From Bacteroidia bacterium (GTDB lineage Bacteria; Bacteroidota; Bacteroidia; AKYH767-A; OLB10), in the NCBI GenBank assembly GCA_016788065.1, contig JAEUTI010000087.1:1-64000 (forward strand): a DNA stretch of 64,000 nt. The letters run 5' to 3'. The notes under the pieces are model-generated. The model did no database searches. It saw nothing but the letters and a program-made list of their open reading frames with translations, and had not been told where the DNA came from. Of this stretch, positions 1 through 64,000 are shown piece after piece. Position 1 is the stretch's first letter. Each line of letters starts with the position of its first letter. The position numbers were made by a program, and so were the translations under genes.

Positions 1-1493
1 TCGATTTTTTGGCCGTAATCGGAGTAGAAGGAGAGTTGGAGGGTGCTGTTGAATGGATTGTTTCTGATGATCAGGTTATCGCCATTTAAGCCTACACCAG
101 GGTCAATGCCGCCAAGAATGAGACAGGCTAGTGGGAAATCAGGGATTCCGTACCCTAACAAGGAATCGGGGCTGGTAAACTGGCTGGCGCTTTGTTGAAT
201 GGCGTTTATGATTTCCATGTTGGTGGCATTCGGGTGGCATTGCCACAGGGTTGCAACCATTCCTGCCATTAGGGGCGAGGAGAAGGAGGTTCCATTCGCA
301 GGGAAGGTTCCGGTGCCATTGAAGGGATCCGAGACAATGGTCTGCGCGCCCTGAGCTGCAACGTTTGGTTTTATATCGCCATCAGAAGCCGGGCCTTTGC
401 CACTGAAGCTTGCATACAATGAGGTTGCATCAACTGCACCGACACAAAGGATGCTATCGGCATCGGAAGGGGCACTGATTCTAAACCACGAACCGTTTCC
501 TTCATTGCCGGCACTGTTACAAACTACAATTCCTTTGGAAGCTGCAATATCTGCTGCTCTTGAAATAGGAGTGGTGTTTCCATCTAAATCGGCATAGCTG
601 TGATCTTGCGTAGGATCATCGAAACGGGTATAACCCAACGAAGAGTTTATGATATCGGCACCGGCACTGTCGGCATATTCTGCAGCAGCAGCCCAGTTGT
701 ATTCTTCAATGATTGCTTCTGCAGGTGCATTTTCAGAGCGGAGCAGGAGGTAAGAGGCTCCCGGAGCGGTTCCAATGATAGTGCCCGGCTGATAGCCTCC
801 CATAACGGATAAAACCATGCTTCCATGCCAGTCATCTTCAAAGACACTTGCATTTCCATCAACAAAATCCCAGGTAGCAAGAATTCGGTTCGAATTGAAC
901 AAGCTATCGAATACCGGCATCGCATCGGCATTTAAAAATCCTGCATCTAAAACAGCAATAATTTTACCTGCACCGGTGTATCCATTGTCATGCATCTGAT
1001 CACCTTTCAACATATTTACCTGATTGAAAGCAGTACCATAATTGAGTGATGAAACTCTTTCATTGGCAACAGGTGCAGGACCTTTATAACGTATCTTTTC
1101 GAGATCAAATTTGGGCTCTGTGGTTACCGGCGCTCCGATACGACCTACTTCAGTGGATGAAGCCACATAAGGCAGCGCATTGATTGCAGTAAGCACTCCC
1201 GGATTTGCAACCTCAACCGTAACGGAATTAAACCAGCGGGAAGTATTCAGAATAGTTGCTCCCGTTCCGGCAACTCCTGTGAGGTATGCAGGGTTAACAG
1301 GGAAGTCTTGTTGCGTCACTGCAATATTTTGAGCCTGTCGGCGCTGAATAGCCTTTGCAGACAAATAAGCCGAAGGATTACCTACTGAGTAGGGTGAGTT
1401 GTTTTTATCGGTGAAAAATACCACATAACGGTCTTGTGCAAAACCGGTGGCAACAGTGAACATACACAGGAGCAGGAGTACTTGTTTTTTCAT
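1..1493 (-). CDS. secreted subtilisin-family (S8) serine protease, C-terminus cut by window edge
   Basis: The reading frame is open from an ATG at 1493 to the window edge, so only the first 497 residues are visible. Residues 1-19 form a signal peptide ending at FAQ, so the product is exported. The catalytic triad is readable: Asp183 in AVLDAGF, His223 in DDWHGS and Ser403 in NGTSFSSP, with the oxyanion-hole region around INSSLGY. The part after the catalytic domain (IIRNNPFNSTLQLSFYSDYG) looks like the start of a T9SS type A sorting domain, but its end lies outside the window. The stop of the upstream lipoprotein gene lies 6 nt before this ATG, so the two are probably co-transcribed. Family and triad are clear; the substrate is unknown. 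Confidence 0.9.
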   Translation of the reverse strand, partial: MKKQVLLLLCMFTVATGFAQDRYVVFFTDKNNSPYSVGNPSAYLSAKAIQRRQAQNIAVTQQDFPVNPAYLTGVAGTGATILNTSRWFNSVTVEVANPGVLTAINALPYVASSTEVGRIGAPVTTEPKFDLEKIRYKGPAPVANERVSSLNYGTAFNQVNMLKGDQMHDNGYTGAGKIIAVLDAGFLNADAMPVFDSLFNSNRILATWDFVDGNASVFEDDWHGSMVLSVMGGYQPGTIIGTAPGASYLLLRSENAPAEAIIEEYNWAAAAEYADSAGADIINSSLGYTRFDDPTQDHSYADLDGNTTPISRAADIAASKGIVVCNSAGNEGNGSWFRISAPSDADSILCVGAVDATSLYASFSGKGPASDGDIKPNVAAQGAQTIVSDPFNGTGTFPANGTSFSSPLMAGMVATLWQCHPNATNMEIINAIQQSASQFTSPDSLLGYGIPDFPLACLILGGIDPGVGLNGDNLIIRNNPFNSTLQLSFYSDYGQKI

Positions 1494-1499
1494 GATTTA

Positions 1500-2189
1500 T
1501 CAGTTTGTCCAGGAAACTATGGTTTGTGTAAACAGCCTTTGTGCTTTTACACCGGGATTATTAGGGTTGGTATAGTCTTTTTCGATGTGAATTTGTTGCT
1601 TATATACCAAACCAACACCGGTTGCATATTGTTCAATTTCATAATCTTTTCCGATAAAAGTATCCTCATCACGCTGCAAAACCGTCAGTGTGGAGTCGAA
1701 TGTAATGCCGTTTATCACTTCCGTACTGTTTAAACCGGTTATTTCATAGGTTTGAGATTCCAGCACATTCAGGGAGTTTCCATCCCAGGTAGCACCAAAT
1801 CCTAAAGGGAAAACCATTTTCACATAGGGAACGTTTTCTTCTTTCTTTTCAACTCTGGTGGTAGTTAAGTTGGAAGTCCACACATCGGCAATCACCCATG
1901 GGTCATTTGCATCGAGGCGGGTATACCTTTCCAGGCGCTGGGTTGGACGACCCTGATTATCGTTAAAAACAGATTCAACTACTTCCTTGATTTGGTAGTA
2001 GGTGGTATCCTCGGCACCGGAAAAATCATCTTTGGTGATGAGTAAGGCATCATAAATTTGTTCGTGACCAACATTCACAGGAAAGTAGCTATAGATGAGT
2101 CCCGAAGGTGTTTTATCGGAATCATCATCTTTACAACCCTGAAAGATGGAAGCAGCAGCAAGTAAAAGTATCCAGACCGATTTTTTCAT
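1500..2189 (-). CDS. hypothetical lipoprotein, 229 aa
   Basis: The N-terminus MKKSVWILLLAAASIFQGC is a lipoprotein signal with a lipobox ending at Cys19, followed by an acidic stretch (KDDDSDK) common on exported Bacteroidota lipoproteins. The mature part has no catalytic motif that I recognise. It is rich in beta-prone segments and contains YFPVNVGHEQIYD, reminiscent of Bacteroidota lipoproteins of unknown function. It sits between mnmA and the S8 protease on the same strand, with 5 nt to mnmA and 6 nt to the protease, so a single transcript is likely. Confidence 0.75.
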   Translation of the reverse strand: MKKSVWILLLAAASIFQGCKDDDSDKTPSGLIYSYFPVNVGHEQIYDALLITKDDFSGAEDTTYYQIKEVVESVFNDNQGRPTQRLERYTRLDANDPWVIADVWTSNLTTTRVEKKEENVPYVKMVFPLGFGATWDGNSLNVLESQTYEITGLNSTEVINGITFDSTLTVLQRDEDTFIGKDYEIEQYATGVGLVYKQQIHIEKDYTNPNNPGVKAQRLFTQTIVSWTN

Positions 2190-2194
2190 AAGTT

Positions 2195-3283
2195 TTATTT
2201 TAAAATAAATCCACCTCCGATCACATCCTGATCTTCATAGAAAACCGCACTTTGCCCGGGAGCAACCGCAGTCACATTTTTATGAAATACGACTCTCGCG
2301 AGATTATCGTGCAAACTGATAGTTGAGTTAGTGCCGGGGTCTTTATATCTGATTTTGGTGAGGGCTTCCATTTCGCCATCAATATGTCCGTATTTAATCA
2401 GATTTAAATTGCGAACCCACATTTCTTTCTTTTCCAGTTCTTCAAAACTACCCAATATTACCGTGTTGGTTTCAGGAACTATTTTGGTAACATACATCGG
2501 TTCTCCGAATGCAACTTCCAGGCCTTTACGTTGGCCAATGGTATAGAATGGATAACCTTTATGTTTCCCCAATACTTTGCCTTCAGATGTAGTAAAATTA
2601 CCTCCTGCAACCTGTTCTTCCAAACCGTTTACCCGATGTTTCAGGAAAGCCCTGTAATCGTTGTCGGGTACAAAGCAAATTTCATAGCTTTCACTCTTAT
2701 TGGCGAGTTCATGAAATCCCCAGTCGGCAGCCATTTTACGGATAGCCGTTTTTTCAAATCCACCAATAGGGAAACGGGTTTTAGCAAGCAGATCCTGTGA
2801 AAGTCCCCAAAGCACATAGCTTTGATCTTTGTTATTATCGACACCCTTGGAAACCACATACCGGTTGTTTTCCTTGCGGATTTGCGCATAATGTCCGGTA
2901 GCAATAAACTCACAATCGAGCATTTCGGCGCGTTTGTAAAGTGCTTCCCATTTGATGTGCGTATTGCACAAGACACAAGGGTTTGGGGTGCGACCGGCCA
3001 GATATTCATCCACAAAATTGTCGATTACTGCATCGCCAAATTCACTTCGAATGTCGAGGATATAATGATGAAAACCCCTGTCGACAGCAATAGAACGGGC
3101 ATCGTTAATAGAATCCAGACTGCAACAGCCGGTTTCTTTTTTGGAGGTACCAGATGAAGCATAATCCCATGTTTTCATGGTTATTCCAACCACTTCATAG
3201 CCTTCTTCATGCAAAAGCATAGCAGCCACCGAACTATCGATGCCGCCACTCATGGCTACTAATATTTTTCCGTGTTTACTCAA
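2195..3283 (-). CDS. mnmA: tRNA-specific 2-thiouridylase MnmA
   Basis: MnmA thiolates U34 of Lys, Glu and Gln tRNAs, activating the uridine with ATP and receiving sulfur as a persulfide. The PP-loop ATP site SGGIDSS lies close to the N-terminus. The two catalytic cysteines are in NPCVLCN and in YEICFVPDN, about 97 residues apart as in the family. The C-terminal beta-barrel region (GQSAVFYEDQDVIGGG) is intact. I place the start at the TTG at 3283, giving a product beginning MSKHGKILVAMSGG. A longer TTG start at 3310 falls inside a TACCTTTG promoter box (3308-3315), so it should not be in the mRNA. About 362 residues, normal for the family. Confidence 0.93.
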   Translation of the reverse strand: MSKHGKILVAMSGGIDSSVAAMLLHEEGYEVVGITMKTWDYASSGTSKKETGCCSLDSINDARSIAVDRGFHHYILDIRSEFGDAVIDNFVDEYLAGRTPNPCVLCNTHIKWEALYKRAEMLDCEFIATGHYAQIRKENNRYVVSKGVDNNKDQSYVLWGLSQDLLAKTRFPIGGFEKTAIRKMAADWGFHELANKSESYEICFVPDNDYRAFLKHRVNGLEEQVAGGNFTTSEGKVLGKHKGYPFYTIGQRKGLEVAFGEPMYVTKIVPETNTVILGSFEELEKKEMWVRNLNLIKYGHIDGEMEALTKIRYKDPGTNSTISLHDNLARVVFHKNVTAVAPGQSAVFYEDQDVIGGGFILK

Positions 3284-3307
3284 TTTGTCAGGGCTATTGC
3301 CAACCAA

Positions 3308-3315
3308 CAAAGGTA
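3308..3315 (-). promoter_or_regulatory. -7 box of the mnmA promoter
   Basis: On the minus strand this reads TACCTTTG, an exact match to the Bacteroidota -7 consensus TAnnTTTG. Transcription would start near 3301, leaving a leader of about 18 nt before the TTG start at 3283. No clean -33 TTTG is seen, only a T-rich stretch near 3330. Confidence 0.5.
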
Positions 3316-3342
3316 AGCATTTTCAGCATAAAAAGCTACCCC

Positions 3343-4056
3343 TTATTGCTGTTGAAGCGCGCCGTAACGGTATGTTTCTGACGAATCCCTGACACCGTTC
3401 TCATTGAGGTAGAGCCATTCACCTTCTTTCAGACCATTTTTGTACTGCCCTTTAATGTAGGGTTTGCCGTTCATATGGAAATGCACAATGGTTCCTTCAA
3501 AAGTATCGGCTTTGTACCTGCCATCCACTTTTATGCTTCCATTGGTAAAATAACGCTTGATTGGTCCTTCTTTTAGTCCGTTTACATAGGTGATTTCATC
3601 CGAAATTTTGCCGGTGGGATAAAAGGTTTTCCAAACACCATGAGCTTTGCCCAGTTTGTAGTTTTCAATGGCTGTCAGCAGGGTATCGTTTTCACTGTAA
3701 TAGTTCCAGGTGCTGTCTTTTTCCTGGTTGATATACTTCCCGACAGCCTTAATCTTACCATTCTCCCAGTAGCTGGTCATTCGGGCAGTTTTACCATCGG
3801 CACTGTTCACCAAAACTGCCTGTTTTTTCCCCGATTTGTAAAAGGTATTCGTATTGCCCTGAGGTTTTCCATTCTTGAAAATAGTCTCCGAAAAGAGTTG
3901 ATCGTTATCGTAATAACGCCTCCATGGTCCCTGTTTCAACCCTTTGGCATCGGTCCGGTTAATGGTATCACCTTTGAAGATTTTATAGGTTTGAGCCTCC
4001 ACTGAAATAACATGGAAAGCTATCATCAGTCCGGCCAGAAGCATTACTTTTTTCAT
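3343..4056 (-). CDS. exported MORN / YwqK-type repeat protein
   Basis: A 237-residue protein with a signal peptide (cleavage likely after EAQ, residue 22). The rest is a series of about eight repeats of the pattern NG..-.G.W..Y...G....-...Y.NG, for example NGKPQGN, NGLKEGPIKRYFTNG and NGLKEGEWLYLNENG. These are the MORN-like repeats annotated as toxin-antitoxin YwqK family antitoxin in Bacteroidota. The name comes from sequence similarity and does not establish a toxin-antitoxin role. The protein is probably periplasmic or surface-associated and structural. A TAAATTTG box lies at 4061-4068 on this strand, very close to the ATG. Confidence 0.8.
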   Translation of the reverse strand: MKKVMLLAGLMIAFHVISVEAQTYKIFKGDTINRTDAKGLKQGPWRRYYDNDQLFSETIFKNGKPQGNTNTFYKSGKKQAVLVNSADGKTARMTSYWENGKIKAVGKYINQEKDSTWNYYSENDTLLTAIENYKLGKAHGVWKTFYPTGKISDEITYVNGLKEGPIKRYFTNGSIKVDGRYKADTFEGTIVHFHMNGKPYIKGQYKNGLKEGEWLYLNENGVRDSSETYRYGALQQQ

Positions 4057-4223
4057 AAGGCAAATTTACAATTTCGTGGGAATGATGGAGAGAAGCAGGT
4101 TATTATTCTTCTTCATGGTTTTGCTGGGATTTTCAGACTACAACTCATTCTAATAGCCGATGTTGCGTGTCAGTGTTTCCTTTTATAGTCAAGTGATTGA
4201 TTTTGTGGTTATTATAATAGCAA

Positions 4224-4239
4224 TTCACTCAAAAGTAAA
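4224..4239. promoter_or_regulatory. upstream imperfect operator of the toxin-antitoxin-chaperone module
   Basis: The 16-bp site TTCACTCAAAAGTAAA shares its arms (TTCACT ... AGTnAA) with the perfect palindrome at 4298-4313. Its centre lies 74 bp upstream of that site, close to seven helical turns. It sits just upstream of the -33 box. It is probably a second, weaker binding site for the XRE antitoxin. Confidence 0.5.
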
Positions 4240-4255
4240 ATTATTGGTTAAATTA

Positions 4256-4287
4256 TTTGCATTTAGTGCTATTTATTTATATATTTG
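4256..4287 (+). promoter_or_regulatory. Bacteroidota sigma promoter for the toxin-antitoxin-chaperone operon
   Basis: TTTG at 4256-4259 and TATATTTG at 4280-4287 are separated by 20 nt, matching the consensus TTTG-N19/20-TAnnTTTG. Transcription would begin near 4294, immediately before the palindrome at 4298-4313 and about 65 nt upstream of the toxin GTG start. Confidence 0.65.
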
Positions 4288-4297
4288 CGACATAAAA

Positions 4298-4313
4298 TTC
4301 ACTTATAAGTGAA
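4298..4313. promoter_or_regulatory. perfect 16-bp palindromic operator
   Basis: TTCACTTATAAGTGAA is a perfect inverted repeat. It begins about 11 nt downstream of the -7 box, across the expected transcription start, which suits autorepression by the XRE antitoxin encoded in the same operon. Confidence 0.65.
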
Positions 4314-4358
4314 ACGTTTTTCAAGAATTTTCGTCTATTTTAACCTGGAATAAGCAAA

Positions 4359-4868
4359 GTGAACTACGAAATTGTCGAAATGGAACCATTCAGCGGCAGC
4401 GAAGCAAAAGTTTACTCTATCATTCCTCAGGGTGAAGAAGAAACGCTGTTTAATAAGTTTGTAGATGAAAATAAGGTAGCATACAAGGATGAGATAAAAG
4501 ACATACTCAAACGATTAATGCAAATCGGTCATACAACCGGAGCAAGAGACAGTTTCTTTAAACACGAAGGAGATAAGGAGTTTCTTAGAAAATTTGGGAA
4601 TTACGTTTGGGCATTGTTTGATGATAAAGAAAAAAAATTGAGATTGTACTGTATCAGGTTTGCAAATGTGGCAATAATACTTGGGGGTGGAGGATACAAG
4701 GACAAGTCTGTTAGAAAGTGGCAAGATGACAAAAAGTTGTCTGAGGAAGTAAGAAAAGTAATGGCTTATGCTGAAAGTATACTAAAGCAGTTGGATGATG
4801 GCGATTTATATTGGTCGGCAGACAGAACAGAATTAGAAGGAAACTTAAAAAACTACGACAATGAGTGA
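4359..4868 (+). CDS. RelE/HigB-like type II toxin
   Basis: A 169-residue cytoplasmic protein, first gene of a three-gene operon, with a GTG start (an ATG at 4380 is an alternative). The core at residues 45-145 resembles the RelE/HigB/Gp49 toxin fold: a helical segment (KDEIKDILKRLMQIGHTTGA), then strands ending in KKLRLYCIRFANVAIILGGGG and a charged helix. Family members are usually ribosome-dependent mRNA interferases; I did not identify catalytic residues with confidence. The stop overlaps the antitoxin ATG by 8 nt, the usual translational coupling, and toxin-first order is typical of HigBA. The function is inferred from fold pattern plus context. A residual possibility is a non-toxic RelE-like protein. 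Confidence 0.75.
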   Translation: MNYEIVEMEPFSGSEAKVYSIIPQGEEETLFNKFVDENKVAYKDEIKDILKRLMQIGHTTGARDSFFKHEGDKEFLRKFGNYVWALFDDKEKKLRLYCIRFANVAIILGGGGYKDKSVRKWQDDKKLSEEVRKVMAYAESILKQLDDGDLYWSADRTELEGNLKNYDNE

Positions 4869-5319
4869 AGTAACCAAAGCAAGAAAATATAACAGCTCAA
4901 AACTGCAAGAGTTGTTAGATGAAGTTACTCCATTAGAAATGGAGCAAACTAAGAACAAAATGCAACTTGCTGCCCGTATTGAAGATCTTATGATAGCTAA
5001 AGGGTGGAATAAGTCGCAGTTTGCAGAAAAAGTTGGAAAGAACCCATCTGAAATAACTAAATGGCTGAGCGGAACTCAGAATTTTACGATTGATGTGTTA
5101 ACTGAGGTAGCGTTTACACTTGGAGTTGAATTAACAGCTTTGTTAGGAAAACAGCAGATTCAGGTTATTTACCGGAAAAAAATTGTGGTTAAATCGGTTG
5201 CTACTCCAACTGCGATAAGAATAACGACACCGTATGAGCAAGGAACAGATGTTTTCGGGACTTGTTTCTTCACAAGTCAGGGAGCAAAGTCATCTTATTC
5301 ACAAAAACGTCAAGCATAA
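4861..5319 (+). CDS. XRE-family (HigA-like) antitoxin with long C-terminal extension
   Basis: A 152-residue protein. Residues 38-96 are a helix-turn-helix domain of the XRE type, with NKSQFAEKVGKNPSEITKWL as the recognition region followed by SGTQNFTIDVLTEV. It should bind the toxin and repress the operon through the palindromes at 4224 and 4298. Residues 98-152 form an extra tail (from KQQIQVIYRKK) outside the DNA-binding domain. In mycobacterial toxin-antitoxin-chaperone systems such a tail (ChAD) is unstable and is recognised by the SecB-like chaperone. Here the tail and the chaperone gene occur together, which supports the same arrangement. ChAD function is inferred. Confidence 0.85.
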   Translation: MSEVTKARKYNSSKLQELLDEVTPLEMEQTKNKMQLAARIEDLMIAKGWNKSQFAEKVGKNPSEITKWLSGTQNFTIDVLTEVAFTLGVELTALLGKQQIQVIYRKKIVVKSVATPTAIRITTPYEQGTDVFGTCFFTSQGAKSSYSQKRQA

Positions 5320-5320
5320 A

Positions 5321-5773
5321 ATGACTAAAATTGAAAATATAGATTTCGATTTTGAAATACAAATAGTAGCAATCGAGTTATTAAGTAGCTCATTGAATTT
5401 GCCTGGCAATCCTAATACACCGGCAGTCAACTTTAGTTTCAACATAAGTGTTGAAAGTCGTGCAGATGCAGTCAATAAGTATGTGTTTGTGATTGTACAT
5501 GTTGAAATCAAAAATGACGTCCATGTTGTAGTTGGTTCATTGTCGGTAAGTTGCATTTTTGAAATTTTAAACTTTGAAGATGTAATAAAAGTTGAAGCAG
5601 ACGGTAAAGTAAATATTCCTCCGCGCTTGATAGAAACACTCAACATTATTTCTGTTTCTACCACCAGAGGTGTTATGTTCTCCACCTTCAAAGGAACATT
5701 ATTACATGGTGCTGTTCTTCCAATTATAGACCCAAAGCAATTTCAGGTCGGTGGACAAAATTTAGAAAAGTAA
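5321..5773 (+). CDS. SecB-like chaperone of a toxin-antitoxin-chaperone (TAC) module
   Basis: I choose the ATG at 5321, one nucleotide after the antitoxin stop. It gives 150 residues, the usual SecB size; the longer frame from 5234 runs through the antitoxin tail. The sequence follows the SecB pattern: FEIQIVAIELLSSSLN at the start, paired strands (FSFNISVESR, YVFVIVHVEIKND), then a region near ISVSTTRGVMFSTFKGT and the closing LPIIDPKQF resembling the LP.V.P segment of SecB. General SecB is uncommon in this phylum, and SecB-like genes beside HigBA are the hallmark of TAC systems. The product should bind and stabilise the antitoxin. Identification is by pattern, without a profile search. Confidence 0.72.
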   Translation: MTKIENIDFDFEIQIVAIELLSSSLNLPGNPNTPAVNFSFNISVESRADAVNKYVFVIVHVEIKNDVHVVVGSLSVSCIFEILNFEDVIKVEADGKVNIPPRLIETLNIISVSTTRGVMFSTFKGTLLHGAVLPIIDPKQFQVGGQNLEK

Positions 5774-5796
5774 CAAATGTTTTAATGAAAATCAAT

Positions 5797-6957
5797 TTAC
5801 TTTTTTCCTAAACCCCGGTACAAATCATCCAGAGCTTTTACCATGGCGGTCCATGAAAAAGTCTTTGACGTTTGAGCCACGCCCTGACGAAGTGAATCTT
5901 CGCGTTTATTTTGGAAGAAATCGGTTATAGCCGATGCAATAGAGCCGGAATCGACTTCCGTCACATAGCCGGCAATTCCGTTGGGAACTATTTCGGGCAA
6001 ACCGCCTACATTGGTCACTATCATAGGCACACCAAAGTGATAGGCAATCTGGGTTACTCCGCTTTGTGTGGCATCGCGATAAGGCTGAACCACCAGTGAA
6101 GAGGCACCAAAATAAAACCTGACTTGTTCCTTAGGAATATAGTGACCGTGAATGATTACTTTATCTTCAATACCTGCCTGGCGAATTTGATTCACATACG
6201 CTTCCCGGTCATCGTAAAATTCTCCGGCAATCAGTAATCGCAGTTTTGGGTTGGATTGCGAAGCTTTTGCGAATGCATCAATCAGCAAATCGAGTCCCTT
6301 ATATTTTCGGATCAATCCGAAGAAGAGTAGGTAGTCGCAGGAGGGATCCAGTTTCAGTTCTTTCACAGATTGCTCCCGGCTGGCAACTGCTCCAAAGATA
6401 TTATACACCGGATGGGGTTGAAGTACCACCGGTTTTGTTTTGTCGAATGCCAGCAAATCGTTACGTACACTTTTGCTCATCACTAAAAAAGCATCACAAC
6501 TATTTATAAACCAATTAGTAAGGGGTTTGTCGAATGGCCTTTTTTCATGTGGAATGATGTTATCGGCAATGGCAATCACCTTAATTCCACTTGTTCCACG
6601 TTTCACAAGCCGGGCAATACTTCCCAAACAAGGACCCATCAGAGGTATCCAAAATCGGATGATGATGTAGTCGGGTTTTAATGCCCTGATTTTGGATGCA
6701 GCCTTCAGCCAGCTAAAGGGTTGGATGGAATTGATGAGGGTGGTGATTTTAATATCGCCGGGAGCGGTTTCATTTTCAGCAAATTGGGTGCTCCCCGGAT
6801 ATAAAAACGAAGGGTATTGCATGGAAAAGGAGATGATCTCACATTGATGACCTTCTTCATTCAGCGATCGACATAAAACCTCATTGAAATTGGCAATTCC
6901 GCCTTTCAGCGGATAGGCAGGACCAATGATGATGATATTTTTAGGCTGTGATGACAA
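5797..6957 (-). CDS. glycosyltransferase family 4 (GT-B fold)
   Basis: A 386-residue cytoplasmic GT-B enzyme that transfers a sugar from a nucleotide donor, probably for cell-surface polysaccharide or glycolipid. The N-terminal half has the glycine-rich acceptor loop (GPAYPLKGGIANFNEVL). The C-terminal half has LLFFGLIRKYKGLDLLIDA and the GT4 nucleotide-binding region ending in GLPEIV with the preceding SGVTQIAY. The start is a TTG at 6957; an in-frame stop just upstream leaves no ATG option. It is followed on the same strand by the dolichol-phosphate-mannose-synthase-like GT2 49 nt upstream. It converges with the TAC operon, which ends 23 nt away. Confidence 0.88.
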   Translation of the reverse strand: MSSQPKNIIIIGPAYPLKGGIANFNEVLCRSLNEEGHQCEIISFSMQYPSFLYPGSTQFAENETAPGDIKITTLINSIQPFSWLKAASKIRALKPDYIIIRFWIPLMGPCLGSIARLVKRGTSGIKVIAIADNIIPHEKRPFDKPLTNWFINSCDAFLVMSKSVRNDLLAFDKTKPVVLQPHPVYNIFGAVASREQSVKELKLDPSCDYLLFFGLIRKYKGLDLLIDAFAKASQSNPKLRLLIAGEFYDDREAYVNQIRQAGIEDKVIIHGHYIPKEQVRFYFGASSLVVQPYRDATQSGVTQIAYHFGVPMIVTNVGGLPEIVPNGIAGYVTEVDSGSIASAITDFFQNKREDSLRQGVAQTSKTFSWTAMVKALDDLYRGLGKK

Positions 6958-7006
6958 TCGTAGCGTTGGAATTTAGGATGCCATGAGATTGCTCCGGTGG
7001 CATGGG

Positions 7007-7951
7007 TCAGATTCGTTCAGAAACCTGGTATTGGTTTTTATCCGGTGAGGTGCGTGCAATGAGTTCGCCCAGAAAACCGGCGACAAATAACTGTGTTCCG
7101 ATTATCATCGCCAAAATTCCGAAATAGAACAACGGACGATCCGTCATATTGTAAATGTCAAAAAAGTACTTGTCGATTGCCAGTTTCAAAGCAATCCCAA
7201 ATCCTACGAGGAAGCTTAACGTGCCCAACAAACCAAAGAGGTGCATCGGCTTTTTCCCGAACTTAGAAACGAAGGTAATCGACAATAAATCGAGAAATCC
7301 GTTGATGAATCGTTCCCAGCCAAATTTGGTGTTGCCATATTTTCTGGCGCGGTGCTCGACTACTTTTTCCTCTATTTTTGAGAATCCGGCCCATTTAGCA
7401 ATCACCGGAATGTAACGGTGCATTTCGCCGTATACCTCGATGCTTTTGACCACATCGGAACGATAAGCTTTCAGTCCGCAATTAAAATCATGCAGGTTAT
7501 GAATGCCACTCATTTTGCGGGTGGCCCAATTGAATAATCGGGTAGGGATGGTCTTTGACAACGGATCATGGCGCTTCTTCTTCCAGCCGCTGATTAGGTC
7601 ATTGCCATCGTGTACAATCATTTTATACAGATCCGGAATTTCATCCGGGCTGTCCTGTAAATCGGCATCCATAGTAATGACCACAGTTCCGTTTGCAATT
7701 GAAAATCCTTCATTCAGGGCAGCCGACTTCCCATAATTTCTGCGAAAGCGAATACCCCGGATGTTAGAATTGGAACCGGAAAGCTGTTTGATAGTATCCC
7801 AGCTTTTATCCTTACTGCCATCGTCAACTAGAATGATTTCGTAGCTAAAAAGATTGGCATCCATTACTTTAGAAATCCAGGCCGTTAACTCAGGAAGCGA
7901 TTCCTGCTCATTGAAAAGAGGTACTACCACCGAAATATCTGGCTTTGTCAT
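7007..7951 (-). CDS. GT2 family glycosyltransferase, DPM1/ArnC-like, with two C-terminal membrane helices
   Basis: A 314-residue membrane-associated GT-A enzyme. The N-terminus SVVVPLFNEQESLPEL and the donor/metal motif ITMDADLQDSPDEI are typical of the undecaprenyl- or dolichyl-phosphate glycosyltransferase branch. Two hydrophobic segments at about 233-258 and 270-300 anchor it in the inner membrane. Enzymes of this type load a sugar onto polyprenyl phosphate for surface glycan assembly. The ATG overlaps the TGA of the DUF4199 gene by 4 nt, so the two are translationally coupled. This pairing recurs in Bacteroidota as far as I recall. Confidence 0.9.
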   Translation of the reverse strand: MTKPDISVVVPLFNEQESLPELTAWISKVMDANLFSYEIILVDDGSKDKSWDTIKQLSGSNSNIRGIRFRRNYGKSAALNEGFSIANGTVVITMDADLQDSPDEIPDLYKMIVHDGNDLISGWKKKRHDPLSKTIPTRLFNWATRKMSGIHNLHDFNCGLKAYRSDVVKSIEVYGEMHRYIPVIAKWAGFSKIEEKVVEHRARKYGNTKFGWERFINGFLDLLSITFVSKFGKKPMHLFGLLGTLSFLVGFGIALKLAIDKYFFDIYNMTDRPLFYFGILAMIIGTQLFVAGFLGELIARTSPDKNQYQVSERI

Positions 7952-8466
7952 ACAAATTGTTGTGGTTTGCGTCGGTAAATAGCTGCTGTTACGAACGATA
8001 TAATGAGTCCGCCGAGTAGTTTATTGAACGATTCACTGAAAGCCAGTGAACCAATGGTAACCTGTTCAATGCCTTCCATGGCCTTTTCAAATACAGCATC
8101 CGACATGAATGCCTTGCCTTCTTCCATGCTGGTCAGCGCCTGCGTTTTGTACTGATCGAGTAACTCCGGAGCGTACATAAGTGTGAAGAGGTAAAATGCC
8201 AGACCGAATAAGGCGGCTGAAAAGAAGGTGGTGAAGATGCCGATGGTGAATCCTTGCCAATAGGTCATTACTCCCTGCAGGTTGTGATCTCGATGGAATT
8301 TGGAAGCCATGATTATAAATACCACCGGAATCCAAAATCCTAAAAAGGGTGCGCCACCAAAAACGTTGTAACCCATAAAATGGATAATCACGAAGAATAC
8401 AAAAACCGATAACCCACTGAGTGATCCGTAGTGTAAGGCGGTTTTTATGCTGAGGTTTCCTTCCAT
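7948..8466 (-). CDS. DUF4199 integral membrane protein
   Basis: A 172-residue protein with about four hydrophobic helices (near residues 12-35, 40-57, 70-98 and 145-162). The long insertion between helices 3 and 4 contains LDQYKTQALTSMEEGKAFMS. This layout matches DUF4199, an uncharacterised Bacteroidota inner-membrane family. It is the first gene of the unit with the GT2 enzyme, overlapping by 4 nt, which suggests a part in lipid-linked sugar metabolism. No catalytic residues are apparent. Confidence 0.8.
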   Translation of the reverse strand: MEGNLSIKTALHYGSLSGLSVFVFFVIIHFMGYNVFGGAPFLGFWIPVVFIIMASKFHRDHNLQGVMTYWQGFTIGIFTTFFSAALFGLAFYLFTLMYAPELLDQYKTQALTSMEEGKAFMSDAVFEKAMEGIEQVTIGSLAFSESFNKLLGGLIISFVTAAIYRRKPQQFV

Positions 8467-8519
8467 GGTAGCGGTTGTAAAATTACATTAATTGGCTGAA
8501 TCTGATCGGTAGTTTTTTT

Positions 8520-10067
8520 CTAAGATGGGTGATTTATGAACGTCGATTGTTGATGGAGTTGTTCCCGGTAATTATCAATCAGTATTTGCCAGGCTCCGGG
8601 AAGGTTGTCGATAATGTCTGAAGCATTCATTGCTTCCTGTGTCAAAGACTCCGCTGCCAGATCTCCCGCCAGCCCATGTAGCCACACACCCAACTGTGCA
8701 GCCTGTAATGATTCATAACCCGAAGCAAGCAAAGATGTTATTAATCCCGTAAGGATATCACCCGAACCACCTTTTGCCAAGCCGGCGTTTCCGGTGGTGT
8801 TAAACCAGATTTTGCCGGATGGGGTAGCAATAGCGGTGTTTTTACCTTTCAGGATAACTACTAATTTGTGCTTGGTGCTGAATTGCTGCAGCAATTCCAT
8901 TTTGTGGAAATCGTTTTGCCACTCACCAACCAACCTGCGAAATTCGCCGGGATGTGGGGTAAGTATGGCATTTTCAGGTAGTTTGGCGATTAATTCAGGT
9001 TTTTGTGCCAACAGATTTAAAGCATCTGCATCCAAAACCATTTTGCAGGTATGTTTGGTCATAACCAATTCCAGTAAATTGGACATTTCAGTGGTGGTGC
9101 TGAGTCCGGGACCAATGCCAATAACCTGAAATTTTGACCAATCCAGATCGCTGGCTGTTTGCTTCGAAACTACCATCGACTCCGGAACGGTTGTTAGAAG
9201 TATTACACTTTCCGTTTCAGGAACCATGGTGGTCAACAAACCGCCGCCACCTTTCAGGTAACCCTTTGCCATTAGTACCGAAGCGCCCATCTTACCATGA
9301 CTGCCGGTTATTAACAATGAATGTCCGTAATTCCCTTTATGGGAAAATTCTCTTTTTGGGACATAAATTTGAGCCAGCATTTCCGGTTCAATGGTCTCCC
9401 ATAAGGCCTCGACCTTGTCCATGTAATCAGGATGCAAGTCGATATCAAGTACTTCAACGGAGCCGGTAAAAGGAGCATTTTCAGGAAGCAACAAGGCCTT
9501 TTTCAGGACTTGAAAAGTCAATGTTTTGGTGGATTTAATAATTTCATTACCAGTAATTAGTGATATTTCATCTGAACTAATACCTGAAGGTAGGTCGATG
9601 CTCACAACAGGTCGCCCGGAACGGTTTAGCTGGCGGATAATTTCTGCATAAAAAGGAGTTACCGGAAGCTTGAATCCGGTTCCGAATATCGCATCAATAA
9701 CCAGGTCGGCATCGGTAAAGTCAATGCTTTGGTCATTGTTAATAACTGTGGTAAGATTATGATTATTAGTGTTTTGCAATCGGGTTAGTTGCTCTGCACA
9801 ATCGGCACTCAGGCGATTGGAAGGGTTCAAAAGGAAGGTTTTGACCTCGAAACCGGCACTTATTAACAATCTGGAGATGGCCAATCCATCTCCACCATTA
9901 TTTCCGGGACCGCAAACAATGGTAACACGTTGTCTCTTAATATTTTGCAGAAGCCATTCGACACATTTACCGGCTGCCCGCTCCATCAGGTCGACTGAAC
10001 TTACCGGAGTGTGTTGGATGGTGTATAAATCGGCTTCCCGGACCTGAGTTGCAGTTAGTATTTTCAT
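8520..10067 (-). CDS. nnr: bifunctional NAD(P)H-hydrate repair enzyme Nnr
   Basis: A 515-residue fusion of two repair activities for damaged nicotinamide cofactors. The N-terminal YjeF_N domain (about 1-215) epimerises NAD(P)HX and shows VCGPGNNGGDGLAISR. The C-terminal kinase-like domain (about 225-505) is the ADP/ATP-dependent dehydratase, with TPHPGEFRRLVG and the GSGD motif in AGLAKGGSGDILTGLI. Length and order are standard for the fused form. It is transcribed with DUF4199 and the glycosyltransferases downstream, 53 nt away; this looks positional. The ATG at 10067 is the only good start. Confidence 0.95.
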   Translation of the reverse strand: MKILTATQVREADLYTIQHTPVSSVDLMERAAGKCVEWLLQNIKRQRVTIVCGPGNNGGDGLAISRLLISAGFEVKTFLLNPSNRLSADCAEQLTRLQNTNNHNLTTVINNDQSIDFTDADLVIDAIFGTGFKLPVTPFYAEIIRQLNRSGRPVVSIDLPSGISSDEISLITGNEIIKSTKTLTFQVLKKALLLPENAPFTGSVEVLDIDLHPDYMDKVEALWETIEPEMLAQIYVPKREFSHKGNYGHSLLITGSHGKMGASVLMAKGYLKGGGGLLTTMVPETESVILLTTVPESMVVSKQTASDLDWSKFQVIGIGPGLSTTTEMSNLLELVMTKHTCKMVLDADALNLLAQKPELIAKLPENAILTPHPGEFRRLVGEWQNDFHKMELLQQFSTKHKLVVILKGKNTAIATPSGKIWFNTTGNAGLAKGGSGDILTGLITSLLASGYESLQAAQLGVWLHGLAGDLAAESLTQEAMNASDIIDNLPGAWQILIDNYREQLHQQSTFINHPS

Positions 10068-10129
10068 GATTTCTGTCTTTTATTTGATGAACATATAAAA
10101 TTCATAACCAGAAATATATGATATTATAC

Positions 10130-11068
10130 TTAATTAATTACTTCAATATCAGGAAACTCTTTGGAGAGATGACTTTTGAGGAGGGTGCCATCGCCATGAA
10201 CAGCCACAATGGTGCGTGCACCGGTATCTCTGATGAGGTCTAATATCTCCTGCCAATCGGCATGATCACTCAAATGAAAATTGAAATGTGCCCGGAATGG
10301 TGACTTCTTCCAACCGGTAGCAAAAGCTGTGATAACTCCGGCTTCGCGATAATAGGTTGATAAAGCCCGGGGTGGAGCAATAAGTATATTTCCGGTGGTT
10401 CGGCGGAACAATTGGTAGGAATAAGGCTGCCAGTTGCCCAGTTTTATGCCCATTTGCTCATAAATCTTGTGAAAACCGGTTGCTTCGGGATGAACCATGA
10501 CCCTGCGATGAGGGAAACGATCGGTTAAGAGTTTCGTAATCCGTTGCGATTTCCCCAGATTATAGGCACCAATTACAATGTTGGTCTTCTCATAAGCTTC
10601 CAGTTTGCTCAACTCATCCTGCTCGGGTGGATGCGCATACAAGGGATCGGCAAATGTTGTTTCCGTTATCAGAACATCACAAGGTTCCACCTGAAACCGT
10701 TCGCAGGAAGCATCTTCCCGTAATTTAAAATCGCCTGTATAACAATATTTTACACCGCCGTATTCAATAATCACTTGAGCTGATCCCAGGATATGTCCGG
10801 CCGGCAAAAGCGTAACTTTCACCTCATTAAAATAGAAAGGTTCGCCATAAGCGGGCACGGTGAATTCGGTCGATACCATGCGGGGATACCGCAAACGCAT
10901 GATGCTTTTGGTCGCAGCGGTGCACCAGACCGATTTGTTTCCTGCAATGGCATGATCGGCATGACCGTGGGTGATGACTGCCTTCTGAACCACTCTTTTC
11001 GGATCCAGATAAAAATCGCCGGGTTCGAAATAGAGTCCCTCCGGCCGTTTAAAAAGGTATTTATTCAA
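10130..11068 (-). CDS. MBL-fold exonuclease of the ligase-associated type
   Basis: A 312-residue metallo-beta-lactamase-fold nuclease. The metal motif HGHADH occupies residues 34-39, with the further ligands in LPAGHILGSAQ, CYTGDFK and FHLSDHADW. The last of these and the segment IGAYNLGKSQRI resemble the family annotated as DNA ligase-associated exonuclease, related to the CPSF73/Artemis branch. In many bacteria that gene is next to an ATP-dependent DNA ligase and a large helicase; neither is in this window. The start is a TTG at 11068 with an in-frame stop shortly upstream. It may act in DNA repair or RNA processing. Confidence 0.8.
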   Translation of the reverse strand: MNKYLFKRPEGLYFEPGDFYLDPKRVVQKAVITHGHADHAIAGNKSVWCTAATKSIMRLRYPRMVSTEFTVPAYGEPFYFNEVKVTLLPAGHILGSAQVIIEYGGVKYCYTGDFKLREDASCERFQVEPCDVLITETTFADPLYAHPPEQDELSKLEAYEKTNIVIGAYNLGKSQRITKLLTDRFPHRRVMVHPEATGFHKIYEQMGIKLGNWQPYSYQLFRRTTGNILIAPPRALSTYYREAGVITAFATGWKKSPFRAHFNFHLSDHADWQEILDLIRDTGARTIVAVHGDGTLLKSHLSKEFPDIEVIN

Positions 11069-11148
11069 TGCAGATGTGTTGTTTTAATTGTGTTTGGAGC
11101 AAATTAAGTTAAACTATCGGGTTTTTACCGGAAAAGATGAAGAAAAAA

Positions 11149-11751
11149 TTACCGGAGACGCTTCTCCGGCTGAATTTTGTCCAGCATTTGAAAAATCTGG
11201 GTGTGAAGCAAATGCTTTTCATCGTTGTGGATCACAAAGTCAGATCGCTCAATCAGTTCTTTTTCAGGTAATTGGGAAGCTATTATGCTTTCAATCGCTT
11301 CATCCGACTTCTGATCCCGTTTTCTGATTCGATTCTTTCGGAGTTCCAGCGGAGCTACAACGGCAGCTATAAAATCCATATCGACATAAGCACCCGATTC
11401 AAACATGATAGCTGCTTCTTTCACCACAATTGAGGCTTCGGAATTTTTCGCAACCCAGTTGTGATAATGTTTCCTGACCAAAGGATGGATGATTTCATTG
11501 ATGGCATTTCGCAAGGCAGGTTCTGAGAAAATGCAATCTGCCATGTATTTCCGGTCCGGACTACCATCGGGCAAATACGCTTTTTCACCGAGCAGCTTTT
11601 TGATTTTGGTAGATGCCTCTGCATCCAACAGGATTTTCTTGGCTTCCGTATCGGCATCATAAACGGGGAAGCCCATAGTTTCAAGAATTCTGCAGACCAC
11701 AGATTTTCCTGATCCAATGCCTCCTGTGATGCCTAACTGAATCGTTTTCAT
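11149..11751 (-). CDS. coaE: dephospho-CoA kinase
   Basis: A 200-residue cytoplasmic kinase that phosphorylates the 3'-hydroxyl of dephospho-CoA in the last step of CoA synthesis. The P-loop GITGGIGSGKSVV is at residues 8-20, followed by FPVYDADTEAK, the characteristic CoaE region, and by HPLVRKH and KEAAIMFESGAY. It overlaps the end of the YbbR-like gene by 4 nt and ends the conserved nusB-DUF1573-yajC-ybbR-coaE run of Bacteroidota. Confidence 0.95.
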   Translation of the reverse strand: MKTIQLGITGGIGSGKSVVCRILETMGFPVYDADTEAKKILLDAEASTKIKKLLGEKAYLPDGSPDRKYMADCIFSEPALRNAINEIIHPLVRKHYHNWVAKNSEASIVVKEAAIMFESGAYVDMDFIAAVVAPLELRKNRIRKRDQKSDEAIESIIASQLPEKELIERSDFVIHNDEKHLLHTQIFQMLDKIQPEKRLR

Positions 11752-12698
11752 TCGCTTATAAGATAATCGACCGTTTCCGGTTGCAGCCGGATTTGATGCA
11801 ATCCATATGGATACCGCTTTAACTTTAAGGTCAGATGATTCGGGACATCCGGGAATGGCACTTCAGCCACCACCTGAAAATCGGATTCTGAAATTTGGCG
11901 GTACCGTTGAATAGAAACCTGAAAACTCACTTTTACTTTGTTTGGAAATAAAGTAATCCGACTTCTTTGAGAAACCGGCAGCTCCACAGGAAGTTCAATC
12001 ATGCCTTCGGTGTATTGTTCCACGGGGAGATAATAATAGACATAATCGGCCGAGACAGTGATTCCGTTTAAATTATCTTTGATCAGAAAGGCACTTCCGA
12101 AGGTATTTGATTTGATATTTTTCAGATTAACCGGTTGGGTCTCGATGACTGCGACTTTATCAAGTAACTGCTGCGGTCCTGATAAATCAACAGAGTCGGG
12201 GCGAAGAATGATATCACCGGCTTGCCCGAATTGTTTTTGAAAATGGACGGAATGATTGATCTTCACCGGCACTCTTTTCAGATTCCGGGGTGTGAATGAA
12301 AAACTAATTATCTCAGGAATCAGTTTGTTGGCCTGATGTTCTCCCGGAAATTGATTTCTAAGTTTGATAGTTGGAAAATCCAGGTTCTTTGCGCCGTTTA
12401 GCAATTTGCCTACATCAATCAGAATAGAATCGGGTTCATCGCGCAGATGTACCCGGAACAATTCGAATCCGGAACCGGAAAACCGAAATTCTAAACGCTT
12501 GGGAAGATTATTGTCGGAGTGGTGGCTGAACGGAATATTCCGGTAGCTGACGGGAATTACAATTGAGGTTTCATAATTCCGGCTCAATGAAGTAAAGACC
12601 CAGAAAACAATAGAAAGGAGGAGGCAGGAGAAAAAGATCCAGGCTTTCTGGTTACCTTTTAATCGTTCGAACAGCTTAAAAAATGATCCTTTTTTCAA
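11748..12698 (-). CDS. YbbR-like domain protein (CdaR-like)
   Basis: A 316-residue protein with one N-terminal membrane helix (about 18-36) and a long extracytoplasmic part with YbbR-like beta repeats, for example RRVPVKI-type strands such as LKRVPVKINHS and the final RYPYGLHQIRLQPETVDY. In Firmicutes YbbR/CdaR proteins regulate the diadenylate cyclase; in Bacteroidota the role is unknown and the gene is fixed beside yajC and coaE. The start is a TTG at 12698 directly followed by a lysine-rich segment and the membrane helix. It overlaps coaE by 4 nt. Confidence 0.85.
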   Translation of the reverse strand: MKKGSFFKLFERLKGNQKAWIFFSCLLLSIVFWVFTSLSRNYETSIVIPVSYRNIPFSHHSDNNLPKRLEFRFSGSGFELFRVHLRDEPDSILIDVGKLLNGAKNLDFPTIKLRNQFPGEHQANKLIPEIISFSFTPRNLKRVPVKINHSVHFQKQFGQAGDIILRPDSVDLSGPQQLLDKVAVIETQPVNLKNIKSNTFGSAFLIKDNLNGITVSADYVYYYLPVEQYTEGMIELPVELPVSQRSRITLFPNKVKVSFQVSIQRYRQISESDFQVVAEVPFPDVPNHLTLKLKRYPYGLHQIRLQPETVDYLISE

Positions 12699-12776
12699 TT
12701 CAACCCTGTAATTAGAAGGAGTAAAGGGGACTGTCGGGCAACATGATGCCTGCAGCCGGAACCGAAAAGTACGATC

Positions 12777-13112
12777 TTATTTTTTTACTTCCGCAGTTGC
12801 AGGCGTATATTGTTTGGTTGCTTCCGCAGAAATTGCAGATTTTTCAACTTTTACCCTTACTTCATGAGCAATTTCAATCATGAAAGTGGTATCAGCCACT
12901 TCCACAATCTTGCCATGTACACCACCGATGGTTACTACTTTATCGCCTTTCTGCAGACTTTCCTTGAAAGCTTTTTCAAGTTTAGCTTTTTTCATTTGAG
13001 GGCGAATCATGAAGAAATAAAAGATCACAATGATCAGAACAATCATCAGTAATTGACCCATAGCACCATTTCCTGCAGGAGCGGCTTGTAAAAGGATAGT
13101 AAGTAAGTTCAT
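12777..13112 (-). CDS. yajC: Sec translocon accessory protein YajC
   Basis: A 111-residue protein with a single N-terminal membrane helix (about 20-38) ending in the family signature YFFMIRPQMKKAK, followed by a small cytoplasmic domain with GDKVVTIGGVHGKI. YajC associates with SecDF and SecYEG at the inner membrane. The tail ends in an Ala/Glu/Lys-rich stretch. It follows the DUF1573 gene after 20 nt, so it is probably in the same operon. Confidence 0.95.
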   Translation of the reverse strand: MNLLTILLQAAPAGNGAMGQLLMIVLIIVIFYFFMIRPQMKKAKLEKAFKESLQKGDKVVTIGGVHGKIVEVADTTFMIEIAHEVRVKVEKSAISAEATKQYTPATAEVKK

Positions 13113-13132
13113 AGTATAGTTGTGTGAGTGTA

Positions 13133-13621
13133 TTAACTGTTAGCTTTTGGTACCTGGATATCGGCACTGATAGTGAGTACCTTGGTATTAGGAATAGTGT
13201 TGGCAATGATAGTCACTGTTTTGCTGGTCATGCCAGATTTTCCGGCACTGTCGAAGGTCACATTGATAAATCCTTCTTCACCCGGAGCAACGGGAGTCTT
13301 GGTGTATTCCGGAACAGTGCAACCGCAGGAAGCACTTGCAGAAGAAATTACCAAAGGAGCATTCCCGGTATTTTTGAATTTAAAGGCATAACTTACTTTT
13401 TCACCTTGTTCAATAACTCCAAATTCATGGTTGTCGGTTTCAAAAGCGAACACCGGAGTTGCATTGGCATCAGCGGGTGCATTGGTATTGGCTGTTGCCG
13501 GATTATTAACGACTTCAGGTGAGATTTTAGCTTCACCGTCGCTGCTTTCAGTCTTTTGGTTGCAGGCTGCAAGCACTACAAACAAGGCCATTGGAAGAAG
13601 GGATAGGAGTGATTTTCTCAT
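13133..13621 (-). CDS. DUF1573 lipoprotein
   Basis: A 162-residue lipoprotein: MRKSLLSLLPMALFVVLAAC is the signal with its lipobox. Residues 55-155 form the DUF1573 fold, an ASPM/SPD-2/Hydin-like Ig domain, with the hallmark HEFGVIEQGEKVSYAFKFKN and SASCGCTVPEY containing the conserved CGC motif. The function of the family is unknown. It sits between nusB and yajC as in other Bacteroidota. A TAAATTTG box at 13642-13649 on this strand could give it its own promoter. Confidence 0.92.
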   Translation of the reverse strand: MRKSLLSLLPMALFVVLAACNQKTESSDGEAKISPEVVNNPATANTNAPADANATPVFAFETDNHEFGVIEQGEKVSYAFKFKNTGNAPLVISSASASCGCTVPEYTKTPVAPGEEGFINVTFDSAGKSGMTSKTVTIIANTIPNTKVLTISADIQVPKANS

Positions 13622-13680
13622 GCTTTTTATTTTTTGGAATGCAAATTTAATAACAAATGGATGAAGATCTTGTTAAGATG

Positions 13681-14622
13681 CTATTCAAGCAATCCGCGAC
13701 CGGTTTTGGCAATCGAGCCTTTTGTTTTCAGGTCGGCGACAATATTATCGATTACCCCATTGATGAATATTTTGCTTTTCGGCGTGCTGTAATCCTTAGA
13801 AATATCGATGTACTCATTGATACTTACTTTGACCGGTATTCCGGGGAAGTGCAGGATTTCGCTGAGTGCCATCTTCAACAAAATGATATCGATGAGGGCA
13901 ATGCGTTCCAGATCCCAGTTTTGAGTCTTTTCCCCGATAAGGGTTTCAAAATAGGCATCATTTTCAATGGTCTTCCGAAACAATTTCTCCATGAATTCCA
14001 TGTCATCTTCCTCATCACGGAACAACGAAAGCAATTCAAAATGTCCTTTTTTATCGGGATGAGCCACTTTAATAGTTTTCAGAACCATGCTATTGATGAG
14101 GTCGAGTGCTTCGGCCCACCAGATATTCTGTTCTTCCATCACATTTTGCAATGCTTCGGAAGCAACCACAATGTGCTTGTAGACCCAGGTGCAGAATTCC
14201 ACATCTTCTTCGATAGAGTGGGTAGCAACGGAAACATACTTCTTGTATTCGGGGGAGTTTCTGAGTTGATAAAAAACTTTAGCTACCAGCTCCGCATCCT
14301 TTTGCCAGCTGATCTTTCTTTTTTTCAGGGCATCATTAAAATCGCTGAACGTACTTAGCCAGATCACAAAGTGATTGTTTGCCATTGACGACAAAACAGG
14401 CTCATCTTTAGGGATAAATCTGGGTTGCAGATCGGCATAGTATTTCCGTTCTTCTTCAGCTAATTCAGGAAGAATTTGTAAAAGCGAAAGGTAAAGATCG
14501 TAAGTGCGTTCGGTCCCTCTGAAAATCTCATTCACAGATGTGCCAATATTCTTGTCTTCGGACTGATACCAGGTATAAAGTGCCTGCATCACTCTGATTC
14601 GTAAATGTCTTCTGCTGAGCAT
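13681..14622 (-). CDS. nusB: transcription antitermination protein NusB, long Bacteroidota form
   Basis: A 313-residue protein, about twice the length of E. coli NusB. It begins MLSRRHLRIRVMQALYTWYQ, the usual NusB start for this phylum. The C-terminal part (about 195-305) carries the NusB core, including RIALIDIILLKMALSEILH and INEYIDISKDYSTPKS. NusB with NusE/S10 forms the rRNA antitermination complex on boxA RNA. The N-terminal extension is usual in Bacteroidota. A large opposite-strand open frame at 13657-14358 is a shadow. Confidence 0.93.
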   Translation of the reverse strand: MLSRRHLRIRVMQALYTWYQSEDKNIGTSVNEIFRGTERTYDLYLSLLQILPELAEEERKYYADLQPRFIPKDEPVLSSMANNHFVIWLSTFSDFNDALKKRKISWQKDAELVAKVFYQLRNSPEYKKYVSVATHSIEEDVEFCTWVYKHIVVASEALQNVMEEQNIWWAEALDLINSMVLKTIKVAHPDKKGHFELLSLFRDEEDDMEFMEKLFRKTIENDAYFETLIGEKTQNWDLERIALIDIILLKMALSEILHFPGIPVKVSINEYIDISKDYSTPKSKIFINGVIDNIVADLKTKGSIAKTGRGLLE

Positions 14623-14699
14623 CGGTGTTAAGAACTTTAAAACATTGAGGTAACGCGACCTTTAAAAGGTCTGCATCACAAATTGAACAGATTCCGGAA

Positions 14700-15806
14700 T
14701 TAAAAACCCAGCTTTACTTTGCCGATATCGCTGATTCTTTTCTCAGCCATACGGTTTGCTGCCAGGTAAGTCGGGATGCTTTCATCTGCAGCCTTTTTAA
14801 AGATACCGAGTGTATAATCATATATTTTCTCGGTATGCTGCAAAGCACGTTCCCTGTTGTATCCGGTAAGTTCTGAATAAACATTGATAAGTCCGCCGGC
14901 ATTGATCAGGAAATCGGGAGCGTAAACAATCCCTTTGTCCGTAATCATCTTACCATGCACAGTTTCGTCGGCGAGCTGATTGTTAGCAGCACCGGCAATA
15001 ACCTGACATTTCAGACGGCTGATATTTTCAGTATTTAAGGTGGCACCTAAAGCACATGGAGCATAAATATCCATGTCGTTGCCATAAAAGTCGAGGTCGG
15101 TTAATACGGTTACTCCATTTTCAGAAGCAACTCTCTTAAGGGTATCCTGATTCAGGTCAATGATAGAAACTACAGCTCCTTCTTTAACCAAGTGTTTAAC
15201 CAGATTTTCACCCACATGGCCAATTCCCTGAACGATGATTTTTTTACCTTTCAGATTATCGTTTCCGTATGCTTGCTTAGCAGCTGCTTTCATACCCATA
15301 TAAACGCCATAGGCAGTTACAGGAGAAGGATCGCCACCACCGCCCATAGATTCAGGTAGACCGGTAACGTGATTAGTTTCCATTTTCACGTACTCCATGT
15401 CTTTGGTGCTTGTTCCAACATCTTCAGCTGTGATATATTTACCGCTTAAGCTATTGACGAACTTTCCAAAACGACGGAATAAAGGCTCTGATTTATCTTT
15501 CTTGGAATCACCAATGATAACTGCTTTTCCACCACCTAAATTTAAGCCGCTGATAGAAGCTTTAAATGACATACCACGCGATAAACGAAGTACATCATGC
15601 AATGCTTCACTTTCATTGTCATATTTCCAAAAACGGGTACCTCCTAATGCAGGCCCCAGAACGGTATTATGAATGGCAATAATTGCTTTTAGTCCGGTTT
15701 CATGATCATGACAGAACACCACTTGCTCATGTCCAAAGGTCGACATTGGGTCGAAAAGGTAATTGGAGGCTGCAGCAGCTTGTTTTATTTCTTTAACTTC
15801 AATCAT
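14700..15806 (-). CDS. leucine/Glu-Leu-Phe-Val family amino acid dehydrogenase
   Basis: A 368-residue NAD-dependent dehydrogenase that deaminates branched-chain amino acids, most similar by pattern to leucine dehydrogenase. The substrate domain has GPALGGTRFW and GLNLGGGKAVIIGD with the catalytic Lys. The Rossmann domain begins GKKIIVQGIGHVGENLVKHL, and APCALGATLN followed by IAGAANNQL is characteristic of the family. It is alone on the minus strand between nusB and pit. A 15-bp palindrome (14657-14671) lies between its stop and nusB and might be a weak terminator. Leucine is favoured over phenylalanine or valine as substrate, but only on length and neighbourhood. Confidence 0.88.
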   Translation of the reverse strand: MIEVKEIKQAAAASNYLFDPMSTFGHEQVVFCHDHETGLKAIIAIHNTVLGPALGGTRFWKYDNESEALHDVLRLSRGMSFKASISGLNLGGGKAVIIGDSKKDKSEPLFRRFGKFVNSLSGKYITAEDVGTSTKDMEYVKMETNHVTGLPESMGGGGDPSPVTAYGVYMGMKAAAKQAYGNDNLKGKKIIVQGIGHVGENLVKHLVKEGAVVSIIDLNQDTLKRVASENGVTVLTDLDFYGNDMDIYAPCALGATLNTENISRLKCQVIAGAANNQLADETVHGKMITDKGIVYAPDFLINAGGLINVYSELTGYNRERALQHTEKIYDYTLGIFKKAADESIPTYLAANRMAEKRISDIGKVKLGF

Positions 15807-15869
15807 CAGTTGCTTTTTAATGTGGTGATTTTTAGTTTATTAATGCCAGGATAGGCTCCTGAAGCGGTG

Positions 15870-15877
15870 CAAAGGTA
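15870..15877 (-). promoter_or_regulatory. -7 box of the leucine dehydrogenase promoter
   Basis: The minus strand reads TACCTTTG, an exact TAnnTTTG match, 64 nt upstream of the ATG. A TTTT at 15895-15898 is a poor -33 candidate. Confidence 0.45.
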
Positions 15878-15939
15878 AGGATTTTTTCAGATAGAAAAGC
15901 ACGATTTCTGACGGTTTTAAGCTGGTTGCATGAAAACCA

Positions 15940-16938
15940 TCAACTTTGACCGATCAGAGCCTCCAGAATCTTGTAAAAAAGTGCCGCCAGAAGTCCGGAA
16001 ATAGGAATTGTAAGTACCCAGGCCCAAATAAGTTTTATAGTGACACCCCATCTCACTGCTGAAATCCGCTTGGTTAATCCCACACCAATGATTGATCCGG
16101 TGATGGTATGCGTGGTACTGACAGGAATTTTGAAGTATTGCGTCACGAATAAGGTAATGGCACCAGCGGTTTCAGCACTGAAGCCTTCAAAGGGAGTAAG
16201 TTTGGTCACTTTCTGGCCCATCGTTTTCACAATTTTCCAGCCTCCAAACATGGTACCTGCCGCAATAGCCGAATAACATGCCAAAGGCACCCAACTTGGA
16301 ATGTGGTGAATATCGGCTATCACGCCATGCGACAACATCGCCGCAGCAATAATTCCGATTACTTTCTGAGCATCGTTTCCACCATGTCCCAGACTGTATA
16401 ATGCAGATGACAGGAGCTGTAATTTGCGGAAGGATGAGTCGATTTTCGAAGGGTTCGACCGCCTGCAAATCTGCATGGTAATGGCCGCAACGATATAGGA
16501 CAAAATCATCCCTATGACAGGAGCCAAAACGATAAAATAAACCGTAGGCATAATTTTATCAATCTGAATTGCATCAAATCCACCGGCATGCGCAATTCCT
16601 GCTCCGGCGAATCCTCCAATTAGTGTATGCGATGAACTGGAAGGGATACCTAACCACCAGGTCAATAAATTCCAAATAATGGCTGCTACCAGACCGGCAA
16701 TTACAACTACCAGGGTGATATTATCTGCATGAACAGTTTTGGCAACGGTATCGGCAACTTTGAGTTCGAAAATCCAATAGGCGAGAAAGTTAAACATCGC
16801 TGCCCACAGCACTGCGGTGAGTGGCGATAATACTTTAGTGGAGACAACAGTGGCAATGGAATTTGCTGCATCATGAAAACCATTGATGAAATCAAATACT
16901 AAGGCAAGGACAATAACAACAATGAGTAGCGTTTCCAT
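15940..16938 (-). CDS. inorganic phosphate transporter of the PiT family
   Basis: A 332-residue inner-membrane protein with about ten hydrophobic helices. The PiT signatures occur in each half: GFHDAANSIATVVSTKVLSP near the N-terminus and YSLGHGGNDAQKVIGI at about residues 187-202. It should carry phosphate with protons or sodium as metal-phosphate. The DUF47 gene lies 14 nt upstream on the same strand, the usual Pit accessory pairing. Confidence 0.93.
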   Translation of the reverse strand: METLLIVVIVLALVFDFINGFHDAANSIATVVSTKVLSPLTAVLWAAMFNFLAYWIFELKVADTVAKTVHADNITLVVVIAGLVAAIIWNLLTWWLGIPSSSSHTLIGGFAGAGIAHAGGFDAIQIDKIMPTVYFIVLAPVIGMILSYIVAAITMQICRRSNPSKIDSSFRKLQLLSSALYSLGHGGNDAQKVIGIIAAAMLSHGVIADIHHIPSWVPLACYSAIAAGTMFGGWKIVKTMGQKVTKLTPFEGFSAETAGAITLFVTQYFKIPVSTTHTITGSIIGVGLTKRISAVRWGVTIKLIWAWVLTIPISGLLAALFYKILEALIGQS

Positions 16939-16952
16939 ATTCCGGAAGGGGA

Positions 16953-17597
16953 TCAGGCCATTTTAACGATGATGGATTCGATGACATTAGCGGCATCTTC
17001 GCATTTATCGGTTGCTGTTTCCAGAGCCGACAAAACCTCTTTCAGTTTGATGATCTGAATGGCATCTTTTTCGTTTTCGAAAAGTTTGGCTACGGCATTA
17101 TCGAAAATATCGTCCGCATGATTTTCGATACTATTAATACGTACCAGCGAATCGGTGATATCGCGCATTTTACGCATGTTTTTCAATTCGAAAATTGCCC
17201 TGCGCAATTCTTCTGTTCCGGTCTGGATTAACTCGGCCAGCTTCACCACATCATTCGTAACCACGGTAAGTTTATAAAGCTCCATTCGCTTTGATGATCC
17301 ATGGATATAATCAAGTACATCATCGATAGAAGAAACCAGTCGGTGAATATCTTCCCGGTCGTATGGGGTGATGAAATTTTTACTGAGTTCTTTGAATATT
17401 TCATGGGTGATTTCATCACCAACATGCTCAATTCGCTCAATTTCCCGGAACCATTTGGTCTTTTCCTCAGGAGTAGTAGCCAATACCAGCTGAACTATGG
17501 CTTTGCCACCTTCAGCAAGATTCGCTGCAGCTTTATCAAATAATGGAAAGAAGAGTCTGTCCTGTGGTATGAAGTATTTGAGGAAGGGAAGAGCCAT
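16953..17597 (-). CDS. DUF47 (PhoU-like) phosphate transport accessory protein
   Basis: A 214-residue all-helical cytoplasmic protein of the DUF47/TIGR00153 family, distantly related to PhoU. Readable landmarks are FREIERIEHVGDEITHEIFKEL (split by the family's EHxGD motif) and DREDIHRLVSSIDDVLDYIH. It is the first gene of a two-gene unit with the Pit transporter. It is thought to modulate Pit activity. The promoter at 17651-17682 serves the pair. Confidence 0.92.
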   Translation of the reverse strand: MALPFLKYFIPQDRLFFPLFDKAAANLAEGGKAIVQLVLATTPEEKTKWFREIERIEHVGDEITHEIFKELSKNFITPYDREDIHRLVSSIDDVLDYIHGSSKRMELYKLTVVTNDVVKLAELIQTGTEELRRAIFELKNMRKMRDITDSLVRINSIENHADDIFDNAVAKLFENEKDAIQIIKLKEVLSALETATDKCEDAANVIESIIVKMA

Positions 17598-17650
17598 AAT
17601 TTGATGTGTTAAATGAGTAGTGTAGTTATGTTAAGCGAAACTTAAGGGCG

Positions 17651-17682
17651 CAAATGTAAAGGAGTTTGTGGAACTGCGCAAA
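17651..17682 (-). promoter_or_regulatory. Bacteroidota promoter for the DUF47-pit operon
   Basis: On the minus strand TTTG (17682-17679) is followed after 20 nt by TACATTTG (17658-17651), a full match to the phylum consensus. The start of transcription should be near 17645, about 48 nt before the ATG at 17597. Confidence 0.65.
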
Positions 17683-17799
17683 AGATGTTGAAAAAGTGTT
17701 TAAGAAGCTATCTTTAAGTTAATTAACAGAAAATGAGGATGTTGGATATTTAATTGGACAAGTGTGATTATTGTCACTGATTGAGTTGTATTTAAGAAC

Positions 17800-17807
17800 T
17801 AATTTTG
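17800..17807 (+). promoter_or_regulatory. -7 box for the DUF983 gene
   Basis: TAATTTTG matches TAnnTTTG 23 nt upstream of the ATG at 17831. A TTG at 17781-17783 is 16 nt upstream, a little short for a -33 box. Confidence 0.4.
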
Positions 17808-17830
17808 CAGTCACTAAATACCGGGAAATA

Positions 17831-18241
17831 ATGAACAAGGGAACCAAATTGTACAGCATTGTAAATAACAAGTGTCCTAAATGTCATGAAGGTCAGTTTT
17901 TTAATACCAATTCTTCCTATGACCTGCAGCATTTTTCTGAAATGCCGGATGAATGTCCCGTTTGCGGACAAACCTACATGCCGGAACCGGGCTTTTACTA
18001 TGGTGCGATGTATGTGAGTTATGGGATAAACGTTGCCATTTTTGTGACTGTTTGGGTTGCAACCAATGTGTTATTCAGAGATGGTTTGGGAGTTTGGTGG
18101 TTGGTATTGGCGAGCATCATTGCAGGTTTAGCTCTTATGCCGGTTAGTTTTCGCTGGGCGCGTTTAATATGGATCAACTTTTTTGTGAAATATGATGCGC
18201 AGTCGGCAGCCCGAAACAGAGAAAAGTTGCCCGTTACCTGA
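17831..18241 (+). CDS. DUF983 membrane protein
   Basis: With the ATG at 17831 the product has 136 residues. A longer frame from a TTG at 17771 would add 20 residues that run through the promoter region. The N-terminal part has two Cys pairs, NNKCPKCHEG and DECPVCGQTY, likely a zinc ribbon, then MPEPGFYYGAMYVSYG leading into two membrane helices. This is the DUF983 pattern, an uncharacterised family. Its stop overlaps the end of the convergent LRR lipoprotein gene by 8 nt. Confidence 0.85.
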   Translation: MNKGTKLYSIVNNKCPKCHEGQFFNTNSSYDLQHFSEMPDECPVCGQTYMPEPGFYYGAMYVSYGINVAIFVTVWVATNVLFRDGLGVWWLVLASIIAGLALMPVSFRWARLIWINFFVKYDAQSAARNREKLPVT

Positions 18242-18980
18242 TAATTACCTGAAGTCTGGAATTGCCTCTGCCAATTTCATAGGGCAAAACCTGTGAGGCA
18301 TCAATAATCAGAATCTCGAGTTTTCTTAAATTAGCAATTCCTGAAGGAACATTGGAGTAACCGCCACAACCGGCAATATTCAGTTCTCGCAGATTTTCCA
18401 GTTCCCCCAACCATTCAGGTAAAGGAGTTTCCAATTGATTCCGACCAATTTCGAGAACCTCCAGATTTCTTAATTTCGATAACCCTTCAGGCAAAGCGGT
18501 GAGGTGATTATCGTTCAGATACAGCACTTCCAGGTTTTTCAAATAGCCGATATCTTCAGGCAAAGATTTTAGTTGATTATTCCGCAGATCTAATTCTTCA
18601 AGAGCTATCAGATTTCCAATCGACTCGGGGATCTGTTTCAATTTATTGAATCTGAGATTCAGCTTTTTCAATTTCTTCAAATTTCCAATTTCCTCAGGAA
18701 AAGAATCTATCTGATTCGATTGAAAAGAAAGGCGTTCCAATACTGTCAAATTTCCTATTTCGGGTGGAATTCGCTGCAATTTGTTGCGGAACATATTCAG
18801 CTCGGTCAGGTGAACCATATTGCCGATTTCAGGTGGAAAGGTAGTGAGTCCGGATGCAGTTAAATTGAGCGATTCAACACTTCCCGGGCTATTTTTATAG
18901 GATTCAAAACTCTTCAGGCGACTTTTACATCCTGAGGTCAGGAAAGAAAACAGCAATAAAAAAGAAAGGGTTCTTATCAT
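18234..18980 (-). CDS. leucine-rich-repeat lipoprotein
   Basis: A 248-residue lipoprotein (signal with lipobox ending TSGC at residue 18). The mature part is a run of about eight 23-residue leucine-rich repeats, such as LERLSFQSNQIDSFPEEIGN and LEELDLRNNQLKSLPEDIGY, of the type with conserved P.EIGNL. It should sit on the periplasmic or outer face of a membrane and bind protein partners. It converges with the DUF983 gene. Confidence 0.9.
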   Translation of the reverse strand: MIRTLSFLLLFSFLTSGCKSRLKSFESYKNSPGSVESLNLTASGLTTFPPEIGNMVHLTELNMFRNKLQRIPPEIGNLTVLERLSFQSNQIDSFPEEIGNLKKLKKLNLRFNKLKQIPESIGNLIALEELDLRNNQLKSLPEDIGYLKNLEVLYLNDNHLTALPEGLSKLRNLEVLEIGRNQLETPLPEWLGELENLRELNIAGCGGYSNVPSGIANLRKLEILIIDASQVLPYEIGRGNSRLQVIIR

Positions 18981-19107
18981 TCCCTAAAGGTAGTAAAATG
19001 AAATTAGTTTGACGGATTTCAGTGAAGATGCAGATGAGCGGCATTTTTATCAGCCTTTTTGTTCAAATTTGCAGTTCCTCAAAACCGAAAATCAGCAGCT
19101 TTGATTT

Positions 19108-20904
19108 ATGCATGCACTGGCATATCTGAATAAATATTTTTACAAATACCGGGGACGGATGGTTGCCGGAATTTTATTTGTCACTATTTCAAACCTGTTT
19201 GGAATCATGCCAGCGAAACTCATCAGGTATGCTCTTGATCAGGCGGCAGCACAAATTTCGTGGTACCAGCTCACCAAATCATTTCAGATTGGAAACGAGT
19301 TTCTGACAGCCATTTCATTCAACCTGCTCATATTCGTTTTGCTGGTTTTGGTGATGGCATTGCTGAAAGGCATTTTCATGTTTTTCATGCGTCAGACCAT
19401 CATTGTGGTTTCTCGGTACATTGAATATGACTTGAAGAATGAAATCTATAATCACTATCAGAAGCTCGATGCTTCCTTTTACAATGCCAACAGTACCGGC
19501 GATTTAATGAACCGCATCAGTGAGGATGTCAGCAGGGTGCGGATGTATGTGGGACCTGCAATTATGTACACCGTGAATCTGGTGGTTATGTTTATTCTGG
19601 TAATATGGGCAATGGCGCAGGTAAATGTCAAGCTAACCTTATACACATTGTTGCCACTTCCGGTGTTGTCGGCGATCATTTACTACGTGCATGAAGTCAT
19701 CAACCGCCGTAGTGAAAAAGTGCAGGAAAAGCTATCGAAACTGACCGTATTTGTACAGGAATCTTTTTCCGGTATTCGGGTATTAAAGGCCTTTGCCAGG
19801 GAAGATTCTGTGAGTGAAAAATTCTCCCGTTTATCGGATGAATACAAGAGCGATTCGATGGATCTGGTTCGGGTAAATGCGTTGTTTTATCCCGCATTGC
19901 TTATACTGGTAGGATTGAGTTCCATCATCACCATTTACATTGGGGGATTGCAGGTAATTGCCGGCACCATTACCATAGGTAACATTGCGGAATTCATCAT
20001 TTATGTGAACATGCTTACGTGGCCGGTTGCCTCTTTGGGATGGGTGGTTTCGCTGGTGCAAAGAGCTGCTGCATCTCAACAAAGAATAAATGAATTTTTA
20101 AGAACAGAGCCGGGAATTCAGTCGGGTGCAGAATCGTTTACAGCCTTCAAAGGCAACATCCGTTTTGAAGATGTTACCTTTACTTACAAAGGAGCAGGAC
20201 AACCCGCATTGAGTAATCTTAATTTTGAGATTCCGGCGGGCTCCTCACTGGCAATCACCGGCCGGACGGGCTCCGGGAAATCAACATTAGCTGCTTTGAT
20301 TTTAAGAATGTATGATCCGGAAAAGGGTAGGGTACTTGTTGATGGAAAAGATCTCCGCTCTGTGAATTTATCTCAGTATCGTTCTCAAACAGGATATGTT
20401 CCACAGGAGGTATTCCTTTTCAGTGATACCATTGCCAATAACATTGCCTTCGGGATAACCGACAAAAATCAACCTGTAGAGTTGCAGGAGCGCATTCAAA
20501 AAGCGGCTTCAGATGCAGCTATATTGAACAATATCAATGAGTTGCCATCAAAATTCGAGACACTGGTAGGGGAGCGGGGCATTACCTTGTCCGGAGGTCA
20601 GAAACAACGGGTATCGATTGCGCGGGCGATTATCAGAGAGCCGGCATTGTTGATATTCGACGATTGTTTGTCGGCAGTCGATACCAGAACCGAGGAGGAA
20701 ATATTATCCAATTTAAAGCGGGTGATGAAAGGCAGAACCTCCATCATCATCGGTCACCGCATTTCATCGGTACGGCAAGCCGATAACATACTGGTATTGG
20801 AAAATGGGGTCATAGCAGAGCAGGGGACCCATGAAGAATTGCTCAATGCCAAAGGGGTTTATTACGAAATGAATGAAAAACAGTCACTTGAAGAGCTGAT
20901 TTAG
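19108..20904 (+). CDS. ABC exporter, ATP-binding/permease fusion (MsbA-like)
   Basis: A 598-residue half-transporter expected to act as a homodimer in the inner membrane. Residues 1-330 are the six-helix membrane domain. The ATPase domain has Walker A GRTGSGKST (about 385), Q-loop in YVPQEVFLFSDT, signature LSGGQKQR (about 494), Walker B LLIFDD (about 514) and the H-loop GHRISS. This type exports lipids, peptides or drugs; the substrate cannot be read here. It stands alone, with the PUR-family gene 85 nt downstream. Confidence 0.93.
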   Translation: MHALAYLNKYFYKYRGRMVAGILFVTISNLFGIMPAKLIRYALDQAAAQISWYQLTKSFQIGNEFLTAISFNLLIFVLLVLVMALLKGIFMFFMRQTIIVVSRYIEYDLKNEIYNHYQKLDASFYNANSTGDLMNRISEDVSRVRMYVGPAIMYTVNLVVMFILVIWAMAQVNVKLTLYTLLPLPVLSAIIYYVHEVINRRSEKVQEKLSKLTVFVQESFSGIRVLKAFAREDSVSEKFSRLSDEYKSDSMDLVRVNALFYPALLILVGLSSIITIYIGGLQVIAGTITIGNIAEFIIYVNMLTWPVASLGWVVSLVQRAAASQQRINEFLRTEPGIQSGAESFTAFKGNIRFEDVTFTYKGAGQPALSNLNFEIPAGSSLAITGRTGSGKSTLAALILRMYDPEKGRVLVDGKDLRSVNLSQYRSQTGYVPQEVFLFSDTIANNIAFGITDKNQPVELQERIQKAASDAAILNNINELPSKFETLVGERGITLSGGQKQRVSIARAIIREPALLIFDDCLSAVDTRTEEEILSNLKRVMKGRTSIIIGHRISSVRQADNILVLENGVIAEQGTHEELLNAKGVYYEMNEKQSLEELI

Positions 20905-20963
20905 CTCACCGGCAAAATATTCGTATTATTTTTATCATTTTTTTCAATTGTAGTTAATTTTTC

Positions 20964-20971
20964 TATTTTTG
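20964..20971 (+). promoter_or_regulatory. -7 box for the PUR-family gene
   Basis: TATTTTTG matches TAnnTTTG. A TTG inside the box would extend the downstream gene by 7 codons; transcription should start near 20978, so the ATG at 20990 is the real start. No good -33 element was seen. Confidence 0.45.
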
Positions 20972-20989
20972 TCATTCAAACAACTACAA

Positions 20990-21322
20990 ATGTCGGATTT
21001 TAATCAGCAGGATGCTTCCAAAGGGGTTAAGAGTACACGGGTGAAGGCAGGCAAAAGAACCTACTTTTTCGATATAAAATGTACCAATTACAACGACCAT
21101 TATCTGGTGATTACAGAGAGTAAGAAGAAGCTGTCCATGGGATCCGAACGCCCTATGTACATGAGATCACAGATATTCCTTTACAAAGAAGATCTCGAAA
21201 AATTTGTGAATGGTTTGCAGCAATCCATTGACTATATCAAGAGCCAATACCCTGATATGGTGCTAGAAAAGACCCGGATGGAGGAAGATGATTACAACAA
21301 CCACCGGAACAGTGACCATTAA
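20990..21322 (+). CDS. PUR-family DNA/RNA-binding protein (DUF3276)
   Basis: With the ATG at 20990 the product has 110 residues. The core KAGKRTYFFDIKCTNYNDHYLVITESKK is the PUR repeat (shown here in two halves: KAGKRTYFFDIK and NDHYLVITESKK), followed by the helix of the repeat at FLYKEDLEKFVNGLQQSIDY. This is the DUF3276 family, related to eukaryotic Pur-alpha, which binds single-stranded nucleic acids as a dimer. It is widespread in Bacteroidota and spirochaetes. The tail is acidic (EEDDYNN). Confidence 0.9.
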   Translation: MSDFNQQDASKGVKSTRVKAGKRTYFFDIKCTNYNDHYLVITESKKKLSMGSERPMYMRSQIFLYKEDLEKFVNGLQQSIDYIKSQYPDMVLEKTRMEEDDYNNHRNSDH

Positions 21323-21420
21323 AAGTTAATAAACCTGTTGAAGAAAACTCCATAAAATTTCGCAATCCGGAATTTTATTACTACATTTACATTTACTTAC
21401 TAATTTTATTCATTCCCCCC

Positions 21421-21648
21421 ATGAATAAAGACAACAACATAGGCTTATCTGCCCAAGACAGGCAGTGCCTTCAGTTAATTGAACAAAATATTCAATTAAC
21501 ACAACATATAATTGGCGATGATGCCATTATCTATTTTGACCTCAATATCAGGCCGCTGTTCGCAGAAGCCGAGAATATGGAGATCATCAGTATGAAACGA
21601 CTCGCGGCCTATACCAGATCCGGTAATTGGGAATTCCATCCTAACTAA
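21421..21648 (+). CDS. small hypothetical protein, 75 aa
   Basis: An ATG at 21421 opens a 75-residue frame ending before a hairpin at 21671-21698. No family is recognised. The product is soluble, with a helical N-terminal half (SAQDRQCLQLIEQNIQLTQH) and a short basic end (MKRLAAYTRSGNWEFHP). Codon use looks like that of its neighbours, and a terminator directly after it supports a real gene. Confidence 0.6.
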   Translation: MNKDNNIGLSAQDRQCLQLIEQNIQLTQHIIGDDAIIYFDLNIRPLFAEAENMEIISMKRLAAYTRSGNWEFHPN

Positions 21649-21670
21649 TTATCTATCGAAAATACTTATG

Positions 21671-21698
21671 AAAGCATCAGCCAAACGGCTGGTGCTTT
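21671..21698 (+). terminator. stem-loop terminator after the 75-aa gene
   Basis: AAAGCATCAGCC and GGCTGGTGCTTT form a 12-bp stem with one G-U pair and an AAAC loop, 22 nt after the stop. The T-run behind it is weak. Confidence 0.6.
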
Positions 21699-21761
21699 CG
21701 TCATTTAGGAGGCAACTTTCAGCCAATTTTTATCGTCTGTTAAAATAGGTAATAAAATTCT

Positions 21762-21792
21762 TTTGATTATCCAATTTTAATTCTTTACTTTG
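21762..21792 (+). promoter_or_regulatory. promoter for the SprB-like adhesin gene
   Basis: TTTG at 21762-21765 and TTACTTTG at 21785-21792 are separated by 19 nt; the second box differs from TAnnTTTG at one position. The ATG at 21816 would have a leader of about 17 nt. Confidence 0.5.
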
Positions 21793-21815
21793 ATTGAGTA
21801 TTAACCAACCTATTT

Positions 21816-24518
21816 ATGACCAAATCATTACGCCTATTAGCGGTCCTGTTCCTGATTAGTCAGGCATCATTTTCTCAAACTGTATCCTGTATTGGATCGC
21901 AGACCTTGACGGCCACCCCACCTCCAAATGCTGCCGGTGCTTATGCTCCCGGTACAACGGTAACTTTTTGCTATTCGGTAACCGATTATGCACAGAGTGT
22001 AGCTGACTGGATTGCGGGTATTCATCCGACATTCGGGCCGGGTTGGGATTTGTCGACATTAATTCCAATTTCTGCTTCGCCAAGTTGTGATGGACAAGGA
22101 AACTGGGCATGGTATACTTCCTGTACCGGAACTGCATCCGGTATCACTTATGGTCCCGGATTTTATTATGATACTCCGGCAGGTGCTCCAGGTGGTGCAT
22201 TGGATGGTATTCCCGGAAATAATTTCGGTGATAACTGTCCTGTATTTACGTGGAACTTCTGCTTTCAGGTGACTGTTGCGGCAAACGCACCACAATTAGA
22301 AGATCTTACTGTTTGTGTGCAATCACTATCCGATTATCAGGCGGGTTCGTGGGGAAATGATGGATGTTTTGATGCCTGTGAATCTATTGAAGCATTCGTT
22401 CAGGTTTGTACACTTATTATTCCTTCTGCTGTTATCACAAATGCCAGCTGCTCTAATACCAATGATGGTTCTATCGTAGTTACTCCTTCCGGATTACCTC
22501 CATACACTTTCCTTTGGAGCAATGGTGCTACAACAGGTTCTCTTAACAATGTACCTCCCGGAATTTATACATTGACTGTTACCGATTCTGCAAATTGTCA
22601 GAAGGTAGTAACATTCCCAGTTACAGGTCCACAACCCATTAATTTGAATGCAACCGTAGTACAGGATGGATGTGTACCCGGTGGTGGCTCGGTTACACTG
22701 GCACCAACAGGTGGAACAGGTGGATCATACACCTATTTGTGGAGTGATGGTTCTGCTTCAAATGCATTGACTAATCTGACAGGTGGTACTTATACCGTTA
22801 CGGTGACAGATGCAAATTCATGCACCGAAACACAAACATTTACCATAACCTCGGTCGCTCCGGTTTCAGTGACTGCAACCAGTACGAATTCAACGTGTAC
22901 CGGAAATAACGGTTCAGCAACTGCAACGGTATCGGGCGGGACAGCTCCGTTTGTATATAACTGGAGTCCTTCCGGTGGTAACGGTGCAATTGCTTCAAAC
23001 CTTGGGCCCGGAACATACACGGTTGTGATTACCGATGCTAATGGATGTACCTCTTCAGCGCAGACCACAGTTCAGGCAATTGGTTCTTTCACCTTAGCTT
23101 CTACATTTGTACCACTTGCCTGTGATCCGCAAGGAACTACTTCAGCTACTGTAACAGTAACCGGTGGAACGGCACCCTATACTTATCAGTGGACTCCAAC
23201 AGGAGGCACTGCAGCAACAGCAACAGGACTCACCTCCGGAACTTATGTTGTTTATGTTACCGATGCCAATAGCTGTGTCGATTCAAATACCATTGTTATT
23301 CCTGGTGTAATTCCAGTTTCATTAAACACCAGTGCAACTTCTGTTCAGTGTAATGTTCCGAATTCAGGATCAGTGATTGTTACTGCTGCCGGTGGTATTG
23401 CACCTTACACTTATTTGTGGTCTGATGGTTCCACAACTTCATCAGTAACCGGCTTGCCTGGCGGATTGTACACAGTTACTGTAACGGATGCCAATGGATG
23501 TACATCTGAAGCAACTTCATTGGTGAATGTAATTCCTGATGTATTTGTCAATGCTGGCTCAGCACAAACCGTTTGTGCCGGTCAACCTGCTACAATAACA
23601 GCAAGCGCAACCGGTGGAACCGCTCCTTTCGGATATACCTGGGACAATGGCCCAACGACAGATACGCAAACAGTAAATCCTACTGCAACATCTACCTATA
23701 CGGTAACTGTAATTGATGCGAATTCGTGTACGGCTTCTTCAAGTGTAACAGTTAATGTGGAGCAATATCCTGTTGTATCGGTCAGTTCAAATGCATCCAT
23801 ATGTTATGGTGCTTCCACACAACTCACTGCTTCCGGTGGAAGCTCATTCAGCTGGTCTCCTGCAGATGGTTTAAGTGATCCTGCTATTTCAAATCCTGTA
23901 GCATCTCCACTAACAACAACTCCATATACAGTTACTGTAAGCAACGGACTATGTTCAAGCACAGGCAATGTAATTGTTACGGTTGAACCTGAAATACAAA
24001 CAGCATTTACTCCTGACACTACACAGGGTGAAGCTCCACTTGAAGTAACATTCACCAACAATACAACCGGTGCTGCCAGTTACCTGTGGGATTTTGGTGA
24101 TGGCAACATCAGCAATGCTGTTTCTCCCACAAATACTTACACCGAACAAGGCAGCTATACTGTTACCATGGTTGCAACCAACACTCTTGGTTGTACCGAT
24201 ACCTTACGTTATACTTTCATCGTAGTAAACGAATATGCTGCACTCGTTGTGCCCAATGTTTTCACTCCTAATGGTGATGGTAAAAATGATGAATTCAGTT
24301 TCATTGAAACCGGTATCTCATCAATTAGTGTAAGCATCTTCAACCGTTGGGGAAATGAAATCTATTCCTGGAATGAAAAAGAAAAAGGATGGAATGGAAA
24401 GTCAAAAGATGGTTCTGAAGCTCCTGATGGTGTTTATTTCTATGTGATAAAAGCTAGAGGAATTGATGATAAGCCTTATAACTATCAGGGTACTGTTCAA
24501 TTAATCAGAGTTAAATAG
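21816..24518 (+). CDS. SprB-repeat surface protein with T9SS type B sorting domain
   Basis: A 900-residue exported adhesin-like protein. Residues 1-20 are a signal peptide. A Cys-containing domain of about 170 residues follows. From about residue 200 there are at least six tandem SprB/Ig-like repeats of the form GG.APYTY.WSDG...T....G.YTVTVTDANGC. A PKD domain follows near 730-800 (YLWDFGDGNISNAVSP). The last ~90 residues are the gliding-motility-associated C-terminal domain, with VPNVFTPNGDGKNDEF, IFNRWGNEIY and APDGVYFYVIKARG. This domain directs secretion by T9SS and surface attachment, usually with a PorP/SprF protein; the nearest is at 33058-34113. It is likely a surface or gliding adhesin. 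Confidence 0.93.
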   Translation: MTKSLRLLAVLFLISQASFSQTVSCIGSQTLTATPPPNAAGAYAPGTTVTFCYSVTDYAQSVADWIAGIHPTFGPGWDLSTLIPISASPSCDGQGNWAWYTSCTGTASGITYGPGFYYDTPAGAPGGALDGIPGNNFGDNCPVFTWNFCFQVTVAANAPQLEDLTVCVQSLSDYQAGSWGNDGCFDACESIEAFVQVCTLIIPSAVITNASCSNTNDGSIVVTPSGLPPYTFLWSNGATTGSLNNVPPGIYTLTVTDSANCQKVVTFPVTGPQPINLNATVVQDGCVPGGGSVTLAPTGGTGGSYTYLWSDGSASNALTNLTGGTYTVTVTDANSCTETQTFTITSVAPVSVTATSTNSTCTGNNGSATATVSGGTAPFVYNWSPSGGNGAIASNLGPGTYTVVITDANGCTSSAQTTVQAIGSFTLASTFVPLACDPQGTTSATVTVTGGTAPYTYQWTPTGGTAATATGLTSGTYVVYVTDANSCVDSNTIVIPGVIPVSLNTSATSVQCNVPNSGSVIVTAAGGIAPYTYLWSDGSTTSSVTGLPGGLYTVTVTDANGCTSEATSLVNVIPDVFVNAGSAQTVCAGQPATITASATGGTAPFGYTWDNGPTTDTQTVNPTATSTYTVTVIDANSCTASSSVTVNVEQYPVVSVSSNASICYGASTQLTASGGSSFSWSPADGLSDPAISNPVASPLTTTPYTVTVSNGLCSSTGNVIVTVEPEIQTAFTPDTTQGEAPLEVTFTNNTTGAASYLWDFGDGNISNAVSPTNTYTEQGSYTVTMVATNTLGCTDTLRYTFIVVNEYAALVVPNVFTPNGDGKNDEFSFIETGISSISVSIFNRWGNEIYSWNEKEKGWNGKSKDGSEAPDGVYFYVIKARGIDDKPYNYQGTVQLIRVK

Positions 24519-24556
24519 TAACCACTTCTTTGTCGTTTTAAAGTCGATTCTGTCCA

Positions 24557-25600
24557 ATGAAAAAAGTAAGTTTTATCATTCTTCTGTTAACCTGCTGCAT
24601 GGGTAAAATCTATGCTCAGGGAAATTTAACCGTTCCTGATCAAAGTCAGAAGGCCAGTGTTTCGCAGCGAATCGGATTAACGGATATCGAAATTCGTTAC
24701 AGCAGTCCATTGGTACAGGCTAGAGGTATTTGGGGCGATTTAGTGCCCTTTGGTGAGGTTTGGCGTGCAGGTGCAAATGAAAATACTACCATTAGTTTTT
24801 CAACGGATGTAATAGTTGGAAATGTACAGGTGCCTGCAGGAATTTATGGATTGCACATGATTCCCCGGAAAGATATGTGGACTATTATTCTGTCGAAGAA
24901 TGCCACTTCCTGGGGCAGCTATTTTTATAACAAAGAAGAAGACATGGTGAGATTTGAAGTAGCACCATTGGTACGCGATTTTCAGGAGTGGCTGAGTTAC
25001 CGCTTTACAGACCCCAGACCCGCTTCGGTGAATGTGACTATGAACTGGGAGAAAATTGCCATTACCTTTCCTGTTACTGTGAAAGTTCAGAAAACAGTAG
25101 TCGAAAGTATGAGAAATGAATTACGTGGTGTTGCCGGTTTCACCTGGGAAGGCCCGTGGCAGGCCGCAGACTATTGTTTGAAGCACGATATTTATCCGGA
25201 GGATGCCATGCAATGGATAGATCAGTCATTGGCCGTACAGCAGAATTTCCATAATTTGGAAACGAAATCATTGTTACTGGCTAAGGCAGGCAAAAAAGAG
25301 GAAGCAGCGAAGCTTCATGCCAAAGCAATAGAATCAGCAGATGAGACGCAACTCAATACACATGGATATAAATTGATTGGGAACGGTGATTTAGCCGGTG
25401 GATTGGAAATATTTAAACTGAATATTAAACGAAATCCTGATTCCTGGAATGTATATGATAGTTATGCTGAAGCATTGCTTATGAAGAACGATAAAAAGGG
25501 AGCACTCACCAATTATCAGATAGCACTATCAAAAGCACCGGAAGCACAAAAAGCAAGAATAAATTCACTTATCAATAAACTTAAATCGGAAAATAAATAA
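24557..25600 (+). CDS. DUF2911 protein with C-terminal TPR-like region
   Basis: A 347-residue exported protein with a signal peptide (residues 1-20, ending at YAQ). Residues 25-170 are the DUF2911 domain, with LTDIEIRYSSPLVQARGIWG, FGEVWRAGANENTTISFS and VPAGIYGLHMIPR. Residues 185-345 are alpha-helical TPR-like repeats (NPDSWNVYDSYAEALLMKND). The function is unknown; these proteins are common and exported in Bacteroidota. It follows the adhesin gene by 38 nt and may share its transcript. Confidence 0.88.
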   Translation: MKKVSFIILLLTCCMGKIYAQGNLTVPDQSQKASVSQRIGLTDIEIRYSSPLVQARGIWGDLVPFGEVWRAGANENTTISFSTDVIVGNVQVPAGIYGLHMIPRKDMWTIILSKNATSWGSYFYNKEEDMVRFEVAPLVRDFQEWLSYRFTDPRPASVNVTMNWEKIAITFPVTVKVQKTVVESMRNELRGVAGFTWEGPWQAADYCLKHDIYPEDAMQWIDQSLAVQQNFHNLETKSLLLAKAGKKEEAAKLHAKAIESADETQLNTHGYKLIGNGDLAGGLEIFKLNIKRNPDSWNVYDSYAEALLMKNDKKGALTNYQIALSKAPEAQKARINSLINKLKSENK

Positions 25601-25745
25601 CGATACCAGATACTCATACAACATAATTTCGGCAGCAACCCCTGATCACACCAAGGGAAGCAGAGTGAGCCGGCCTGAATATTGAATTTGCTAAAACACA
25701 CACACAACCATATGCAATTCATTAACCACACCAAACACAGGGCCT

Positions 25746-26609
25746 ATGCGACAGCTAAAGATTACCAAGTCTATTACCAACAGGGAGAATGCCTCTCTGG
25801 AAAAGTACCTTCAAGAGATCGGAAGAGAGGATCTGATCAATGCAGAAGAAGAAGTTAAGTTAGCACGTAAGATTCGTGCCGGCGATCAGGCTGCACTTGA
25901 AAAACTTACCAAAGCAAATTTACGTTTCGTAGTTTCCGTTGCGAAGCAATATCAGAACCAGGGACTCAGTTTACCCGATCTGATCAATGAAGGGAATTTA
26001 GGTCTTATTAAGGCTGCTAAACGATTCGATGAAACACGCGGATTCAAATTTATTTCCTACGCTGTATGGTGGATTCGTCAGTCAATTATGCAGGCACTTG
26101 CCGAGCAATCCAGAATCGTGAGATTACCCATCAACCAGCTTGGTTCTGTCAATAAAATCAAGAAAGCATTTTCTATCCTCGAGCAGAAATTTGAACGGGA
26201 ACCCAGCAACAGTGAACTTTCTATTGAACTGGAAGTGCCGGAGGAAAGTGTTGCCAACACTATGAAGATTTCCGGTAAACATGTGAGTGTTGATGCTCCT
26301 TTTGTAGCCGGTGAAGAACATAGTTTGCTGGATGTACTCGAAAATCCCGATTCTCCGTTAGCCGACAACATGCTCATGAATGAGTCGTTGCGTCAGGAAA
26401 TTAATCGTTCACTCGCAACGCTGACCCAGCGTGAGAGTGATGTGGTGAAGTTGTTTTATGGAATCGGCTGCAACCACAGTTTTACACTCGAAGAAATTGG
26501 TGCTAAATTCGATCTGACTAAAGAAAGGGTTCGACAAATAAAGGAAAAGGCTATTCGCAGACTGCGACACAATTCGCGAAGCAAGCTCTTAAAAACGTAC
26601 CTCGGTTAA
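25746..26609 (+). CDS. rpoD: primary sigma factor RpoD/SigA, short Bacteroidota form
   Basis: A 287-residue sigma-70 factor without region 1.1, the normal primary sigma factor of Bacteroidota. Region 1.2 begins at [15 protein letters not shown]. Region 2 has [20 protein letters not shown], then [19 protein letters not shown] and [18 protein letters not shown]. Region 4.2 is [20 protein letters not shown]. This factor reads the TTTG/TAnnTTTG promoters marked elsewhere in the window. Its stop directly abuts the stop of the convergent hybrid kinase gene. Confidence 0.97.
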
Positions 26610-29240
26610 TCAGAGTTTCTTTAATCTGATAACTTCATCTTTTAGCAATTTCACGGTTATTTCGCAGGCTTTTTTAAAGTCTTCGAACACTGCCGGAATG
26701 CGCTCGATATGGATCTGATCTCTCGAAAATTCTTCCAGTTCAGCAACCAGGTTACGCAGAATATTTATTTTTAAAAGATTTACAGACGATTTCAGTTTGT
26801 GTACCGCCTGAAATGTGGCAGGCCAGTTTTGCTGATGGATATGATCTTCTGATTCACTAAGCAACTGAGGAATTTGTCCGATAAGCATGTGCAGCAGACT
26901 CATCACATCTTCGGTGCTTCCGCTGAATAACTGAATCAATTTTTCCGATGAATTTCGTATATCCTCAGCCGTTATACTGCTTTCATTTGGTGCAGGAGCA
27001 GCTTCAGTAACTTTTGGTTTACCATTTACCTGTTTCAGAATGGTGGTCAGCAATTCCTGGGGACTGTATGGTTTGGTGATATAATCAGACATTCCCAAAG
27101 CAAGAGCTTTTTCCTTTTCATGGTTACTGGCATAAGCAGTAAGGGCTATGATTGGAATCTGATTCACCGGATGAGGTAAAGTAGTTCTGATCACCTGAGT
27201 GAGCTCATAACCGTTCATAACAGGCATCTGGACATCCATTAAAATGACATCAAATTTCCCTTCCTGTAAACTGGCAACTGCTTCGGTTCCATTGTTGGCG
27301 ATTTCAACCTGAAATCCCATTTTATTGAGCAGCTTCTGAGCAAGAAACTGATTGACTTTATTATCTTCTACCAACAAAATAGTGACAGCAGATAAATCAT
27401 TCAGTGGGATTTTGTTACTAGCTTTCTTCCCACCGGTAGTCTTTTCTAATTTCTTTAAAAGCTTGAATGGTAATTCCACTTTGAAAACAGATCCGCTTCC
27501 TAAAGTACTGTTTACCGAAATAGAACCACCCTGTAATTCTACCAATTGCTTCACAATGGTAAGTCCCAGGCCGGTACCACCAAAAACACGGTTAGTATCG
27601 TAATTTGCCTGTGTGAAACTATCGAATATGGAGTGAATTTTTTCAGATGAAATACCGATTCCGGTATCTGTTACCTTGAACAAAATTTTAATGCTCAGAT
27701 CATGCGATTCTACCAGTTGCATATCGAGTGTCACCGAACCTTTGTCGGTAAACTTCACACCATTATTCAACAGATTTAAAAGAATCTGATTCAGCCTTAC
27801 CGCATCACCAATAAGTGATTCAGGAAGGTTTTCGTCGATGGTGAGGTTAAGCTTGATTTTTTTCTCTTCTGCTTTCACCTTCAATACTTGCACCATGCCG
27901 GTCAACAATTCCTTGATACGGAATTCGCTGCTTTCAAACCTGATTTCACCGGAATGAATTTTCGAATAATCCAGAATGTCATTGATAATAACAATCAGGT
28001 TATTCGCAGAAAGCTTAATCGTATTGATGTATTCCAGCTGCTCCGGAGTTGGATTGGTATCGGCAAGTAAATTCGCCATTCCCAACACTCCATTCAGTGG
28101 GGTACGTATTTCGTGACTGATATTTGCGATGAACTGATCTTTGAGTAAAACCGTTTTCTCTGCAAGTTCTTTCTCTTTCAGTGTTTCTTCCAGGTCATAG
28201 CGCAACTGAATACCTTTGGTTTTCAGCACTACTTCCTCATTCATCAATTCTCCTGATAGTGAATTGAAGTTTTTATAATGCATCAATGCATTTCTGTAGT
28301 CACCGGCTTTCTCAAAAGCATCAGCAAGAAAGCGATGGATCAGATTTTTCGGGTATTTTACTTTTAATGTTTCCGCAATCTGCAACGATTCGTTAAGAAT
28401 AGAAATTGCTTTGGTGTATTCACCGGTTTCAATATAAAGGTTGCCCAGACTTTTCAGTAGGTCAGCTTTTAAAATAGAATTTCCGGTAATATTTACATAG
28501 TCGATTGCCTTGAAAAAATAATCGAGTGACTTATCGTATTCTTTGAGTTTGGTAAATAATATTGCCAGACTACCGGTAGGTTTTACCTGTAATTCCGGGT
28601 TATTCAATCCGTCGGCCTGCGTTAAACTACGATCCAGATATTCGTATGATTTATCGAGATCATCGGCCCAATTATAGCAATTACCAATGTAGTAATTGGT
28701 AATCGAAACCATTGCTTCGTTTCCGGTTTCACTAAAAATCCGCAAAGCTAATTCATGATTTTCGATGGCTTTATTGTAATCGGTTAAAGCTTTATAAATT
28801 TCACCAAGACGGTTATAAATGGTTCCTTTTAAGATTGCATTTTCAGAATGGCGAGAAAAATTAAGAGCCTTCAATTGAGCCTCAAGTGCCTCTTGATAAT
28901 TTCCTATCCGGAAGCAAATGTCGCTGATTGCCTGTTCCGATTCGCAAGCCCGTGAAGGTGCAGCCAGCCGCTCATACAATGCAGTTGCTTCGTGCAGATG
29001 TGCCAGTGCCTGACGGGTATTTCCTTTTTCATACTGGATATTTCCCAGTTCCAGCAAACATTCGCCGATACCCGTTGAAAATTGGGCGTTTTTAGAAAGA
29101 TTCAGTGCCTTTTCAAAGAATTCCTCCGATTGCATGAGGTCAGCATCCCGCAAAGTGCGAGCGGTCTCAATGAGGTGAGAAATCACTTCTTCCCCATTAA
29201 TTGCCTCATTTACAGCAATTTTGTCATTACTTCCCTGCAT
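26610..29240 (-). CDS. soluble TPR-containing hybrid histidine kinase with receiver and HPt domains
   Basis: An 876-residue protein with no signal peptide or membrane helix. Residues 20-330 are about seven TPR repeats, a short coiled coil follows, and the kinase core has phospho-acceptor His376 (ANISHEIRTPLNG), N-box at about 486-500, DTGIG at 526-530 and GGTGLGL at 555-561. A receiver domain has Asp670 (VILMDVQMPVMNG), and a C-terminal HPt domain has His815 (FQAVHKLKSS). A full His-Asp-His phosphorelay is thus in one chain, with the output regulator elsewhere. The TPR region probably binds a protein or peptide signal in the cytoplasm. No dedicated partner gene is adjacent. Confidence 0.92.
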   Translation of the reverse strand: MQGSNDKIAVNEAINGEEVISHLIETARTLRDADLMQSEEFFEKALNLSKNAQFSTGIGECLLELGNIQYEKGNTRQALAHLHEATALYERLAAPSRACESEQAISDICFRIGNYQEALEAQLKALNFSRHSENAILKGTIYNRLGEIYKALTDYNKAIENHELALRIFSETGNEAMVSITNYYIGNCYNWADDLDKSYEYLDRSLTQADGLNNPELQVKPTGSLAILFTKLKEYDKSLDYFFKAIDYVNITGNSILKADLLKSLGNLYIETGEYTKAISILNESLQIAETLKVKYPKNLIHRFLADAFEKAGDYRNALMHYKNFNSLSGELMNEEVVLKTKGIQLRYDLEETLKEKELAEKTVLLKDQFIANISHEIRTPLNGVLGMANLLADTNPTPEQLEYINTIKLSANNLIVIINDILDYSKIHSGEIRFESSEFRIKELLTGMVQVLKVKAEEKKIKLNLTIDENLPESLIGDAVRLNQILLNLLNNGVKFTDKGSVTLDMQLVESHDLSIKILFKVTDTGIGISSEKIHSIFDSFTQANYDTNRVFGGTGLGLTIVKQLVELQGGSISVNSTLGSGSVFKVELPFKLLKKLEKTTGGKKASNKIPLNDLSAVTILLVEDNKVNQFLAQKLLNKMGFQVEIANNGTEAVASLQEGKFDVILMDVQMPVMNGYELTQVIRTTLPHPVNQIPIIALTAYASNHEKEKALALGMSDYITKPYSPQELLTTILKQVNGKPKVTEAAPAPNESSITAEDIRNSSEKLIQLFSGSTEDVMSLLHMLIGQIPQLLSESEDHIHQQNWPATFQAVHKLKSSVNLLKINILRNLVAELEEFSRDQIHIERIPAVFEDFKKACEITVKLLKDEVIRLKKL

Positions 29241-29267
29241 TTTTTAATCGTTGGTCTTTGAAAGGGT

Positions 29268-29275
29268 CAAATATA
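29268..29275 (-). promoter_or_regulatory. -7 box for the hybrid kinase gene
   Basis: The minus strand reads TATATTTG, an exact TAnnTTTG, 27 nt upstream of the ATG at 29240. No -33 match is visible. Confidence 0.4.
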
Positions 29276-29422
29276 CGTCAAATCCCCGTAAGTGGCTAGA
29301 TTCAGGCATTTTAATCACTGAAATTAGGCATTCAGCAATTTTTATAACTATACGGAAAACAGGTCCTGTAGGATGCATTCGGTGAAAACTATTCTGCATC
29401 CGGCAATTTAAGATGGAGAAAG

Positions 29423-31054
29423 CTATCGGATCAAAGCGAAATAACCTGCTTTGGTTTCCTTAGTAAACTTGCCGGCCGATTTGATGGCATCATAGGTAAT
29501 CAGGTAAGTATAAACACCTGTTGGCGCATCCTTACCTTCAAATGTTCCATTCCAATTACCATCAAAACCAAGTTTGGTAGTAGTGTGCAAAGCCTGTCCC
29601 CAACGGTTAAAAATGATGATCTTAAAATTTGTGACATTAGTTCCTTGTGCATAGTAAGTATCATTCTTACCATCGGCATTCGGTGTAAAGGCTCCGGGTA
29701 TAAAAAGCGTTTCCGGGCACGATTCTATCACTATCAATGAATCAGTTTTGGTGCATCCATCAACATGTGTAACAATAACACTGTAAATTCCGGGATCAAT
29801 AATCACCAGCTCCTGAGTGGTTTCACCACCCGGATACCAGTTGTAACTTGCTCCGGGGCCGGCATCAGCAACAACTATTTCTCCATTATTACCACAAACA
29901 ATGGCATCTGTGAGCACCACATCAGGATTTGAAAGGACGGTAAGTTCAAATGTATCACGTGCCACACAACCACCATTATTGACTGCAACAATGTAAGTTC
30001 CGCTGTCAGCAACTGCAATTTGTGCTGTTGTTTCACCAGTCGACCATAAATAGGTACTTCCTGCAAAAGTGGCATCCAAAATAAGAATAGTGCCATCACA
30101 TATAATGCTGTCTGCAGGTAATGCAATCACCGGAGGATTCACTACATAAACCGTCACAGGAACTGATGATCCCAGTCCGTGCCACAGGTAAGTAGTCGTG
30201 TCAGTTGGTGCAACTGTGAGGATGTTGTTTACGGATGTAAGCGTATCAGTTGGTGTTGCTAAAAGTGACCAAAATCCCTGAGTGTTGGTAATTCCTGTGA
30301 GTGCGGTATTTTGTCCGGGACAAATAACAGTATCCCCTGAAACGGATATCGTTTCTACTATCGGAGTCACTAAAATATCATCTACGTAATAATAAGCTGA
30401 ACTATTCATTGTAGCACAAGCAGGGGAGGGATTGATAAAATTAAATGCGGTTGTTGCAGCATCGGTACGAAAATTACCTATGGTGATAAATGCTTCACCA
30501 CCTGCAGCAACATAATAAGAAGTTAATGCTGTCCACGATCCGGTGTCGGCTACTACGGTAGTAAGTTCTACTTGTGGTGTTACATTGATGTAGGTGCTAC
30601 CTGATTGTGAGAGTTGTGATGTAGAAAAAACCATGCCCAAGCGGTTGGTAGCATATTTGGAGTTGGAAGAACGGCGAAACCAGGCTTCTGTCTTGTATAA
30701 TTGTCCCGTTACCATGGGTGATGCTAACGGTGCCTGCATATATGTTCTTTGATTGGCGCCCGATTTTTTGGTGTAAATTCCTGCATAAGAACTACCACCA
30801 TGCGCGGGTGCATGACCTGCAAAATTTACCGGTGCACTAACATCGTTACAACCCGGAGTTGCTCCATTTACGTGACAAAAACTGAATAAATCGGCGGTAT
30901 CACCCGTAGCAATCCAGGGTTGTGCAAGCGTAATTTCTTTGGGGCCGGCGGGACAGCCTGAGAGTTGTTCAAATCCGGGATTGGGGCAAAGATTCTGGCT
31001 TTTTAGCGATGTGGTTAGTGCCAAAATCAGTAGGCAGCAGGCAATAATTCTCAT
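29423..31054 (-). CDS. T9SS type B sorting-domain surface protein
   Basis: A 543-residue exported protein, last gene of a four-gene surface operon. Signal peptide 1-19. Residues 20-230 are a jelly-roll-like domain starting NLCPNPGFEQLSGCP, common in Bacteroidota surface proteins. Several short Ig/PKD-like repeats follow (TYLWSTGETTAQIAVADSGT). The end is a type B CTD: FIPGAFTPNADGKNDTYY, IIFNRWGQALH and APTGVYTYLITY. It should be exported by T9SS together with, or through, the PorP/SprF protein of the same operon. Its ATG overlaps the stop of the OmpA-family gene by 4 nt. Confidence 0.92.
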   Translation of the reverse strand: MRIIACCLLILALTTSLKSQNLCPNPGFEQLSGCPAGPKEITLAQPWIATGDTADLFSFCHVNGATPGCNDVSAPVNFAGHAPAHGGSSYAGIYTKKSGANQRTYMQAPLASPMVTGQLYKTEAWFRRSSNSKYATNRLGMVFSTSQLSQSGSTYINVTPQVELTTVVADTGSWTALTSYYVAAGGEAFITIGNFRTDAATTAFNFINPSPACATMNSSAYYYVDDILVTPIVETISVSGDTVICPGQNTALTGITNTQGFWSLLATPTDTLTSVNNILTVAPTDTTTYLWHGLGSSVPVTVYVVNPPVIALPADSIICDGTILILDATFAGSTYLWSTGETTAQIAVADSGTYIVAVNNGGCVARDTFELTVLSNPDVVLTDAIVCGNNGEIVVADAGPGASYNWYPGGETTQELVIIDPGIYSVIVTHVDGCTKTDSLIVIESCPETLFIPGAFTPNADGKNDTYYAQGTNVTNFKIIIFNRWGQALHTTTKLGFDGNWNGTFEGKDAPTGVYTYLITYDAIKSAGKFTKETKAGYFALIR

Positions 31055-33054
31055 TGTTGCGGGGGGACAAGCTGTATGTTGATGACTTCTATTTTTCTTT
31101 CTTTGGCTGCAGCCGGATGATAAACGGAATTGCGTTTATCTTTCAACTGATCACTCACGCCGGTAGCAACTAGTGTTTCACCTGCGGGAACTTCTGTAAC
31201 TTTTAATTTTCCATCTTTAAGATAAGCATTCAGCACACCGTTGTTGAAGATGTTGAAGAAATTTACCAGCGAGGCAATTCTTCTTCTCGAAAGCAATTCA
31301 TTGTATTCACTTTTTGCAAGTGGACTGGTACGACCTCTGACTTCAAGCTCGATAGCATAACCGGCTTCCAGCGCTTTTTGAATTTTTCCTGCAAAAGTAT
31401 TCAGTCTGTTATATGACTTAGTAACTGTTTCTACAAAGAAAGTATCAATTTCACTCTCTGCAGTTGCTTTAGGTGTGCCTGTTAATTTACCGGAATATTT
31501 TTGTTTGTATTCAGGGACTGCAGCGAGATATTCCTGATACAATTTCTCATAATTCTCGGTTGTGGTGGATGCATAACTTCTTCTTCCGGGTTGATCATTT
31601 TCGAAGTACAGTTCTAAAGGAAGGAATTCCTCATAGTTAGCTCTGTTACCAATAGCAGCAGCTTCAATGGCTTCAGGAGTAGGCTTAATTCCTCCTGTAG
31701 GAAGTAAGGTGGAGTCCACAGCTGCAACAACCGGCGTTGTGTCCTTTTCAGGTATATTGAACAGGTAAATATCGTAGCAGCAAGTTTTGCTTCCAATGAA
31801 CATGGAACCTTTGCGGTTCGATGACAATGTTCCCGATTTGTAGTCCTTGTTAAGTGTATAATAAACATCATTTACACTGGTGTTTATTTCGGGACCTAAA
31901 TTTTCGGGTGCACTGAAATTGCCATTTGTAAAAACAGATTTCATGATATCCATTCCTCCCAAACCTATATGCCCATAGCTGCTGAAATAGAGCGTTTGAT
32001 TTGGTGAATCGAAAAATGGAGTCATTTCATCATCAAAGGTATTTACCGGTGGGCCGGGATTTACAGGAGCGCTGAACACAAAAGATGCGTCTATTAAACT
32101 GGTCCATATATCCAGTTTGCCGGAACCTCCGGGTCTGTCGGAAACGAAATACAATACATATCCATCGGCACCGCGCGTTCCGATTGCAGGTTGTGTTGCT
32201 GTATAGCCTGCAAGATTTACACCTGCGGGAATGAGTTCCGGCTTCGCCCATTTGCCATCAATCATGCGGCTGTAATACAATTCGCAATCAAGATTATTTT
32301 CGCCTGATGGGAGACAGCGAGAGAAAACAGCAACTTTAAAATCGGGGCTAAAAGCAAGATTTCCGTTGTGTGATTTGGCATCATTAAACAAAATATTCAT
32401 CGGCACCGGAGTGGCGAACTTGGAATTCTTTTTTGATGACTGCAAAATTCTCGATACGTAGTAATCATCGGTTTTCTTGTCTTTTGATTCATACAAAAAG
32501 CGCAGAGATGCAAAATAAAGTGTTGAATCACCAATCAGTGAAGCACCGAATTCGGAATAATTGGTATTTACGGGAGATCCGGCATTGGTGATGGTGATAT
32601 CAGTTGGTTTAGCTGCCAGTTTCATCACTTCCGGCATGGCAGCAATTTCAAAATTTGCTTTGGTCTGAAAATAGGAAGTGTCGCTTTTATCGAGTGCCGC
32701 ATAACGTTCAAACAATCGTGCTGACTCTTCGTACATCCCCAAATATTTTTTCATTTCAGCATACCGAAATACCGCAAGTGGAAAACGATTGGATTTATCT
32801 TCCATCACAGTTTTTCCATACCAGGTGGCAGCTCTTTCATAGTCCTTATATAGTCGGCTGGCCTCTGCCATTTTGTACATGATGGTCAGGTCGCCCGTTT
32901 CAAAAGCTAAAGCGTTATTGTAATATTCAATGGCTTCCGCAAAGCGCATTTCTTCCATGCTTTTATCTCCTGCCTGCAGCCAAGCTTTCAAAGTCTGGGA
33001 ATATCCCGACAAGGAAAGAAAAAACAAAAAGGCAATTATTCGGAGTGCTTTCAT
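31051..33054 (-). CDS. TPR / PD40 propeller / OmpA-family outer-membrane protein (PorE-like)
   Basis: A 667-residue exported protein. Signal peptide 1-19 (SGYSQ). Residues 20-130 contain TPR units (RFAEAIEYYNNALAFETGDL), residues 140-440 a PD40/WD40-like propeller with repeats such as GYVLYFVSDRPGGSGKLDIW, and residues 540-660 an OmpA-like peptidoglycan-binding domain (AIELEVRGRTSPLAKSEYN). The architecture resembles PorE of the T9SS, which links the secretion machinery or SprF-type proteins to the cell wall; a carboxypeptidase-like domain usual in PorE is not obvious. It lies between porP/sprF and an adhesin gene, with 3 nt and -4 nt spacing. Confidence 0.9.
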   Translation of the reverse strand: MKALRIIAFLFFLSLSGYSQTLKAWLQAGDKSMEEMRFAEAIEYYNNALAFETGDLTIMYKMAEASRLYKDYERAATWYGKTVMEDKSNRFPLAVFRYAEMKKYLGMYEESARLFERYAALDKSDTSYFQTKANFEIAAMPEVMKLAAKPTDITITNAGSPVNTNYSEFGASLIGDSTLYFASLRFLYESKDKKTDDYYVSRILQSSKKNSKFATPVPMNILFNDAKSHNGNLAFSPDFKVAVFSRCLPSGENNLDCELYYSRMIDGKWAKPELIPAGVNLAGYTATQPAIGTRGADGYVLYFVSDRPGGSGKLDIWTSLIDASFVFSAPVNPGPPVNTFDDEMTPFFDSPNQTLYFSSYGHIGLGGMDIMKSVFTNGNFSAPENLGPEINTSVNDVYYTLNKDYKSGTLSSNRKGSMFIGSKTCCYDIYLFNIPEKDTTPVVAAVDSTLLPTGGIKPTPEAIEAAAIGNRANYEEFLPLELYFENDQPGRRSYASTTTENYEKLYQEYLAAVPEYKQKYSGKLTGTPKATAESEIDTFFVETVTKSYNRLNTFAGKIQKALEAGYAIELEVRGRTSPLAKSEYNELLSRRRIASLVNFFNIFNNGVLNAYLKDGKLKVTEVPAGETLVATGVSDQLKDKRNSVYHPAAAKERKIEVINIQLVPPQQ

Positions 33055-33057
33055 AAA

Positions 33058-34113
33058 TTAATAGAGTGGGCAGGGTGGTTTAATGCCCAATGGTTTTACT
33101 TTACGGATGATATAAATAAGTGACAATTCGTAACCGCCTTTACCATTACTTGCACGATCGAGATCGGAGGTATTGAAATCATACGATACTCCTACATTCA
33201 GATTGTTATAATCGAAACCTGCAGAGGCAATGAAGGCATCCTTAGCACGAAGCCAGGAGCCCAGGTAAAGTGCATAATTTCTTCCCGGTAATTCACTCAA
33301 GCGGAATCGTACAGATGTACCTCCGGTAATTTCTTTAAAAGAACCCTGGTTCATGAATATCAATGCAGGTATCAGATCGAAACGGGTTGCAATGGCGAAA
33401 TCTGCTTTCAGATCAGTCTGTAAGCGCGGAAACATCTTAGCGCCTTCATCAAAAAAGGAATCATTCGGGCGATTGATATGCTGCAAACTTATTCCCGCAC
33501 CGGCCTTAAAACGATCAGTAACCCGAATGAGATAGGAGAGTCCTGCACCAACATCGAAATAACCCTGATTATCGCCACTAAAATTCTCGGTATTACCTGA
33601 AGCCGGATCAAAATTGTCGCCTGTATATTGTTCATCAAAAGTCAGATCAGCATAATTGATGGAACGTCTCACATAGGAGAATTGTATTCCTCCCGAAAGG
33701 AAATGAATGGAGTCGCGGCCAAGAGCTTTTATTGCACCGGCAGAAATTCCAACTTGGGTAAGTCCCAGTTCGGAGTCACCGGCACGATCATTATTAATTA
33801 GCAATCCCAGACTATACCGCTGTTTCGATTCCGGAAAGAAATTTACAGGCATATCGAAGGAGCCTGAAAAAGTACGGTAAGGAACAGTAACCGATTTCCA
33901 TTGACGGCGGTGATTGGCTATGAAACGATAATCGCCGTTATAAAATCCGGTTAATGCAGGGTTTAAATTGAGAGGAGATGATTGAAATTGGGAAAAATGG
34001 ATATCCTGAGCTTTTATCCCTGAATGAAACAGGAATAAAAACATACAACACATCGCAAACCGGAATAAAAAACGGTTGCTAACGGTCTGTGGATATATGT
34101 TATTTGATTTCAA
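33058..34113 (-). CDS. PorP/SprF family outer-membrane protein
   Basis: A 351-residue outer-membrane beta-barrel of the PorP/SprF family. The N-terminal signal ends at KAQ, followed by the family hallmark DIHFSQFQSSPLNLNPALTGF, then many alternating strands and an aromatic finish. SprF-type proteins are needed for secretion and surface attachment of type B CTD proteins such as SprB. It lies between two such genes in one operon (2 nt from the upstream one, 3 nt to the PorE-like gene). The start is a TTG at 34113. Confidence 0.94.
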   Translation of the reverse strand: MKSNNIYPQTVSNRFLFRFAMCCMFLFLFHSGIKAQDIHFSQFQSSPLNLNPALTGFYNGDYRFIANHRRQWKSVTVPYRTFSGSFDMPVNFFPESKQRYSLGLLINNDRAGDSELGLTQVGISAGAIKALGRDSIHFLSGGIQFSYVRRSINYADLTFDEQYTGDNFDPASGNTENFSGDNQGYFDVGAGLSYLIRVTDRFKAGAGISLQHINRPNDSFFDEGAKMFPRLQTDLKADFAIATRFDLIPALIFMNQGSFKEITGGTSVRFRLSELPGRNYALYLGSWLRAKDAFIASAGFDYNNLNVGVSYDFNTSDLDRASNGKGGYELSLIYIIRKVKPLGIKPPCPLY

Positions 34114-34115
34114 AT

Positions 34116-36476
34116 TTATCGTATTAACGTTACATTTCCCTTCTTAAAGAATTTTTCATCGCCGAAGCAGGTAATTTCCAGATAATAAACATACACAGCC
34201 GGTGTGGCAAGTTTGCCTTTGTATTTTCCGTCCCATCCTTTTTTAGGATCGGTAGTTTCAAAAACCTTCTCGCCCCAGCGATCATAAACACGGAACAACA
34301 GTTCTTTGATGGTATTACCTCTGACAAACAGAACATCATTATTCTGATCCCCATTTGGAGTGAATGCATTTGGAATGAATAATTCCGGTTCTTCACACAA
34401 TACTTGCTTAATCACGAGCGAAACCGAATCGGTATTGGAACAACCGTTGTTATCGGTAATAGTCACATACCAGGTAGTATTTTCATCAGGTGTAACTGTT
34501 GGGTTCTGGATAGTCGGATTACTAAGGCCCGCAACCGGTGTCCACGAATAGGTGAAGTTTCCGGAAGTAACCGCGTTTAATATTACTGATTCACCCACAA
34601 AAATGGTGTCGTTGGAAATAGTCGCATCGAGCGAAGGAACAAATGAAGAGAATATCACTTCAACACTATCGACATAACTGCATCCATTATCATCGGTAAC
34701 GGTAGCAGTGTACCAACCGGGACATAATGCGCTGGCAGTTGTACCGGTTTGCAGTTGCGGATCATTCCATACAACCGTGTAAGGAGTGGTGCCACCTGAA
34801 AGGTTGATGCTTGCACTTCCAATACATTGGCCATTGCAATAGGCTTCAGTCGCACTCATAGTAGCTGCAAGTGGCAACGGATTGGTGATGACGGCAGTGG
34901 TAGTTGTACTGCAACCATCGGCATCAGTAACAGTAACGGTATAGGTTCCTGCACATAAACCTGTTGCTGTAGCAGTAGTTTGTGAAGCAGGATCACTCCA
35001 TAAGTAACTTAGCAATCCATTTCCATTGGTAACATTCACTGTTGTCTGACCTGTACAAGCGCCTGCACATCCTGCTTGTCCGTTCGAAGCAATTGCTGCA
35101 ATTTTAGGTGGAATAACAATCGTCTGATTGATAGTCTTTCGGCAACCCCTTGACGATTGCACCTGCAATATTACATTGTAGGTGCCGGGACCAGGGAAAG
35201 TATGAGTAGGGTCGGTTGTTGTGACCAGTGGAGAACCATCACTGAAGTTCCAGCTCCATTGCGAGGTTGGACCACTGGCAGTGTTGCTGGTATCATCAAA
35301 TGTAACGGTGAATGAACATGGATTTAAATTGTAACTAAAACCTGCCTGATATGCTGGCAATAAAGTTACCTGACCAACAGTGGTATCGGCACATGCCGGA
35401 TTAAAAATAGAGTAAGCAATAAGGGTAACGTTATAGGTTCCTGTATCGGGATAAGTATAGGCAGGATTCACCTGTATTGATGTATCCGCCAATGTTGTTG
35501 GGTCACCAAAATTCCAGTTATAGGATACTGCCCCAAAACTGTTGTTGGTGAATTGAACCGAATTACTTCCGCAGGTCAAAACAGGTGTCTGCAATGCCGC
35601 TACAACGAGGGTTGGACATGCTTCCACATTCAACTGATAATCGCGTCGTGTTTTGGAAAGCAATACACCGTTACGATATTCATTCACACAAACACCAATT
35701 ACAAACTGTCCGATTGTATTTGGTGTAGCAGTCAGCAATCCTGTTTGCGGATCAATAGAAAGTGGTACGCCTCCCAGCAGATTTCCCAAATTGTACGGAG
35801 GTTGAAAGATTACATTCTGAAAGGGTGGAGCATAGCCGTTAATGGTGTTTTGATCGAGAATAGGAATATTCTGATCGGCTCCATCATAGGGATTGCAAAT
35901 TTCATAAACCAGAGAATCACCTTCTAGATCGGTTGCAGAGTGATCGAAGACGAAAGGCAGTCCTGCACAAATAAAGGGTGGAGGTAACTGCGTAAAAACC
36001 GGGTTACTATTTACAGCCGGTGAACCGGGAATGGTTGTGTAGGCAGTTATTCCCACATTCAGTGGATTTACAATGTTGTTGATAGTTTGATTTCGGCAGC
36101 ACCGCTGATAACCTAACTGATATCCGCCCGGGCGCGGAGGAAGTGTTACCGTTCCGGAATACCTCGCAAATTCGTAGCATACATCGGTTGGAGGTATGAA
36201 ACAGGGTGAATTAATGATTGGAGGAATGGTATCAGAAGCGTTTATTGGCAGATAGAGATAAGTCACCAAAGTATTGTTAGCATCCCAGATTCCAACAAAT
36301 GCGGGGTTATCGAATGGAGGCACACCATTGTAGCAATCGCGGTAAACAGTGAGATTTATCTGGTATAAATTATTTCCTAAATATTTATAATACAGCTCAC
36401 CTCCAACAATATGCGTGGCAAAAAGTTGAAATTGAAATAGGAAAAGAATAAAAAACAGAATTAATTTACGGGCCAT
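34116..36476 (-). CDS. PKD/SprB-repeat adhesin with T9SS type B sorting domain
   Basis: A 786-residue exported protein, first gene of the surface operon. Signal peptide 1-20. The N-terminal domain begins THIVGGELYYKYLGNNLYQI and contains YQLGYQRCCRNQTI, a domain seen in many Bacteroidota gliding-associated proteins. PKD domains lie at about 300-455 (YNWNFGDPT, WSWNFSDGSP) and SprB-like repeats at about 460-600 with conserved Cys. The type B CTD closes it: FIPNAFTPNGDQNNDVLF, RVYDRWGEKVFE and TPAVYVYYLEI. It is a probable surface adhesin exported with the help of the adjacent PorP/SprF protein. Confidence 0.93.
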   Translation of the reverse strand: MARKLILFFILFLFQFQLFATHIVGGELYYKYLGNNLYQINLTVYRDCYNGVPPFDNPAFVGIWDANNTLVTYLYLPINASDTIPPIINSPCFIPPTDVCYEFARYSGTVTLPPRPGGYQLGYQRCCRNQTINNIVNPLNVGITAYTTIPGSPAVNSNPVFTQLPPPFICAGLPFVFDHSATDLEGDSLVYEICNPYDGADQNIPILDQNTINGYAPPFQNVIFQPPYNLGNLLGGVPLSIDPQTGLLTATPNTIGQFVIGVCVNEYRNGVLLSKTRRDYQLNVEACPTLVVAALQTPVLTCGSNSVQFTNNSFGAVSYNWNFGDPTTLADTSIQVNPAYTYPDTGTYNVTLIAYSIFNPACADTTVGQVTLLPAYQAGFSYNLNPCSFTVTFDDTSNTASGPTSQWSWNFSDGSPLVTTTDPTHTFPGPGTYNVILQVQSSRGCRKTINQTIVIPPKIAAIASNGQAGCAGACTGQTTVNVTNGNGLLSYLWSDPASQTTATATGLCAGTYTVTVTDADGCSTTTTAVITNPLPLAATMSATEAYCNGQCIGSASINLSGGTTPYTVVWNDPQLQTGTTASALCPGWYTATVTDDNGCSYVDSVEVIFSSFVPSLDATISNDTIFVGESVILNAVTSGNFTYSWTPVAGLSNPTIQNPTVTPDENTTWYVTITDNNGCSNTDSVSLVIKQVLCEEPELFIPNAFTPNGDQNNDVLFVRGNTIKELLFRVYDRWGEKVFETTDPKKGWDGKYKGKLATPAVYVYYLEITCFGDEKFFKKGNVTLIR

Positions 36477-36575
36477 AAATGCGTCGGGAGCGGTTGTTCA
36501 ATATTACCCTAAAATTATAAAATAGCAGTGAATGAAAGGTAAAAACTTTCAACTTTATTTTGTTGAAAAGAAGAA

Positions 36576-37187
36576 TCACCTTACTTTGACTGTCAACAGG
36601 TGCATTTCGCCTATAAATGCTTCCAGCTGATCTCCTTTAGTCACGGGACCAACTCCTTTTGGGGTACCGGTAAAAATAAGATCCCCTTTTTTGAGGGTAA
36701 AGTATTGTGATACGAAAGCAATGATGGTATCGATTTTAAAAATCATATCGGAAGTATTTCCCGATTGAACTAGCTGACCATTCTTTTTGAGTGAAAAATC
36801 TATGTTTTGCACATCCTCAAAGGTCGATTTATCGACGAATTTGCCAACCGGAGCAGAGCCATCAAAGCCTTTAGCAAGTTCCCAGGGCAATCCTTTTGCC
36901 TTTAACGATGATTGCAGATCACGAGCTGTGAAGTCGATGCCAATACCAATTTCTTCATAGTATTTGTGAGCAAATTTCTCCTGAATATTTTTGCCCAGTT
37001 TGCATATCTTAACCACAATTTCAGTTTCGTAGTGAATATCAGAAGAGAAATCGGGCAGGAAAAAGGGTTGCCTTTGCTGATTCTGCGCTGTTTCGGGTTT
37101 CAAAAAAATTACCGGTGATTCGTTTACCGGATTATTGAGTTCTTTGGCATGCTCTGCATAATTCCTGCCAACACAAATTATTTTCAT
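36576..37187 (-). CDS. fumarylacetoacetate hydrolase family protein
   Basis: A 203-residue cytoplasmic enzyme of the FAH fold. It shows the metal-site pattern IHYETEIVVKI (E..E) and GIDFTARDLQSSLKAKGLPW, followed by KGFDGSAPVG and the closing FTGTPKGVGPV. Small single-domain members act as acylpyruvase, oxaloacetate decarboxylase or related C-C bond hydrolases; the substrate cannot be read here. It overlaps the upstream glycosyltransferase gene by 4 nt, so the two are co-translated. Confidence 0.9.
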   Translation of the reverse strand: MKIICVGRNYAEHAKELNNPVNESPVIFLKPETAQNQQRQPFFLPDFSSDIHYETEIVVKICKLGKNIQEKFAHKYYEEIGIGIDFTARDLQSSLKAKGLPWELAKGFDGSAPVGKFVDKSTFEDVQNIDFSLKKNGQLVQSGNTSDMIFKIDTIIAFVSQYFTLKKGDLIFTGTPKGVGPVTKGDQLEAFIGEMHLLTVKVR

Positions 37188-38212
37188 GTCTTTTTTATTG
37201 ATGGATCGAAATGCAATTCACTAAATTTTTTCTTTTTGAGGATGAAATATTCCCAGGCAATATTTCCTTTGTAAATGGTTTGTTCTTCATTTCTGACAGC
37301 CCCTTCGCGACGTTTGTAAGTGCCTTTCAAAACGCGTTCGTAGAAATGAAAATGTGCTTTGAGCACAGCCAGACAATCACCGATTCCACCCTGGAACAGA
37401 AACTTAACTCCTGCAACACCATCCAGCAGGAGACGCACTACAATGATAGGAAGCAGTCGATTTGCAGGTAAGTTTTTATAGAGCATGGAAAGGTTATTCC
37501 GGAAATTCAGATAAGTTTTCCTCGGATTGTTCTTTGGCAGGGTGGCACCGCCAACATGATAGACGATTGATTCGGGAACACAAAAAATCTCATATCCCAT
37601 ATTGCGGATTCTCCAGCACAAATCTATTTCTTCCATGTGAGCAAAGAAGTGATCATCGAATCCGCCGGCTTTATTGAAGACGGAAGATCGAATCATCATG
37701 CAGGCACCGGAGGCCCAGAAAACGGGTAGGGGAGTATCGTATTGTCCATGATCGGTTTCGAGATCACCAAACATTCTTCCTCTGCAAAAAGGGTATCCGA
37801 ATGCATCAATAAATCCACCGGCAGCACCTGCATATTCGAACTGCTCCGGGTGTTTATGCCATCTTAGTTTAGGCTGGCAAACGGCTGTGGCCGGATGTTG
37901 GTCCATATAACGGATTAATGGTTCGAGCCAACCCGGGGTGACTTCAACATCGGAGTTGAGAAGCAGGTAATAATCGGCATCCACTTTTTTAAGTGCATCA
38001 TTATAACCCTTTGCATAGCCTTCATTAACCGGATTTTCAACTATCACCACATCCGGATGGGTGGATTTTAACCATGCTACAGATCCATCTGTAGAGGCAT
38101 TATCGGCTACAATTACAGTTGCGGAATTCCTGCTATGTGCTATTACTCCGGGAAGAAACTGTTCCATCAGCTTTTTCCCATTCCAGTTAAGAATAACAAC
38201 AGCGGTTTTCAA
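37184..38212 (-). CDS. GT2 family glycosyltransferase (WbbL/rhamnosyltransferase-like)
   Basis: A 342-residue GT-A fold enzyme. It begins TAVVILNWNGKKLMEQFLPG and has the donor-binding LLLNSDVEVTPGWLEPLI, the acceptor-region ASGACMMIRSSVF and the helix FDDHFFAHMEEIDLCWRI. These are typical of rhamnosyl or related transferases that extend surface polysaccharides. A hydrophobic segment near 255-275 may associate with the membrane. The start is a TTG at 38212. Confidence 0.9.
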   Translation of the reverse strand: MKTAVVILNWNGKKLMEQFLPGVIAHSRNSATVIVADNASTDGSVAWLKSTHPDVVIVENPVNEGYAKGYNDALKKVDADYYLLLNSDVEVTPGWLEPLIRYMDQHPATAVCQPKLRWHKHPEQFEYAGAAGGFIDAFGYPFCRGRMFGDLETDHGQYDTPLPVFWASGACMMIRSSVFNKAGGFDDHFFAHMEEIDLCWRIRNMGYEIFCVPESIVYHVGGATLPKNNPRKTYLNFRNNLSMLYKNLPANRLLPIIVVRLLLDGVAGVKFLFQGGIGDCLAVLKAHFHFYERVLKGTYKRREGAVRNEEQTIYKGNIAWEYFILKKKKFSELHFDPSIKKT

Positions 38213-38382
38213 ATGCAGAATGTATTGTTAAAAATATTGAAGCGCAAAATTAACAATCCCTGCCTGATTGTTAAGCTTAATAAACGATTTAAGACATTAA
38301 AAGAATTTAGTGTGAGTAGACCGAAAATCATGATAGTTTAACAAATTACCAAAGCCTAAGTTCTAGCGTAAGTTATTTGTTT

Positions 38383-38871
38383 TCAATCGATTTCAATATC
38401 TAAAATTCCAAAAGTTTCATTGAATGGAGTATGTAAGTCGATAAATTGGAACTTTGGAGCACTATTTTGTTTAAGTAAATTGTAAACTTTTTGGCTTTGG
38501 GTATCTGAAGAAAGGTAAAACTCAACTGATTTTTCACAATCACATTGAGCAAATAATTTTGTGTCGTTTGGGATTATGTTTCTGTCTTTGAGATTCAATG
38601 TGTTTTTATTTCGAAAGGTGATTTTTGCAAATTCTCCTGCTTTTTTAGCATGATCTAAATTAAAAGGAATTATTTGTAAATTCCTCAGGGGCAATTCAAG
38701 TACATCGCCTCCTGCACAATATTCAGCAATTGATATGGTGGAAATCATCATCGCAATTTCTTGCCTGATGAAGTATTGAAAGTAGCCATCTGCATTTTTA
38801 AAAAGTGGATCTTCTTCGTTTAAAAAGCGAAGAAAAAAACTTGTATCAAGCAAAACTGCTTTATGTGTCAT
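38383..38871 (-). CDS. PIN-domain ribonuclease-like protein
   Basis: A 162-residue cytoplasmic protein with the PIN fold signature: Asp9 in VLLDTSFFLRF, Glu49 in STISIAEYC, and later acidic positions in IIPNDTKLFAQCD and YLSSDTQS. PIN proteins are Mg-dependent RNases, many being VapC-type toxins. The gene overlaps by 11 nt the end of the 260-residue gene upstream, suggesting translational coupling. It is more AT-rich than the flanking housekeeping genes. The partner is not a typical small VapB antitoxin, so the pair may be an unusual toxin-antitoxin or RNA-processing module. Confidence 0.75.
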   Translation of the reverse strand: MTHKAVLLDTSFFLRFLNEEDPLFKNADGYFQYFIRQEIAMMISTISIAEYCAGGDVLELPLRNLQIIPFNLDHAKKAGEFAKITFRNKNTLNLKDRNIIPNDTKLFAQCDCEKSVEFYLSSDTQSQKVYNLLKQNSAPKFQFIDLHTPFNETFGILDIEID

Positions 38872-39643
38872 AATTTCCTCTTAATTCATTTAACCAATTG
38901 TCAGGATTGATTTTGCCAAGCCATGATTTTCTTGCTTTATCTCGAAGTCCTTTTAAATATTCCGGATCATATTTTGGGTGGTAGTCTACTAACTCAACAA
39001 ATTTAAGATTTGAAGTATCAATTTCACCCGTTTCTAAATGTTGTTTCCCAATGGCACGAACACCAAAATTTCTGTATAATATATTTTCATCATACTCTTC
39101 CAAAAAGCTGATCGGAGTCTGAATTCTCAACGATCCTCTTTGTTCAGTGTAAATGTGGATATTTGCTTTATCTTTTCCTCCAGCATTTGTAACCTTTCCA
39201 TACAAATATAACTCAGCATCCGCCCAAATAGACTCAGTTCGATAATATTTTGTTTTACTGTTTATCGTTAACTCGTTAGTGTCCGAAAGTGAAGTTTTGA
39301 TGCTAAATTGGTAATTACGCTTGGTTGCAATATTCTGAATGTTTTCCAAAGATGTGGCTGTTGGAAAATCAAGAAAATCAATATTCGAATTTGCTTTTAC
39401 TTGTCCTAAAATGGCATTGAAACCAATAATTGTTTGTATGGATGTTTTAAAAATATGTCTTACTGACCCTTCTTCGATTTTATAACTTATGGTAGGGCGG
39501 TCTTTTTTATCTGATGAATAAAGTAAGTTTTCGGCATTTTCCAGAATAGAAATTACTTCACTGATGTCATAATTATCAGGTGTTAGGTCAAGATTACCCT
39601 TAGACCCAGTGATTCTTATTTCTATAAATCCTAACTTATCCAC
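38861..39643 (-). CDS. hypothetical 260-aa partner of the PIN-domain gene
   Basis: A GTG at 39643 is the only start available before the upstream in-frame stop. No family is recognised with confidence. The protein is soluble and looks alpha/beta: an N-terminal LGFIEIRITGSKGNLDLTPD, a helix DISEVISILENAENLLY, then a beta-rich middle (DAELYLYGKVTNAGGKDKAN) and a basic C-terminus (LRDKARKSWLGKINPDNWL). Its length is unlike known VapB antitoxins. An AT-rich near-palindrome at 39651-39665 upstream could be an operator. The 11-nt overlap with the PIN gene is the main functional clue. Confidence 0.7.
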   Translation of the reverse strand: MDKLGFIEIRITGSKGNLDLTPDNYDISEVISILENAENLLYSSDKKDRPTISYKIEEGSVRHIFKTSIQTIIGFNAILGQVKANSNIDFLDFPTATSLENIQNIATKRNYQFSIKTSLSDTNELTINSKTKYYRTESIWADAELYLYGKVTNAGGKDKANIHIYTEQRGSLRIQTPISFLEEYDENILYRNFGVRAIGKQHLETGEIDTSNLKFVELVDYHPKYDPEYLKGLRDKARKSWLGKINPDNWLNELRGNYDT

Positions 39644-39743
39644 CTGACAAATATATTAAATATATGAATTGCTTTATCATTCTCAGTGGGAAGAAAAATA
39701 AGAGAAATATTGATTTGAATCATTAAGTAATTCTGTAAAGAAA

Positions 39744-41207
39744 TTACCGCGGATTGCTGAAATTTTCTCCTGCTTTATTTCCGAAGTAGTCGGCGCCTTT
39801 ATTTTTTTCATCATAATCGCGGCTTTGGGTATCTCTTTTATAGATTTCGAGTTCCCAACGGTCGTTGTTCGGCTCTCCCTGAGCATCAGAGTGTAACAGG
39901 ATAAAATCGTTTGTTACCAGATCCGGATTATAGAACACAAATTTGCGATTCGATTGTTGTTCGATTTTGTAATAGTGCCAAATTTCATAAGGGTAAGCAC
40001 TTGGCTCACTGTAGTTTTTTGAAATAGTATTCGGAGGTCCGTATTTCAGGTAAACCCGTCCTCTTTCGGTAGTATATCCTTTGGCAATACGGGTGCTGAA
40101 ATCGTTGTTGACACGCATCACCTCAATGCGGTAGTCCATCCAGGCTTTTTCGGGATTTACAGGGCTACGTTTCGACCAGAAATCATAGAAAAACTGCTGC
40201 ATGATTTTTACATCCGCCAGCTTCATCTGATTGGTAAGGAAAGTTTGTTCCAGCTGATTGGCAATCGGAGTCAGGGAATGAATGTATTCAATTAAAGAAT
40301 CTTTATTGGTGATTGCAGAAGCAAAGGTGTTTGACACATCACGTTGTTGAAAATCGCCGCTAACCGGAAGCGTTACGATGTTGCTGCGCTGGAAAAATGT
40401 GGTGTTGGTGGCAATTAATTCATTTTGCTGATTGCGCACTTCAAGCACGAGGTTGTAGTTGCCCGATGGCAAATCTGTAATGGGAATTTCACGCAACAAG
40501 ACATTTACTTTTTCCGGATTTTGCTTGATGAAACCTCTCATGGCTTCAATTACGCGCTTTGATTCAGCGGTCTCAATAAAGTAACTCAACAGATATGGCG
40601 ATCCGCTCATTACTTTGTCGGTGTTATATACTTCAGCATAAAATTTAAGCGACTTTAATGAGTTACCATAAAAATTATCTGCAAAAGGGATCAAATCAAA
40701 TCCACTTTTCGAAAGCACTGTGGGAGATACCGTTTTAGTGTATGATTCCAGTAGTTCAATATCTGATATAGCAACGATGTTATTGTAGTATTCAATTTTT
40801 ACCGGCTGCGTTACATTGTATGGTTTCTCAGGAATGTTTTTATCGCGGATTACCAATTCCAATACATATTTTCCATTGGGAAGTTGTACGCGTTGCTGAT
40901 CCAGAAAACTAAAATCAAGATTGTTGGTGTCTTTCACTTCGGGACTCAATAAATTGTATTTGTCGGAATGACGAATGCCCTCTGCATCTTTATAGGTAGC
41001 AGTTATTTCAATAGCACCCTGATACATGCCATTGGCATTTTTCGAATAGACAACACTTTTGCCATTTACGGAAAGATAAGTCTCAATGTATGGACCATTT
41101 TCGGGCGAATAAAAAGTCTTGAATGAAAATAATGCCTGTAGATTTTTTGCACTCCCAATTGTTAAATTGAGAGAAATAAGGGCTGCTAATAATAAAATGC
41201 GCTTCAT
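39744..41207 (-). CDS. exported GWxTD-domain protein
   Basis: A 487-residue protein with signal peptide 1-20. The C-terminal region from about residue 350 is the GWxTD-type domain, with FDFWSKR-like FYDFWSKRSPVNPEKAWMDY, YTTERGRVYLKYGPPNTI and YEIWHYYKI. The N-terminal 330 residues are beta-rich. The function is unknown; these proteins occur widely in Bacteroidota and some other phyla, as secreted or periplasmic proteins. It is a monocistronic gene, separated from the 260-residue gene by about 100 bp. Confidence 0.85.
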   Translation of the reverse strand: MKRILLLAALISLNLTIGSAKNLQALFSFKTFYSPENGPYIETYLSVNGKSVVYSKNANGMYQGAIEITATYKDAEGIRHSDKYNLLSPEVKDTNNLDFSFLDQQRVQLPNGKYVLELVIRDKNIPEKPYNVTQPVKIEYYNNIVAISDIELLESYTKTVSPTVLSKSGFDLIPFADNFYGNSLKSLKFYAEVYNTDKVMSGSPYLLSYFIETAESKRVIEAMRGFIKQNPEKVNVLLREIPITDLPSGNYNLVLEVRNQQNELIATNTTFFQRSNIVTLPVSGDFQQRDVSNTFASAITNKDSLIEYIHSLTPIANQLEQTFLTNQMKLADVKIMQQFFYDFWSKRSPVNPEKAWMDYRIEVMRVNNDFSTRIAKGYTTERGRVYLKYGPPNTISKNYSEPSAYPYEIWHYYKIEQQSNRKFVFYNPDLVTNDFILLHSDAQGEPNNDRWELEIYKRDTQSRDYDEKNKGADYFGNKAGENFSNPR

Positions 41208-41441
41208 GTGGTTTAAATTAGATTGCTAAATTAAGCATTTTAACCCACTTTTATTGACATAATAATGTCATTTTTTGATTTTCTCTAAGGGTTTTCCCTG
41301 AGAAGGTGTTTAAACGGTAAAATGCAGTGTTGTCAAGGGTTTCAGAGGGGTTTCGACCTTAATTTTCGATGAAATCGGGGTGTGTTTTAAAAATTGTTAA
41401 TATTTTTTCTAATCAAACGGTGTAAACTAACAAAAACCATG

Positions 41442-41449
41442 TAATTTTG
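41442..41449 (+). promoter_or_regulatory. -7 box of candidate sRNA gene 1
   Basis: TAATTTTG is an exact TAnnTTTG match. Transcription should begin near 41456, just before the structured region that starts with GGGCAGA at 41463. A -33 TTTG was not found at normal spacing. Confidence 0.5.
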
Positions 41450-41455
41450 TTACCG

Positions 41456-41613
41456 GCCATTTGGGCAGAGTGGCTGAGTACATGCCGGGGAGTGGGACTT
41501 TTGTTCCACCTCCGGTTTCCTATAATCTGACCCGAAATAACTCCCCTGGATAGGTGCAAACCTTCCTAATTTTCTGCCCGATCCCGGTCCAACAGACCGG
41601 GATTTTTGTTTTT
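41456..41613 (+). ncRNA. candidate structured sRNA (no coding frame; unassigned family)
   Basis: A 5'-end promoter box, a dense set of inverted repeats and a strong terminator define an RNA gene of about 158 nt. GGGCAGA (41463-41469) pairs with TCTGCCC (41573-41579) as the closing stem. Inside, GTGGGAC-TTTT-GTTCCAC (41492-41509) is flanked by CCGG (41485-41488) and CCGG (41512-41515). A competing pairing GGGGAG (41487-41492) with CTCCCC (41541-41546) is possible. The closed core is 117 nt, too short for a usual 6S RNA, and it lacks the SRP RNA consensus and any tRNA T-loop. It lies in a 507-bp gene-free gap between divergent genes, ending about 100 nt before the gene at 41715. It might be a 6S-like RNA or an unlisted sRNA. 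Confidence 0.55.
41581..41613 (+). terminator. intrinsic terminator of candidate sRNA 1
   Basis: ATCCCGGTC and GACCGGGAT form a perfect 9-bp stem with a CAACA loop, followed by a T-rich run (TTTTGTTTTT). It is about as strong as intrinsic terminators get in this window. Confidence 0.85.
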
Positions 41614-41714
41614 ATGGAACTTTCAGGAATGATTTTGTGAGTTTTTAAATTCCTGATTGTTTTTTTGCATACATTTAACTATCGATCTCAAGTCGCACAT
41701 CTTAAAACTGAATC

Positions 41715-43154
41715 ATGACTGCAAAAAATTTACTCCCGTTCTTATTAATTCTGATCTCTTTTTCAACCAACGCACAGAAGTATGGTAATACCTGGTATTT
41801 TGGCGATAAAGCCGGAATGCATTTCAATAATTGTAATCCCGTAGCTGTTACTTCCAGCGACATTGATGGATTCGAAGGATGCGCCACTTACAGCGACACT
41901 TCCGGCCAGGTTTTGTTTTACACGAATGGTGAGAAGGTGTGGAATCGTCTGAATAATGTGATGGCAAACGGACTGATTTCGCCAAGCGGAAGTACTAAAA
42001 GTCAGACGATCATCATTCCTTTTCCGGGCTCCGATTCACTCTACTACATTATCACTACCTGTATTCAGGGACAACCTGCGTCGGTCGCTGAATATCATAT
42101 TGTCGATATGAGTCTGAATAATGGATATGGCGATGTTTCAAGTAAAAATAATCAGCTCACCACTGCCGTTCCTACTGAACAAGTTGCAGCTACCTATCAT
42201 GCGAATGGCACCGAAATCTGGTTGGTGTTACACGAATACCTGACGAATAATTTTCTCGTCTTTCATGTCACCCCCGCAGGCATACCTGCATTCCCGCAAT
42301 ATTATCCGGTTGGTACCGGTCTTCTCCCTTGTTCGAGTAATATGAATGCTCGCGGACAAATTAAATTTTCTCCCGATGGAAGCAAACTTGCCATTAATGG
42401 TAATGGTGTTGGAAATGATAACCTTTCAAATCTTCTTTCACTTTACGATTTCGATATTAATACAGGTGTGGTCTCGAATCCCATAGATTTGCCATTCAGC
42501 CGTGGCGATTTTTCACTTTCGTTTTCACCCGATAACACCAAATTATATGGTGCTACCTGGAAGGCATTTAATTTTACTATAAGCGATTATAATATTCTTT
42601 ATCAGTTCGATTTATCGAGTGGTGTACCTGCAACAATTATTAATTCCAAAGTAATACTAGATTCTATTCCTCTTCCCCAGTCTTTTGGCGATATGAAATT
42701 AGGACCCGATGGCAGAATTTATATTGCCCGAAATAACTCTGATTTTCTCGATGTAATTCGTTTGCCAAATGTAGCGGGTAGCGGATGTGATTATGTGGCA
42801 TACGATTTTCACCTTGGAGGGAGAACTTCCAAATTCGGCCTGAACAATTACATTGAATACCGCAATTACTGCGATAATACGGTAGCAATTAATGAAATTG
42901 ATGGGTATGCAAGTCCGAAATTGTATCCGAATCCGGTGAATTCAGTTGCACAACTGAAATTGAATACCGAGGTGACTCATGCAAGCATTTCAATCAGCAA
43001 TGCTACCGGCAAGTTAGTGCAGCAATTAGACCGTCTCACAGGTTCGGAATTTAAGATTGATTGTAAAGATTTGAGTGCAGGTTTTTATGTAATTCAACTC
43101 TATGAAAAAGGCACCTTGATTACCACAGAAAAATTGGTAGTGGTAAAGGATTAA
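41715..43154 (+). CDS. secreted propeller-like protein with T9SS type A sorting domain
   Basis: A 479-residue exported protein. Signal peptide 1-20 (TNAQ). Residues 22-380 start GNTWYFGDKAGMHFNNCNP and contain repeated strand groups of a beta-propeller type, as in many Bacteroidota surface proteins annotated with WD40-like or SMP-30 folds (FSLSFSPDNTKLYGATW, DMKLGPDGRIYIARN). The last 75 residues are a type A CTD: SPKLYPNPVNSVAQLKL and LSAGFYVIQLYEKG. The CTD should route it through T9SS to the surface or medium. Ligand unknown. Confidence 0.88.
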   Translation: MTAKNLLPFLLILISFSTNAQKYGNTWYFGDKAGMHFNNCNPVAVTSSDIDGFEGCATYSDTSGQVLFYTNGEKVWNRLNNVMANGLISPSGSTKSQTIIIPFPGSDSLYYIITTCIQGQPASVAEYHIVDMSLNNGYGDVSSKNNQLTTAVPTEQVAATYHANGTEIWLVLHEYLTNNFLVFHVTPAGIPAFPQYYPVGTGLLPCSSNMNARGQIKFSPDGSKLAINGNGVGNDNLSNLLSLYDFDINTGVVSNPIDLPFSRGDFSLSFSPDNTKLYGATWKAFNFTISDYNILYQFDLSSGVPATIINSKVILDSIPLPQSFGDMKLGPDGRIYIARNNSDFLDVIRLPNVAGSGCDYVAYDFHLGGRTSKFGLNNYIEYRNYCDNTVAINEIDGYASPKLYPNPVNSVAQLKLNTEVTHASISISNATGKLVQQLDRLTGSEFKIDCKDLSAGFYVIQLYEKGTLITTEKLVVVKD

Positions 43155-43159
43155 GTTGG

Positions 43160-43304
43160 TACTAGTTGGCAGTTGCAGTTGGCAGTAGGCAGTTGCAGTA
43201 GGCAGTTGGCAGTAGGCAGTCGCAGCGTCGCCCTGAGCAGAGCCGAAGGGTTGGCAGTTGGCAGTCGCAGCGTCGCCCTGAGCAGAGCCGAAGGGTTGGC
43301 AGTA
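43160..43304. repeat. GGCAGT-rich tandem repeat with a duplicated 45-bp unit
   Basis: After the T9SS gene the sequence is a run of overlapping GGCAGT(T/A)(G/T) units (43160-43220). It leads into two adjacent 45-bp copies, 43215-43259 and 43260-43304, that differ at one position. Each copy contains GCCCTGAGCAGAGCCGAAGG, a sequence type seen as dispersed intergenic repeats in Bacteroidota. Open frames across it are artefacts of the repetition. Confidence 0.75.
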
Positions 43305-43599
43305 GGCAAAATAAATCCCAGTGGCAACAGGATGGATATCAGGATGGCTGTCGATTTAAAGTAATTGGCTTTCCGGGACGGCAATATCCTTCTGATACGA
43401 ACTAACTTTTGTCGCGTTTTATAGTTCATGTGTTGATTCAAACCGGTGCGGGTTTGTCGCGGCACAAAATAGCAGCGGTATGTTAACTGAAAGTAAAATG
43501 AGGAATTTGGATTTGTAGTTTTGAACAATTATTACCCAAAAGATACATTTAAGGGGCAAAACCTTATCAACTGCCTGTTCATAAAATAAACCCCCAAAT

Positions 43600-43630
43600 T
43601 TTGTTTTATACCTTAACTTTTGTATTTTTG
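43600..43630 (+). promoter_or_regulatory. consensus promoter of candidate sRNA gene 2
   Basis: TTTG at 43600-43603 and TATTTTTG at 43623-43630 are separated by 19 nt, a full match to the Bacteroidota consensus. The expected transcription start is near 43637. There is no downstream coding frame, so it serves an RNA gene. Confidence 0.75.
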
Positions 43631-43636
43631 AACTAC

Positions 43637-43751
43637 CAGGAACAGTAATTGCGAGTATAGGTTGTACTGCCCCGCAACATTATAAATCAGTAGTTTCTGT
43701 CATATAAAGCCGATCATTTCCACCTGTACTCGGAAATGGTCGGTTTTTTTT
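43637..43751 (+). ncRNA. candidate sRNA with terminator-loop/5'-hairpin complementarity
   Basis: A consensus promoter and a strong terminator bracket about 115 nt without coding potential. Near its 5' end TTGCG and CGCAA enclose a hairpin AGTA-TAGGTTG-TACT (43654-43668). The terminator stem (43710-43721 with 43732-43743) carries a 10-nt loop, ACCTGTACTC. That loop is complementary over its whole length to GAGTATAGGT at 43653-43662, nine Watson-Crick pairs and one G-U. The RNA could therefore form a kissing or pseudoknot structure, or its 5' hairpin could block the terminator loop. I do not recognise the family. The tRNA-Ser gene begins 326 nt downstream with its own promoter. Confidence 0.7.
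43710..43751 (+). terminator. intrinsic terminator of candidate sRNA 2
   Basis: CCGATCATTTCC and GGAAATGGTCGG form a 12-bp stem with one G-U pair, followed directly by eight T residues (43744-43751). Confidence 0.9.
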
Positions 43752-44037
43752 GTGGTATTAATTGATTAATAATTTATTACGCATTTTTAGGTGCGTTTTT
43801 TCAGAAAGCTTCTAAGTTGTTGCTATTTACGACAAGTTTGAAACTTTTTTAATTTGTAACTTCATTTAAAAACCATTCGAAGCGGAGACACCAGTCCATA
43901 AAAAATGCCGTAAAAAACCATTTTCCAAAAGTCAGTGCCTTGATTTTCTGAAAAGAAAACAGCTCAACCGAACATAAAATCTGTTCATTTTCAGCGAGTT
44001 TAAAACGCCAACAACCTCAAATTTTTTTCTCTTCACA

Positions 44038-44071
44038 TTTGGCTGACATAAACCTAAATGTTCTACTTTTG
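44038..44071 (+). promoter_or_regulatory. promoter of tRNA-Ser(UGA)
   Basis: TTTG (44038-44041) and TACTTTTG (44064-44071) are 22 nt apart. The -7 box ends 5 nt before the first base of the tRNA, so the transcript would start at or next to the mature 5' end. Confidence 0.55.
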
Positions 44072-44076
44072 CCCCC

Positions 44077-44166
44077 GGAGAGTTGGCAGAGCGGTCGATT
44101 GCGGCAGTCTTGAAAACTGTTGAGGTGTTAAAGCCTCCTGGGGTTCGAATCCCTAACTCTCCGCCA
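44077..44166 (+). tRNA. tRNA-Ser (anticodon TGA)
   Basis: The 90-nt gene folds as a class II tRNA: acceptor GGAGAGT (44077-44083) pairs with ACTCTCC before discriminator G44163, and CCA is encoded (44164-44166). The anticodon loop CTTGAAA carries TGA at 44111-44113. A long variable arm follows, as in serine tRNAs, and the T-arm has GGTTCGAATCC. The UGA anticodon reads UCA and other UCN serine codons. Confidence 0.95.
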
Positions 44167-44284
44167 ACAAAAAATCGCTTCGCGCTTGCGCGCATTAAGC
44201 AAAGGAAAAACCGGCCAAACTTGTTTGAAGCCGGTTTTTCTATTTTGCTTAATGGCCAACGAAGTTGGAAGCGATTTTTTGTTG
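44165..44284. repeat. long three-block inverted repeat directly behind tRNA-Ser
   Basis: Three nested inverted repeats are separated by short unpaired parts. CAACAAAAAATCGCTTC (44165-44181) pairs with its perfect complement at 44268-44284 (17 bp). CATTAAGCAAA (44193-44203) pairs with 44244-44254 (11 bp). GAAAAACCGGC (44205-44215) pairs with GCCGGTTTTTC (44230-44240). The outer arm begins in the encoded CCA of the tRNA. The inner stem followed by T-rich sequence could terminate the tRNA transcript. Confidence 0.8.
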
Positions 44285-44773
44285 ATGCCTCCCCCAAACG
44301 GGATCAGCGAAGCTAATCCCTAACACAAATCAGAACCTGGAGCAACCAACCCTGGTTGGTGGGTTTTTTGTTGATGCCACCCTAAACGGGATCAGCGAAG
44401 CTAATCCCTACTTCAGACCAGCCAAGCTTGCTTGAGCAAAAGGCAGAAATAAAAAATGACGGCACAAAGTGCCGCATTGCTTTTTTGTTGAAGCCACCCC
44501 CAAAAGGGATCAGCGAAGCTAATCCCTTTTGGGAAAAACCGGCCAAACTTGTTTGAAGCCGGTTTTTCTATTTTGCTTAATGGCCAACGAAGTTGGAAGC
44601 GATTTTTTGTTGATGCCACCCCCAAAAGGGATCAGCGCAGCTAATCCCTACCACCAATCGCAGACCAATATCAACCAACTTTAGTTGGTTGTTTTTTGTT
44701 GAAGCCACCCCCAAACGGGATCAGCGAAGCTAATCCCTACCTCAAACCAGCCAAGCTTGATTTTTTGTTGATG
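44205..44773. repeat. array of five boxed hairpin modules downstream of tRNA-Ser
   Basis: A conserved box of about 47 nt, beginning TTTTTTGTTGA(T/A)GCC and ending GCTAATCCCTA, occurs at 44275, 44364, 44481, 44603 and 44692, with a truncated sixth at 44761. Each box contains a compact hairpin GGGATCAGC-GAA-GCTAATCCC. Between boxes lie different terminator-like hairpins, such as AACCAACCCTGGTTGG, GGCACAAAGTGCC and CAACCAACTTTAGTTGGTTG. An 85-nt segment is duplicated (44205-44289 and 44533-44617). No gene is supported here; open frames across the array are shadows. Confidence 0.8.
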
Positions 44774-44920
44774 TCACATCACCTAGGCCAGTATCCCTGT
44801 CAGACATAATCTTCTGAACTGGTAAGGATGAAATTTTCACGCCGGATACGTGAATTCAGACTTATTTCCTGTATTTTTAAGCAGATAACCCTAATGAAGT
44901 CATTTGGTTAAATTTATCTT

Positions 44921-45481
44921 ATGAAACAATTTTACTGGATTTTTATTTTACTTGCTGTAACAACAAACTCTCTTTATGCGCAGCAAGCAGAAGTTGATTT
45001 CAAAAAGTCCTTCTTTGCAAATTCAAAAGATGAAAATATCTGGTCGCTTTCTATTGGAGGTGGCATTGGTGCTGGTAGCCAAGGTGCTACAAGTGGACTG
45101 ATTGTAGATCTAGATGTCTATCATATTTTAATTGGATATAAGTTGATTCAACATGGTATTTTGTTGCCTAAAGAACACAAACAAGCAACTGAAAATTCTT
45201 TTTATTTTGGGTATCAATATCGTACTAAAAAAATAATGAGTTCAATTGGTGCAGGAATAGGCATCCTAAAATATAAATGTACAAGTGGAATTAATGGCAA
45301 TTGTTATGACATTGATGAAAACACTAGCCAATGTATTCCATTGAAATTAGAGATTGACTATTTATTATCACCTTACTTTGGAATTGGAATTTCTGCAAAC
45401 AATACATTTACTGATAATTCCCCCTTGTTTTCCGCTATGTTTCATCTGAAATTTGGTCTGTTTTGGAGTGAAGAATATTAA
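44921..45481 (+). CDS. hypothetical exported protein, probable small outer-membrane beta-barrel
   Basis: A 186-residue protein with signal peptide 1-20 (LYAQ). The mature part alternates short amphipathic strands with glycine-rich turns (WSLSIGGGIGAGSQGA, SFYFGYQYRTKKIMSS, YFGIGISANNTFTD) and ends in an aromatic-rich strand, typical of an eight-stranded outer-membrane barrel. Two cysteines near residue 125 may form a loop disulfide. No family could be named. It is monocistronic in an accessory region. Confidence 0.7.
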   Translation: MKQFYWIFILLAVTTNSLYAQQAEVDFKKSFFANSKDENIWSLSIGGGIGAGSQGATSGLIVDLDVYHILIGYKLIQHGILLPKEHKQATENSFYFGYQYRTKKIMSSIGAGIGILKYKCTSGINGNCYDIDENTSQCIPLKLEIDYLLSPYFGIGISANNTFTDNSPLFSAMFHLKFGLFWSEEY

Positions 45482-45657
45482 GTGAATTACCAATTTGTCT
45501 TCAGTTTTATGTGTTTAAAGGGTTCATATCATAAGTTGCCTGAAAATATTGTTAAGGATAAATTGGAAATAGGGCTCTTACAAATTTTTTTGTCACCTTT
45601 GCTATAGCCACGCAAACTGCCATGCCCTTAACTTGACCAGACACTAAACAACCCACC

Positions 45658-46134
45658 ATGAAAAAACCAATTTTAGTAACGCTTGTCCTTGCAGCAACTT
45701 TTTCGCTGGGCTTCGCATTTAAATCACTTACTACAACCTATACAAACCCTAACAACATGAAAAAAGTAACAGGAATCGGCGGAGTTTTCTTTAAATGTAA
45801 AAACCCGAAGGAAACAACAGAATGGTATAAAAAACACCTGGGATTAGATACCAACCCGTATGGTGCAACCTTTGAATGGTACGAAGGACCAGACTGTACC
45901 ACCAAAGCCCAAACCCAATGGACACCCTTTCCGGAGACCACCAACTATTTTGGGAACCCGAACCAGAATTTCATGATCAACTACCGCGTTGAAAATCTCG
46001 AAGCACTGGTAGAAGAACTAAAAAAAGAAGGCGTTACCATAGTAGACAAAATTGAATCGTACGACTATGGCAAGTTTGTCCACATCCTCGATGGCGAAGG
46101 CAATAAAGTGCAACTTTGGGAAGCGATTGATTAG
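45658..46134 (+). CDS. VOC-family (glyoxalase/dioxygenase-like) protein with signal peptide
   Basis: A 158-residue protein. From an internal Met34 it reads as an ordinary VOC-domain protein: KKVTGIGGVFFKCKNPKETT, WYKKHLGLDTNPYGATFEW and FVHILDGEGNKVQLWE, the last with the Glu that binds metal in this superfamily. Unlike most relatives it has an upstream export-type leader, MKKPILVTLVLAATFSLGFA. The ATG at 45658 is preferred because the leader is well formed; the ATG at 45757 would give a cytoplasmic form. Enzymatic activity is unknown. Confidence 0.82.
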   Translation: MKKPILVTLVLAATFSLGFAFKSLTTTYTNPNNMKKVTGIGGVFFKCKNPKETTEWYKKHLGLDTNPYGATFEWYEGPDCTTKAQTQWTPFPETTNYFGNPNQNFMINYRVENLEALVEELKKEGVTIVDKIESYDYGKFVHILDGEGNKVQLWEAID

Positions 46135-46142
46135 CACGAACT

Positions 46143-46463
46143 ATGCAGTATTTACTTTATCTGTTAGTCCTTTTTTACTTTTTGTATACACTTTCGTATG
46201 CTTTGAAATTCAATAGGTCCAACATTTACTATGCAGGCAAACAAAAGCTTGTCCATAATCTTATGATTTGGCTGGTTCCTTTTCTTTGGATTCTGCTCTT
46301 AAAAACCATTGACAGACCAATTGGAAGAAAATCGTTTTTCCAAGGAACCGGAAGTGGATTTGATGGAGGTTTCTCCGGCTCCGATTCAGATGACTGCGAC
46401 AGCCATGGCCACGACTCCGGTGGAGGTGGGGACTCAGGTGGTGGTGGAGATGGTGGGGATTAA
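46143..46463 (+). CDS. small membrane protein with Gly/Asp/Ser/His-rich tail
   Basis: A 106-residue protein starting 8 nt after the VOC gene, so likely co-transcribed. It has two hydrophobic helices (residues 3-20 and 40-56) and a low-complexity tail from residue 68 with DSDDCDSHGHDSGGGG and a glycine-rich end. Such tails occur on short membrane proteins of several bacterial phyla and may bind metal. No family named. Confidence 0.55.
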   Translation: MQYLLYLLVLFYFLYTLSYALKFNRSNIYYAGKQKLVHNLMIWLVPFLWILLLKTIDRPIGRKSFFQGTGSGFDGGFSGSDSDDCDSHGHDSGGGGDSGGGGDGGD

Positions 46464-46627
46464 GGGGGGGGATTTTAACTGCATAGCAATAATAGCCGCA
46501 CATTCATTATTAGATTTTGCTGGAATCAGTTAAAAGAGCATGGCAATATTCAGCTATCGATATAATGTTGGAACCTTTAGAAAAAGGTGGGTTTAGTTTA
46601 TTGCATGAGATTAAGTGGAAATAGTGA

Positions 46628-47620
46628 TTATCTTTTCCAGGTTATAGAACTTTTGACAATTTCAATTTCATTATAAGATTCTGATAAGGATCTCAAATAG
46701 AATAATTGTAATTCATCATTCCAAAACCGTAAATTTTCATCTGAAACTCTTGGACCGAAAAACAACTTTCTTAATTTTAATTTTGGTAGGTTTATAGGAT
46801 TAAACAATGGATCTATTGAAAGATTTATATAAGGATGACGCTCCCCTGAGTGTATTTCTGTATGTATTTCCCCAATATTAAATGGGTCATTCGGAATATT
46901 CGTGCCGCGATGGTATCGGCGATTTAAAATTATTCTTTTTTCTTGTTCTATAGAATAAGCAGGATGTTTGTAAAGTCCTGCAGCCAAAGAAAGCAGTTTT
47001 GTAGGTTCAAATGGTACCCCAAATGTCTTTTGAAAATTTTCAAATGCTCGGTTGATTGCATCATAATCAGGTTGTTCATATTGAATTGCAGCAAAACGAT
47101 AATCTGCGGATGGGTTTTCAATTAATTCAAATTGTAATGCACATCCGTTTCCTCTATCACCAAAAGCTCTCCATGCATGTATTTCAAATGGAGAACCAAT
47201 AATTTGAGGATCTACTCCACACAATATAAATTGCCTTTCGCGATAATCAGAGTAATCCTTGATATAATGCTTGAATCCAGATAGGTAGTAATCAAATTCT
47301 AAAGGATCTTCTTGTTTAAAAAAGTTGTATAACCGTATTCTTTTTTCATGTAGAATTTTAAACGCATTTTGAGTACTAGTAAAATGAATTATATAATTAT
47401 TTGCTGGTTTTTTCCATCCTGAAAATCGTAGTGTACTTTCGTCTAAAGACATCGGGAAAGGATCGGAATCACTTGCAGGTCCGGCACTATATGAAATAAA
47501 TTCTCCGCTCCCAGGAAATATTAAAGGAAAAATATTTTTTATTGCGTGATCTTGTTGTGCGGTCCAGTCCATGTCTTCTCTTTTGCTAATTTTCTTTTCT
47601 AAGAAATTTAGAATTTTCAT
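46628..47620 (-). CDS. DUF2971-like protein
   Basis: With the ATG at 47620 the product has 330 residues; a TTG at 47662 would add 14. The core has YIIHFTSTQNAFKILHEKRI, then RLYNFFKQEDPLEFDYYLSG, and later AWRAFGDRGNGCALQFEL, the pattern of DUF2971 (ytFts.....il....irls......DP.E, and W..yg....G.cl.f). DUF2971 genes are often found in defence or mobile contexts, but the molecular function is unknown. A short frame of 77 codons lies just upstream on the same strand. Confidence 0.72.
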   Translation of the reverse strand: MKILNFLEKKISKREDMDWTAQQDHAIKNIFPLIFPGSGEFISYSAGPASDSDPFPMSLDESTLRFSGWKKPANNYIIHFTSTQNAFKILHEKRIRLYNFFKQEDPLEFDYYLSGFKHYIKDYSDYRERQFILCGVDPQIIGSPFEIHAWRAFGDRGNGCALQFELIENPSADYRFAAIQYEQPDYDAINRAFENFQKTFGVPFEPTKLLSLAAGLYKHPAYSIEQEKRIILNRRYHRGTNIPNDPFNIGEIHTEIHSGERHPYINLSIDPLFNPINLPKLKLRKLFFGPRVSDENLRFWNDELQLFYLRSLSESYNEIEIVKSSITWKR

Positions 47621-47671
47621 GCCGATATAGCCCTCCAGGGTAGGCTTTATCAGACTTATCAAGATTAATTT

Positions 47672-47905
47672 TTAAAGCTCCTGTTGCTTTTTGATGTTTT
47701 TTAACCAGTCGGCAGTGAAAAAAGCCTGATCACGTTGTAATCGTGGGTAAAAGCCTTTTATGTCTCCTGTTTCATCGTCAAAGTTAATAGTATATTTGTG
47801 AATTCCCAAACCGACTTGGTAGTAGCTGAAAGGGTAGTAATTACCATCAATTGAATGTAGGATTTCAACTTCGGGATCAGCGATTAAACCACAATTTGAA
47901 GGCAC
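47672..47905 (-). CDS. small hypothetical protein or gene fragment
   Basis: A 77-codon frame with a GTG start at 47905, ending 51 nt before the DUF2971 ATG at 47620 (9 nt before the alternative TTG at 47662). The frame stays open another eight codons upstream to a stop and still looks coding there (ETFVPSNCGLIADPEVEILH), so this may be the tail of a decayed longer gene. The segment HKYTINFDDETGDIKGFYP reads like a real protein with no recognised family. Confidence 0.4.
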   Translation of the reverse strand: MPSNCGLIADPEVEILHSIDGNYYPFSYYQVGLGIHKYTINFDDETGDIKGFYPRLQRDQAFFTADWLKNIKKQQEL

Positions 47906-48010
47906 AAAAGTTTCAAGGTATAAGCAGTTTCATATCGCAAACTTCAAACCAGACTAATAGAATTGATTGACATCAAAAAGTATTAAATCTACCTATCTAG
48001 CACTCATTTT

Positions 48011-49759
48011 TCACCATTTCACCACTCTAAAAACACCTTGTTTATTAGCCACATTTACCACCAATAAGTAGTTTCCGGAGGGAAGGTGTTTGAGTGAGAT
48101 GGTTTGGTGGGGATTAGTCTGGTGGTGCATCAGTAGTTTTCCGTCGGGGGCGTAGATTTCTATGGTTGCTGTTTCAAATTCGCCAGCGAGCTGGATCAGG
48201 TCGGTGGTGGGATTGGGATAGATGTTGATGCCTTCAAGTTGTTCTGTATTTGAAAGGGCAGTAAGTTGTTGGGCTGCTTTGCAAATCACAGGGCTATAGA
48301 AGCTGTTTACGACATGCTGGTTTTGAATGGTGAACTGAGTGCCCAGGTTGCTAAATGCGCCGTTATACTGTCCGCTTGCTATTGCGAAGCCAAAATTGTC
48401 AAAAGTGCAGTTATTCATCGATTCTAGGTTGGCGCCATCAAATAGCAGGAGGTGATGAAATACGCCATTGGTATCAGCCAGGAGTAAGGTTCCGTTTAAA
48501 TCGGTTGAAGAAGGTGCATTTAGTCCATCAAAATCAACTGTACCCACATAATTTATACAGGCTGCCAACTGATTTTTTGTGGCATTTAGCGCCAGTGAAG
48601 CCAATCCTGCACTGGTACCTTCTCCATAAATTTTGCTCCAAATAATGGAGCCATCAACGGCGTTTATTTTAAACAGGAAGCATTTTAATCCATTCGGATT
48701 ATTTGGTGAGCTAAATATAGCAAGGCTATCGAAGTTTAATTCATTTCCGGAATAGTTTCCACCGATGTACAGATGTCCGCTATTATCGGTTATAATTTGA
48801 TTTACCAAATCATAGGTGTTACTAAGCGGATTTGATCCTCTGATAGCCCGAGCCCAGTTAAAAGTGCCATTCACATTGTAACTGGCAAAAAATCCTTCTT
48901 CCAGATCATACGTCCCCATTATTTCAGTTCCCAAAACTGACTGATTTCCTGAAAATAATCCGGATATAAAAACTTTTCCCGCATCATCAATACTAACAGC
49001 CAGGCCTGCATCATTTGCTCCGGGAATAGTGCCAGGTTCATTGCCAACCATCCATTGAACAGCGCCTGAAGCAGAAAGCATAGCCAGGTAAATGTTAGAT
49101 CCTACAATTTGAGATGCAGGGCGCTGGTTGATCAGGGATAAATTATCTGCCAGAAGCGTATCTCCTCTGAAGCCACCAGTGACAAAAATGTTGCTTGCAT
49201 TATCTGTTGTTACCGCATTTACAGTTGTTTTAGACAAAATACTAACAGTGGCTACAGAGTGAAGTTTGGTGACAAAAATACAATTGCCATTTGGATCTAG
49301 TTTCGCGACATAACCATAGTATCCGGCATTACCGCGGTGAATGGTCAGCGAATCAAAAGTCAGTGAATCCCCATTGGTATTTCCGCAAATGACCAGATTA
49401 TTATTCGGGTCAATGGTCATGCCTTCCAGGTAATCGGAGCCATTGGAAGCAAACGACTTTGCCCATAAAAAATTCCCGGCTGAATCGAGTTTAGTTACAT
49501 AAATATCGGTTGTTGGTGGTGTTATACTGCTAAGAGAAAGGGAATCGGCATACAACTTATCTCCAAATGATCCTCCTAAATAAATATTTCCATCTGAATC
49601 AACGACCATACTCTTTGCCAACACACTGGCATTCTCGGCGTCTATTTGCTGTTTCCAAGCCAGGGGGATGGTCTGAGCCTGCGTAGAGGTACTTAATGAA
49701 ATTAAACTAATAATGAAATATGCAATTACATTTCTGTAAGAGGATAAATTAGCTCTCAT
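48011..49759 (-). CDS. SBBP-type beta-propeller surface protein with T9SS type A sorting domain
   Basis: A 582-residue exported protein. Signal peptide ends near residue 29 (STQAQ). The body is built of repeated blades such as MVVDSDGNIYLGGSFGDKLY, ITDNSGHLYIGGNYSGNEL and VTKLDSAGNFLWAKSF, the SBBP propeller motif. The end is a type A CTD: EGINIYPNPTTDLIQLAG and LPSGNYLLVVNVANKQG. It is probably secreted or surface-attached through T9SS. A minus-strand TAATTTTG box at 49799-49806 is a promoter candidate. Confidence 0.88.
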   Translation of the reverse strand: MRANLSSYRNVIAYFIISLISLSTSTQAQTIPLAWKQQIDAENASVLAKSMVVDSDGNIYLGGSFGDKLYADSLSLSSITPPTTDIYVTKLDSAGNFLWAKSFASNGSDYLEGMTIDPNNNLVICGNTNGDSLTFDSLTIHRGNAGYYGYVAKLDPNGNCIFVTKLHSVATVSILSKTTVNAVTTDNASNIFVTGGFRGDTLLADNLSLINQRPASQIVGSNIYLAMLSASGAVQWMVGNEPGTIPGANDAGLAVSIDDAGKVFISGLFSGNQSVLGTEIMGTYDLEEGFFASYNVNGTFNWARAIRGSNPLSNTYDLVNQIITDNSGHLYIGGNYSGNELNFDSLAIFSSPNNPNGLKCFLFKINAVDGSIIWSKIYGEGTSAGLASLALNATKNQLAACINYVGTVDFDGLNAPSSTDLNGTLLLADTNGVFHHLLLFDGANLESMNNCTFDNFGFAIASGQYNGAFSNLGTQFTIQNQHVVNSFYSPVICKAAQQLTALSNTEQLEGINIYPNPTTDLIQLAGEFETATIEIYAPDGKLLMHHQTNPHQTISLKHLPSGNYLLVVNVANKQGVFRVVKW

Positions 49760-49902
49760 GTATGATTTATTAAGGGGTTAGCAACATAATTTGTCCTTCA
49801 AAATTATAGAATCCATACCATTACGAATTTATTTTATACCAATTGAAGGAAAAACTTGATGAAATGCACTATAGGAACTATTTATGGAATGGCAACTATA
49901 AT

Positions 49903-49910
49903 TATATTTG
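49903..49910 (+). promoter_or_regulatory. -7 box for the LytS/LytTR operon
   Basis: TATATTTG matches TAnnTTTG 18 nt before the ATG at 49928. A TTTA at 49881-49884 is an imperfect -33 box at 18 nt spacing. Confidence 0.45.
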
Positions 49911-49927
49911 CCATATAATAATGGAAC

Positions 49928-50968
49928 ATGATTGTTTTTCAATTCATACGCAAATACAAAATCCTGCATATAATATTCTGGATTCAGGCATGGTATTCCT
50001 TGTCGCATACATTAATGCAATTTAGCAGGGAAAAATCGCCTTTTATTATTTACCATAATACCACTTTTACCATAGTCATGCAAATGGTGATGGTTTATAC
50101 CATTGTCTATTTATTACTGCCACGTTTTTTTTACCGCAAAAAATATGTGTTGTTTGTGGTCTCAACGCTTGCAACAATATTTGCGGCCTGTGTACTGGAG
50201 TTATTTCTAAAAGAGCTTTCCATTCGGTTATTCTATAATCCCGCGTATAAATTAAATCATGCATTTGTACTCATGGGTAATTTAATTGACGGGGTTAAAT
50301 TATCTGCGGTTTTTATTATCCTGTATCTGGCAGAATACTATTTTCTAAAAGATCAGAGGAACGCCATTCTGGAGAAACAGCATTTGCAAACGGAACTCGA
50401 TTTTCTGAAATCCCAGATTAATCCACATTTCCTGTTTAATGCTTTAAATAGTCTGCATGTTATTATGCGTGAAGATACCAAACTGGCTGAAAAGACCTTA
50501 TTGGAATTTTCCGGACTATTGCGCTACCAACTTTATGAATGTGACAAGCCAACCACTACTCTGGGTAAAGAAATAGGATTTATATCTAATTTTATTGAAT
50601 TAGAGAAATTACGGTATGGTAATGAATTGGAGGTGGAATTTTCATATCCGGATGAAGTCAAATACCGTGAAATTGCTCCTTTTGTATTGATACCCTTCAT
50701 CGAAAATGCCTTTAAACATGTCTCTCACCATAGTCATCAAAAGAATCACATCAAGATTCAACTGGCAGATTCATCGGGAACTATAACATTGGAGGTTGAA
50801 AACAGTTATGATGCCGGCAATCAGGGATTCAACCAGCATAAGGGCATTGGTTTGGAAAATGTAAAGCGGAGATTATCTTTGTTGTATCCGCAAAAACATC
50901 AATTGACTTTTCATACCAACAATGAAACTTTTGGAGTTAAACTTAAAATAGATTTGAATGAAAATTGA
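49928..50968 (+). CDS. LytS/YehU-type sensor histidine kinase
   Basis: A 346-residue inner-membrane kinase. Four hydrophobic helices occupy about residues 10-145. The kinase part is of the His_kinase family (LytS/YpdA/YehU), with the phospho-acceptor His in SQINPHFLFNALNSLHVI and the ATPase motifs FVLIPFIENAFKH and HKGIGLENVKRRL. It overlaps the response regulator gene by 11 nt. The signal is not evident from the sequence. Confidence 0.92.
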   Translation: MIVFQFIRKYKILHIIFWIQAWYSLSHTLMQFSREKSPFIIYHNTTFTIVMQMVMVYTIVYLLLPRFFYRKKYVLFVVSTLATIFAACVLELFLKELSIRLFYNPAYKLNHAFVLMGNLIDGVKLSAVFIILYLAEYYFLKDQRNAILEKQHLQTELDFLKSQINPHFLFNALNSLHVIMREDTKLAEKTLLEFSGLLRYQLYECDKPTTTLGKEIGFISNFIELEKLRYGNELEVEFSYPDEVKYREIAPFVLIPFIENAFKHVSHHSHQKNHIKIQLADSSGTITLEVENSYDAGNQGFNQHKGIGLENVKRRLSLLYPQKHQLTFHTNNETFGVKLKIDLNEN

Positions 50969-51680
50969 TTGCATAGTCATTGACGATGAGCCATTAGCAC
51001 GTAAGGGAATCACGCGGGCTATAAAGGATATACCATATTTAAATCTGATTGGTGAATTTTCAAACCCAACGGAGGCAATTGAGTTATTAAGTACTCAAAA
51101 AATTGATCTTATGTTTCTGGATATTCAGATGCCGAAACTAAGTGGTATCGAATTTTTGAAATCACAGAAAAATCTCCCGCCTTCTATTATTATTTCGGCA
51201 CATCATAATTTTGCATTGGAGAGTTTTGAGTTAGATGTAATTGATTACGTGCTAAAACCATTCAGGTTTGATAGATTTGCCAAGGCGGTAAATAAGGCTA
51301 AAGAATTTATTGAGCTTCGAAATCATTCAGCCAGTAACAGACTTACACATCCGGATTATTTTTTTGTCAAGTGCAACAATGCCTATCAAAAAATACTTTA
51401 TCGAGATTTGTTGTATGTGCAAGCCATGCAGAATTATGTGGTCATTCAAACTGAATCAAAACAACACATTTGTTATTTGTCTCTGAGCATGGTTGCAGAG
51501 TATCTTCCTGCTGCTATGTTTATTAAAGTACAAAAGTCATATATCGTTTCCATTCCTAAAATCGATTCGGTTGATCAGGATGGAGTTACCATTGCAGGAA
51601 CAAGAATACCTATCAGCCGCGACCATAAAGAAGAAATTCTGGCACTTATTATAGGAAATAACCTGCTTAAGCGAACTTAG
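50958..51680 (+). CDS. LytTR-type response regulator
   Basis: A 240-residue regulator. The receiver domain (1-120) has IDDEPLARKGI and the phospho-acceptor Asp in LMFLDIQMPKLSGIEFLK. The C-terminal LytTR DNA-binding domain (140-236) has FFVKCNNAYQKILYRDLLYV and FIKVQKSYIVSI. Together with the overlapping sensor gene it forms a complete two-component system; LytTR regulators bind a pair of direct repeats in target promoters, which were not identified here. Confidence 0.93.
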   Translation: MKIDCIVIDDEPLARKGITRAIKDIPYLNLIGEFSNPTEAIELLSTQKIDLMFLDIQMPKLSGIEFLKSQKNLPPSIIISAHHNFALESFELDVIDYVLKPFRFDRFAKAVNKAKEFIELRNHSASNRLTHPDYFFVKCNNAYQKILYRDLLYVQAMQNYVVIQTESKQHICYLSLSMVAEYLPAAMFIKVQKSYIVSIPKIDSVDQDGVTIAGTRIPISRDHKEEILALIIGNNLLKRT

Positions 51681-51711
51681 GAGACAAGTTTTTTATGGTT
51701 AATTTCACTCC

Positions 51712-52143
51712 ATGTCCCCAACCCATCAAACTAACCAAGATCTTTACCGCGTTTTCAGTCTGGGCCTTGCTACCAATGTAATTACTCAAAATGAGATTGT
51801 AGCCTGGGCTGATGGGGTTATTTTGAAGGAAGAGGCACCGGACAGTTTTGTGGTTGAGCTATCGTTGGAAGGGAGCAAGGATAGGAATGATGTTATAACG
51901 CTTTTAAAATGCTTTATAGGACCTGAAATGACGCCGGTTGCGGGTAGGGTGGTGCTGGGATTCATTTACCGGAGGTTTGTGGATGGGAAGATGTCGCTGA
52001 AAAATGCGGTTAGCGCAATTGACAGACTTATCCGGACTGCGGGATTGTCGGAAGAGGAACAACGGTTTATGTTACCACTTGATGATGGCTATGCGTTGGT
52101 AACTTCCGGTACTTTTGGAACGGTGGAAACAATAGAAACATAA
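51712..52143 (+). CDS. hypothetical protein, 143 aa
   Basis: No family recognised. The product is soluble and mostly helical, starting MSPTHQTNQDLYRVFSLGLA. The gene ends in TAA (52141-52143), yet the same frame continues with a coding-like stretch to 52263, containing FLEVYKEFRLDNVHEWQVID. The gene may have lost its natural end through a stop mutation, or a second short gene follows. It begins 31 nt after the LytTR regulator and may be co-transcribed with it. Confidence 0.6.
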   Translation: MSPTHQTNQDLYRVFSLGLATNVITQNEIVAWADGVILKEEAPDSFVVELSLEGSKDRNDVITLLKCFIGPEMTPVAGRVVLGFIYRRFVDGKMSLKNAVSAIDRLIRTAGLSEEEQRFMLPLDDGYALVTSGTFGTVETIET

Positions 52144-52146
52144 ACC

Positions 52147-52263
52147 TTGCGTTTTCTGGAAGTTTATAAGGAGTTTCGACTCGATAATGTGCACGAATGG
52201 CAGGTTATTGATGCAACGATAGCAGGTAAGATTAAACAGCTAAAGCAGTCTGGTGGAGGTTGA
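52147..52263 (+). pseudogene. coding-like continuation of the 51712 frame after a stop
   Basis: In the frame of the 143-residue gene, and after its TAA, the sequence reads on for 38 codons from a TTG to a TGA at 52261-52263: a stretch with FLEVYKEFRLDN and HEWQVIDATIAGKIKQLK. It could be the cut-off C-terminus of the upstream gene or a TTG-started small gene. I favour a remnant. Confidence 0.4.
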
Positions 52264-52310
52264 TTTTATGTCAGGTAGTGTTGTTAGTGGAATTTATCAA
52301 TCAGGATACT

Positions 52311-52991
52311 ATGAAAAAGTTGTTTTTGATTTTGGGAATAGCCGGAATTTTGATTTTGGGCTTTGTTGTCAATTATACCGGTTTTTTTAAGTCCAACGGT
52401 GATATTAAATCAGCTTCAGCAAAAGTCGATCAACTGGCAACTGCGAAATCGATCAGAAATGGTGATCTGATTTTTCAGACTTCGCGCTCCGGTCAAAGTC
52501 TGGCAATACAGCATGCAACCGGCTCCAAATATTCTCACTGTGGAATAATTTACAGTAACAAAGGGAAGTTCTATGTTTTTGAAGCAATTCAACCGGTAAA
52601 GTCCACTCCGTTGGATGAATGGATTGCCCGTGGCGATGGTGGTCATTTTGTCATTAAACGTCTCAAAAATGCCGAAGCCATTTTAACACCTCAGATAATC
52701 GCGAAAATGAAGGAAGAAGGGGATAAGTTTGCTGGCAAAAATTATGATTTGACATTTGAATGGAGTGATGATAAAATTTATTGTTCTGAATTGATATGGA
52801 AAATTTATGAAAGGGCTGCAGGAATCGAAATAGGAGATCTTCAAAAATTGGGTGATTTTGATCTTTCATCTGATGCAGTCAAACATAAAATGAAAGAACG
52901 CTATGGAAATAAAATCCCCTTAAATGAATTAGTCATTTCACCGGCTGCTATATTTGAGAGCGAATTGTTGGAGGAAATAGCGTTCAATTAA
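52311..52991 (+). CDS. YiiX-like permuted papain/NlpC-P60 hydrolase with membrane anchor
   Basis: With the ATG at 52311 the product has 226 residues; a TTG at 52260 would add 17 before the membrane segment. A single N-terminal hydrophobic segment (5-23) suggests a periplasm-facing anchored protein. The catalytic domain has the circularly permuted order: the His in SKYSHCGIIYSNKGKFYVFE comes before the Cys in IYCSELIWKIYERA. Related proteins (YiiX/YebB) act on amide bonds, possibly in cell-wall or lipid substrates. No peptidoglycan-binding domain is present. Confidence 0.85.
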   Translation: MKKLFLILGIAGILILGFVVNYTGFFKSNGDIKSASAKVDQLATAKSIRNGDLIFQTSRSGQSLAIQHATGSKYSHCGIIYSNKGKFYVFEAIQPVKSTPLDEWIARGDGGHFVIKRLKNAEAILTPQIIAKMKEEGDKFAGKNYDLTFEWSDDKIYCSELIWKIYERAAGIEIGDLQKLGDFDLSSDAVKHKMKERYGNKIPLNELVISPAAIFESELLEEIAFN

Positions 52992-53004
52992 TTTCATTTG
53001 TGAG

Positions 53005-53337
53005 ATGAAAACTAAAAATTTGGTTGTTGTTTCGTTGATTTTGTTGCTTGCAATAGTATCGATTATGATTGTGAATGCTTACCATCATGCTGAGAAGTGC
53101 AAAGCAGCAATAGCACAGCGTTTCACCTATGATAAAATGACCATGAAAGAAAATTATGCAGCTGATTGCGCCTTGGAATTTAAGGAAGGCATTCAGTTTC
53201 CATTGGAAAAACCGGAGTCGGCTGAGCTGCATTTTCACCAGTTAAGAAAAATGCCGGTAAATTTAAACAGGCAGCAGACTGAAACCATTTTGCAGGTTTT
53301 AAGTCACACGGATTTGCAATTCAATGTTAAAATATAA
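53005..53337 (+). CDS. small hypothetical protein with N-terminal membrane segment, 110 aa
   Basis: An ATG 13 nt after the YiiX-like gene opens a 110-residue frame with a hydrophobic N-terminal helix (residues 5-25) and a soluble rest with two cysteines (Cys32 and Cys55). No family is recognised. The close spacing suggests the same transcript and possibly a function together with the hydrolase in the envelope. Confidence 0.55.
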   Translation: MKTKNLVVVSLILLLAIVSIMIVNAYHHAEKCKAAIAQRFTYDKMTMKENYAADCALEFKEGIQFPLEKPESAELHFHQLRKMPVNLNRQQTETILQVLSHTDLQFNVKI

Positions 53338-53643
53338 ATTCGATACTTTAAGGAGGATTTCGTTATTCAAGTTGAGATTCAAAATTTATTGGCTTAAACT
53401 TTTTTTTATTAATTGGTAAAATTGGTTCACTTCGGCAGAATTGTGGTCTTTATGACAAGTTTCTACTAATTCAGTTGTACCTTGTTTTAATTCCATTTAA
53501 AATCAATAATTTATAGAAAATCAGTATGGTTCATGAATTAAAATATTTTCTAAATATGTGATAATAATGTAACTTTATTGATTTAAGTCTTGTTTAAGCA
53601 GTATTAAATTAGAATTACATTCAAAAGTCAATTCTTAAGTTAA
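53338..53643. other. AT-rich intergenic region
   Basis: I see no gene, strong hairpin or full promoter match in these 306 bases. Runs such as TTTTTTTTATTAATTGG are only low-complexity AT. Confidence 0.6.
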
Positions 53644-54360
53644 ATGGACTATTCGTATTTCAATCAACCTACCAAAGGACAGTCGATACTTGCAAGTATT
53701 TTGATTCCAGTTAACAAAGTGCTGAGTGCTTTGAATTCGAATGTAAAGTTGGTCCCGCAAGGAATCAATGGAGATGAAATGATAACCATTGAACAGCGCA
53801 TAAACCTCTACCATTTGTTAAATGGAGTGTTAATAAATAATGTTGAAGGGGATGTTGTCGAATTAGGTTGTCATGTTGGGAATAGTGCTATGCAAATTCA
53901 ATCAATTATTGAAGTAGCTAATTCTTTCAAGAAATTTCACGTTTACGATCGCTTTAATCTTATTGATAATCCCTATGCAGATATTAGGCAAAAATTCATT
54001 GCCAATTTTGAAAAGGAAAATTTAAAAGTTCCTCAAATCCATGAAGGGATGTTTTCCGATACCATCCCTGGGCAATTACCGGAAAAAATTGCATTCGCTC
54101 ATATAGATGCAGGACATGGGGCCCCAATAGATGAATACAGAGATGTTATGCTCTTCTTGTTAGATAGTATATATTCCAGAATGACACCCAATTCAGTATG
54201 CCTGTTAATGGACTATCATGATCATAGCAGAACGAAAGGTGGCACTGATTCTAACCCTGGAGTAAAGGCTGCTTGTGATATTTTCTTTGATCGGAAACCT
54301 GAAAAAGTTCATGTTTTGTACGGGAATCGTTATAGTCACGGGTACTTTCGTAAAAAGTAA
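53644..54360 (+). CDS. TylF/MycF-like SAM-dependent methyltransferase
   Basis: A 238-residue soluble class I methyltransferase. SAM-binding motif I is VVELGCHVGNSAMQI, and the motif FAHIDAGHG carries the metal-binding Asp typical of the TylF/macrocin-O-methyltransferase family. A second acidic motif appears in MDYHDHSRTKGGTD. Family members methylate sugar hydroxyls in surface glycans and natural products. It stands alone in an accessory stretch. Confidence 0.82.
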   Translation: MDYSYFNQPTKGQSILASILIPVNKVLSALNSNVKLVPQGINGDEMITIEQRINLYHLLNGVLINNVEGDVVELGCHVGNSAMQIQSIIEVANSFKKFHVYDRFNLIDNPYADIRQKFIANFEKENLKVPQIHEGMFSDTIPGQLPEKIAFAHIDAGHGAPIDEYRDVMLFLLDSIYSRMTPNSVCLLMDYHDHSRTKGGTDSNPGVKAACDIFFDRKPEKVHVLYGNRYSHGYFRKK

Positions 54361-54385
54361 ATAATATTTTTTATCTCCAAATTTA

Positions 54386-54447
54386 GCGTTAGGGATTGAG
54401 CCAGGTACCGTGTACCGGTGAAAGCCCGCCCCGAAGGGGAACGCCCA
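54386..54447. repeat. dispersed-type intergenic palindromic element
   Basis: The stretch beginning GCGTTAGGGATTGAG contains two tri-loop hairpins, GGTAC-CGT-GTACC (54403-54415) and CCCC-GAA-GGGG (54429-54439). Elements with this wording are common between genes in Bacteroidota as I recall; only one copy is in this window. Confidence 0.5.
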
Positions 54448-54524
54448 AAGCATCCATGCCATGAAAATATTATGGCCGGCTGAAAACCTGTTATGCATTG
54501 ATTAAGGATTTTACTTTTTTGTAC

Positions 54525-54532
54525 TACATTTG
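54525..54532 (+). promoter_or_regulatory. -7 box candidate for the 364-aa gene
   Basis: TACATTTG matches TAnnTTTG, about 99 nt upstream of the ATG at 54631. The nearest TTG is 24 nt upstream, so the -33 side is weak. Confidence 0.35.
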
Positions 54533-54630
54533 ATGCAATATACATTACCTTGCATCTGTCAATGAATGCGGTATTTGATTGTTATTCAATGAGATATATA
54601 GGTATTGAAAGTTTAAGCCGGGTTTAAAGG

Positions 54631-55725
54631 ATGATTTCGAATATGGTAAGAAGAGTGGTGTGCATCGTGATTTTGATGATGACCTTTTATCCGGTAAAGG
54701 CTCAGTTTACCTATGAAATGATCCCTCTGGAAGTATTGGATACTATTTATGAAAAGGCGGCAATTGAAAAGCTCAGGCAGGAGCAACTTCATTACCTTTC
54801 ACCTGATTATTTTACGGTTGGTGTGTATAAGAAAAGCGGGGGACTGTGTTTGATTGCACGTGAAGGGAATCACTGGCTGGCTGTGAGTCTGCCCGCTGAC
54901 AATTCGATGGAGGACAAAACGCTTCAGTACAACGGAAGATATATTTATTATGAAACCTTTTCGACACATGCATCGAGAGGGATAACGGGCTCGAACAGCA
55001 CTTTTAATTTAATTGATCCCGTAAAAAAAACAATGGTGGAAGTACCTATTACTGTTAATTTAGAAACTTATAATACCGATTCAGAAGATACACGAGGAGA
55101 AGCAACATCATGTCGCTCGAAGGTCATTTTGCAAAATAGCGAATTGCATGTGGTAAGTTTTAGTTCCGGTAACAGCGATTGCATTCAGAGTGGTGTTTAT
55201 AAAATTGAGGATCGGGAATTGAAGAAGATTAAACATTTGGATGAATCGCGGTATGCTATGGTTGATGTGCGATGGGCGGGTAAAATAGCAACTTACATGA
55301 ATCTGGATGAAGTTAAAACTGCCTATGGTTATGCAACAGTAGATGCAGTAACCGACAGCTACAGCAATTGTGCAGCCGGTGAAGTGGTTGCTCATCAGAT
55401 AACCTGGGGAAATGATACTCTGGCGGTTGTGTTATTAAATACCGATGATTTACAACTGGTGCGGACCATAATTGTCCTGTCGGATAAGATTCCTTTTGCT
55501 AAAGTGCATAAGGGATTAACTGCGAAAGAGCTTTTTCAGTTATATCCGAAAGCGAAATTGCGTGCAGATTTGCTGAGTGATGATGAGTATGTTTATCTGG
55601 AAGATTTACAAATTAAAGTCGTTTTTAAAACAACGGAATCGAACAGGGTAGGGAAGTATGATGATGAGGAATACAAAGGATTGAGGCGACCTGATGCCGT
55701 GATAGATTTTATTGAAGTTAATTAG
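54631..55725 (+). CDS. exported hypothetical protein, 364 aa
   Basis: The N-terminus is a signal peptide ending near KAQ (residue 24). The mature part has two cysteines in TRGEATSCRSK and SGNSDCIQSG and no motif I recognise. The C-terminal part contains GLTAKELFQLYPKAKLRAD and is rich in charged residues. It is followed after 1 nt by a lipoprotein gene, so the two form an operon and may act together in the envelope. Confidence 0.65.
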   Translation: MISNMVRRVVCIVILMMTFYPVKAQFTYEMIPLEVLDTIYEKAAIEKLRQEQLHYLSPDYFTVGVYKKSGGLCLIAREGNHWLAVSLPADNSMEDKTLQYNGRYIYYETFSTHASRGITGSNSTFNLIDPVKKTMVEVPITVNLETYNTDSEDTRGEATSCRSKVILQNSELHVVSFSSGNSDCIQSGVYKIEDRELKKIKHLDESRYAMVDVRWAGKIATYMNLDEVKTAYGYATVDAVTDSYSNCAAGEVVAHQITWGNDTLAVVLLNTDDLQLVRTIIVLSDKIPFAKVHKGLTAKELFQLYPKAKLRADLLSDDEYVYLEDLQIKVVFKTTESNRVGKYDDEEYKGLRRPDAVIDFIEVN

Positions 55726-55726
55726 C

Positions 55727-56521
55727 ATGGCTCGATACAAACTTATTTTTATATTTTTTTTGATGGTGATTGTCGGCGGTTGTCAGGCACCGGTAACTAA
55801 GGAAGAAGTTGCAAACGAATCGGACCCAACTGCGAGTTCGAATGTGGTGGTGATTGATTCAGCTGCATGGGGTATGAATGCTACGGTGAGTGATTCTGAA
55901 TCGGGCCAAAAAGCTTTGCAGGTACAAGATACCCTTATCGTTAAAAGCAAAGCGTTTGAAGTCAATAAGCTGCAATGTTATTGGGAATACACGGCTCAGC
56001 GGTTGATTCGACCATCGGATCAGGAACATAATTTGCGGATAATACAAATGCAATTGAAGGAGGCAGGAAAAGATCGTTTGTTATTTGCACCGGAGAATTC
56101 ACCTGATTTGTCAAGTTCGTTTTATGGATTGACTGATTTAGAAAATAATGGTGATTATGTTATCAGCTGCGAAGATAAAAATGCAGATTCGTGGTGTGAT
56201 TATGAGATCTTGTTTGAGCGTGCAGCAGCTGGTGCAAATACATCAACCAATGTATTTTTATTTGATCCGAAGAGTGGTAAATTTGAGTATTCGCAATTGT
56301 TCAGCGGTACGAACATGGAATATGACAAAGATAAGAACATGATTAAAACATTCTGGAAGATGAGTGTTGATGATTATGTGATGACCTATACCTATTTGAA
56401 GGCAGATAAAAAGCAGATCGATTATATTATTGAAGAGCAGTATGAAGCAGATTCGGTTACGGTTGTGAAGAAGAGAGATGGAAAAATTATTAGTCGCCGG
56501 AAAATGGCGAATGGGGAATAG
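55727..56521 (+). CDS. hypothetical lipoprotein, 264 aa
   Basis: With the ATG at 55727 the product starts MARYKLIFIFFLMVIVGGC, a lipoprotein signal with its lipobox. A TTG at 55712 would add five residues but lies in the preceding gene. The mature part has YVISCEDKNADSWCDYEILF, a calcium-site-like acidic segment with two Cys, and a charged C-terminus (TVVKKRDGKIISRRKM). No family could be named. It is co-transcribed with the exported protein upstream. Confidence 0.7.
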   Translation: MARYKLIFIFFLMVIVGGCQAPVTKEEVANESDPTASSNVVVIDSAAWGMNATVSDSESGQKALQVQDTLIVKSKAFEVNKLQCYWEYTAQRLIRPSDQEHNLRIIQMQLKEAGKDRLLFAPENSPDLSSSFYGLTDLENNGDYVISCEDKNADSWCDYEILFERAAAGANTSTNVFLFDPKSGKFEYSQLFSGTNMEYDKDKNMIKTFWKMSVDDYVMTYTYLKADKKQIDYIIEEQYEADSVTVVKKRDGKIISRRKMANGE

Positions 56522-56573
56522 TAATAGTTATTGCATCAGCAAGTTTATATAATAAAATGGCTCGATTAGATTC

Positions 56574-57212
56574 ATGAATAAACGTAATGTATTCTTAATT
56601 GTTTTAGTTAGTCTATTTTTAATGTCAGTTGTTGTATGGACATCGGATCAAAAAATCTGTGATCAAGCGGGACTTAAACTATTCACAAACGTTGATTCCA
56701 TACCGGAAAACAAGGCTGGTTTATTGTTGGGAACGTCGAAGTATTTAAAGTCGGGGAAATTAAACCAATATTTTGAATACCGGATTTTAGCGGCTGAGAA
56801 GTTGTTTAAATCAAGGAAAATAAGCAACATTGTGATCAGCGGTGATAATAGCAGGGTTGATTACAATGAGCCGCAGGATATGAAAGATGAGCTCATGAAA
56901 AGGGGAGTTCCTGAGGAAAATATTTATTTGGATTATGCAGGTTTCCGGACATTTGATTCGGTTTACAGAATGAAAGCAATTTTTGGTCAGGAGCGATTTA
57001 CTGTAATTTCACAAAAGTTCCATAATGAACGGGCTGTATATATAGCAGAATCATTGACTATGGATGCGTTGGGTTTTAATGCAGCAGATGTAGATGCATA
57101 CAATGGATTTAAAACTCAATTAAGAGAAAAATTTGCCAGAGTAAAAGTTATGATTGATTTTGCGATTAATACAAAACCCAAGTTTGAAGGGGAAAAAGTG
57201 CTCATACAATGA
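56574..57212 (+). CDS. SanA/YdcF-type DUF218 envelope protein
   Basis: A 212-residue protein with an N-terminal membrane helix (6-24) and a DUF218-like domain: AGLLLGTSKYLKSGKLN, ISNIVISGDNSRVDYNEP, then ENIYLDYAGFRTFDSVYRM and FTVISQKFHNERAVYIAES. SanA proteins sit at the inner membrane and in enteric bacteria affect the vancomycin barrier. The order of motifs fits this family well. It is 52 nt after the lipoprotein gene. Confidence 0.85.
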   Translation: MNKRNVFLIVLVSLFLMSVVVWTSDQKICDQAGLKLFTNVDSIPENKAGLLLGTSKYLKSGKLNQYFEYRILAAEKLFKSRKISNIVISGDNSRVDYNEPQDMKDELMKRGVPEENIYLDYAGFRTFDSVYRMKAIFGQERFTVISQKFHNERAVYIAESLTMDALGFNAADVDAYNGFKTQLREKFARVKVMIDFAINTKPKFEGEKVLIQ

Positions 57213-57236
57213 ATTATTTTTAAACACCAATACGGT

Positions 57237-57244
57237 TATATTTG
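57237..57244 (+). promoter_or_regulatory. -7 box for the DUF3667 gene
   Basis: TATATTTG matches TAnnTTTG about 72 nt upstream of the ATG at 57316. No clear -33 box. Confidence 0.4.
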
Positions 57245-57315
57245 TAATGTCATTTGGCCATATAAGTATACTTAAAAGTTGAAACAAGATCCCATCAAAT
57301 ACTTAAAATTACCGG

Positions 57316-58203
57316 ATGAAGTTTAGTTTACGAAGTAACAAAGAACCGTTTTTCGACATGAAATTGACCCGTACCTGTAAAGTCTGCGCGAACACTTTCA
57401 GTGGACGTTATTGCAATGTGTGTGGTGAGAAAGTTACGGAGCCGGAGGAGCGATCGATTTTGAATTTCCTGGATCATCTGCTGAATGCCTTTACCTTTCT
57501 GGACGGGAAGTTTATAAAGAGTCTGAAGCTGTTACTAACTAAGCCGGGACAATTGTCATGGAATATAGCGGAAGGCATCCGGGTTCCTTATATGAAAATG
57601 ATATCGTTATTTTTTGTGGCCAACTTCTTTTATTTTTTATTTCCAGTATACGATACCTATAACTCCACTTTAAAAACCCAAATGAATGATTTGGGGGCTC
57701 ACAGTCGGCGGGCAACAGAAATTGTGGATGAGCATTTAAAGAATCATACAATGACGATCCAGGAATTTCAGGAGAGGTATCAGGATAAGTCGACGAATTT
57801 ATCGAAGATGTTGATAGTGCTTTTGGTTTTGATGTTATCGGTGATATTGATGGTGGTTCATTACCAAGGGAAAAAGTATTTTTATGATCATTTACTATTT
57901 GCTTTGGAATTTTATAGTTTTCAGTTACTCGTGAATCTGGTAGTTCTTGCAAATATCTTTTATTGGGTGATTCAGGGTGCAGCTTATTTTGGAATAGATT
58001 GGCAATTTTTATTTTCGGGTAACATATTTAGTATTCTAAGCACCATTACAATTTGTTACTTTCTATTTAGGGGGCAAATAAATTTCTATGGAAGTAAATG
58101 GTACTGGTCGGCTTTCAAAACACCTTTGCTTATATTTCTTATGTTTAGCACCATTCATTATTACCGGATAGCCTTATTTTATATCACCATGTGGCTTATC
58201 TAG
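57316..58203 (+). CDS. DUF3667 zinc-ribbon membrane protein
   Basis: A 295-residue protein. An N-terminal zinc ribbon (TCKVCANTFSGRYCNVCGEK) is followed by an amphipathic segment (LNFLDHLLNAFTFLDGKFIK) and about five membrane helices. This is the DUF3667 layout, common and uncharacterised in Bacteroidota. The ATG at 57316 is used; an ATG at 57358 would begin just before the zinc ribbon and is also possible. Confidence 0.85.
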   Translation: MKFSLRSNKEPFFDMKLTRTCKVCANTFSGRYCNVCGEKVTEPEERSILNFLDHLLNAFTFLDGKFIKSLKLLLTKPGQLSWNIAEGIRVPYMKMISLFFVANFFYFLFPVYDTYNSTLKTQMNDLGAHSRRATEIVDEHLKNHTMTIQEFQERYQDKSTNLSKMLIVLLVLMLSVILMVVHYQGKKYFYDHLLFALEFYSFQLLVNLVVLANIFYWVIQGAAYFGIDWQFLFSGNIFSILSTITICYFLFRGQINFYGSKWYWSAFKTPLLIFLMFSTIHYYRIALFYITMWLI

Positions 58204-58341
58204 ACTTTTGAGCATTCGGTTAAGCTGTAGTTGATTTCTGTTTAGGATACTGCTTCCATTGAAATAAACGGGTATATTCGTTTACACTTGCACCTGATTC
58301 CTGGAGGGTTTATTTTTGCCGGCGATATAAATTTGGAGGTT

Positions 58342-58372
58342 TTTGTAAATGTCAGATCTTTTTATACATTTG
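58342..58372 (+). promoter_or_regulatory. consensus promoter for the S8 lipoprotein protease gene
   Basis: TTTG (58342-58345) and TACATTTG (58365-58372) are 19 nt apart, a full consensus match. Transcription should start near 58378, about 40 nt before the ATG at 58418. Confidence 0.65.
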
Positions 58373-58417
58373 TTAATTCCTCAACACTAATTTTTCAAAC
58401 CTAAAAAAACTAACCTT

Positions 58418-59965
58418 ATGAAGAAAAATCTTATCTATGTATTTCTGGTCGTTATGGCCGGTATTTTTGCCTGTAACAAGCCCGAGGATAATCTCCCGGA
58501 ACCGCAGGCGGGTGTGCTGAAACAGAAAGCGAATCCGGTAGCAGTACCGGCAGGTGATCCGTTGTCGCAGCAAGACCTTGACAAAACGGTCATTGGTTTA
58601 CTGGAATCACGCAACGATTTTCAGTGGGAATGGGTGGATGTCAAAACACTGTGGAGTGCCGTTCAGTACAATGATCATTCGGTGGCAATAGGGTACAAGC
58701 CATTGGGAGCCGGAGATATCAGCGGCAAACTGCATGAAATCAATGTTAAGTCTGGTGCCTATAAAGAAGTGCATGATGCTATGATAGCTTTTATTCTGAA
58801 AGAGCTGAATGCGGTATCTGAAAATCCGGTTTCGTTGAATGATATATTAGTTGAAGATGATCAGGTGTTACCCATTTTGACTGTCCGTTTAACAGATAAG
58901 AATGTGCTGACGGCGTTATATAATCTGGAAAACGTCCGTTACATCGAACCACTCGATTACTGGCCTGCTGACAGAAGTCGCATCAGTTCTTCATCGGGTT
59001 GTGATGCATCGACTCAGGCATTGACAGCTGCCGATTATACTACCATTACTCCGGGAGCAATTTTACCCTGGAACTATAACAATCAGAATGTTCCGGCAGC
59101 CTGGAATGTGAGTCAGGGACAAGGCATCACCATTGGTGTGATAGATGCAGGAATCAGCTCATCACAACCATTGTTGGGTGCATCCTTTAACAATGGTGAC
59201 TCCAATGTGGGACGTGCTATCAGCACCGATTACACCCTTGGAAATGGTCCATATAACAGTTGTACACATGGCAATAGCATGTGCGGACAAGCTGCGGGGC
59301 CACGAAACAATCAGAATGCAACAACCGGTGTTGCGTATAAGAGTAATCTGCATTTCATCCGTGCCTGCAACGATGTAGTCTTGGATGCCTCATCTGAAAA
59401 AACTGCTGTGAAAAATGCACTCATCAGAATGGGAAACAGAGGAGATGTGAAAATAATCAGCATGAGCATTGGAACGCCATTTTCGAGTGGTGTTTTGAAA
59501 GACGGAGTGGATTATGCTTATGGCTTAGGTAAATTTATTCTGGCAGCTGCAGGAACATCCTTTAGCTGGACCAGCTGGTGGGGTGTAATTTATCCAGCTG
59601 CTTACAGCTCTTGTGTTGCAGTAACCGGAGTAAAAGAAAACGGTTCTAAATGCAGCTCCTGCCACGATGGCGGCGCTGTATTGTATACCATTACTATGGA
59701 AAGAACAGCCAACAGCAACCGCAATTCACTCACCTTGCCATTTTCGGGTGTAACACCATCTTATATTGGAGGTAGCTCGAGTGCAACGGCCACTGCTGCC
59801 GGAATTGCTGCGCTGGTGTGGAGCACAAAACCAAACATGACCAGAGCGCAGTTGCAAACCTGTCTGACCAACACTGCGCAATTTTATCCAAGTCGCAACA
59901 GTACCAAAGGATACGGCAATCTTAACGCAGGTTCTGCGGTGAATTACGCCATTGCCAACTACTGA
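58418..59965 (+). CDS. subtilisin-family (S8) protease lipoprotein
   Basis: A 515-residue exported protease. The signal ends in the lipobox AGIFAC, so it is lipid-anchored. Residues 20-185 look like a propeptide/inhibitor domain. The catalytic domain has Asp in IGVIDAGISSSQ, His in CTHGNSMCGQAAG and Ser in GGSSSATATAAGIAAL. The last motif departs from the usual GTSxAxP but retains the Ser. A terminator follows at 59987. It is unrelated in length and layout to the S8 protease at the left edge. Its substrate is unknown. Confidence 0.9.
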   Translation: MKKNLIYVFLVVMAGIFACNKPEDNLPEPQAGVLKQKANPVAVPAGDPLSQQDLDKTVIGLLESRNDFQWEWVDVKTLWSAVQYNDHSVAIGYKPLGAGDISGKLHEINVKSGAYKEVHDAMIAFILKELNAVSENPVSLNDILVEDDQVLPILTVRLTDKNVLTALYNLENVRYIEPLDYWPADRSRISSSSGCDASTQALTAADYTTITPGAILPWNYNNQNVPAAWNVSQGQGITIGVIDAGISSSQPLLGASFNNGDSNVGRAISTDYTLGNGPYNSCTHGNSMCGQAAGPRNNQNATTGVAYKSNLHFIRACNDVVLDASSEKTAVKNALIRMGNRGDVKIISMSIGTPFSSGVLKDGVDYAYGLGKFILAAAGTSFSWTSWWGVIYPAAYSSCVAVTGVKENGSKCSSCHDGGAVLYTITMERTANSNRNSLTLPFSGVTPSYIGGSSSATATAAGIAALVWSTKPNMTRAQLQTCLTNTAQFYPSRNSTKGYGNLNAGSAVNYAIANY

Positions 59966-59986
59966 TACTTTAAAACACAATTTGCA

Positions 59987-60022
59987 AATGCCGCCGGAAT
60001 GATTTTCGGCGGCATTTTTATT
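59987..60022 (+). terminator. intrinsic terminator after the S8 lipoprotein gene
   Basis: AATGCCGCCG and CGGCGGCATT form a perfect 10-bp stem with a 10-nt loop, followed by TTTATTTGATTTT. Confidence 0.85.
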
Positions 60023-60121
60023 TGATTTTATTAACAGAATTTTGGGTGTTAAAATTTAAAGTGTTTAATATCAGGTAATTGATAAAAACTTTTCAACCAA
60101 AAATGGTGTCGAATACATTCT

Positions 60122-60208
60122 ACATAGCGGCTACTTGCGCTGTGTAAGTATTAGTGGTATTTTAGCATATCGAAAGCGGACAACCCCATTGTCCGGTTTT
60201 GCTTTTTA
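60122..60208 (+). promoter_or_regulatory. two-hairpin leader before the M4 protease gene
   Basis: ACATAGCG/CGCTGTGT (60122-60145) forms an 8-bp hairpin with one G-U pair. CGGACAA-CCCCA-TTGTCCG (60177-60195) is followed by GTTTTGCTTTTT and ends about 25 nt before the ATG at 60233. The second looks like an intrinsic terminator in a position to attenuate the protease gene, or to end a short separate RNA. Confidence 0.5.
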
Positions 60209-60232
60209 AAACATATCTAACCAAAATCACCT

Positions 60233-63200
60233 ATGCGTAAATTACTACTTGGCCTGGGAATGACCTTCCTTTCAGGTTCCATGATGGCCCAAAATCTTGT
60301 TGGCCGTGAAGCCGAAAAATTTCATCCGTCAGCACAATTCGTGCGATTTGATGACAGATCAACGGCACCTTTATTTGTGTCGTTCCGCGACAACAGTTAT
60401 GTACCTGCTTCGGCAACTGCTTCCATAATGAAGGAAGTATTGCAACAATCCGGTAACGACACTTGGCAATTAATCCGTACCGATCACGATGAACTGGGTA
60501 TGCAGCATCACCGTTATCAGCAATATTACAAAGGCATTCCTGTACAAACCGGAGAGTATATTGTGCATGAAAAACAAGGTGTGATTAAATCCATGAATGG
60601 TATCTTTTACAAGAGCCTTCCTGCAGCAACCAATCCGGTGATTGGCGAAACGGAAGCTTTGGATCGTGCTTTGGAAGATATCGGAGCATCGGTTTATTTG
60701 TGGGAGACTCCGGATGCAGAGCAAATTGCTTTGGTTGGGCATTCACATGGCAAAGATCGTCCGAAAGGAGAATTGGTTATTTTACCTTCTCTAGGATTTG
60801 AAAAAGGTCAAACAACTTCGCTTTGCTGGAAGTTCGATATTTATGCACATGAGCCACACCAGCGTTACCACATTTACATCAATGCTGAGAATGGTAAAGT
60901 GATGTTTAAAGAAAACCGCATTTGCACTTTTGTAGCTAATGGTTCGGGAAATACACGATACAGTGGATTACAATCATTTAAAACCGATTCAATAGCACCG
61001 GGAAGTTACCGTTTACGGGATGTTACCAGAGGTGGTGGTGTTGAAACATATGATTTGAATAATGGTACCAATTATGGTGCAGCGGTTGATTTTACAGATG
61101 CCGATAACTTCTGGAATACAACTACCAATCAGGATGATGCAGCATTGGATGCACATTGGGGAACCCAAATGACTTACGATTACTATTTCCTTACACACGG
61201 CAGAAACAGTTACAACAATGCCGGTGCAGTACTTCGTTCTTATGTACATTACAGTTCCAACTATAACAATGCCTTCTGGAATGGTTCACAAATGACCTAT
61301 GGTGATGGAAACGGATCAACCTTTTCACCACTTACCGAACTCGATGTAGTTGCACACGAATTAACACATGGTGTAACAAACTTCTCATCTAACTTAGTTT
61401 ATTCTTATCAGTCAGGTGCACTGAATGAATCGTTCAGTGACATCTTCGGAATCACAGTTGATTTCTTTGCGCGCCCCGGTGTAGCAAACTGGTTATTAGG
61501 AGATCAGTGTTACACTCCGGGAACTCCTGGTGATGCATTGCGTTCCATGAGCAATCCGAATTCAGCCGGCGATCCCGATACTTATTTGGGAACCAACTGG
61601 TACACCGGAACCGGAGATAATGGTGGAGTGCACATTAACAGTGGTGTACAGAATTACTGGTATTACCTGTTATGTGTTGGAGGTTCAGGAACTAATGATG
61701 TTGGTTTCAACTTCAATGTTACAGGAATTACTATGGCAAAAGCACGCATGATTGCCTACCGTAATAATACCTTCTACCTGACTTCTTCATCACAATACAG
61801 TGATGCAGCCTTTTATTCATTACAGTCGGCTACCGATTTGTATGGCAACTGTTCACCAGAGGCAGTATCCGTAAAGAATGCCTGGGATGCTGTTAACGTA
61901 ATGGGTTTACAGATCAATGCTAATCTTGTGGTATCTGCAAGTCCTGTTTGTTTAGGCGGTCCTATTCAACTGAATGCAGCAGGTGGTGTTACTTATTCAT
62001 GGACAGGTCCGGGAGGATTTACATCAACTTCTGCAACACCTGTAATTCCGGTTGCAACTACAGGAACCAATGGAGTTTATACCTGTACTGTTACAGATGC
62101 AAACGGATGTGTTGGCAGCAAATCGGTTACTATCACTGCCAATCAGTCTCCATCAGTTAGTGTTAGCGGAGCAGCACCAATTTGTTCAGGCGCATCTGTG
62201 AATCTTTCTGCTACAGCAGCAGTTTCAGGTTCAGGAAGCAGCAGTGGTTCAAACAGCACAGATATTGCAATTCCGGATGCCAATCAAACAGGTATATCAT
62301 CAACAATTGCCATCGGACAATCAACCAGTGCTTCTTCAATTATTTCTGTTACCATCGACAGTTTGATTCACCCTTACGTAGCTGATCTCACGCTGCGTCT
62401 GATTGCTCCAAACGGATCATTTATAAATCTTGCTTCAGGAGTAGGAGGGGCAGGGGACAATTTTTACGGAACGGTATTTACATCAACAGCAACAACTGCT
62501 ATTGCATCGGGTGTAGCACCATTCACAGGAAATTTCCTTCCACAATCACCATTCAGCAATCTTACCGGATCAGCAAATGGAACCTGGACCTTGAATGTTA
62601 TAGATGGTTTCGGTCAAGATTTAGGAACGCTTTCGAAATGGTCGATTGCGCTTTCTCCAAATACCATTATCTCTTATAACTGGTCGCCATCAACGGGACT
62701 TACATCAACAACAGGTGCAACTACAACTGCATCACCTACATCTTCAACTACCTATACTGTAATTGCTACTGATGTATTAGGATGTACCGCATCTGCAAAT
62801 GCAGCAGTAAATGTTTCGAACATAGAGATTACAGGAATTGTAACTAATCCGGTTTGTGCAGGTGGTAATGGAACAATTGACATCACTCTCGCCGGTGGCA
62901 GTGCTCCTTATTCATACAGTTGGAGTGATGGCAGCACCAATCAGGATCTTCAAAGCACTACTCCCGGATTTTACACAGTCATTGTTACAGATGCTGCTGG
63001 ATGTTCTGTAACATTTGTGAGACAACTCACAGCACCTGCTGCATTCAGCGTTGGAATTTCAGCTGCTGATGCCAACTGTGGAAATACTGACGGAAGCATA
63101 ACATTATCAGTTGTTGGAGGAACAGCTCCTTACACATACTCCTGGAATAATGGTGCAACAACATCTGCAATTTCAAACTTAGCAGAAGGAACATATACTT

Positions 63201-64000
63201 GTACAATCACTGATGCAAACGGATGTACAACAACCGTAGATCAGCTGATCGAGACAAATGGACAGGCTCCAAATCCTCCTGCAGCGGTTTCAGGACCTGC
63301 GGGAGCTTGCCGGAATCAGAGCAACGTCACCTATTCAGTAGATCCAATTCCCGGTGCAATATCTTATAACTGGACTTTACCAGCAGGAGCGACCGGATCA
63401 TCTACCACAAACACGATTACTGTTGCCTTCGGATCAACTTATGTAACCGGAAATATTTGTGTGAGTGTGACAAACACTTGCGGACAAAGTTCATCAACCT
63501 GTTTTCAGGTTCCTTATCTGATGCAAGCAGCAGCAATGCCGGCTTCGATAACCGGAACCTTGCAGGCATGTGCCGGAACAACACAAACCTATACGGCATC
63601 TCCGGCATTACGTGCAACATTCTATAACTGGACTGCACCTGCCAACGCGACCGTTGTTAGCGGCCAGGGAACAGCAACTGCAACTATTGCCTTTGCATCG
63701 AATTTTGTAAGCGGTGATATTGCTGTAGCCGGAGGAAACTGTATTGGAGTCAGTGGTGTTCGCAAGTTACGTGTGTACAACACCCCACCAATTCCGGGAG
63801 TAATTTCAGGAAACACAACCGGTAATTGTGCAAATTCAACAGGCACCTATTCTGTTGCCAATGTGGTTGCTGCAACGAGTTATGTATGGACTGCTGCCGG
63901 TCAAACAACAATTGTTAGCGGACAGGGCACTAATTCCATTGTAATAAATTTCGCTTCGAGCTTCGGTTCTCAAATAAGTGTTACAGCAATTAATTCATGC
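60233..64000 (+). CDS. secreted M4 metalloprotease with P-domain and Ig/SprB-like repeats, cut by window edge
   Basis: The frame is open from the ATG at 60233 to the right edge (1256 codons visible). A signal peptide (1-20, ending at MAQ) and an FTP-type propeptide domain come first. The thermolysin zinc site is complete: H375E376xxH379 in VVAHELTHG, and Glu399 in LNESFSDIFG. After the protease come an Ig-like repeat, a proprotein-convertase P-domain (about 677-810, IAIPDANQTG to SKWSIAL) and many Ig/SprB repeats (GGTAPYTYSWNNGATTSA). The P-domain sits inside one of the repeats. A T9SS CTD is expected beyond the edge. It is likely an extracellular protease that can bind surfaces or polymers. 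Confidence 0.92.
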   Translation, partial: MRKLLLGLGMTFLSGSMMAQNLVGREAEKFHPSAQFVRFDDRSTAPLFVSFRDNSYVPASATASIMKEVLQQSGNDTWQLIRTDHDELGMQHHRYQQYYKGIPVQTGEYIVHEKQGVIKSMNGIFYKSLPAATNPVIGETEALDRALEDIGASVYLWETPDAEQIALVGHSHGKDRPKGELVILPSLGFEKGQTTSLCWKFDIYAHEPHQRYHIYINAENGKVMFKENRICTFVANGSGNTRYSGLQSFKTDSIAPGSYRLRDVTRGGGVETYDLNNGTNYGAAVDFTDADNFWNTTTNQDDAALDAHWGTQMTYDYYFLTHGRNSYNNAGAVLRSYVHYSSNYNNAFWNGSQMTYGDGNGSTFSPLTELDVVAHELTHGVTNFSSNLVYSYQSGALNESFSDIFGITVDFFARPGVANWLLGDQCYTPGTPGDALRSMSNPNSAGDPDTYLGTNWYTGTGDNGGVHINSGVQNYWYYLLCVGGSGTNDVGFNFNVTGITMAKARMIAYRNNTFYLTSSSQYSDAAFYSLQSATDLYGNCSPEAVSVKNAWDAVNVMGLQINANLVVSASPVCLGGPIQLNAAGGVTYSWTGPGGFTSTSATPVIPVATTGTNGVYTCTVTDANGCVGSKSVTITANQSPSVSVSGAAPICSGASVNLSATAAVSGSGSSSGSNSTDIAIPDANQTGISSTIAIGQSTSASSIISVTIDSLIHPYVADLTLRLIAPNGSFINLASGVGGAGDNFYGTVFTSTATTAIASGVAPFTGNFLPQSPFSNLTGSANGTWTLNVIDGFGQDLGTLSKWSIALSPNTIISYNWSPSTGLTSTTGATTTASPTSSTTYTVIATDVLGCTASANAAVNVSNIEITGIVTNPVCAGGNGTIDITLAGGSAPYSYSWSDGSTNQDLQSTTPGFYTVIVTDAAGCSVTFVRQLTAPAAFSVGISAADANCGNTDGSITLSVVGGTAPYTYSWNNGATTSAISNLAEGTYTCTITDANGCTTTVDQLIETNGQAPNPPAAVSGPAGACRNQSNVTYSVDPIPGAISYNWTLPAGATGSSTTNTITVAFGSTYVTGNICVSVTNTCGQSSSTCFQVPYLMQAAAMPASITGTLQACAGTTQTYTASPALRATFYNWTAPANATVVSGQGTATATIAFASNFVSGDIAVAGGNCIGVSGVRKLRVYNTPPIPGVISGNTTGNCANSTGTYSVANVVAATSYVWTAAGQTTIVSGQGTNSIVINFASSFGSQISVTAINSC

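Follow-up and report, generated by a model that had tools for sequence, protein, structure and literature searches.

It is likely, in our judgement with a high probability, that positions 43600-43751 of the 64,000-nt stretch of DNA analysed here (the window) hold a stand-alone small-RNA gene, because a canonical promoter is followed at the right distance by a strong terminator and no gene lies between them. That the gene is transcribed, where its transcript begins and how the RNA would act are predictions from the sequence. The promoter would drive a ~117-nt RNA consisting of an interrupted 5' hairpin and then a strong intrinsic terminator (Table 1), and once complete, the RNA would have a closed terminator stem with an exposed 10-nt loop. 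This loop is complementary to a segment of the 5' hairpin. The preferred reading, to which a probability of roughly 0.6 is given, is that of a lineage-restricted intergenic sRNA with an exposed loop, the self-match being most likely coincidental. If transcribed, it would add to the orphan sRNAs of a Bacteroidota lineage that has been little studied.

Table 1. The candidate sRNA locus and its flanks (positions in the window)
Feature	Position	Strand	Details
GWxTD-domain gene	39744-41207	-	one flank of the sRNA locus
Gene whose protein has a T9SS sorting tail	41715-43154		in the space from the GWxTD gene to the sRNA locus
Bacteroidota sigma-A promoter TTTG-N19-TATTTTTG	43600-43630	+	TTTG 43600-43603, TATTTTTG 43623-43630
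Predicted small RNA, ~117 nt, noncoding	43635-43751	+	predicted from promoter and terminator
5' interrupted hairpin (rod)	43642-43700	+	MFE -15.3 kcal/mol
5' segment CGAGTATAGGT	43652-43662	+	can form 11 pairs, one of them G-U, with the terminator loop
Intrinsic terminator	43706-43751	+	16-bp stem (43706-43721 with 43732-43747), then T run
10-nt terminator loop ACCTGTACTC	43722-43731	+	unpaired in the predicted finished RNA
Second, weaker terminator-like hairpin	43779-43801	+	downstream of the sRNA terminator
tRNA-Ser(tga)	44077-44166	+	other flank of the sRNA locus

The sigma-A consensus of Bacteroidota consists of TTTG near -33 and TAnnTTTG at -7 (PMC7366714, PMC9723704), and in F. psychrophilum TAnnTTTG has been placed at -12 to -5 (PMC9723704). 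With the latter spacing, the start would fall at about A43635, which gives the predicted length of ~117 nt. An earlier note on this DNA had described the promoter, a strong terminator about 115 nt past it and the lack of a coding frame, all of which were found: the promoter elements stand where they had been placed, the 16-bp stem and T run are present, and there is no ORF of at least 20 aa on either strand within the predicted RNA. The transcript proposed there, from about 43637 to 43751, would start at ~43635 instead. The promoter pattern occurs eight times in the window, both strands counted, against 2.05 in shuffled sequences. A small palindrome, TAAGGGGCAAAACCTTA (43551-43567), precedes the -33 box by about 33 bp and is possibly an operator.

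For the finished RNA, a fold made up of the 5' rod and the terminator is predicted at -36.9 kcal/mol, with a z-score of -5.4 that is owed mostly to the terminator; the rod alone is weakly better than shuffled sequences (z -1.6 to -2.0). In this fold the 5' segment is mostly paired within its hairpin, at a predicted opening cost of ~5 kcal/mol, and the terminator loop is single-stranded. A nested form in which a helix of 5' segment and loop replaces the terminator reaches -24.4 kcal/mol and is thus 12.5 kcal/mol worse, which is why a free loop is favoured.

The 97 contigs of the genome, that of an uncultured Bacteroidota bacterium, add up to 4.26 Mb, and the closest relatives found are likewise MAGs of uncultured Bacteroidota. 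The GWxTD gene and tRNA-Ser are near each other also in many of these relatives, with a variable interval between them, and the promoter-terminator units adjoining the GWxTD gene there agree in length and place with tRNA-Ser itself. The sister species (G001), the GWxTD protein of which is 95% identical, matches the gene order of the window as far as position ~43498; there its contig stops, ~140 nt short of the RNA, which may therefore be present in the sister species beyond the contig end. An attenuator or leader function was rejected, as there is no coding gene before tRNA-Ser and a promoter box (TACTTTTG) belongs to the tRNA gene itself. A small ORF (43298-43429, minus strand) runs divergently from the sRNA, and its product would begin with basic residues and contain a hydrophobic stretch (MNYKTRQKLVRIRRILPSRKANYFKSTAILISILLPLGFILPTA...); it is open and 91% identical in the sister species, with a sample too small for dN/dS, and its 3' end enters a GGCAGT repeat, the length of which differs between the two species. 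The RNA was also considered as a type I antitoxin of this ORF and rejected, since there is no extended complementarity: the divergent minus-strand transcript matches the RNA over at most 9 nt, with G-U pairs included.

Several repeats surround the locus. Tandem repeats of the GTTGGCAGTAGGCA type, with two 45-nt units containing CGCCCTGAGCAGAGCCGAAGG, occupy 43155-43310 and are shorter in the sister species. Downstream of tRNA-Ser, at 44165-44780, a 47-nt repeat, in which GGGATCAGCGAAGCTAATCCCT cores follow TTTTTTGTTGATGCCACC, occurs five times in an array with a spacing of 88-122 nt and intervening hairpins. Repeats stand beside tRNA-Ser in several relatives too, and some of them resemble inverted fragments of the 3' end of tRNA-Ser, such as GGCGGAGAGAGAGGGATTCGAA in L027.

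Searches for relatives of the RNA gave no credible match in Rfam, at gathering as well as permissive thresholds, only the RNA itself by blastn in its own genome and 60 relatives, and no match among plasmids. A covariance model of the RNA (R1), run against the relatives, the order, 395 genomes of the class and 54 loci around the GWxTD gene, returned a few weak matches and no homologue; it was built from one sequence, so that distant relatives may escape it. The weak matches that were inspected were rejected as the terminal part of a gene for a small protein (L119), an inverted repeat behind another gene (L074), likeness in only a hairpin or terminator that lacks the loop (L149/L151 and L150), a match that on inspection by eye has no matching loop (L006), and a short match to a hairpin that lies on the other side of the query gene (L090). 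These searches thus gave no homologue that could show covariation of loop and 5' segment, and hence no indication that the RNA or its loop is under selection.

The complementarity itself is as the earlier note had it: the loop pairs with GAGTATAGGT (43653-43662) at 10 of 10 positions, by nine Watson-Crick pairs and one G-U pair. With C43652-G43732 added, the helix reaches 11 pairs and is the longest in the RNA after the terminator stem; the energy of these 10-11 contiguous pairs is -13.8 kcal/mol. The sequence CGAGTAYAGGTNG has two copies in the genome, which are exactly the 5' segment and the loop segment. A match of 10 pairs was reached in 24 of 20,000 dinucleotide shuffles of the 5' part (~0.1% at the named site), at least 10 pairs to this loop were found in 35 of 20,000 random 69-nt segments of the window, and random pairs of loop and segment reached 10 pairs in 93 of 20,000 cases. 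Among terminators of relatives, one of 350 has at least 10 pairs with its own upstream 85 nt and none is equally strong in energy; terminators that behave similarly make up about 1 in 230-350 in related genomes. The low chance claimed by the earlier note was nevertheless understated, because the whole window had been searched: with ~42 terminator-like hairpins in it, about 0.05-0.2 such self-matches are estimated per window. The self-match is thus beyond chance at the named site and uncommon there, and is not improbable when a whole window is scanned, which makes it notable but not compelling. It is extreme among the terminators here (1/350 in pairs, and 2/459 in nascent RNA as given below), which leaves room for a real interaction, but most likely it is coincidental or at most a short-lived intermediate during RNA synthesis.

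Self-pairing with a function of any kind is considered unlikely. In one form of it, loop and 5' segment would pair within one RNA as a pseudoknot, or across two RNA copies, and so mask the loop until binding at the 5' end sets it free. The 10-11 contiguous pairs, their energy, the exclusive occurrence of CGAGTAYAGGTNG in these two segments and the rarity of the match in shuffles at the named site all speak for such a function, but homologues that could show covariation were not found in the searches, and a 10-nt hairpin loop can hardly be used in full in a continuous helix, given RNA geometry. The shorter sub-helices of 6-8 pairs between loop and 5' segment gain 3-9 kcal/mol, to be set against 3-5 kcal/mol for opening the 5' hairpin, and this form of self-pairing is therefore regarded as rather improbable. 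The 5' segment may instead hold the loop while polymerase reaches the T run and compete with closure of the terminator, which would make the latter conditional. In nascent RNAs ending at 43731-43738, the helix of 5' segment and loop is the predicted ground state with a probability of ~0.75-0.99, and at 43740 the terminator takes over. By the number of loop nucleotides held by upstream sequence in nascent RNA, this terminator ranks third of 459, and it is one of only two that have at least 90% of the loop held. These values are equilibrium predictions that ignore the speed of folding, while the 5' rod forms first and would have to open; 10-13 of 200 shuffles fold the intermediates equally well, and another terminator among the 459 behaves alike. 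Furthermore, such a switch would have no downstream gene to control, as only the second terminator-like hairpin and tRNA-Ser with its own promoter box follow. Loop capture during transcription is hence thought very improbable, and slighter still is the chance that capture of the loop, and not of a stem arm, by the upstream segment delays terminator closing as a self-timed or ligand-tuned conditional terminator. If it were real, loop capture would be an unusual way of tuning an intrinsic terminator.

It has also to be considered that there is no functional RNA, the promoter being a chance match or part of a remnant unit and any transcript inert. No conservation was detected, about two promoter matches are expected per window by chance, and relatives differ in the interval that separates the GWxTD gene from tRNA-Ser, all of which is in line with this view. 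However, a promoter so near a strong terminator with no gene between them is an unlikely accident, and the sister assembly ends before the site, so that a lack of function appears no more than a minor prospect. The free-loop sRNA therefore stays the preferred reading. If it is functional, base pairing in trans via the terminator loop would be the likeliest mode of action, as in RepG of Helicobacter pylori. This analogy makes it reasonable to propose that targets would pair with the loop, but the genome shows no enrichment of exact sites for it: the pattern GAGTAYAGGT has 11 sites, two of them within the RNA itself and nine elsewhere, and a reversed control pattern has eight. By default, the RNA may thus be taken, on analogy, for a trans-acting sRNA specific to its lineage, the terminator loop of which would be the likeliest contact site, or for a functionless transcript.

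Among known RNAs, 6S-Flavo RNA (RF01685) has a similar length and a rod-like hairpin and comes from the same phylum, but it gave no match at this locus, and its best candidates in the genome lie elsewhere and score below the gathering cut-off of the family. RepG likewise presents an exposed terminator loop of a size for target pairing (PMC8295292), the exposure being a prediction in the present case; the loop of RepG is rich in C and U, its binding site being a G-repeat within a known leader (PMC8295292), whereas the loop described here is of mixed composition, and the likeness is one of mode, not of kinship. Closest in kind are the intergenic sRNAs of Bacteroides thetaiotaomicron such as GibS (PMC7366714), which belong to the same phylum and share the canonical sigma-A type promoter, the Rho-independent terminator, the noncoding nature and a similar kind of locus; no sequence relation to them was found in Rfam and genome searches, and transcription is here a prediction. 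With its promoter (TTTG, TAnnTTTG), Rho-independent terminator and lack of a coding frame, the candidate has the features of a canonical Bacteroidota intergenic sRNA. In B. thetaiotaomicron, 27 of 49 high-confidence intergenic sRNAs are strain-specific (PMC7366714), and because sRNAs with promoter and terminator but no homologue are common in Bacteroidota (PMC7366714), the orphan status fits an ordinary sRNA. The RNA would thus be ordinary in kind and orphan in sequence, with a self-match that is striking and possibly accidental.
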